A DNA stretch of 34,133 bases from Acidimicrobiaceae bacterium (GTDB lineage: Bacteria > Actinomycetota > Acidimicrobiia > Acidimicrobiales > UBA8592): assembly GCA_002720485.1 (NCBI GenBank), contig PBIQ01000040.1, positions 1 through 34,133 of the forward strand, written 5' to 3'. A program made the translations under genes and the position numbers. Below are positions 1 to 34,133 of the stretch, one piece after another (within the stretch, counting starts at the first letter, position 1; every line of letters starts with the position of its first letter). The notes beneath the pieces are model-generated. The model searched no databases and was not told the origin of the DNA. It was given only the letters and a program-made list of their open reading frames with translations.

Positions 1-2
1 AC

Positions 3-287
3 CTTCTCGGAGGGTCAATGGATACCGGCCTTCGGCGCACACATGAGAGAGAGCTTGTAGCCGCCTATCAAGCCCGCCTCGCAGATAATGGAGTTGAGGA
101 CTACTCATTTGAAAAGACGTGGGAAGATTATGGATTCGCTCACCTTCTTGGAGGACTCGCTACATCCATTTTCGCTGGGGGTACTTTGGACCTCAGCAAT
201 GAGCGCGGTGTTGGGCTGATTACCATGATGGCCAATCGGCATGTAACAGCAGCTTTAGATCATGGTGGATTCAAAGACCTCTCTTAA
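3..287 (+). CDS. C-terminal end of a kinase/phosphotransferase-like protein (partial)
   Basis: The reading frame is open to the left edge of the window: no stop lies between base 3 and the ATG at 18, so the ATG is probably internal and this is the tail of a longer gene. The roughly 94 visible residues (HERELVAAYQARL, then GVEDYSFEKTWEDYGF) resemble the C-terminal helical region of CHK/EcKinase-like and aminoglycoside-phosphotransferase-fold proteins, where a similar 'EdeLl..Y...L...GV..Ysfe...dYR' pattern is common. The catalytic loop and DFG-like motif would lie upstream and cannot be checked. The frame ends in TAA at 285-287. Substrate unknown. It converges on the minus-strand gene ending at 308. 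Confidence 0.55.
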   Translation, partial: LLGGSMDTGLRRTHERELVAAYQARLADNGVEDYSFEKTWEDYGFAHLLGGLATSIFAGGTLDLSNERGVGLITMMANRHVTAALDHGGFKDLS

Positions 288-307
288 AAGATTGGACAAA
301 GTGAAAA

Positions 308-1369
308 CTAGTCGCAGGCCAACACACTGGTATTAGTGAGATAGTCCCAGACTCCGATACCAAGATTCACTACCTTGTATTGGTTGGTGATTATGGTATA
401 GAAACCCCAGTACTGGTCCTCGATCATTTGATGCCCAATAAGCTCTTGGAAGTCCTCTTGATCCGGAGTGATATACGATCCTGCAGGTATTACGGTATCC
501 GTGTCCTCTGGAAAGGTTGAAGGATCTCCATCCCATGTTCTTAAGTTGCTTTCAGTAAAGGTCACTTCGGCAGGAAATTCCTTTCTCCATTCTTGAGTGT
601 CGAAATCGTATTGATTCCCTATACCCCATCCGTCTAACTGTGGCGGGTCTCCATCAGATACACCCTCAGTGGCTCCTGTTTTGATAAATCGGGCGTACAC
701 CGCACCCCAGAAAACATCTTTATATTCTGCATTGCAGACTTCGTTCCAATCAGTCTCACTATCTGGTGTTCCAAGGCCAGATATCAGAGTGGCGAGCGCT
801 TCTTCATATGGCGTCCCATCTTCAAATGGCATTCTTGATGAAACTCCGCACAAGTCTTCTCCGACAGTAAGATCACAGATCGCAGCATAACTTATTGGAA
901 GGCCCCTTTCTTCTAACGCAGCAAGGTGCGCCTCTCGAGTTCCCATCCCATACCAGCCATCAGCTTCAATTTCTAAAAGTTCTTGCAGCGCAATCGTGGC
1001 TTCGCTTCTCGATGGGTCAAGCCATGCATAGTCACCCAGGAGAATCAGTGACTCTGGGTCATCTGGAAGAGGCGTGGGCTCCACAACTACCTCTTCTTCA
1101 TCAGTATTGTCGTCTTCTTCTTCAGTCGCTGCTTCTGGTGGAGTATCCTCAGATCCTTCCGGTTCTGTATCTTCGGTTCCGGTCTCTTCTACAGCCACCG
1201 GAATTGATGAAGGACTGTCATCGTCATCGCACCCTTTGACGAACAGTATTGCGACAAGGACAGCAATAATTGCTATAAGAATGCCAATAACAGCGTTACG
1301 TTGTCGGAGGCCTCGAGTATTAGATGCGAAAATATTTTCTGACTCTCCACTTTCGAAAAATTCTGACAT
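308..1369 (-). CDS. Membrane-anchored protein with peptidoglycan-binding-like segment
   Basis: 353 aa, not assigned to a named family. A short cytoplasmic N-terminus (1-26) precedes one hydrophobic segment at about 27-45, followed by Cys47 and an Asp run. A strongly acidic Glu/Asp/Thr/Pro-rich linker runs to about 100. The segment around 104-160 (ATIALQELLEIEADGWYG, then GTREAHLAALEERGLP) resembles the repeat of peptidoglycan-binding domains (PG_binding_1), which carry an 'LQ..L.....DG.yG..T..A' signature. The C-terminal 190 residues are Trp/Tyr/Asp-rich with several Cys and look extracellular. Topology suggests a single-pass (N-in) protein that reaches the wall through the acidic spacer. It ends in TAG and is divergent from the nitroreductase across a 128-base gap. 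Function inferred only from architecture. Confidence 0.7.
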   Translation of the reverse strand: MSEFFESGESENIFASNTRGLRQRNAVIGILIAIIAVLVAILFVKGCDDDDSPSSIPVAVEETGTEDTEPEGSEDTPPEAATEEEDDNTDEEEVVVEPTPLPDDPESLILLGDYAWLDPSRSEATIALQELLEIEADGWYGMGTREAHLAALEERGLPISYAAICDLTVGEDLCGVSSRMPFEDGTPYEEALATLISGLGTPDSETDWNEVCNAEYKDVFWGAVYARFIKTGATEGVSDGDPPQLDGWGIGNQYDFDTQEWRKEFPAEVTFTESNLRTWDGDPSTFPEDTDTVIPAGSYITPDQEDFQELIGHQMIEDQYWGFYTIITNQYKVVNLGIGVWDYLTNTSVLACD

Positions 1370-1497
1370 GGAAACTCCCGTCGATCAAGCTAACAAAAGT
1401 CTTTCACAGGTTTTATCTAATTACAAACAGGCCTCTGTCGCGGACAAGTAAGAAATATCGTTTAAGATAACCAAGCAATAAGACAGGAGAGAAGATT

Positions 1498-2121
1498 ATG
1501 GATTTGTTTGAGGCGATGAGTACATGTCGGGCTATGCGTTACTTGAAATCGGATCCTGTGGACCCTGATTTGATTAACAAGGTTGTTACAGCTGCGACAT
1601 GGGCTCCCAGCCCTGGGAATTCTCAAGGACGAGATTTTCTCATAGTGTCGGATGATGCCAAAAAGAAGAAGGTCGGCGATGCGATTGAAACAGCTATGAC
1701 AAGCAGAGTTGCGGCTATGGAGCGCCCTGACAAAACCCATAGGCTTATGCTCGACGGGACAGAACATCTCGTTGCGACATTGAAGAATTGCCCTGTTCTC
1801 ATCTTCATTTGTGGTAAAAAGATCTACCCAGCTCAGGCTCCTCGAGAGTCATTTATTTGGTCATCGATCTATCCTGCAGCCCAGAATTTAATACTCGCAG
1901 CAAGAGCTTTGGGCCTTGGTACTGTTTTTACGACTTTCCAAGGGGCAGCGGAGACTACTATCCGAGAATCTCTTTCAATACCCGACGATGTGTATATTGG
2001 CTGCATGATTCCGTTGGGGTGGCCGGATAAGAAATTCGGTCCATTAAATCGGGAACCGCTGGAGAAAGTTATGCATCATAACCAATGGGAAGGAGACTTG
2101 AGAACTTACCCGCCGGCGTGA
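1498..2121 (+). CDS. Nitroreductase family protein (FMN-dependent)
   Basis: 207 aa, a normal size for the family. The N-terminal DLFEAMSTCRAMRYLKSDPV matches the start of nitroreductase-fold proteins, with the basic residues that contact the FMN phosphate. APSPGNSQGRDFLIV (about 36-50) is the conserved FMN/dimer segment. The C-terminal half has the 'A.QNl.LaA.alGLGt' helix and the 'GCMIPLGWP' strand. Such enzymes bind FMN as dimers and use NAD(P)H (or F420H2 in some actinobacterial relatives) to reduce quinones, nitro compounds or enals; the substrate here is unknown. AGGAGA lies about 8 bases before the ATG and fixes the start. The stop codon is TGA, and the 3' end overlaps the convergent gene by 16 bases. 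It is not the FbiB C-terminal domain, since cofE is elsewhere. Confidence 0.87.
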   Translation: MDLFEAMSTCRAMRYLKSDPVDPDLINKVVTAATWAPSPGNSQGRDFLIVSDDAKKKKVGDAIETAMTSRVAAMERPDKTHRLMLDGTEHLVATLKNCPVLIFICGKKIYPAQAPRESFIWSSIYPAAQNLILAARALGLGTVFTTFQGAAETTIRESLSIPDDVYIGCMIPLGWPDKKFGPLNREPLEKVMHHNQWEGDLRTYPPA

Positions 2122-2840
2122 TGCTTCGGTGCCAATGAGCTCCACATTTTTGCGAGTTCTGGATCTCCGAAGATTTCTATATCCTCCGGTTCCCTCCCCC
2201 AAAGGTACAAAAGAAGACTTAGAGCACTCCCCCTTACCGCTACGTCACCCTTTTCATGAGCACGCTTAACCAAAAGCTCTGAGTCCACAGTTTCAAGTAG
2301 CCACTCGCCTTCCCCATCGGTTCTGTGAAGGTGAATGGACCCATCTGGGTAACTGAATCCCTTCCTTGATGTCGCCAGCTGCAAGGAGACATCGATATAT
2401 TCATCTACTCCGTCGCAAGCAATGTCACCGTCTATGGAGATGTGCTCGTTTTCTACCGTTTCAGCATCCCTCATACGCAAAAGCGATTCGTGTGCCATTC
2501 GCCGAATGTAGAACCCAACATTTTTTTCTTTCCCCCAAGTCCATACTGGATGACTCGCTTCACTCCTTTCTAGAGTCTCTAGAAGTGAAGAAAAGTTACC
2601 TTTAGCCCAGTTAAAGACATCACCTTCCGGAGAGCTACTGAAAAGATCTGAGGGGCGCTCGGTCGAGCCGGAAGAGATGATGCTTTCAACAGTGGCATAC
2701 ACTGTCCCAACATGACTGACCAGATCTTTCATATTCCAGCCGGGGCAGACTGCTATTTCAGCTTCTTGATTGGCACTAGCTACGGTAAACAGTCGTGTAC
2801 CAAAAGTCTGGAAAGAAAGATTCAGAGATTGCAAATCCAT
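2106..2840 (-). CDS. Maleylpyruvate isomerase/DinB-fold family protein (mycothiol-type), possibly metal-site deficient
   Basis: 244 aa. CPGWNMKDLVSHVG at 32-45 is the hallmark N-terminal motif of the mycothiol-dependent maleylpyruvate isomerase family (TIGR03083 type), with His43 as a metal ligand. The second motif normally reads roughly RR.AHEtavHrwDAe; here it is RRMAHESLLRMRDAE (113-127), so Glu118 is kept but the usual His is Arg122. The C-terminal part (VRGSALSLLLYLWGREP) matches the SCP2-like MDMPI C-terminal domain. The family fold is a four-helix bundle, often with Zn/Ni and mycothiol; the actual reaction is unknown. The gene lies three bases downstream of the threonine aldolase gene, so the two are probably co-transcribed. 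The loss of one ligand may mean an altered or inactive site. Confidence 0.8.
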   Translation of the reverse strand: MDLQSLNLSFQTFGTRLFTVASANQEAEIAVCPGWNMKDLVSHVGTVYATVESIISSGSTERPSDLFSSSPEGDVFNWAKGNFSSLLETLERSEASHPVWTWGKEKNVGFYIRRMAHESLLRMRDAETVENEHISIDGDIACDGVDEYIDVSLQLATSRKGFSYPDGSIHLHRTDGEGEWLLETVDSELLVKRAHEKGDVAVRGSALSLLLYLWGREPEDIEIFGDPELAKMWSSLAPKHHAGG

Positions 2841-2843
2841 GCT

Positions 2844-3884
2844 TCACGCTCCTAATTCGGACTTAATACCTTCTGCTAATGCTTCAACGTCTTCTTCTTG
2901 TGTAGAGAAACTTGTCATCCATCTAACCTCATTCTCACCTTCCCATGTGTAAAAGGGCGACCATTCCTGCAGTTTAGGGATAGATTCTTTTGGTAAAGTT
3001 GCAAAGACAGCGTTGGCTTGAGTTGGTTGTGTAATTGTCACTCCGTCAATAGTTGAGATTTTTTCTGCAAGAAGACTAGCCATATCGTTTGCATGGCGGG
3101 CATAGTCCAGCCAACGGTCATCTTCTAGCATTGCGAGAAATTGTGCCGCTATAAACCGCATCTTTGATGGGAGCTGGGCTGACTGCTTTTGGAGATATTC
3201 AACCGCTTCGGATAACTCAGGGTCAAAGACAATAATGGCCTCCCCATATACCATTCCATTCTTCGTTCCCCCGAAGCTCAAAATATCTATACCTACTTCG
3301 GTAGTAAATTCAGCAATATCACAGCCTAGAGAGACCGCTGCGTTCGCTATTCGTGCTCCGTCCATATGAACGCGAAGGCCCGACTCATGAGCTGCATTAG
3401 ATATATTCTTAAGTTCTTCTACGGAGTAGACGGTACCGTATTCAGTTGACTGGGTTACAGAAACAGCACCAGGTTGCACATGGTGGACGATCCCGAGAAC
3501 ACGTAACTGATCTAGAACTTGATCTACTGTAAGCTTCGCATTTGGGCTTGGAATGTCAATTAATTTGCTGCCGAGGAATCTTTCAGGAGCTCCGCATTCA
3601 TCAACGTTTATATGTGATGAATGAGTACATATAACACCTTGCCAAGGGCTAATTAAAGCTTGAAGGCCTACAATATTCGCACCAGTTCCGCCCCATGCAA
3701 GGAACGTTGAAACTTCCTTCCCAAAAAGGGTGTTCATGGCGACTCTTAGGTCACTTGTGTACTTATCATCGCCGTAAGCAATGCTATAGCCTTCATTCAC
3801 ATCGGAGAGAGCTTGGAGAACTTCTGGCGATGCGCCTGAAGCATTATCACTTGCAAATGTACATTTGGGAGGTTCTGGAAGCAT
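2844..3884 (-). CDS. ltaE: Low-specificity L-threonine aldolase family (PLP)
   Basis: 346 aa, fold-type I PLP enzyme of the beta-eliminating lyase/threonine aldolase family, which splits L-(allo-)threonine into glycine and acetaldehyde. ASDNASGASPEVLQAL at 11-26 matches the family N-terminus. HMDGAR (173-178) contains the Asp that contacts the PLP pyridine nitrogen and the Arg of the active site. SFGGTKNG places the Schiff-base lysine at Lys208. The frame ends GIKSELGA then TGA. The start ATG at 3882-3884 leaves the expected short N-terminus. The 172-base gap upstream is a divergent region shared with the reductive-dehalogenase homologue. It could act on phenylserine-type or other beta-hydroxy amino acids; the sequence does not decide. 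Confidence 0.88.
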   Translation of the reverse strand: MLPEPPKCTFASDNASGASPEVLQALSDVNEGYSIAYGDDKYTSDLRVAMNTLFGKEVSTFLAWGGTGANIVGLQALISPWQGVICTHSSHINVDECGAPERFLGSKLIDIPSPNAKLTVDQVLDQLRVLGIVHHVQPGAVSVTQSTEYGTVYSVEELKNISNAAHESGLRVHMDGARIANAAVSLGCDIAEFTTEVGIDILSFGGTKNGMVYGEAIIVFDPELSEAVEYLQKQSAQLPSKMRFIAAQFLAMLEDDRWLDYARHANDMASLLAEKISTIDGVTITQPTQANAVFATLPKESIPKLQEWSPFYTWEGENEVRWMTSFSTQEEDVEALAEGIKSELGA

Positions 3885-4056
3885 ACAAAAACCCTATCGG
3901 CATGATCCATGATGAACGACCACTTGGGTAACAGATACCTGCGAATCTTTAAATAATCTAACCGTTTGAAGGAGTTTCTTTACTTTGTTAACTAACGTAT
4001 TAGGGGGGTCGAGCTCTATGGATGCATATTGCAGAGTAATTCAATAGCCTTACACT

Positions 4057-4671
4057 ATGCACACAGGAAGAAATGACACCGCTAAAAGGAGCTTGACTAG
4101 AAAAGTTATTTCGCAAACTATTGACAGCAGCGATAGCAGTGCTGGATTCATTCTTGAAGACGACTTCGAAGGTTTCTCTCAGGTCGATGATGTCTTCTGC
4201 AGGTCACACTACGATCCAGTGGTAAAGAGTCCGGAGACGCAACGCTTTTACGAAATGTATAGACGCCCGCTTTCTGGATGGCGGGGAGCTGAAGGCTACG
4301 GTCAACATGACTATGCCCTAAGAAATGCATCCTGGCATGTTGCGGATATCTTCGCCGAAATGCATGAGGTAAATGACAGGCGCGATGGCTTTCTTGATCC
4401 TCTTTCCTTGCTTCGAGAGGGGTCAGATAGAGAAATCGCCTTCACCTCACCGGAAGAAGCTTCAAGCGTTGTTAAGCAGGCCGCCCACGCTGTTGGAGCA
4501 GACTTGGTGGGTATAGCGGAGTACGACAGCAGATGGACTTACACTGAGCGTTTTTCGATGAGTAACCTCGACGGAAAACCTAATCCGATGCCAGAAGGCG
4601 TGAAGCACGTAATAGTTATCGGACAAGCTATGGATAAAGAACTCGTAGATACTGCGCCATCCGCATTATAA
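4057..4671 (+). pseudogene. Reductive dehalogenase homologue, N-terminal part (ends at in-frame TAA)
   Basis: 204 codons, then TAA at 4669-4671. The same frame continues without interruption into the downstream piece, so this is the N-terminal half of one roughly 407-codon gene. No twin-arginine signal is visible at the N-terminus, so the product would be cytoplasmic, unlike respiratory RdhA. The middle carries a 'DPVVKSPETQRFYEMY' then 'GWRGAEGYGQ' segment. From about 130 it has the nitroreductase-fold/cobalamin-binding start (AAHAVGADLVGIAEYDSRWTY, VKHVIVIGQAMD) typical of reductive dehalogenases and the related epoxyqueuosine reductase. The split falls in a conserved stretch (TAPSAL before the stop, GSATGMGYS after it). 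If translated alone it would lack all Fe-S ligands. No RdhB-like anchor gene is visible nearby. Confidence 0.8.
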
Positions 4672-4686
4672 GGTTCTGCAACGGGT

Positions 4687-5280
4687 ATGGGGTACTCTCT
4701 GGATGCTCTTGTGCTACTTACGGTCTCACAATTTATTCGTAATCTCGGATACCAAGCTATTCCGACTATGAACGACACTGCTCTGGCAATCCCATATGCC
4801 GTGAAGGCTGGATTGGGAGAATATGGCAAACATGGCCTTGTAATCACTCCAGAATTTGGTTCAAGCGTACGATTTGGAAAAATCTTTACAGACTTACCGC
4901 TTACTATTGACTCCCCTATTAAGTTCGGCGTAGAGGAGATGTGCAACATTTGTGATGCGTGCTCTAAGGCCTGTCCAAGCCGTGCGATTCCCAACAACGA
5001 ACCTTCACTGGTGACATTTAATGTGTCCAACATTTCCGGAGTTAAGAAGTGGACAATAGATGGGGAACGATGCTTTTCCTATTGGGCAAAAATTAATACC
5101 GATTGTGCTGTATGCATTCGCGTCTGCCCTTTCACTCGCGACTACACCAGATTTCTGAACAGGAGATGGCTTCAATTGGCTAATTCTCGCTTTCGTAGAG
5201 TTGCCCTCTATCTTGACAGTAAACAGAAACGTGGCAGAAGAGTAGCAAGTAGAAAATGGTGGGTTCTCAAAGATTCTTAA
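4687..5280 (+). pseudogene. Reductive dehalogenase homologue, C-terminal part with two 4Fe-4S clusters
   Basis: In frame with the preceding piece (open from 4672). Family knowledge for PceA gives active-site Tyr246, Asn272 and Arg305; here Tyr (codon 213 of the joined gene), Asn (239, in MNDTALAIP) and Arg (272, in SSVRFGK) have exactly the same 26 and 33 spacings. The first cluster is CNICDACSKACP (codons 296, 299, 302, 306). The second uses Cys339 and then CAVCIRVCP (350, 353, 357). This supports a cobalamin-dependent reductive dehalogenase fold rather than QueG. The basic C-terminus has no known domain. The end overlaps the convergent ftsX stop by four bases. The ATG at 4687 may simply be an internal Met; no convincing ribosome binding site precedes it, so separate translation is doubtful. 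Confidence 0.82.
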
Positions 5281-6170
5281 ACATCGAGAAAGCGGTATGC
5301 GGCTATAGCGGACCCAACTGAACCCACCAGTGCTCCTACTAGGAAGAGCAGCCCGCCTATTCCCCAAACTTCTCCGCTGCCCACGGCGAAACTTTGCAAA
5401 ATGTTTAGAACGTTTTCGCTAGCTAGCCACTCCTCGAATGCCCGATTCGCACCATATACAGATGCAGTCCCTAAAGCTGCGCCCACCAGACCCTGGAATG
5501 TGCCCTCAAGCATAAAGGGAACAAGAATAAAGGAATTTGACGCGCCTACGAGTTTCATGACCTCAATTTCTCGACGTCGAGCAAAAATAGCCATTCGAAT
5601 AGTGTTCAGAATAAGCAGGAGCCCTGTCCCTAGAAGAATTACTCCTGCGCCAAGAACTATCCAACGAATCACATCTGTTGCTTTTTCGATTTTTTGGATC
5701 TCGTCCGTTGCACGAACAACTTTTTTTACCCCTGGTTTCGTTTCAAAACCCGACGCTACGATCTCTATAGCCGCTGCGCTCAGCTGCTTAGGGATTATTC
5801 GATAAGAAGGCGGGATTATCTCTTTGGTAACTAACTGAGTGATTTCAGGATTTTCAGGGAAAAAATCTTCATTGAATTCCCTGTAAGACTCTTCCTGGTT
5901 CACGAACCTGTAGCTTTCAATTGCGGCGGATCTTTCAATTTCTTCTTGGACAAGGCCTAGCTGGCTATCTGTGATGTCAGGTTCAAGAAACACGATGAAC
6001 TCGACACCGTCCTGCCATCTATCCGTAGCGTTTGAGACCCCCCGCTGCAAAAGAAGAGCTATCCCTAAAAGGCTTAGCGATACTGCAACAGTAAGAATGG
6101 ACGCAAGGGTAAGCGTTAAATTCCTCCGAAGGTTTCGAAGTGTTTCTCGTGCCATGTAATCTAATCTCAT
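5277..6170 (-). CDS. ftsX: Cell division protein FtsX
   Basis: 297 aa, the permease half of the FtsEX complex, which couples ATP hydrolysis to activation of septal peptidoglycan hydrolases. A short cytoplasmic start (YMARETLRNLRRNLTLTLAS) leads into TM1 at about 20-42. An extracellular loop of about 110 residues follows (VEFIVFLEPDITDSQ onward), then three TM segments at about 170-190, 215-240 and 265-290, the usual FtsX four-TM topology. It ends in AAYRFLDV and TAA. It lies 15 bases downstream of ftsE and is co-transcribed with it. In many actinobacteria smpB follows ftsX; here a convergent unrelated gene abuts instead. Confidence 0.95.
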   Translation of the reverse strand: MRLDYMARETLRNLRRNLTLTLASILTVAVSLSLLGIALLLQRGVSNATDRWQDGVEFIVFLEPDITDSQLGLVQEEIERSAAIESYRFVNQEESYREFNEDFFPENPEITQLVTKEIIPPSYRIIPKQLSAAAIEIVASGFETKPGVKKVVRATDEIQKIEKATDVIRWIVLGAGVILLGTGLLLILNTIRMAIFARRREIEVMKLVGASNSFILVPFMLEGTFQGLVGAALGTASVYGANRAFEEWLASENVLNILQSFAVGSGEVWGIGGLLFLVGALVGSVGSAIAAYRFLDV

Positions 6171-6185
6171 TACTTGGCTTCTTTC

Positions 6186-6863
6186 TTACTCATAGACACC
6201 TCGTGCTTGATCACGAACTATCTCACCGTTGTTCAGCTCTATAACTCTTCGCCTCATCGTGTCGACAATTCCACGGTCATGAGTTGCCATCACAACAGTG
6301 GTTCCGATCTCATTGATTCTCTCAAGTAATCTCATGATCCCAACCGAAGTAGCTGGATCTAGATTTCCGGTAGGCTCGTCTGCTAAAAGTATCAACGGTC
6401 GATTCACAAAAGCACGTGCTATAGAGACTCGCTGCTGTTCACCACCGGACAGTTCATGAGGGAAGCGGTTCATCTTCGTCTGAAGACCTACAAGATCTAG
6501 AATCGCAGGAACTTGCGTTTTAATGACATGCCGTGGCCGACCGATTACCTCTAAAGCAAAAGCTACATTTTGTGAGACTGTCTTGTTTGGAAGCAGCTTA
6601 AAGTCTTGGAAAATACTTCCAATCTGTCTTCTCATCTGCGGAACTCTCCATCTACGAAGACGTGCGATGTCTTTCCCAGCAACAAAGATCTTCCCATTAT
6701 CGGGCTCCTCTTCCTTATTTAGCAAGCGCAAAAAAGTGGACTTTCCTGACCCAGACTGTCCTACGAGAAATACAAACTCACCCTTTTGTATATCGCAGGA
6801 GGCTTGGTGAAGCGCAAGTACTTCGCCCTTGTATACCTTTGTAACTGATTCGAGTTTGATCAT
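6186..6863 (-). CDS. ftsE: Cell division ATP-binding protein FtsE
   Basis: 225 aa ABC ATPase. Walker A is GQSGSGKST (35-43), the signature LSGGEQQR (138-145) and Walker [10 protein letters not shown] (158-166), followed by the H-loop ATHD. The [16 protein letters not shown]-loop region and the tail [17 protein letters not shown] are typical of FtsE. It pairs with FtsX at the division septum. Start ATG at 6861-6863. The gap to prfB (6864-6940) holds no obvious terminator, so prfB-ftsE-ftsX could be one transcript. Confidence 0.96.
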
Positions 6864-6940
6864 ATTATTTGCATTCAGCTCTTCTCTTGTGACTAGCGTA
6901 GCAGCACCCTACATTAAATCTAAGGCAGCTGACGCATTGA

Positions 6941-8053
6941 CTAGAGGTCGGGTTTTCCAGAGCGCAACCACCTGAGATATGCTTCCATAAAGCCGTTGAT
7001 CCCTCCATCAAGTACTGAATCAACTGCACCAACTTCGAAGTTTGTTCGGAGATCTTTGACCATCTGATATGGCTGCATTACATAAGAACGTATTTGACTT
7101 CCGAATCCTACGTTTAAATTTTCCCCGCTGATATCCGCTATATCTTGCTCACGTTGCTTTCGTTGAAGGTCAAGTAGCCGAGCAGCTAGCATTTGTAAGC
7201 ATCTGTCTTTGTTCTGATGTTGACTGCGTTCATTTTGGCAGGAAACTACTATCCCAGTTGGAAGATGCGTGATCCGAACTGCCGAGTCAGTGACATTCAC
7301 ATGTTGGCCCCCTGCCCCAGAAGAACGGTAGGTATCAATACGGATTTCTGTCTCATCGATCGTGACCTCATCTGAAACTTCCTCAAAAAAAGGAACAATG
7401 TGCATTGAGGCGAAGGACGTATGACGATTTGCCTGCTTATTAAATGGCGAAATACGGACAAGACGATGAACCCCATGCTCTGATTGAAGTTTCCCATAGG
7501 CCCGCCGTCCGCGGATAATAAACTCTGCGGAAGAAATCCCAGCTTCAGTTCCGGCCGAAACAGAAGTTATTTCCATCACATAGCCTTGTTGCTCAGACCA
7601 CCGCTGGTACATGCGAAATAGCATCTCTGCCCAGTCCTGAGCTTCGGTCCCTCCCTCACCTGATTGAATGTGGCATACGGCATCGCTCTCGTCATAATCT
7701 CCTGTGAAAAGAGAACGTAGCTCTAATTCGTCTAAAGCTGTCGCGACACTGTGGAGCAACGCTGCTGACTCTTCCTTGAGGCCAGGGTCGGGTTCTTCTT
7801 CCAAGAGTTCAAGAAAGGTTTCTACTTCTTCCAATTGGGTAGTTAAATCGCTATGGAGATTTATATCTTCAGTGATTTCAGCAAGTTCTTGGCTAACTTT
7901 TCTAGCTCTTTCAGCATCATCCCAGAGATCTGGTTGGGCAACTATATCCTCAAGCTCTAATTTGCGGTCACTCAGCTCATCTAGTTTTAGGTATTGTTCA
8001 GCGTCCTTTAGCCGTTGTCGAAGGACATCCAGTTCAGTGTTTGTTTCAGACAT
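6941..8053 (-). CDS. prfB: Peptide chain release factor 2
   Basis: 370 aa class I release factor that reads UAA and UGA. The recognition tripeptide SPF is at 202-204 ([18 protein letters not shown]), and the catalytic GGQ at 248-250 ([17 protein letters not shown]). The N-terminal coiled domain (1-110) is intact in a single frame, with no CTT-TGA programmed +1 frameshift, as is usual in Actinomycetota. It ends SGKPDL and TAG. This matters for the window because an RF2 with a normal SPF motif should terminate at the internal TAA codons in three other genes. It follows secA in the same direction. Confidence 0.97.
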
Positions 8054-8094
8054 AGATAATAGGTGCTAGCGCTATAGGACCTATATTACTTCGA

Positions 8095-10839
8095 TTACTT
8101 CCCGTGGCACTGTTTAAACTTTTTCCCTGAGCCGCATGGGCAAGGCTCATTTCTGCCCGTTTTTTCAAAGTCGCTTTTTACGATTGTCGATTGCTTCGCA
8201 GTGGAGTTCTCCTTCACTTCACGGGCCGGCACTTCTGCCTTATTGTCAACACCAGATTTTTGTTGTGTCAAAGTCGCAATTGCCCCAGCTGCTATCTCAT
8301 CGGTTCCTGAATAAGAAACGTCACTTGCTTGTTTTTCAAGAGAGCTGCTTTGTTCACCTTCTGGCTCGCTGTCAATCTGAATATGCGTAATGTATTTGAC
8401 GAAATCTTTTCCTACAGAGTCCATCAATGTGCCGAACATCTCAAATCCTTCTCGTTGCCATTCGGTAAGCGGGTCTTTCTGGCCCATCGCCCTAAGATGA
8501 ATCCCTTCCTTGAGGTAATCCATCGCATAGAGGTGCTCGCGCCAACGCTGATCAAGAATACGAAGCATTATTTGGCCCTCTACTTTGCGCATAACTTCAG
8601 ATCCAATTTGATTTTCTCGGTCTTCGCAATATGAAAGCACTTCCTCCATTGCCAATTCGTAAATCTCGTTAGAGTCAGTAACCGCTTGAAATGATTTTGG
8701 TGTGAATTCGTTAGGCCAAAGATTCCCAAGCCCTGCAACTAGCGCATCAAGGTCCCACTCTTCCTTATGCTCTGAATCGCAATATGAGGAAATAATTTCG
8801 TCTATTTCCAAAGCTAAAAATTCTGATGTCTCATCCCTCAATTCATCACCATTGAGTATTTCGTTTCGCCGTGCGTAAACAACTTTGCGTTGCTCGTTCA
8901 TGACTTCGTCATATTTGAGCACGTTTTTTCTTGTTTCTGCATTGCGTTGCTCTACCGTATTCTGTGCACGCTCGATAGCTTTGGTTACCATTTTGTCACC
9001 AATGGGGACATCGTCCGGAAGGGCTTTTTTCATAACCCACTCCATAGCTCCTGTAGCAAATAACCTCATTAGCTCATCTTCAAGCGACAAATAGAACCGG
9101 CTTTCTCCTGGGTCTCCTTGCCTTCCAGACCGTCCTCTTAATTGGTTATCTATTCGGCGACTGTCATGTCGTTCAGTACCTAAGACATATAGGCCACCAG
9201 CTTCTTTTACGGTTTCCCCTTCTTCTGCACAGATTGGTTCATATTTACTCAGAAGCTCCTCGTATCTCTTAGAGCCTGCTTCCTCATCGAGTTTAAGCCC
9301 TTCAGCCATCACATCACGTTCTGCTAAGCCTTCCGGATTTCCTCCGAGGATTATGTCAACACCTCTACCCGCCATGTTTGTTGCGACTGTAACAGCACCT
9401 ATTCGTCCGGCTTGAGCAACAACATCTGCTTCTCGAGCGTGAAGTTTTGCATTAAGCACAGAATGCGAAATTCCTCGCTTATCAAGCAGGTCAGAAACAA
9501 GTTCCGATTTTTCTACAGAGATCGTTCCGACGAGGACAGGTTGGCCTTTTTTATTCCGCTCGACAATATCTTCGACGACAGCACCGTATTTACCTTTCTC
9601 AGACCTGTAAATAAAGTCAACTGCATCATCTCTTATTACCGGTTTATTGGTTGGTATCGGCACAACATGAAGGCCATAAGTGTTGAAAAACTCAGCAGCT
9701 TCTGTTTCAGCTGTACCTGTCATTCCAGCTAATTTGTCGTAGAGTCGGAAATAGTTCTGAAGAGTTATCGTTGCAAGAGTCTGATTCTCTTCCTTAATGG
9801 TAACTCCCTCTTTGGCTTCAACTGCTTGGTGGAGCCCATCACTCCAACGGCGGCCATCAAGAATTCTGCCTGTGAATTCGTCTACTATCTTGACTTCCCC
9901 ATTCGAGAGGATGTAATCCTTATCTCTGTGAAATAGCTCTTTCGCTTTGAGAGCGACCTGAAATTGGTGAACGAAATCAGCGGATACAGCATCATAGAGG
10001 TTCTCTATATTTAGCGCTCTCTCAACAGCGTGCACACCTTCTTCAGTAGGAGCAACTGTTCTTTTTTCTTCGTCTACTTCGTAATGCCGATCGCGTTGAA
10101 GGTTTTGTACTATCGATGCGAATTTGTAATACGTCTGCGCCGCATCTGCCAGCTTTCCACTAATTATCAATGGTGTCCGCGCTTCATCTATGAGAATGCT
10201 ATCTATCTCATCCACGATGCAATAGTTATGGCCTCTTTGGACTTTCTTTGAAAGTTCCATGGCCATGTTGTCTCGAAGATAGTCAAAACCTAATTCGTTG
10301 TTAGTGCCATAGGTAACATCGGCATCATACTGTAATTTCTTATAGGAACTATCTCTATTCCCAGGAACCACTAGACCGACTTCGAGCCCTAGCCATTTGT
10401 ATATTTCTCCCATCCACTCTGAGTCGCGGGCTGCCAAATAATCATTTACTGTGACAACGTGAACCCCCTTCCCAGATAAAGCGTTGAGATATATGGGCAG
10501 GGTCGAAGTTAGAGTCTTTCCTTCTCCAGTTCTCATCTCCGCAACCCACCCGAAATGGAGGGCGGCTCCACCCACTAACTGAACGTCATAGTGTCGCTGT
10601 CCAATCACCCGCCATGCGGCTTCTCGGACTACTGCAAATGCCTCAATAAGGAGATCGCTTATACCTTCACCGCGCTCTATTCGCTGTTTAAATTCTCCAG
10701 TTTTAGCTTGCAGATCAGTATCACTTAATGCCTTCATGTCAGATTCAAGTTCGGAAATATCAGGAACCAAAGCTTCCAAAGCCTTCAGCTTTTTCCCTTC
10801 ACCGGAACGAAGGACTTTTTTCAAGGGATTTACACTCAT
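8095..10839 (-). CDS. secA: Preprotein translocase ATPase SecA
   Basis: 914 aa motor of the Sec export pathway. Walker A MRTGEGKT is at 102-109, and the DEAD-type motif reads IVDEIDSILIDEARTPLI. The preprotein-crosslinking domain, helicase domain II (TNMAGRGVDIILGGNPEG, then QLRGRSGRQGDPGESRFYLSLEDELMR) and the helical scaffold/wing follow in order. The C-terminus carries the zinc-binding SEC-C motif (NEPCPCGSGKKFKQCHGK) that contacts SecB or ribosomes. Length and order are those of the housekeeping SecA1, not accessory SecA2. It ends in TAA. A 65-base gap separates it from the upstream ahcY, and 41 bases separate it from prfB. Confidence 0.98.
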   Translation of the reverse strand: MSVNPLKKVLRSGEGKKLKALEALVPDISELESDMKALSDTDLQAKTGEFKQRIERGEGISDLLIEAFAVVREAAWRVIGQRHYDVQLVGGAALHFGWVAEMRTGEGKTLTSTLPIYLNALSGKGVHVVTVNDYLAARDSEWMGEIYKWLGLEVGLVVPGNRDSSYKKLQYDADVTYGTNNELGFDYLRDNMAMELSKKVQRGHNYCIVDEIDSILIDEARTPLIISGKLADAAQTYYKFASIVQNLQRDRHYEVDEEKRTVAPTEEGVHAVERALNIENLYDAVSADFVHQFQVALKAKELFHRDKDYILSNGEVKIVDEFTGRILDGRRWSDGLHQAVEAKEGVTIKEENQTLATITLQNYFRLYDKLAGMTGTAETEAAEFFNTYGLHVVPIPTNKPVIRDDAVDFIYRSEKGKYGAVVEDIVERNKKGQPVLVGTISVEKSELVSDLLDKRGISHSVLNAKLHAREADVVAQAGRIGAVTVATNMAGRGVDIILGGNPEGLAERDVMAEGLKLDEEAGSKRYEELLSKYEPICAEEGETVKEAGGLYVLGTERHDSRRIDNQLRGRSGRQGDPGESRFYLSLEDELMRLFATGAMEWVMKKALPDDVPIGDKMVTKAIERAQNTVEQRNAETRKNVLKYDEVMNEQRKVVYARRNEILNGDELRDETSEFLALEIDEIISSYCDSEHKEEWDLDALVAGLGNLWPNEFTPKSFQAVTDSNEIYELAMEEVLSYCEDRENQIGSEVMRKVEGQIMLRILDQRWREHLYAMDYLKEGIHLRAMGQKDPLTEWQREGFEMFGTLMDSVGKDFVKYITHIQIDSEPEGEQSSSLEKQASDVSYSGTDEIAAGAIATLTQQKSGVDNKAEVPAREVKENSTAKQSTIVKSDFEKTGRNEPCPCGSGKKFKQCHGK

Positions 10840-10904
10840 TATTTGTGAATCCTATCTTCCTATCATCTCGAAACGATATTCCTATCAAACACCTATAGTG
10901 AATT

Positions 10905-12344
10905 CTAGTATCTGTAGTGATCAGGTTTAAATGGGCCTTCTTTGGGAACCCCGAGATAATCTGCTTGCTCCTGAGAGAGTTCCGTCAGACGAACCCCAAG
11001 CGACTCCAAGTGGAGTCTTGCGACTTTTTCGTCTAATGATTTCGGCATTGTAATGACCTGATTGCTGTAATTTTGTGCATTCGCGTACAAGTCAATTTGC
11101 GCCATCACCTGATTGGTAAAGCTACAGCTCATAACAAAACTTGGGTGGCCCGTAGCGTTTCCAAGGTTGAGCAGTCTGCCCTCAGAAAGAATAATCACTG
11201 AATGACCATCTGGAAAGACATACTCATCAACTTGAGGCTTAATATTGATCCGCTGAACATCTGACATCTCATGAAGTCCAGCCATGTCTATCTCATTATC
11301 AAAGTGGCCGATATTGCCCACTATCGCCTGATGCTTCATTCTTGCCATATGGCTTGAGGAAATAATTCCCTTATTCCCAGTCGCCGTGATAAAAATATCG
11401 GCTGTTTCCATCACGTCCTCTAGCCTGACTACTTCGTATCCCTCCATTGCAGCTTGCAGAGCGCAAATTGGGTCAATCTCAGTCACAACCACACGAGCTC
11501 CTTGCCCTGCAAGTGATGCAGCACAACCTTTACCAACATCTCCAAACCCAAGCACACAGGCGACTTTACCCCCAATCATCATGTCCGTAGCTCGATTAAT
11601 TCCATCAACTAGGGAATGCCGGCAGCCATAAAGATTATCAAATTTAGATTTTGTCACGGCATCATTCACATTGATCGCAGGGAAAAGCAACGACCCTTCA
11701 TCTTGCATCTGGTATAGACGATGGACTCCCGTGGTCTTCTCTTCAGAAACTCCCATGTTTTCTGAAGCAACAGCTGCCCAATCTATAGAGCTCTCTTGCT
11801 GAATTACTTCAAGCCTTTTTAGGAATACGTCCCACTCTTCAGAGTCATCACTTCCAGCCGAGGGAACGGCGCCCTCCTTAAGATATTCAAGGCCTTTGTG
11901 GACCATCATGGTGGCATCACCGCCATCATCAAGAATGAGATTTGGCCCTTTCCCATCAGGCCAGTTAAAGAGTTGTTGTGTTGCCCACCAATACTCTTCT
12001 AGAGTCTCCCCTTTCCAAGCAAAAACAGGTACTCCTTTGGGGTTCTCTTCGGTCCCTTCAGGTCCGACCACAACGGCTGCCGCAGCATGGTCTTGTGTGG
12101 AGAAAATATTACATGACACCCAACGAACTTGAGCCCCTAATACGGTAAGTGTCTCAATCAATACAGCCGTCTGAATGGTCATATGCAGAGAGCCAGCTAT
12201 TCGAGCGCCTTTAAGAGGCTGAGAGTCGGCATATTCAGCTCTAAGTGCCATCAACCCAGGCATTTCGTTCTCTGCGAGCCGAATCTCTTTACGCCCGAAA
12301 CTCGACAATGTTAAATCAGCGACTTTGAAGTCATCTACTGTCAT
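10905..12344 (-). CDS. ahcY: Adenosylhomocysteinase (S-adenosylhomocysteine hydrolase)
   Basis: 479 aa NAD-dependent enzyme that reversibly splits S-adenosylhomocysteine to adenosine and homocysteine, relieving product inhibition of methyltransferases. [12 protein letters not shown], the NAD-binding [24 protein letters not shown], and the C-terminal [21 protein letters not shown] with terminal KPDHYRY are diagnostic. It is longer than the roughly 430-residue short form, with an extra segment around 170-215 ([20 protein letters not shown]), as in the long mycobacterial-type enzyme. It ends in TAG. It lies between the Trm112-like gene and secA. The 128-base leader contains nested inverted repeats, listed separately. 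Confidence 0.98.
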
Positions 12345-12373
12345 GGAACCCCTTTCAAGTTCTTACTGCTCAC

Positions 12374-12405
12374 CGGCTGAGGTCCTCTGACACCACTGTC
12401 AGCCG
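12374..12405 (-). promoter_or_regulatory. Nested inverted repeats in the ahcY leader
   Basis: About 30-60 bases upstream of the ahcY ATG there is a perfect 7-base inverted repeat (CGGCTGA at 12374-12380, TCAGCCG at 12399-12405). Inside it is a perfect 6-base hairpin (arms 12387-12392 and 12397-12402, loop of four). The inner and outer stems share bases 12399-12402, so they are mutually exclusive alternatives. An 8-base palindrome GTGTACAC at 12412-12419 lies just upstream. This could be an RNA switch, a protein operator or chance. It does not match the SAH riboswitch consensus I know. Confidence 0.3.
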
Positions 12406-12472
12406 CTTGTAGTGTACACCTATACAGAAAGGCATCGCTACAGCTCCTATCTCTATCTGCAACGTTGAGCTC

Positions 12473-12685
12473 CTACTCTACGCCTTTCTTAGAAGAGAGT
12501 CTTTGGTGTTCTTCGTCAGAAACATGCTGAGACTCATCGATTAGAAGGACAGGAATTCCGCTTTCTATTGCAAAAACACGGCGGAGTCTTGGGTTATACA
12601 GAATGTCCTCATCCTCGAAGTACCATAGAGGCCCTTTGTCTTCAGGACATGCCAGAATATCTAGGAGTCTTTGGTCTAACGTCAT
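12473..12685 (-). CDS. Trm112-family small protein
   Basis: 70 aa. The pattern LDQRLLDILACPEDKGPL, then YNPRLRRVFAIESGIPVLL, then DESQ is the bacterial Trm112/YcaR-like signature (short zinc-ribbon-derived fold; only one Cys remains here, so zinc is probably not bound). Eukaryotic and archaeal relatives are methyltransferase activators; in Actinomycetota the gene is regularly found near manB and ahcY, as here, which is suggestive given the methyl-cycle enzyme next door. It lies 17 bases downstream of manB and ends in TAG. Function in bacteria is not firmly established. Confidence 0.85.
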   Translation of the reverse strand: MTLDQRLLDILACPEDKGPLWYFEDEDILYNPRLRRVFAIESGIPVLLIDESQHVSDEEHQRLSSKKGVE

Positions 12686-12702
12686 GGTGAAATTCTACAT
12701 CA

Positions 12703-14079
12703 TTAATCATCTCTGACCTCAGAAACGACAAACTCTTCGAGATGACCACAGATATTTTTCATCTCTCTTTCCATAATTTCTACATCTACTGCTTCTAGAT
12801 TTAACCTGAGCAGGGGTTCAGTATTCGAGGGGCGGAGATTAAACCACCATTCTTTCGAGCTAACTGTGAGGCCGTCCAAATAGTCATGTTCATATTCAGA
12901 GAAAATACCGCTAATGCTCTGAATAACATTCAGGGGATCACTGACATGGAAATTCAATTCGCCAGTGGATGAGTAGGAATCATAATCTTTTCGAAGTGAA
13001 GACAATGGAGCTTTCTTTATACACATTTCTTGCAATACAAGTAAAGCTGCTATCAACCCTGAATCTGCTCGGTAGTTATCTCGAAAGTAATAATGACCAG
13101 AATGCTCTCCCGCAAAAGCTGCTTCCGTCTCTGCCATTAACTGCTTAATGTAAGAATGGCCAACTCTGCTTCGGAGAGCTTGACCACCATATCTCTTGAT
13201 TGTTTCTGGTACTGATCGGGAACATATGAGGTTATGAATGATCGTAGACCCTGGTTCTCTTCCAAGAATGTTTTGTGCAACAAGCGCTGTTGTAGTCGAA
13301 CCAGATAACGGCTGGCCTGTCTCATCTACTAAGAAAACACGGTCGGCGTCACCATCAAAAGCAAGACCAATATCTGCATTCATTGCTAGAACTCTCTCTT
13401 GTAGGTCGACAAGGTTATCTGGGTTCAATGGGTCTGCGGGATGGTTAGGAAAAGTCCCGTCAAGTTCTCCAAACATAAGGTCTAGTTTGAATGGCAACTT
13501 TTCGAAAACCGCTGGAACTACAAGACCGCCCATGCCATTAGCAACATCAGCAACAACATTTAGGGAAAGTAGCGACTCCTCATCGACAAAGTTCAGAACA
13601 TGGGAAACAAAATCATCAAGAACACTCATAGAGCTAACTGTGCCTTTCGGCAAAGTATGCGCCCCAGTGTCTAGCATCCGATTTTGAATATCAAAGAGGC
13701 CTGATTCAGCACCAATTGGCCCAGCACCCGCTCTACAAAGCTTAATCCCGTTATATTCAGATGGATTATGCGATGCAGTAAAGATAGCCGCAGGAGAGTC
13801 ATGAAATCCAGCTGCAAAATACAACATATCAGTGGAGCACAAACCCAGTTCCACAGCATTCACACCAACAGATATCACCCCTTCGATAAATGCGGGGACT
13901 AGTTCCTCTGCTGATGGACGCATATCGTGCCCAATAAGAATTCTTTCAAGATTGGTGTCCTCTTCAACCATTAGGGATGCAAATGCTTTCCCTATCTTGT
14001 AACAGACCTGCGGGTGTATCTCGTCTCCAACAATGCCGCGGATGTCATATGACTTAAACAATCCGACAGAATCTTCCAT
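12703..14079 (-). CDS. manB: Phosphomannomutase/phosphoglucomutase
   Basis: 458 aa member of the alpha-D-phosphohexomutase superfamily. FKSYDIRGIVGDEI is the start motif. TASHNPSEYNGIK places the phosphoserine at Ser103. DGDADR (about 240) is the Mg-binding loop. GEHSGHYYFRD is the sugar-specificity loop, and RPSNTEPLLRLNLEA the phosphate-binding loop near the C-terminus. It converts mannose-6-phosphate to mannose-1-phosphate (and usually the glucose pair), supplying GDP-mannose for the gmd/rmd branch further along. It ends in TAA and is co-directional with the Trm112-like gene and ahcY, matching a common actinobacterial order. Confidence 0.94.
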   Translation of the reverse strand: MEDSVGLFKSYDIRGIVGDEIHPQVCYKIGKAFASLMVEEDTNLERILIGHDMRPSAEELVPAFIEGVISVGVNAVELGLCSTDMLYFAAGFHDSPAAIFTASHNPSEYNGIKLCRAGAGPIGAESGLFDIQNRMLDTGAHTLPKGTVSSMSVLDDFVSHVLNFVDEESLLSLNVVADVANGMGGLVVPAVFEKLPFKLDLMFGELDGTFPNHPADPLNPDNLVDLQERVLAMNADIGLAFDGDADRVFLVDETGQPLSGSTTTALVAQNILGREPGSTIIHNLICSRSVPETIKRYGGQALRSRVGHSYIKQLMAETEAAFAGEHSGHYYFRDNYRADSGLIAALLVLQEMCIKKAPLSSLRKDYDSYSSTGELNFHVSDPLNVIQSISGIFSEYEHDYLDGLTVSSKEWWFNLRPSNTEPLLRLNLEAVDVEIMEREMKNICGHLEEFVVSEVRDD

Positions 14080-14130
14080 ACTGAAAAGGTACTGCGATCT
14101 ACCCTATTTGCAAGGATCTAGTACTTTTGT

Positions 14131-14913
14131 TCATATCAGTAAATTTATGAGCGTCACGCCATTAAACCCTGCATGCGCCCATATGGCCGGAGCAAGCCTT
14201 CCTGTCCTCTCATAAAGGATATTGAATAACAGGCCGACTCCAAATAGTGCTGGAATCAGAATCCACTGGAAGTGAACAATAGAGAAAATCGCTGATGCAA
14301 TGATCGCAGAAACCCAAATACAGTTTCTAGGAGCTAAATTTAACCTCTTTCGCAATGTGCCATATAGAAGTCCGCGGAAAAATAACTCTTCTGATATTGG
14401 AGTAAAAATTCCAACAAATACGATAAGGGCCAAAACCCCCACAGGAGACGTCGAGCGGTCGGTTAATTCCTCTGCTATTTTCCTCACGTCCTCGATGTCT
14501 TTATCAAACAGCCAGAGAACGGGATAAGTAAGCGCTGGAACAAGAAGGAACTGTGCAGCAACCCCAACTGAAATTCCAAGAAAAGCATCGTTGCGCTTCA
14601 CTCCGAAGAGAAAGTCCTTTACTACCCCTCCCCCCCGATATGACGCCGCCAAAACAGCTGCAAGCAACATGGAAGCCTGCAACGGGAAATTAGCTACTGA
14701 TACAAGCCATAGTGGATATTCAGCAAAGTTCTCATACCCGCCTATGCCCTGAACTAGAACATAGGCGAACGCTGCAAGGATATGTCCGAAGACAAGGCCC
14801 AGTAACACTTCTAAAAAACCCCACCTGCGCCACTCGTTCTCTATCTTTCCAGCTTTGGGAAATCCATAACTACTTCCGCAATTTTCAGATCCACTATTTA
14901 TCATTTCACTCAC
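14131..14913 (-). CDS. CPBP-family intramembrane glutamic endopeptidase
   Basis: 260 aa, mostly hydrophobic with about seven or eight predicted TM segments starting near residue 34. The three CPBP (Abi/CaaX protease-like) motifs are present: EELFFRG with Glu175, Glu176 and Arg180; FSIVHFQW with His near 213; and WAHAGFNGV near 246-252. Substrate unknown; bacterial members process membrane peptides or act in immunity or regulation. It lies upstream of manB on the same strand and divergent from ftsH. It ends in TGA. Confidence 0.87.
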   Translation of the reverse strand: MSEMINSGSENCGSSYGFPKAGKIENEWRRWGFLEVLLGLVFGHILAAFAYVLVQGIGGYENFAEYPLWLVSVANFPLQASMLLAAVLAASYRGGGVVKDFLFGVKRNDAFLGISVGVAAQFLLVPALTYPVLWLFDKDIEDVRKIAEELTDRSTSPVGVLALIVFVGIFTPISEELFFRGLLYGTLRKRLNLAPRNCIWVSAIIASAIFSIVHFQWILIPALFGVGLLFNILYERTGRLAPAIWAHAGFNGVTLINLLI

Positions 14914-15002
14914 AGAACAGATCGTAACTCCCTAAACCGGACATGAATAACTATTCGAAAGAAGAACTAGATAAGTTTCCTTCCACTCACACCGAGGATT
15001 TA

Positions 15003-15031
15003 CTTACAGACGCGATTCAACCGGAGATAAT
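15003..15031 (+). promoter_or_regulatory. Candidate ftsH promoter
   Basis: CTTACA (15003-15008) and GATAAT (15026-15031) are separated by 17 bases, a reasonable sigma-70-type -35/-10 pair. Transcription would start near 15038, only about 11 bases before the ftsH ATG. No good Shine-Dalgarno sequence precedes that ATG, so a near-leaderless transcript is likely. Prediction by eye only. Confidence 0.4.
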
Positions 15032-15048
15032 ACCACTACGATGTAACT

Positions 15049-17028
15049 ATGAATGAGGAAACACCTCCGGCTCCGCCAGACCCGAACCAGCAGCAGAATC
15101 ATCAGGATCCTGATGCCAAACCCAACCCGTGGGGAAAGAGAATTGGCTATCTGTTCGCTATCGCCCTTTTAGTAGCCTTGTTTTATCCAAATCTTTTTGG
15201 ATCCGATGATGGAAACGAAATCCCTTTTCAAGACTTCCGAGAAAAAGTTATCGCGGGAGAAATCGCTGATGCGGAATTCAATAACAACAACGGAAAAATT
15301 AAAGCAACCACGCTTGATAATGAATCGATCAAATCTTCAGGGCCTATTGAACTTTCCAGTGAGGATGCGGATCTGTTCTTAGGGAATATCCCTGCTTTTG
15401 AATACAATACTCCTGGATCAAATATCTGGACTGGCTTCATTATCCCAGTCCTTGGACCTCTTGCTCTCATTCTCCTATTTTTCTATTGGCTTCAGCGAAG
15501 AGCTCAAGGTCAAATGGGAAATATTATGTCGATCGGCCGGTCGAAAGCGAAGGCATACACCACTGAGAGACCATCTACAACTTTTGAAGATGTAGCTGGC
15601 TATGAGGGCGTAAAGCAAGAAATTGAAGAAGTAGTCGACTTCCTTAGAGATTCCGAAAAATTCGCGGCTATCGGCGCCCGTATCCCAAAGGGCGTTCTTC
15701 TGGTTGGACCCCCAGGCACTGGGAAAACTCTTATAGCTAGGGCCGTAGCCGGAGAAGCAGGCGTACCATTTCTGTCTGTGACTGGCAGTGACTTCATGGA
15801 AATGTTTGTGGGAGTTGGCGCCAGCCGAGTACGAGATCTTTTCCAAACAGCGCGAAAGATGGGGAAAGCAATAATCTTTATTGATGAAATAGACTCGATA
15901 GGTCGTAAACGTGGAGCTGGTTTAGGTGGTGGACACGATGAGCGAGAGCAAACACTAAATCAAATGCTCGCAGAAATGGACGGGTTTGAGGCCACAGAAG
16001 GGATCGTGATGATGGCAGCAACAAACAGGCCAGATATTCTCGACCCCGCTCTCCTCCGCCCCGGGAGATTTGATAGGCAAGTAATCGTTTCTCTCCCGGA
16101 GCTTGAAGATAGAAAGAAAATCCTTGATGTTCATGTTAAAGGGAAGCAAATGGAGGATGGGACAGACCTGACTGTACTTGCCCGTGGAACACCTGGAATG
16201 AGTGGTGCCGACTTGGCGAATCTTGTGAACGAAGCAGCTTTGATAGCTGTCCGCGATGGTGACGAAGCGGTGACAAGCGATCACCTTGAAAGGGCTCGAG
16301 ATAGAGTTCTTATGGGGCAAACGCGTGAAGCAACTATCTTAAACAAAGAAGAGCGAGAACGAGTCGCATACCATGAAAGCGGTCATGCACTAGCTGCTGT
16401 TCTACTTCCCAACGCTGACCCATTACACAAGGTTTCAATTATTCCTAGAGGAATGGCACTTGGGGTAACGATGACTCTTCCAGAAGAGGATCGCTACCTC
16501 CTTAAGAAAAGTTATGTAGAAGATGAATTGGTCAAGATGCTCGGTGGCCGAATGGCCGAAGAGATAGTTTATGGAGAAGTATCTAGCGGCGCTGCTGATG
16601 ATCTAGCACGAGCTACTGAGATGGCCAGAAAAATGGTTCGAGAATGGGGAATGAGTGACCGAGTAGGTCCAATGGCTTGGAGATCCCATGAACAGGTCTT
16701 CCTAGGAGAAGACATGGGCAGAGGTCGCGACTACAGCGATGAGATGGCAAATCTAATTGATTCTGAAATCGAGGAAATCCTTCGACATGCTGAAGATCGA
16801 TGCCGAACCCTCATGAATGAGAACCGAACAAAGCTTGATAGCCTCGCTAATGCCCTGCTAAAGCATGAAACAGTTGACTCTGATGAAGTCATGCAGATCT
16901 TAGATGAAGGAGAATTGGCGTCCGAACAAGAGTTAACTGAATCCGACAACTCATCTGGCACAAAAGCAGCTGAAATACCAGCTTTACAGAGTTACACCAG
17001 TCCAACAGAATCTAACGAAACTCCTTAA
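15049..17028 (+). CDS. ftsH: ATP-dependent zinc metalloprotease FtsH
   Basis: 659 aa membrane-anchored AAA+ protease that degrades misfolded membrane proteins and regulatory substrates. A Pro/Gln-rich cytoplasmic start leads to TM1 at about 29-48. An extracytoplasmic domain follows, then TM2 at about 127-147. Walker A GPPGTGKT is at 220-227, Walker B IIFIDEID near 280, and the second region of homology is [20 protein letters not shown]. The zinc site HESGH is at about 442-446. The tail after about 625 is acidic and variable, as in other FtsH proteins. It ends in TAA and is followed 26 bases later by a thioredoxin-like gene. It is divergent from the CPBP protease. Confidence 0.97.
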
Positions 17029-17054
17029 AGAAACCCTACACTCTTCGAACCCAG

Positions 17055-17462
17055 ATGCTATTTAACCTATTTTTGGCTCTTCTTCTCGGTGGTTTCGCAA
17101 CGCTGATCGCATATCTGGTTAACAAAAGACGGGACGACAGCCCTTCAGTCCCCAAAAGCTCACTTCCAGTCCAAATCGACCGTAGCGATTTCGAAAACCC
17201 GAATAGAACATGGCTTTTGGTTTTCTTCTCCTCTGACACCTGCGACTCGTGTATAACAGTGAGAGATCTCATTTACGGCATGCCCCTCAACTCGGTTCAT
17301 TTCCAAGAGGTAAGTTTCCCAAACGAGGAGCGCCTTCATCTTCGATACGGAATTGACTCTGTCCCGATTGTCCTAATCGCAGATTTTGAGGGCGTTGTTA
17401 TCTGGTCCTATGCAGGAGTCCCCTCGGCTGAGCTGCTAGGCGATGCGATTTCAAACCTGTAA
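17055..17462 (+). CDS. Membrane-anchored thioredoxin-like protein
   Basis: 135 aa. A hydrophobic N-terminal segment (about 2-22) is followed by a basic stop (NKRRDD) and a thioredoxin-fold domain: TWLLVFFSSDTCDSC contains a CxxC site (Cys63-Cys66, with Asp-Ser between), and YGIDSVPIVLI has the cis-proline (Pro104) next to the active site. The DSC variant differs from the classic GPC, so its redox potential may be unusual. Because basic residues follow the TM, the domain may face the cytoplasm (N-out) rather than the outside; topology is uncertain. It follows ftsH by 26 bases, probably as an operon, and ends in TAA. Confidence 0.75.
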   Translation: MLFNLFLALLLGGFATLIAYLVNKRRDDSPSVPKSSLPVQIDRSDFENPNRTWLLVFFSSDTCDSCITVRDLIYGMPLNSVHFQEVSFPNEERLHLRYGIDSVPIVLIADFEGVVIWSYAGVPSAELLGDAISNL

Positions 17463-17498
17463 AAGGTCAAACACGGATCTTATTTTCTGAATTAACCG

Positions 17499-19073
17499 TT
17501 ATGTACCTATTTCCTTTTCAGGCACTTCTTGTAAAGGAATATCCGGCTCATTTGCTGCAGAAGATTGAGGCGTAACCCGTGTCCAATAGCCACCCTGTTC
17601 CGACCCGATGTACCTCTCTACAAGAACTGGCTCAGAAGAAACTATCTCGATGATAGAATTTGTGGGAACGCCGAACTGCTCAAGATTGATTACCTTCCGA
17701 GAAACTGAAGAGATTTCAAACGGAAGAGATTCGTATACCCCCCCATCGCTAAATGCAAGTAGCCTAAGTTGAGTTAAGCGATCATCTGACGTATGAGAGA
17801 TTGCGACTAATTCATTACCTCCTGTCGAAATGAAAGTATGGGAATTAGCTTCAACATCAATTCCAAAACCTGATCCGGTCATCTGAGGAAAAGAACCATC
17901 AGAAAGGACAAAACGCTCTGAAACAATAGGTGGCCCAGCGATTACTCGTGCGACAATCCAATGCGGAACCCCTGAAGGTATTCGAGACCCCAAGTCATAT
18001 GCATTCCTTGAGATGCTGAGAGCATCTTCGCCTCCTAAAACTACCGTTTCAGTGCTTCCTGGGCTTACTTTCAAACTCACTGGTTCGATGAAAGAAGAAC
18101 CTTTGAAGTCAGGATATATCTCCAAATCGACACTGACTTCTTCTACTTCCGAAGGGTTATATACCTGAATTGCTGATAGAGCAGACCCATCGATCCCCCC
18201 AGGGAAAACCCAGACTGGGGCTAAACTTGGTGATCCACCTTCAAGACTCAAGCCGTTCGGAGAAAATTCATCGCCCAAGATTAAGAGGCGCTCAGCGACC
18301 ACTCGCCCACTTCTAGCATTGATCTTTGCACTTACGACGTCTGACAACGTTACTGCACCTGTAATGTCTACCGGCAACAACGATTTCGGTGGAATCACAA
18401 GACCACTAAATGCATCAGGCCGACGAACTCGGCCATCCGCTACAAAGGTCACATCAATAACAGCACTATCAGCAAAGGGATTGAAGACCGATATGATCTC
18501 ACGAGCTTGACTTCGAGTTGTCCCAGAAGCAAAATACCATTCTTCAGACGCATCAGACTGGCAGTTCGATTGAGACTCCCCTGTGCCCCCGACTACACGA
18601 TGCTCAGCTATCAGGTCACCTACATTTGATTCAAGCATTACAGACGCAAACTCTCCTGCTACGTTCGGAAGGTCAGCGACGGTAACTGTCTCCACTGACA
18701 TCGGAGGAATTTCAATACTGGTTCGGATTGTTTCGATCTGGACTACTTCCGGAGCTCCGCTCTTAATATCTCGACCATCTCCTACGGAGCTTCTTTGCGG
18801 TGCTAGAACCGGCGTAACAGTTAGCGCTACCTCAGCTGTTTTAGCTGACTTGTTTCCGATAATTATCTGATGATCTGCAATGCCAGCTCCACCAACAGTC
18901 CCTGAGATGCAGTACCATATCGAAACCAAATCAGACTCTGACCCCATAGCTGAACTGATGACACGCCCCAAGTTTGCCGATTCTTCCAATGGGCTTTCAG
19001 ATGTGTTCGAAATCACTCCGCCAAAAATGAGTGCGGTAAATACGACCAGCGCAGGCCACCGAGTCACTTTCAT
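17499..19073 (-). CDS. DUF5719-like secreted beta-rich protein
   Basis: 524 aa with an N-terminal signal or anchor (about 7-23). At least three similar beta-sandwich-like repeats follow, each opening with a Trp/Tyr motif and a 'V.NP' strand: SIWYCISGTVGGAG with IIIGNKSA; EWYFASGTTRSQAREIISVFNPFADSA; and VWVFPGGIDGSALSAIQVYNPSE. This matches the DUF5719 style of extracellular protein found beside the large GT2/membrane glycosyltransferase in Actinomycetota. Its start overlaps the glycosyltransferase stop (ATGA, 19070-19073), so translation is coupled. It ends in TAA. It may assist export, modification or anchoring of the glycan made by that enzyme (inference). Confidence 0.75.
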   Translation of the reverse strand: MKVTRWPALVVFTALIFGGVISNTSESPLEESANLGRVISSAMGSESDLVSIWYCISGTVGGAGIADHQIIIGNKSAKTAEVALTVTPVLAPQRSSVGDGRDIKSGAPEVVQIETIRTSIEIPPMSVETVTVADLPNVAGEFASVMLESNVGDLIAEHRVVGGTGESQSNCQSDASEEWYFASGTTRSQAREIISVFNPFADSAVIDVTFVADGRVRRPDAFSGLVIPPKSLLPVDITGAVTLSDVVSAKINARSGRVVAERLLILGDEFSPNGLSLEGGSPSLAPVWVFPGGIDGSALSAIQVYNPSEVEEVSVDLEIYPDFKGSSFIEPVSLKVSPGSTETVVLGGEDALSISRNAYDLGSRIPSGVPHWIVARVIAGPPIVSERFVLSDGSFPQMTGSGFGIDVEANSHTFISTGGNELVAISHTSDDRLTQLRLLAFSDGGVYESLPFEISSVSRKVINLEQFGVPTNSIIEIVSSEPVLVERYIGSEQGGYWTRVTPQSSAANEPDIPLQEVPEKEIGT

Positions 19074-20473
19074 AGCAATGACCTTTGATATCCGACACTC
19101 ATCCTAAGGAATCCCACAAGCACTAAAGTCCAGAGCAACACTTGGAGAAGAATTACAATTTTGTGGCTTGATGAAGTGTGATGACGTAACTCAACAGATC
19201 CCGACTTGCCGGGAGAAAACCCCGTAGCCCACTCGAGAGCAACGCTTTCTCTTACTTCTACTCCATCAACCGAAAGCTCCCATGAACTTTCAAACGGAAC
19301 TGCAGCAAATATTTCCACGCTATCTTCGACATACCCTTCGAATGATAAGACAGGGGGGCCATAGGAAGGAAGCCCAATTCCAGTGTTCGGTAGCGGATCA
19401 GAAGCAAAGGACCTAAGCGTCTTTCCAATCGTCTCCCCTGAAGGCATAGCTGCAGCAACTGGAATTGCCGAAACGTTTCGGTACCGAATCACGTCAGGAG
19501 AAACTTCTATCCTCACGAGGTCGAGTTGACGCCCCAACGCCGCTTCAACTGATGCGGGGATCGGCTGAATCTGCCCTTCGGAAGGGAGAGGAGATGAGCG
19601 GCCGACGAGAACGATATCATGGATTCCAAATGGGGCAAGAAGACGGCCTAGTTTTACGGTTCCGCCATTAAGCGCTAAGTACATGGCCTCCTCAAGCAAA
19701 GGATCTCCGACGCTCTCTCCACTATCCCAGCGGTCTAAAAATGAGGATTCCAAACCAGCACTAACTGAGAGAGTTAGATCTTCACTGAATGGCACACCAG
19801 AAGCAGCCAGCAAATCATCATGGCCTATCCACAATACACGCCCATCATAATCTACTTCCTTCTCTTGAAGCCTAAGAACTTGATTGAGTTCATCATTAGG
19901 CATACCCCAATCCCCTGAAAATGAATTCCCCATTACAGGCAATACCGACAATGTGAATGCGAGCAATGCACTAATTGGAACTAGCTGCCGCCATCCAAAA
20001 CGATACGTCTGCAGATCGCGCTGCAGCGCCCCTACCCCCATAGCAGCAGAAACTGCTACCCCGAGTGAGGCTGGAGCCAAAAGGACCTCTGATCGAGGTA
20101 ATGGAATGTCAAGGAACTCATTCTTGTCAGCCCAGAGTACAGAGACACCCCCTAAGTACAGAACCCAACTTCGGATGGCCCAAGCCCAACGTTCGCCTTT
20201 CGCTAGCAGCAGGGGAACAACCGCCATTGCAAGAAAGCCCCATCCAAATAGCGAATTCCCGGCATTACCTGCCTGTAATCGAAGAAAATCAGAAAGGCCA
20301 CCAGAAGTATCCGATAAAGGACGTGTCCCTACAAACCATTCCCATGATGGGTCAAACACAACGCTATCCATGAGCCATGCAAGATTAAGTGCAATTGCGA
20401 TAATGCCACCGAAGCAAAAAACTCCAACTAATCGGAAAAACCCGGACGGCCATCCCGCTAATAACGAGCCCAC
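19070..20473 (-). pseudogene. Large GT2/membrane glycosyltransferase, C-terminal part
   Basis: The 467-codon frame is the continuation, in the same frame, of the gene that stops at TAA 20501-20503. The frame is open from 20500, and the GTG at 20471-20473 is only a possible restart. The sequence just after the stop (ILAVVVAIFVGSLLAGW) completes a transmembrane segment whose first half lies before it. Further TM helices extend to about residue 190. A soluble domain with VLWIGHDDLLAASG and LGRLLAPFGIHDIVLVG resembles periplasmic domains of GT-C-type sugar transferases. A last TM (KIVILLQVLLWTLVLVGFL) sits close to the C-terminus. It ends in TGA, overlapping the next gene by four bases. As a separate product it would lack the catalytic GT2 domain. 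Confidence 0.78.
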
Positions 20474-20500
20474 AAAAATAGCAACGACAACAGCTAAAAT

Positions 20501-22267
20501 TTAAACTCCAGCAAAAGGAACAAACGCAATCATAAAACCTGAAAGAATTCCGATCCCCAAAGCCTCTCGAAGCCAATTGGATGGCAAAACGCTCCTTCCT
20601 CTCGTTCCTCCAATTGACCCAAATGGCGAGAGGTTTCCTGCTTGAGCTAAATATGAGAGCAGCCAAGGAAGCACCCCATATAAAATAAGTGCACTCCACG
20701 ACCCAGAACGTAAAGCATTGTATGGCACGGGGGAAGCAAAATAGATTGAAACACCGGCGACCTTAATCCATGGAGAATTAAATGGTTTAAGGAAATGCCA
20801 AACTCCAGCTACTCCTATCGGAATCATGCCAAGCGTAAGGACGAGTCTAAGAAAGCCCATTGACCCAAAGGTAAAAACCCCCAGCAGGCCTGTTATTCCT
20901 AATGCAGTTGGATTTGTTGCCTCATGACCTAATCCGGTTATCCACCAATTAGAAAATAAGAGCGAAAAGCACTCCTGGATAGTCAGATCAAATGGGACTA
21001 GATCTCCAATAACAGGGACTTTCCGAGTGATCAGGTGCCGGCTACCAAATAGGAAAATAAGTATCGCTAACACCATAAACACTGCTGAAACCTTTGATGG
21101 GCCCTCACGGACAGTCTGCACAAATCGTTTAAATCGATCTTGGGCCATTCCCGAAGGCCTAGCTTGATCGTCTGACTGGTCCTTGAAGAGTCCTTTAACT
21201 AAGGCATAGCCCTGAGTTTGCAAAGACCGGATATCTGCATCAGGAAGACGACGAACAACTTTTAACTTCTTCCTTCTCATAAAAAGGCTCCGAGGTCGAG
21301 AAAGATTCCATATCCACGAGCCGATCAGCAATCGGGCACGACCTAGGTCACCTATCAATAGTGAACCCAGAGATCTCAAAACAGAAAGCAAAAAAGCCTG
21401 CGGGAGAATGATCAAAGAATGGAAGAAGCCATAGTTACTTAGAATCACCCGAAGGCGATGACGATCCTGTAATTTTTCCTCTTCTCCATCTGAACGATAC
21501 TTACCTCTTTCTTCTCGATGGCGAGCTAGCGCTAGAGGAACGGTTATGACTCTTGCTCCAGCTAAGTGCGCTTTCCAACATAAATCGAGATCTTCTCCAA
21601 CCATCCCCATTTCTTCATCGAATCCTGATACAGCCCGGAATAAATCGGCACGAACAAGAGCAACTGTAGAAGAAACCACAAAAACATCCGAAACCGAATC
21701 ATGTTGCTCTTGATCAAGTTCTCCTGATTCGATTCTTGGGATCAGAAACCCAAGTTTGTCGACAGAGAACCCAATATCGAGTAATTCATCAGGCCGGTCC
21801 CAATTAACTATTTTTGGACCTACGATGCCGGCATTTGACCTTAACGACTCCTCGACCATTAATCTCAACGCATCTGGAGCGAGCGCAACATCATGATGAC
21901 AGAATAAGAAATACGCTGAGCTTCTCTCAAGATCCAGAACTGAATTCAAGTTTCGGCCATAACCGTGTTCCGAATCCACAGTGATCACTTCGGCTTCAGG
22001 CAAACTTTCGAAAACGAAATTACGCATCGTGCTCTCTTCGCCTGTTGTAAGAACAATTACGTTAAAGTCTGGATAATCCTGAATTGCAAAGGAGGTGAGC
22101 ACATCCCCAAACCATTCATCTGGATTGTGAGCGACAACAACGATGTCAACTGGCGGATATGCAACAGCATTATTTGCTGATTTGTCATCTGTCGAAAGAG
22201 AATCATCCACAGTGGCGAAGGTTAATCGCCAAAACGAAGTTCGGCATGTACCCTGACGCACATACAA
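20501..22267 (-). pseudogene. Large GT2/membrane glycosyltransferase, N-terminal part (ends at in-frame TAA)
   Basis: 588 codons from a TTG. The first 20 residues look unlike the family, and a GTG about 20 codons in (VDDSLSTDDK) is an alternative start. A GT-A/GT2 domain spans roughly 38-280: VDIVVVAHNPDEWF, HHDVALAPDAL (in the DxD position) and GEDLDLCWKAHLAGARV (acidic catalytic-base region). Several TM segments follow from about 280 and again from about 395. The frame stops at TAA in the middle of a hydrophobic helix (FVPFAGV), while the next codons continue it, so the intact protein would have about 1064 residues. These giant enzymes decorate cell-surface glycans in Actinomycetota. Expected wild-type residue at the stop: hydrophobic, for example Leu (TTA to TAA). 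Confidence 0.82.
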
Positions 22268-22278
22268 GAAATTTCTTG
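22265..22278. repeat. 14-base perfect palindrome at the glycosyltransferase start
   Basis: CAAGAAATTTCTTG reads the same on both strands. It overlaps the TTG proposed as start of the large glycosyltransferase and sits at one end of the 121-base AT-rich divergent region shared with rmd. It could be an operator for a dimeric regulator or chance in AT-rich DNA. Confidence 0.3.
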
Positions 22279-22388
22279 AAAAAATTCCTTAATTAAATCG
22301 AATTTCCTCTAAAAAGTACATTTTTTCGATATAGATCCCAAATTTAGATGGAGTACAATTCATCTGTGGCTTATTTGTTGAAGAAAAA

Positions 22389-23288
22389 GTGATAGCGCTA
22401 ATTACCGGAGGCTCCGGATTTGTAGGAAGACATCTCGCTGATCACCTGTCTGATTGTGGTGATGAAGTTATAACCACTGATATATCTGATGGAGGGCCAG
22501 ACCTGCTTGACCAAGATGCAATATCTGAGTTATTCCTTGCTGTAAGACCTGATGTTGTTTATCACCTAGCTGGGCAAGCCGACGTTGGTGCTTCTTGGGA
22601 GAACCCTAGAAAAACTTTTCGAATTAACGCCGAAGGGACACTCAATGTTCTAACGGCTTGTCGCCAAGCAAGTGTTAAGAAAGTTCTGACTGTTTCTAGC
22701 GCAGAGGTCTACGGCAAGGTCAATAGTGAGGAGTTGCCGGTAAAAGAGACTTTCCCTCTAGCGCCAGCATCACCATACGCAGTAAGTAAAGCTGCAGCAG
22801 AAACTATTAGCATCTTTGAGGCTTCACGAGGGCTGAACGTTATGTGCGCTCGTTCGTTTAACCATTTCGGGCCTGGGCAGAGTGCACATTTTGTTGCTTC
22901 GGCTTTAGCACTTCGAATTTTGCAGGCAAAAAAAGATGGTGAGGCTGCAATACCAACAGGAAGACTTGACACTAGACGAGACTTTACAGACGTTCGCGAT
23001 GTGGTTCGTGCCTATCGATCAATTATCTGCAATGGAACTCCGGGTGAATCGTACAATGTGTGCTCAGGTCAAGACAGAACTATAGGAGAACTTGCTGAGG
23101 CGCTTATGGCTGCTTCAGAATGTTCAATCGACCTAGTTCCTGATGCTTCCTTACAACGCCCCTCCGATCTTCCAGCACTGAGAGGTGACAATACTAAAAT
23201 TAGGTCCCATACTGGCTGGGAGCCAATAGTGAAATTCGAGAAAACAGTTAAAGATATCATTGACTCAACTCAATCCTTGATTAATTGA
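22389..23288 (+). CDS. rmd: GDP-6-deoxy-4-keto-D-mannose reductase-type SDR
   Basis: 299 aa extended short-chain dehydrogenase. The GTG start gives IALITGGSGFVGRHLADHL, with the nucleotide-binding GGxGFxG at the very N-terminus. The catalytic Tyr/Lys lie in SPYAVSKAAAE. SFNHFGPGQSAHFVASALA and DFTDVRDVVRAY with GESYNVCSG are the signature stretches of Rmd-type reductases, which turn the Gmd product into GDP-D-rhamnose (GDP-6-deoxy-D-talose synthases are close relatives and cannot be excluded). It ends in TGA; gmd follows 17 bases later. Confidence 0.87.
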   Translation: MIALITGGSGFVGRHLADHLSDCGDEVITTDISDGGPDLLDQDAISELFLAVRPDVVYHLAGQADVGASWENPRKTFRINAEGTLNVLTACRQASVKKVLTVSSAEVYGKVNSEELPVKETFPLAPASPYAVSKAAAETISIFEASRGLNVMCARSFNHFGPGQSAHFVASALALRILQAKKDGEAAIPTGRLDTRRDFTDVRDVVRAYRSIICNGTPGESYNVCSGQDRTIGELAEALMAASECSIDLVPDASLQRPSDLPALRGDNTKIRSHTGWEPIVKFEKTVKDIIDSTQSLIN

Positions 23289-23302
23289 ACAGTTAGGAAT
23301 AA

Positions 23303-25241
<1,939 letters not shown>

Positions 25242-25245
<4 letters not shown>

Positions 25246-25937
25246 ACCTCGAAATTCTCCCGATTCATGGGCTTCCAAAAATACAACCAGGGGATGACCT
25301 TATCGCTATGCTTGGAGACTGTGGAGAAATCAAGTCTTTCGACATTCTTATTGTCACACAGAAGATCATTTCAAAAGCCGAGAATCAGCTTGTAGAAATT
25401 GATCCAAACGACCCACTTAGCCATAAACCCCTTGTCGAAAGAGAGTCTGTACGAATCCTCCGGAGAAGAGGGGAGCTAATTATCAGCGAAACAAAGCACG
25501 GATTTGTGTGCGCCAATGCAGGTATTGATCTTTCCAATGTTGAAAAAGGGCAAGCAGCTCTTCTACCCGAAGACAGTGACCGGTCAGCTCAAAGGCTACG
25601 GGATGGCCTCAAAGGACGATACGGACTTGAAGTAGCTATCATCATTTCAGACACATTTGGTAGGCCATGGCGACGAGGATTAACCGACGTCGCAATAGGG
25701 TCAGCCGGCATTACCCCGATTCTTGATCTTCGAGGAGAACCTGATGCCTTAGGGAGGGAAATGCAGGTAACTGAAGTTGCCTTAGTAGATGAACTTGCTA
25801 GCGCTGCCGAACTTGTAATGGGGAAGTCGGCAGGTATTCCAGTAGCAATTGTCAGAGGGGGAGATCCTGACTGGTTTGGGGAAGGCAGTGTAAAGAAAGA
25901 TCTACTTCGGGATCCAAAAGATGATCTATTTCGGTAG
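25242..25937 (+). CDS. cofE: Coenzyme F420-0:L-glutamate ligase, single-domain
   Basis: 231 aa. LPKIQPGDDLIAML, VTQKIISKAENQLVEI, RRRGELIISETKHGFVCANAGID, LPEDSDRSAQRLRDGL and IIISDTFGRPWRRGLTDVAIG are the GTP- and metal-binding blocks of CofE. It adds glutamates to F420-0. In mycobacteria FbiB carries an additional C-terminal nitroreductase-fold domain that reduces dehydro-F420-0; that domain is absent here, so the reductase step must be done by a separate protein or is not needed. It ends in TAG, four bases from the convergent nucleotidyltransferase. Confidence 0.95.
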
Positions 25938-25941
25938 CCAA

Positions 25942-26385
25942 CTACTCAATTCCTAGCTCCTTGTTGATTCTGGTACTTGAGTCCTTCTTTGTCGAGCCCC
26001 CGACCCCGAACACCAGCTCAATACTGTGCTCTTTACACACCTCTCCTTCGGGTATGTCTGATAGCTGATTTCGGTCTCCGCCATTAGCAAATATCAAATG
26101 AAAGTCTTGGTTTGTGCTTGCGATCTCCGCAATGGTTTTTTTAACGGATGAATCTTCATCGATAGCGATATAAGCCTCATCTACTATCGAGAGAGCTTTT
26201 ACGATTCGTAACCTATCCCCCTCAGGAATAATGACCTTCCCCTTCTTCTTCTGTTGCTGAAAATCATTATTAACGATAACTACTAGGCGATGCCCTAAAG
26301 CCGCACCGGCTTCCAAATAATCTAGATGACCACAATGCAACGGACTGAAATATCCACTAACTATTACGAGAGTCTCACTTTTCAT
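25942..26385 (-). CDS. Cytidylyltransferase-like nucleotidyltransferase
   Basis: 147 aa single-domain HIGH-superfamily nucleotidyltransferase. GYFSPLHCGHLDYLEAGAALG has the HxGH motif (HCGH at 17-20), and VVIVNNDFQQQKKKG follows as in RfaE-C/TagD-type enzymes. The second signature is ANGGDR near 121-126 in place of the more usual ISSTR form; an 'STRINKELG' sits at the C-terminus. It joins a nucleotide to a small phosphorylated molecule; the partner is unknown, but the sugar and glycan setting suggests a sugar-phosphate or polyol-phosphate. It lies 55 bases downstream of the His-rich unknown. Confidence 0.8.
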   Translation of the reverse strand: MKSETLVIVSGYFSPLHCGHLDYLEAGAALGHRLVVIVNNDFQQQKKKGKVIIPEGDRLRIVKALSIVDEAYIAIDEDSSVKKTIAEIASTNQDFHLIFANGGDRNQLSDIPEGEVCKEHSIELVFGVGGSTKKDSSTRINKELGIE

Positions 26386-26440
26386 CTAAAGCACCTGCGA
26401 TGAATCTGGCCAAACACGGAAGTATCGGTGACCGGATTGA

Positions 26441-27148
26441 TTATTCTTCGGTTCCAAAGTCTTGCGGACCAGGAATATCCGACGTATTCGGTCGTGTAAT
26501 AACATCTCTGGACTGACCGGTAACTCCTTCAAGAGTCTCTATTCTGTCAGGCATTGGGATGTTGAAACCCAAGGGCGCTCTTGCGATAGTGAACGCTTCA
26601 ATATCAGCTAGGAATCGAACGTCGCCTAAATCCTCAGTATAAATTTCTTCCGGTTCCCCACCTTCAAAAGCATTCGCCCACCTTACAACTTGGATAACTG
26701 CTTCCTCTCCTCCACAATCAACTCCAGCTTCTAAGGACTGATCGCCTGGTAAAACTATTGCTTTTTCAGTTACCTCTGCCCCCATCGCATTTAAAAACAC
26801 GCTTAAACGTGCTTGCTTTCCGGTGACTGAAGACGTGAATGGATGAATGTGAATTATCCCATCCTGATGTGAATGGATCCCCTCAGGGTCGTACTCGCTT
26901 TGGAAGACAGGGAGAAAGGAGTCCGAGACACAATCATAAACTCCATATGCTGCGTGCCAATGGTCTTGAAGAGTAGGAGTAACTTCAGCATCACGGGTAG
27001 CCCGAGCGAAAATAACAAGAAACAAACCTAATATGATCACAAGAGCCACTGCGGAAGGGAATCCTAAAGCCCGACGTTCGCTCGGGCCAGAAGTAGCTCC
27101 GGCACGTTCAGCGCGTGCAATCTTTTTTGCAGATGATGCCTTACCCAT
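26441..27148 (-). CDS. Membrane-anchored His-rich protein of unknown function
   Basis: 235 aa, not assigned. A Lys/Arg/Ala-rich cytoplasmic start (1-27) precedes one TM (about 31-48). The extracytoplasmic part opens with DHWHAAYGVYDC (62-73) and then HSHQDGIIHIHPF (92-104), giving seven closely spaced His in conserved-looking motifs, plus two Cys (73 and in GVDCGGE). The rest has beta-rich character. The His arrangement suggests metal binding. I recall similar 'DHWHAAYG...DGIIHIHPF' proteins as uncharacterised in Acidimicrobiia-like genomes, but no function. It sits between the LCP ligase gene and the nucleotidyltransferase, same strand, and ends in TAA. Confidence 0.7.
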   Translation of the reverse strand: MGKASSAKKIARAERAGATSGPSERRALGFPSAVALVIILGLFLVIFARATRDAEVTPTLQDHWHAAYGVYDCVSDSFLPVFQSEYDPEGIHSHQDGIIHIHPFTSSVTGKQARLSVFLNAMGAEVTEKAIVLPGDQSLEAGVDCGGEEAVIQVVRWANAFEGGEPEEIYTEDLGDVRFLADIEAFTIARAPLGFNIPMPDRIETLEGVTGQSRDVITRPNTSDIPGPQDFGTEE

Positions 27149-27256
27149 GTCTCAATACGGTAGTGGACCAAGAGGAGAATATGGCACACCAATGGGGGGT
27201 TCTTTGAAAAAAAACATAAAAGAAGAGAATTTTTCTTGCTTTTTGACTAATTCGAG

Positions 27257-28477
27257 CTAACAACCGCGTATCTGCCCAGCTCTTTCTAGCGCAGCTTGGA
27301 TTTCTTCTTCCTTATCATCACTGGTTTCTGTGAAGACAACAAGGCTCTGATCATTTAAGACCCTGCTTGAAAGGCTAACGGAGTCATCGAATTGAACGAT
27401 GCCCGACTGAGCTTCTGAGGCTTGAGGACCCGCTAAGGCCTCCACACCGATTTGATTCGATAGGCCTAATGTGATTTCATCCTCTGAGCCGTAGGCTATT
27501 GGAGTCTCCGAGACTCCAGAGTAATCCCTCCCGAAAATCATCTCTACCCCTCTCCCAGTTTGGATATCTCGTTCAATAAGTTCAGCTCCAGAAATGAGAT
27601 AAGACTGGAGAAGTTTCGCTGAATCCTCTTGAGACGAGTCATAGTAAATAGTTGTTCTCTCGAAATCAAACGACTGAGCATTACCGGTCTCTGCAATGCG
27701 AAAGCCAGCAGCAACCAGGTCGTTTGAGATGCGCTTTGCCTGTCCAGTAATTCCAGTTCCATTGAGAAGAATTATCCCAAAACTTTTCTCCGTTTGGTCC
27801 CCTCGAAAAACGTCAAGAACGATCTGGGCCTCTGATTCAATAAGGCGAAGAATCGAATATGGACCATCCCAATCAAAAACTGTCGGAAGGGTATACCGAT
27901 TGAGATCATTAGCATCAAAACTCCTGAACCTGTTTGCTAAATCGATCATGTCTTCAGGAGTCATACGGTCGTCTAAGGTCAGATAGCCCCCTCTGAAGAC
28001 ATCCTCAATAACGCTTCTTATTTTCCCTGGGTCCCTAAATCCTGAGTCAAACGCTTGTTGCAGAGCAAGGATTAGAAAGTCCTGTTGACGGTCCATCCGG
28101 TCAAGATCACTTAGCGTATCAACCTCCCGCCACTCACCTAGCACATAGGCCTCCATGGTTCGGCTTCTGACTATGCCTAATCCCTGCTGTGGAGTAAGCG
28201 ATATGCAGCCAGTTTCCTCAATAGACAACTGAGCTTTTTTATCTTTGATGGGGAACTCAATGAAGAGATCCAATCCACCAAGTATTTCAAAAAGTTCTAG
28301 AAAACCATTGAAGTCAACTTGTATAACGTAATGAATCGGAACCGCAAAATAATCCTTGACTGTCTGGACCAAAGTTTGTGGGCCGGTGAATGCTAGAAGG
28401 CTATTGATCTTTTGATGTTCGCCCCCATAGCCTGAAATCGGAACCCAGAGATCTCTGGGGATAGAAACAACAGACAC
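27257..28477 (-). pseudogene. LytR-CpsA-Psr (LCP) family protein, main part downstream of a frameshift
   Basis: The 406-codon frame from GTG carries most of the LCP catalytic domain (VVSIPRDLWVPISGYGGEHQKIN, QVDFNGFLELFEILGGLDL, IVRSRTMEAY, then DLDRMDRQQDFL) and a C-terminal LytR_C domain (IILLNGTGITGQAKRISNDL onward). The frame is actually open to about 28629 and reads FLIGTDSVASLPEGHRL, then LLTDTLIILRLD, which is the missing start of the LCP domain. Joined to the upstream piece by a -1 shift, the protein would be about 545 residues with one TM. LCP enzymes move glycopolymers from a polyprenyl carrier to peptidoglycan. It ends in TAG. Confidence 0.85.
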
Positions 28478-28620
28478 ATTCGTGTTTTCTGATTGCCCTT
28501 CAGAAGAACTTCCGGTATCTAGCCGAAGAATAATCAGAGTATCTGTTAAGAGCTGAGCTGTTGACCGTGTTTGACGTAATCGGTGCCCTTCAGGAAGAGA
28601 AGCTACGGAATCAGTACCAA

Positions 28621-28893
28621 TTAGAAAAAAATTACTGTTTCCCGCTCGAGTTTTTCTCCTGCAACATCGACTTCACCATCATCAGGAGTTTCAGGAAGTG
28701 AAGTTGAACTTTCTGTTGCTTCTTGCGTCAGAATATTTCCATAAGCTGTTCGTGGAATACTGCTGACAGTGTCCTTTGCGTAGGCTAGAAGCGCTGCCGA
28801 CAAGGAAGAGCCGAAAAATGCGATAATGAGAAATAGGACGCAGATCCTCTGGGTCCAAGTTCTTCGCGGACGTGGTCGACGTTCTGTAGCCAT
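28621..28893 (-). pseudogene. LCP family protein, N-terminal anchor piece (upstream of frameshift)
   Basis: 90 codons. A basic cytoplasmic start (TERRPRPRRTWTQR) leads to one TM at about 17-39 and a short Ser/Thr/Glu-rich spacer, then ERETVIFF and TAA. That is exactly where an LCP domain should begin (NFLLIGTDS-like). The minus-strand sequence at the end is ATT TTT TTC TAA; the LCP domain continues in the -1 frame. One extra T in the T7 run (plus-strand A7 at 28625-28631) would give VIFFLIGTDS, or a -1 slip on the heptamer T-TTT-TTC would do the same. The ATG at 28891-28893 is a good family start. Confidence 0.8.
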
Positions 28894-28943
28894 TGAGTAA
28901 ACGTAGCCTCTTTCATCCGCTTATTAATTGCACCTCAGCTAGT

Positions 28944-29777
28944 TTATAGGAGTCGAAGGGAAATCAAGTCTCCTGAAGTCACTTCAAATGTTGCCCCTTC
29001 GTTATCTTCAAGCAGAAGAGAACCTGACTTGGTAATATCTATCGCTATTCCCTCCAGAGCAGTCCTCTCAGTTGTAACTCGCACATGTTGTCCAATTGTC
29101 TCAGATAATGATCTGTAAGTATCCCAGAAACTTGAGTTTCTAAAATCTATATCTCCGAGCGATGAAAGGATAGTCTCGGCGAGATGAACTCGGTCTGGAG
29201 GTTCTCCTAAATCTGATAGTGAGACAACTCTTCTTTCGGGGACAGAGTCTCTAAGACTACTTGGATGAACATTAATACCTAATCCAACAACAACGGAAGC
29301 ACTGTTCCGAACCAACTTCGACTGAGCGAGTACTCCCGCTAGTTTTGCCTGCTCTCCATCTGGTGGAGTACTGACTACTATGTCGTTTGGCCATTTGATT
29401 CTCGCCTGTTCAAACCCGAGAGAATGCAGGGCTGTGCATGTTGCTACTGAAAGTCCAGAAGCGAAGACCCCCAAATTGATCTTCTCAGTATCAGCTAGAA
29501 AGCCCACAGACATTAGAAGCGAGGAATTAGGTTCAGCGACCCACTTACGATCTCGTCTCCCTTTCCCTGATGTTTGAAAATCAGCGATTACAACCATTCG
29601 ATCAATATCTGCTGATCCAGTTTTCTCTAAAAGGTCAGTATTTGTGGATCCTGTCTGCTTAACCCATGAAATCTGCCCAAAACCCTTATTTTTCAAGGTT
29701 TTTGTTAAATAGGCGACCCGCAAGCCAACTGAATCTTTTTCGGTGGCTTTTGTGTTATCCGTTTCTTTCGAGTTCAT
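28944..29777 (-). CDS. birA: Biotin-[acetyl-CoA-carboxylase] ligase
   Basis: 277 aa, the short form without the N-terminal DNA-binding domain. WVKQTGSTNTDL, the biotinyl-AMP loop GKGRRDRKW (71-79; normally GRGRRGR-like), KWPNDI (128-133) and KLAGVLAQ (145-152) are present. A C-terminal SH3-like domain follows (VRVTTERTALEGIAIDITKSG, then LLLEDNEG). It attaches biotin to the BCCP domain of the carboxylase encoded divergently only 19 bases away. It ends in TAA. Confidence 0.93.
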   Translation of the reverse strand: MNSKETDNTKATEKDSVGLRVAYLTKTLKNKGFGQISWVKQTGSTNTDLLEKTGSADIDRMVVIADFQTSGKGRRDRKWVAEPNSSLLMSVGFLADTEKINLGVFASGLSVATCTALHSLGFEQARIKWPNDIVVSTPPDGEQAKLAGVLAQSKLVRNSASVVVGLGINVHPSSLRDSVPERRVVSLSDLGEPPDRVHLAETILSSLGDIDFRNSSFWDTYRSLSETIGQHVRVTTERTALEGIAIDITKSGSLLLEDNEGATFEVTSGDLISLRLL

Positions 29778-29796
29778 ATTCTGTAACGTTAGACGA

Positions 29797-31530
29797 GTGT
29801 TTACAAAAGTGCTCGTTGCTAACCGAGGAGAAATTGCAGTTCGAGTAATTCGCGCCTGCCGTGAACTCGGTATTCAGTCGGTTGCTATCTACTCTGACCT
29901 TGACAGAAACTCCCTCCATACTCGATTAGCTGATGAAGCTTATGCCCTTGGTGGAAGCACTGCAGCAGAGAGCTACTTAGATATCCCTAAAATACTTCAG
30001 ATTATCGAAACGTCAGGCGCTGACGCTGTTCATCCCGGATATGGGTTTTTCTCAGAAAACGCCGAATTCGCCGAGCAAATAACTGAAAGAGGAATTACAT
30101 TCATCGGACCTCCACCAGATGCAATTCGTATCATGGGCGACAAAATTAGTGCGAGGCGGGCTGCAGAGAAGGTCGGCGTAAGCGGCGTACCGGGAACAAC
30201 TGATTTTATTGAAGACAGTTCTGAAGTGGTCGAATTCGCTAAAGAACACGGCTACCCAATAGCGATTAAAGCAGCATATGGCGGTGGCGGTCGAGGAATG
30301 AAGGTAGTCCATGGGGAGGAAGAAATTCAGGGGGCAATCGATTCCGCTCAACGAGAAGCAGTGGCTTACTTCGGAAGAGGCGAATTGTATATGGAGCGTT
30401 ATCTGACGAAGCCTAGACACATTGAGGTCCAAGTTCTCGCAGACTCTCATGGGAAAACACTGCATCTGGGAACTCGAGATTGCTCTGCCCAACGGCGTCA
30501 CCAAAAATTAATCGAGGAGGCGCCAGCTTCTGGGATTGATCCTGCCATTCTTCAGGAAATGGGAGAAGCCGCCGTTGCAGTTGCAGAAGGATGCAACTAC
30601 GTAAATGCCGGAACAGTAGAATTCCTATACGAAAATGAAGCCTTCTACTATCTCGAAATGAACACAAGGCTACAAGTCGAACACCCAGTAACTGAGATGG
30701 TCACTGGCATCGATCTAGTTCGCCAGCAGCTACTTATAGCACAAGGCGAAAAACTCCAATTCTCTCAAGAAGATATAGAAATAAACGGCCACGCTATCGA
30801 AGTCCGCATCAATGCAGAGAATCCGGCAGGCGGCGCCTTTCTCCCTAGCCCAGGAAAACTCATGAAGTTCAAAGTCCCTGCTGGTTTTGGGACACGGTGG
30901 GATGGAGGCTACGAAGAAGGAGATGAGATCAGTCAATTCTATGACAACCTCATAGGGAAACTTGTTTGTTGGGGTGAAGATCGAGACATTGCCACAGCGA
31001 GGACAGTAAGAGCTCTAGACGAATTCGAGATCCATGGACTTCATACGACTATTCCTGCTGATCGGGCAATTCTCACACACTCAGATTTCGCAAACTTGGA
31101 ACATTCAACCAAATGGGTCGAGGAAGAATTGGACCTTTCGGCGCTTCCAAGCTTAGATTCAGCAGACTTGGCTGACGAGGCAGGGTTAACCGAACGGTCT
31201 GCAGTCATAGAAGTAGAAGGTAAGCAATTTAACGTTTCTATGTGGACCCCCGATAGCTCAAAAGGAACCAGACGGAGAGCTACAGCGGCTTCAGGAAGCT
31301 CAGGTGGTGGCGATGGGAAAATTTCAGTTCCGATGCAAGGTACCATCGTTAAAGTTGCTGTCCAAGTAGGTGACGAGGTTGCTCCGGGAGACGTCCTGAT
31401 GGTGCTTGAAGCGATGAAAATGGAAAATAATGTGACAAGTGACGTCGCAGGGAAAGTAGCGGAAATACTTACTGATGCTGGGGATTCTGTTGGGGCAGGA
31501 GATGTGGTTCTAATAATCGATATCGATTAG
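29797..31530 (+). CDS. accA: Acetyl/propionyl-CoA carboxylase alpha chain (biotin carboxylase + BCCP)
   Basis: 577 aa from the GTG at 29797. An upstream ATG in the same frame (29743) lies inside birA and would add 18 residues unlike the family, so FTKVLVANRGEIAVRVIRAC is taken as the start. The biotin carboxylase domain contains the ATP-grasp loop AAYGGGGRGMKVV, HIEVQVLADSHG, RDCSAQRRHQKLIEEAPA and EMNTRLQVEHPVTE. A linker follows, then a C-terminal biotinyl domain with VLEAMKMEN, biotin on about Lys541. It carboxylates biotin for malonyl- or methylmalonyl-CoA formation; the carboxyltransferase (accD) subunit is not in the window. It ends in TAG. Confidence 0.93.
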   Translation: MFTKVLVANRGEIAVRVIRACRELGIQSVAIYSDLDRNSLHTRLADEAYALGGSTAAESYLDIPKILQIIETSGADAVHPGYGFFSENAEFAEQITERGITFIGPPPDAIRIMGDKISARRAAEKVGVSGVPGTTDFIEDSSEVVEFAKEHGYPIAIKAAYGGGGRGMKVVHGEEEIQGAIDSAQREAVAYFGRGELYMERYLTKPRHIEVQVLADSHGKTLHLGTRDCSAQRRHQKLIEEAPASGIDPAILQEMGEAAVAVAEGCNYVNAGTVEFLYENEAFYYLEMNTRLQVEHPVTEMVTGIDLVRQQLLIAQGEKLQFSQEDIEINGHAIEVRINAENPAGGAFLPSPGKLMKFKVPAGFGTRWDGGYEEGDEISQFYDNLIGKLVCWGEDRDIATARTVRALDEFEIHGLHTTIPADRAILTHSDFANLEHSTKWVEEELDLSALPSLDSADLADEAGLTERSAVIEVEGKQFNVSMWTPDSSKGTRRRATAASGSSGGGDGKISVPMQGTIVKVAVQVGDEVAPGDVLMVLEAMKMENNVTSDVAGKVAEILTDAGDSVGAGDVVLIIDID

Positions 31531-31551
31531 CCATAAAGAAAAGCTGTTCCA

Positions 31552-31620
31552 TTGATTGATAAAGAACGCTTTGTAACCATGCTCGATTCAAATGGCCCTA
31601 AACTTAAAGAACTTGACTGA
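31552..31620 (+). CDS. Possible small ORF (22 codons)
   Basis: A TTG-initiated frame, IDKERFVTMLDSNGPKLKELD, ends in TGA in the 99-base gap between the carboxylase and the sugar transferase. It has a protein-like composition (charged amphipathic) but no clear ribosome binding site. It could be a remnant of a longer gene's start or chance. Confidence 0.18.
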   Translation: MIDKERFVTMLDSNGPKLKELD

Positions 31621-31629
31621 TCAGAGCAA

Positions 31630-33006
31630 ATGACTATGACGACTAAAAAACCAGATGCTGGCCTTACCAGTCCATCTTCGCTCGGAGAAGACAATCCTCA
31701 CCGACCTAGGCGATCTAGGAGAATACGAGCTCTAGTTTACGCTGACTTTCTAGTTCTAGTAACAGTGCTATTCGCCTCAGTTCTAATTAGGTTTGGGACT
31801 GACTGGCCTAAAAGTTTTTCAACTTACCTTATTGGATTTCTTATCGCTTCAGCACTCCACATGCTTGTTTATTATTTCGGCGAATTATACGATGCAGCTC
31901 CTCGAATAGGAGCAAAACTCTGGCTCCCCAGAGTCACTGCACTAACTTCGATCGCTATCCTTCTTGAAGCAACTATTGTCCTTATCACTGACTACTATCT
32001 GATGCCTAGAGGCAACCTATTACTCCTATGGGGATTCGGGTCACTCGGAATCACTTTCAATAGATGGCTTTCAGGCAGGATAAGGGTGCGACGTTATGGA
32101 ACGCCAAGAGTTCTCTTAGTCGGTTCCTATTCAGACATTACTCTGGGGAAAGAACACATCAAGGAATGCGGGTCCAAGCTAATAGTTGTGGGTGAGATAA
32201 ATTCAATTGATGAGCTTTCCCACGAAATTGAATCAAAGCAAGCTACTGACGTGTTGTTGTTAACAAGTGGGCTTCTTAGCAAAATCTACCCGAAACCGCT
32301 TGAAGATCTAGAGATGAGAAGGGTCGGAGTGTTTCAACAGATTCTTCCTTCAGATACGCTTCTGGGGCTTCGAAGGAGTATCCAAATAGCCGGAATGCCT
32401 TTTACGGCACTTAGAGCTCATACTCTATCTACCTCTAGATCCCACTTTAAGACTTTCACCGAATGTCTCTATCTCGTTGTTCTGCTTATTCCGATATTGA
32501 TTCTTACTTTGTTCGCTGCAGCATATATCCGGATAGTTGCTGGTCAGGAAATCATCCTAAAGCAAGAGCGTGTTGGAAAATTTGGTTCTACCTTTAATAT
32601 GCTGAAGTTCAGGACTATGCACCACAACGCTGAAGACCAGACCGGCACAGTAAAGGCGCAAAAAGATGACCACAGAATCATCACTGGCCTAAAGTGGGTC
32701 CGAAGGTCTAGGCTCGATGAACTTCCGCAGTTTATAAACGTACTTAGGGGAGAAATGTCCATTATTGGACCAAGGCCTGAGCGCCCTGACTTCACAAACG
32801 AATATGAGGGTCTAATCCCTGGATATGGGAGAAGACACGATATTCCTCCAGGTATAACAGGTTTAGCCCAAGTTTCTGGCCACTACCACACTGACCCAAG
32901 TTACAAACTAGGACACGATCTCCAATATCTAGTGAACTGGTCACCGATACTCGATTTACAGATCCTGATACGAACCGTATGGGTGATTTTTATTGGACGA
33001 ACTTGA
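31630..33006 (+). CDS. Polyprenyl-phosphate sugar-1-phosphate transferase (exopolysaccharide initiation)
   Basis: 458 aa. About four or five TM segments lie between residues 33 and 140, with a soluble, degenerate Rossmann-like domain (VLLVGSYSDITLGKEHI) in the middle, another TM near 280-300, and the conserved bacterial sugar-transferase catalytic domain: LKQERVGKFGSTFNMLKFRTM, RRSRLDELPQFINVLRGEMSIIGPRPERP, and PPGITGLAQVSG. This WcaJ/WbaP-type layout starts glycan synthesis by moving a hexose-1-phosphate from a nucleotide sugar to undecaprenyl phosphate. The sugar is not predictable. The end overlaps the following GT2 start region by 14 bases. It ends in TGA. Confidence 0.93.
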   Translation: MTMTTKKPDAGLTSPSSLGEDNPHRPRRSRRIRALVYADFLVLVTVLFASVLIRFGTDWPKSFSTYLIGFLIASALHMLVYYFGELYDAAPRIGAKLWLPRVTALTSIAILLEATIVLITDYYLMPRGNLLLLWGFGSLGITFNRWLSGRIRVRRYGTPRVLLVGSYSDITLGKEHIKECGSKLIVVGEINSIDELSHEIESKQATDVLLLTSGLLSKIYPKPLEDLEMRRVGVFQQILPSDTLLGLRRSIQIAGMPFTALRAHTLSTSRSHFKTFTECLYLVVLLIPILILTLFAAAYIRIVAGQEIILKQERVGKFGSTFNMLKFRTMHHNAEDQTGTVKAQKDDHRIITGLKWVRRSRLDELPQFINVLRGEMSIIGPRPERPDFTNEYEGLIPGYGRRHDIPPGITGLAQVSGHYHTDPSYKLGHDLQYLVNWSPILDLQILIRTVWVIFIGRT

Positions 33007-33550
33007 TCAAGCTATGGATCAGCAACCTTCAGTAAGCGTAATCATTCCAGTCAGAGACAATGGAGAACACTTACGTGCGAGCGTTGACTCAGTCTTAAAT
33101 CAAACATACGCAGCGGTGGATGAAATCATCTTAGGAGTTGCTCCTTCAACTGATGCAACAGAAAAAATATCGAAAGAGCTTGAAGTCGCAAATCCCCGAA
33201 TAAAGGTCGTGTCTAACCCTTCTGGAAAAACTGCAAGCGCACTGAACGCTGCCGCTTCGCTAGCTTCCGGAGACTTTCTTGTGCGAGTTGATGCCCATTG
33301 TGAACTCGAAGAAAGCTACATTCAGGAAGCAATCCAAACGATCAGACGGACAGGAGCAGCAAACGTAGGCGGAATACAAAAAGCCGAAGGTGAATCCCGA
33401 GTGGAGCGATCTATAGCGATGGGAATGACCTCAAGATTTGGAGTCGGAAATTCCAAATTCCACTACGGCGGGAAAGAGGGCCCAACTGACACCGTGTACC
33501 TTGGCGTTTATGAGAAGAAAGCTTTCCGTGAACTTGGCGGGTTTAACTAA
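32993..33550 (+). pseudogene. ExoA-like GT2 glycosyltransferase, N-terminal part (ends at in-frame TAA)
   Basis: 185 codons, or from the ATG at 33014 just after the upstream stop. GT-A fold: PSVSVIIPVRDNGEHLRASVDSVLNQTY, NPSGKTASALNAAASLASGDFLVRVDAHCELEESY (DAH in the DxD position) and GGIQKAEGES. It stops at GGFN-TAA (33548-33550), while the same frame continues TLIRNQDYELNIRIRESG. In ExoA-type enzymes this stretch reads roughly GGFdE..vRNqDyElN, so the TAA most likely replaces a Glu codon (GAA to TAA, one G-to-T change). Without the ED/QDYE region this piece alone should be inactive. Confidence 0.83.
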
Positions 33551-33553
33551 ACA

Positions 33554-34015
33554 TTGATTCGAAACCAGGATTATGAACTGAATATACGCATTCGCGAAAG
33601 TGGCCGTCTTGTTTGGTTTAATCCAAACCTTGTTGTGCGTTATAAGCCTAGACCCTCATTACGTGCTTTATTCCGCCAGTATTTTCAATATGGTCAATGG
33701 AAACGGGCGGTATTGAAGCTTCACCCTACATCAATCAAAATAAGACAGGTCCTTCCACCAGCCTTGATCATCGGGATTATTTTGGGCATAACGCTAGCTG
33801 CTTCCCTCACCTTATGGGGGCTAATTCTCCCCGGCTGCTACTTGACAGGTGTCTTAATAGCCTCTCTTATACAGAAATCTAGTAATTCTGTCGAAAAGAT
33901 TATCTTGATGCTGGTATTCCCAACTATGCATATTGCTTGGGGTTTGGGCTTCCTAATTGGATCCTCGATAAGGAAACCAAACAAGGTGAACAAAGGTATC
34001 AGCCCGAACTTCTAG
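33554..34015 (+). pseudogene. ExoA-like GT2 glycosyltransferase, C-terminal part
   Basis: In frame with the previous piece (open from 33551); its TTG is not a convincing separate start. RNQDYELNIRIRESGRLVWFNPNLVVRYKPR is the conserved end of the GT2 domain, with the acidic acceptor-activation residues. SLRALFRQYFQYGQWKRAVL is the usual interfacial helix region. Three hydrophobic segments follow (about residues 65-85, 85-105 and 118-140 of this piece), so the intact enzyme would be membrane-associated and of about 340 residues. It ends in TAG. Confidence 0.82.
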
Positions 34016-34067
34016 AGAAATTCTCACGAACCTAAGCATTGGCTTGAATCTAGAGTAAATTTCAGTA

Positions 34068-34133
34068 ATGATTAATATGGGCGGTGGACAGTGGAGCACC
34101 ATGCCTATACCCAGATTTTTCACCAAAACATCA
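34068..34133 (+). CDS. Possible start of a further gene (cut by window edge)
   Basis: An open frame from the ATG at 34068 (further in-frame ATGs at 34077 and 34101) runs to the right edge. Only 22 codons are visible, too few to identify a family. Position suggests another member of the glycan cluster; this is a guess. Confidence 0.2.
   Translation, partial: MINMGGGQWSTMPIPRFFTKTS

What the first reader, a model, noticed from the sequence alone, without database searches (positions are those of the whole stretch)
4057..5280. Cytoplasmic-type reductive dehalogenase homologue in an actinobacterial housekeeping neighbourhood
The joined frame has both RdhA-style 4Fe-4S motifs and a Tyr/Asn/Arg set spaced 26 and 33 residues apart, the same spacing as Tyr246/Asn272/Arg305 of PceA (from memory of that structure). 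There is no Tat signal and no RdhB-like anchor gene in the window, so it is unlike respiratory dehalogenases and more like the soluble catabolic ones. Finding it beside ftsX in a probably aerobic marine actinobacterium is unusual and could point to turnover of natural organohalogens.
Basis: partly seen in the sequence, partly recalled or inferred. Interest (0 to 1): 0.75.

Follow-up and report, generated by a model that had tools for sequence, protein, structure and literature searches.

The report
Broken soluble marine reductive dehalogenase gene
A marine actinobacterium carries a recently interrupted copy of a known kind of vitamin-B12 and iron-sulfur enzyme, thought to strip halogens from organic molecules, whose relatives are intact and well conserved in neighbouring species.

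Summary
Window 4057-5280 (+) is one reading frame of a reductive dehalogenase homologue (TIGR02486 above cut-off), interrupted once, by TAA at 4669-4671. Both 4Fe-4S motifs are present, and Tyr213/Asn239/Arg272 align residue for residue with Tyr246/Asn272/Arg305 of PceA. There is no Tat motif and no membrane segment.

The enzyme is already known: residues and numbering match T7RdhA of marine Acidimicrobiaceae TMED77 (PMC10008544) at 11 of 11 published positions. T7RdhA was expressed and binds a corrinoid and two Fe4S4 clusters; no substrate has been shown. Seven of 17 congeners have intact copies (69-81% identity), six in the same ftsX site. Purifying selection is strong (dN/dS about 0.06). 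The window copy breaks none of 114 near-invariant positions, so the stop is very recent or an assembly error. Two other congeners keep only remnants, and several have an empty site: the gene is being lost repeatedly. A new, damaged member of a known kind.

The parts
4057..5280 (+). rdhA homologue of the T7RdhA type, interrupted by one in-frame stop
   Evidence: TIGR02486 176 bits over cut-off, PF13486; PceA 4UQU E=1.6e-51; intact orthologues 69-81% identical in 7 congeners
4669..4671 (+). in-frame TAA stop at codon 205
   Evidence: all 55 other aligned proteins have Ser or Ala at this position
4693..4695 (+). Tyr213, the proton-donor Tyr by homology (PceA Tyr246)
   Evidence: invariant in 85 family members, PceA, NpRdhA and QueG rows
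4771..4773 (+). Asn239 (PceA Asn272)
   Evidence: Asn in 85 of 85 family members and in both PceA types; D/E/H in NpRdhA/BhbA; Val in QueG
4870..4872 (+). Arg272 (PceA Arg305)
   Evidence: Arg in 85 of 85 family members and PceA; Lys in NpRdhA/BhbA; Phe/Tyr in QueG
4942..4977 (+). first 4Fe-4S motif CNICDACSKACP
   Evidence: sequence and alignment
5071..5130 (+). second 4Fe-4S motif C-x10-C-x2-C-x3-CP
   Evidence: sequence and alignment
5277..6170 (-). ftsX, convergent neighbour overlapping the rdhA end by 4 bp; marks the locus across the genus
   Evidence: FtsX_actino best match 215.6 bits, below the 250 cut-off; synteny
2844..3884 (-). beta-eliminating lyase family gene, the other flank of the site
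   Evidence: PF01212 E=2.9e-55; adjacent to ftsX, about 65 bp away, in congeners without rdhA there

Best explanation
The locus is a recently interrupted copy of the soluble, PceA-like corrinoid and [4Fe-4S] reductive dehalogenase already named T7RdhA. Inferred mechanism of the intact enzyme: an unidentified low-potential donor feeds electrons through the two 4Fe-4S clusters to a base-off corrinoid; Co(I) attacks the substrate's carbon-halogen bond; Tyr213 supplies the proton, and Asn239 and Arg272 hold Tyr213 and the leaving group. It would act in the cytoplasm of an aerobic cell on natural organohalogens such as bromo- or iodo-phenols, using scavenged corrinoid. Shown: homology, conserved active site, fold, synteny, purifying selection, and (for T7RdhA, by others) binding of corrinoid and clusters. 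Inferred: substrate, electron donor, reaction. In this genome the product would stop before the active site, so the copy is non-functional unless the stop is an assembly or strain-level artefact.
For: Family scores and PDB hits. Tyr/Asn/Arg plus eight Cys invariant in 85 members. AlphaFold2 model pLDDT 88.5, pTM 0.90, with Foldseek matches PceA E=7e-27 to 3e-24, NpRdhA about 1e-17, QueG 2e-7. Tree: separate from QueG and from NpRdhA/BhbA. All 11 residues named in the T7RdhA paper have the same letter and number here, a match confined to the MHTG-start subclade. Intact copies in 7 of 17 congeners; synteny; dN/dS 0.06-0.09 and 0 of 114 near-invariant sites broken. Hosts have COX1-family oxidase and B12-domain proteins but no CbiC. 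A soluble RDase from marine Roseobacter debrominates 2,6-dibromophenol (PMC13101508).
Against: No member of this clade has been shown to dehalogenate anything. A 2024 review states there is no empirical evidence for defluorination by T7RdhA or A6RdhA (PMC11022551). One 'Actinomycetes bacterium' RDase, A0A2E6VL94, of unknown relation to this clade, showed no activity on six organohalides in lysates (PMC13101508). No constant gene neighbour points to a substrate or electron donor. T7RdhA's own sequence could not be fetched, so orthology rests on residue numbering.
Confidence: 0.75

Rival explanations
1. The stop is not in the living organism: it is an assembly or sequencing error, or a rare strain variant, and the gene is functional.
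For: The joined frame breaks 0 of 114 near-invariant sites, and dN after the stop (0.09-0.11 against congeners) equals that between intact pairs. The genome is a 69%-complete draft in 49 contigs.
Against: Two congeners have independent damage (G011 a 3' remnant, G014 a 5' fragment ending at a TGA), so real decay occurs in this genus. A very recent real stop would look the same.
Confidence: 0.45
2. The family is a corrinoid/Fe-S reductase that does not dehalogenate, acting on another bond as QueG acts on an epoxide.
For: Stand-alone gene with no fixed neighbour; no activity demonstrated for the clade; patchy distribution.
Against: The Tyr/Asn/Arg set is exactly that of PceA and absent from QueG. 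The TIGR02486 subfamily cut-off is passed and PceA is the best structural match.
Confidence: 0.2
3. It is QueG, or a replacement for it.
For: TIGR00276 matches weakly (60 bits, cut-off 200).
Against: A separate gene over the QueG cut-off exists in all seven congeners that carry intact rdhA. Val and Phe/Tyr replace Asn and Arg in QueG. Tree and fold separate them.
Confidence: 0.01
4. The two frames are translated separately, or the stop is read through, and give a working enzyme.
For: An ATG at 4687 opens the second half, 197 aa with the triad and all cluster Cys.
Against: All intact relatives are one chain of about 400 residues. The first half holds conserved pocket and cofactor residues (F47, F64, R89, W93 in PMC10008544). 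TAA is a normal stop here, and no relative is split.
Confidence: 0.03

Closest known systems
T7RdhA (Acidimicrobiaceae TMED77, PMC10008544) and partial A6RdhA
   Same: Same residues at the same numbers at all 11 published positions (F47, F64, Y65, Y68, R89, W93, Y213, K258, H259, F340, W343); PceA-like; marine Acidimicrobiia
   Different: T7RdhA is intact and was expressed; the window copy has a stop at codon 205
PceA, tetrachloroethene reductive dehalogenase (4UQU, 8Q4H)
   Same: Tyr/Asn/Arg set with identical spacing, two 4Fe-4S motifs, fold (Foldseek 7e-27 to 3e-24)
   Different: PceA is exported by Tat and anchored by PceB; this one has neither and is about 27% identical
Ros_A3X954, soluble RDase of Roseobacter sp. 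MED193 (PMC13101508)
   Same: No Tat, marine, PF13486 then two 4Fe-4S motifs whose CxxC starts are 54 residues apart in both
   Different: Different lineage; shown to debrominate 2,6-dibromophenol; sequence not compared here
NpRdhA / BhbA catabolic reductive dehalogenases
   Same: Soluble, corrinoid plus two 4Fe-4S, common Tyr
   Different: Lys instead of Arg272 and D/E/H instead of Asn239; about 700 or 1,070 residues; separate clade
QueG, epoxyqueuosine reductase
   Same: Shared C-terminal corrinoid/Fe-S architecture
   Different: Lacks the Asn and Arg; separate gene in the same genomes; distant in tree and fold

Membership tests
Reductive dehalogenase RdhA (TIGR02486/PF13486) | Score over curated cut-off | tested here: met
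   176 vs 160 bits and 42 vs 24 bits
Reductive dehalogenase RdhA (TIGR02486/PF13486) | Two 4Fe-4S motifs | tested here: met
   8 Cys, invariant in 85 members
Reductive dehalogenase RdhA (TIGR02486/PF13486) | Tyr/Asn/Arg catalytic set as in PceA | tested here: met
   Y213/N239/R272 align with PceA Y246/N272/R305. Side-chain position relative to the corrinoid was not measured here; T7RdhA simulations put Y213 in contact with it
Reductive dehalogenase RdhA (TIGR02486/PF13486) | Reductive dehalogenation activity | not testable with these tools
   No assay for this clade;
Reductive dehalogenase RdhA (TIGR02486/PF13486) | Intact open frame in this genome | tested here: not met
   TAA at codon 205; so it is filed as an interrupted gene copy of the family, not as a working enzyme
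T7RdhA orthologous group | Published residues at the same numbers | tested here: met
   11 of 11; other family branches score 0-3
T7RdhA orthologous group | Direct sequence alignment with T7RdhA | not tested
Respiratory RdhA | Tat signal peptide | tested here: not met
   No RRxFxK, no hydrophobic N-terminus
Respiratory RdhA | Adjacent rdhB anchor gene | tested here: not met
   Overlaps convergent ftsX; no constant neighbour in 80 related loci
NpRdhA/BhbA catabolic type | Lys in place of the Arg, clade membership | tested here: not met
   Arg272; outside the clade
QueG | TIGR00276 over cut-off | tested here: not met
   60 vs 200 bits; true QueG is a separate gene

The most novel reading that the evidence does not exclude
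The T7RdhA clade is an aerobic, open-ocean lineage of PceA-type dehalogenases that works without export, anchor or fused reductase on natural marine organohalogens, with corrinoid taken from outside, and is being lost repeatedly within small-genome hosts.
Probability: 0.4. Interest if true: 0.6.

Novelty: new member of a known kind. Interest (0 to 1): 0.35.

Why it matters
It gives genomic context to T7RdhA/A6RdhA, proteins discussed as possible PFAS-degrading enzymes: the orthologues belong to small-genome marine Acidimicrobiia with COX1-family oxidase and no corrin-ring synthesis marker, not to anaerobes as the T7RdhA paper assumed. Strong purifying selection says the enzyme has a natural substrate worth finding, most plausibly a marine organohalogen. 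Repeated loss at one site makes presence and absence testable against environment.

Tried and rejected
Using a Chloroflexota locus as centre for respiratory references: not accepted; plasmid records served instead. Searching IMG/VR for viral copies: none. Constant operon partner: rejected after neighbourhood clustering of 80 loci. A nitroreductase as partner: rejected, because it stays beside ftsX in congeners without rdhA there and each genome has 5-9 such genes. QueG identity: rejected. Apparent stops in two relatives (L091, L128): rejected, as they lie in the tblastn extension upstream of the conserved part.

Full report
What is there. Window 4057-5280 on the + strand is a single frame with one TAA at codon 205. 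It lies between ftsX (convergent, overlapping by 4 bp) and a beta-eliminating lyase gene, in an ftsX-ftsE-prfB-secA-ahcY neighbourhood. The genome is a draft of 1.49 Mb, 69% complete, with no second copy. The length far exceeds chance: 407 codons with one stop against a maximum of 254 in 20 shuffles of the window.

Family. The joined protein passes the curated cut-offs of TIGR02486 and PF13486. Among solved structures it matches PceA best (E about 1e-51), then NpRdhA (1e-24), then QueG (1e-8). A profile of 56 relatives gives the same order. The AlphaFold2 model is good (pLDDT 88.5, pTM 0.90) and Foldseek ranks PceA (7e-27 to 3e-24), NpRdhA (1e-17) and QueG (2e-7) in that order. TM-scores to PceA are 0.68-0.75 on the query length, with rmsd of 3.6-7.5 A, so the core agrees but parts of the chain are placed differently.

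Active site. Tyr213, Asn239 and Arg272 are invariant in 85 family members and match PceA Tyr246, Asn272 and Arg305. NpRdhA/BhbA rows have Lys for the Arg and Asp, Glu or His for the Asn. QueG rows have Val and Phe/Tyr. Tyr is shared by all, so it does not discriminate. The tree places the window protein in a well-supported clade with congeners, inside an Acidimicrobiia group, apart from NpRdhA/BhbA (SH-aLRT 100 for their branch) and from QueG. PceA references sit on long branches and their exact order is unsure. I could not measure side-chain distances to the corrinoid; the published T7RdhA simulations put Tyr213 in contact with the cofactor.

Identity with a described protein. The T7RdhA paper names F47, F64, Y65, Y68, R89, W93, Y213, K258, H259, F340 and W343. 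The window protein has the same letter at every one of those numbers. Only the subclade whose proteins start MHTG or similar matches 10-11 of 11; other branches match 0-3 by their own numbering (some rows of other branches lack their true start, so their low scores partly reflect numbering). T7RdhA comes from a Mediterranean MAG called Acidimicrobiaceae TMED77, was expressed in E. coli and binds a corrinoid and two clusters. It is therefore very probably an orthologue of this gene. Its PFOA role rests on docking and simulation only.

Distribution and neighbourhood. Intact orthologues occur in 7 of 17 congeners at 69-81% identity. In six the gene is in the same ftsX-lyase site; in G002 it sits elsewhere, next to a haemolysin-III (PAQR) type gene, and in G001 such a gene accompanies it at the ftsX site. 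G011 keeps 37 codons of the 3' end at the site; G014 has a 5' fragment of about 57 codons ending in TGA. In G005, G009, G010, G012 and G002 the two flanks are only about 65 bp apart. Absence elsewhere cannot be told from draft incompleteness. A scan of GTDB species genomes gave 134 stretches encoding relatives, the best 80 kept, mostly Acidimicrobiia, some labelled Binatota, SUP05-type Gammaproteobacteria, Acidobacteriota and others. Eight of 395 genomes sampled from the class passed the TIGR02486 cut-off, the window's own included. None but the window's own of 396 sampled from the phylum matched the family profile at E<=1e-60. No neighbour is constant over 80 loci.

State of this copy. Pairwise dN/dS among congeners is about 0.06-0.09 where dS could be estimated; dS is near saturation, so these are rough. 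dN after the stop is not raised in the window copy, and it breaks 0 of 114 near-invariant positions. All 55 other aligned proteins have Ser or Ala at position 205. The stop is thus either very recent or not real.

Host. COX1-family oxidase is found in 10 of 11 congeneric genomes examined, including the window's own, so an aerobic life is likely. B12-binding-domain proteins of the sizes expected for MetH and methylmalonyl-CoA mutase are present; CbiC, a corrin-ring synthesis enzyme, is absent from all 11, which suggests uptake of corrinoid. QueG exists separately in all seven carriers of intact rdhA.

Function. The most likely reaction is cytoplasmic reductive dehalogenation, by analogy with PceA chemistry (established knowledge of PceA, residue roles recalled) and with the soluble Roseobacter enzyme that debrominates 2,6-dibromophenol. 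Substrate and electron donor are inferred. An actinomycete RDase tested in that study was inactive on six substrates, which warns against assuming PCE or dibromophenol as substrate.

Verdict. The likeness to NpRdhA/BhbA is wrong, and the novelty is reduced by T7RdhA. It is a new, interrupted member of a known kind.

Noticed in passing
PMC10008544 and PMC11022551: A6RdhA, reported from Acidimicrobium sp. A6, is about 98% identical to marine T7RdhA, whereas species of the window's genus differ from the window copy by 19-31%. Such closeness between a PFAS-study strain and a pelagic MAG deserves a check.
   Followed up: no
L082 822-2285, L090 7704-9170, L102 8583-10139, L124 2472-4061: CobB/CobQ-family genes (corrinoid synthesis; Pfam-checked in L090 and L102) lie within about 6 kb of rdhA in four related loci.
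   Followed up: partly
L059-L062, L064 next to rdhA; L107, L120, L121 downstream; window 1498-2121: Nitroreductase-family genes recur near rdhA in three lineages, but in the window's genus the gene stays without rdhA, so linkage is doubtful.
   Followed up: partly
L052 2488-3204, L054 5255-5911, L027 2466-3122: A haemolysin-III (PAQR) type gene lies directly upstream of rdhA in three congeners (Pfam-checked in L052), at two different genome sites, as if the pair moves together.
   Followed up: partly
G354 (L129 and further contig places): One Acidimicrobiia genome holds several RdhA-like genes, in open frames of about 395, 422, 706 and 735 aa, two of them over the family cut-off.
   Followed up: no
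L110, L113-L115, L122, L126 upstream of rdhA: In MedAcidi-G1-like genomes a sulfatase gene sits just upstream of rdhA on the same strand, 46-161 bp away.
   Followed up: no
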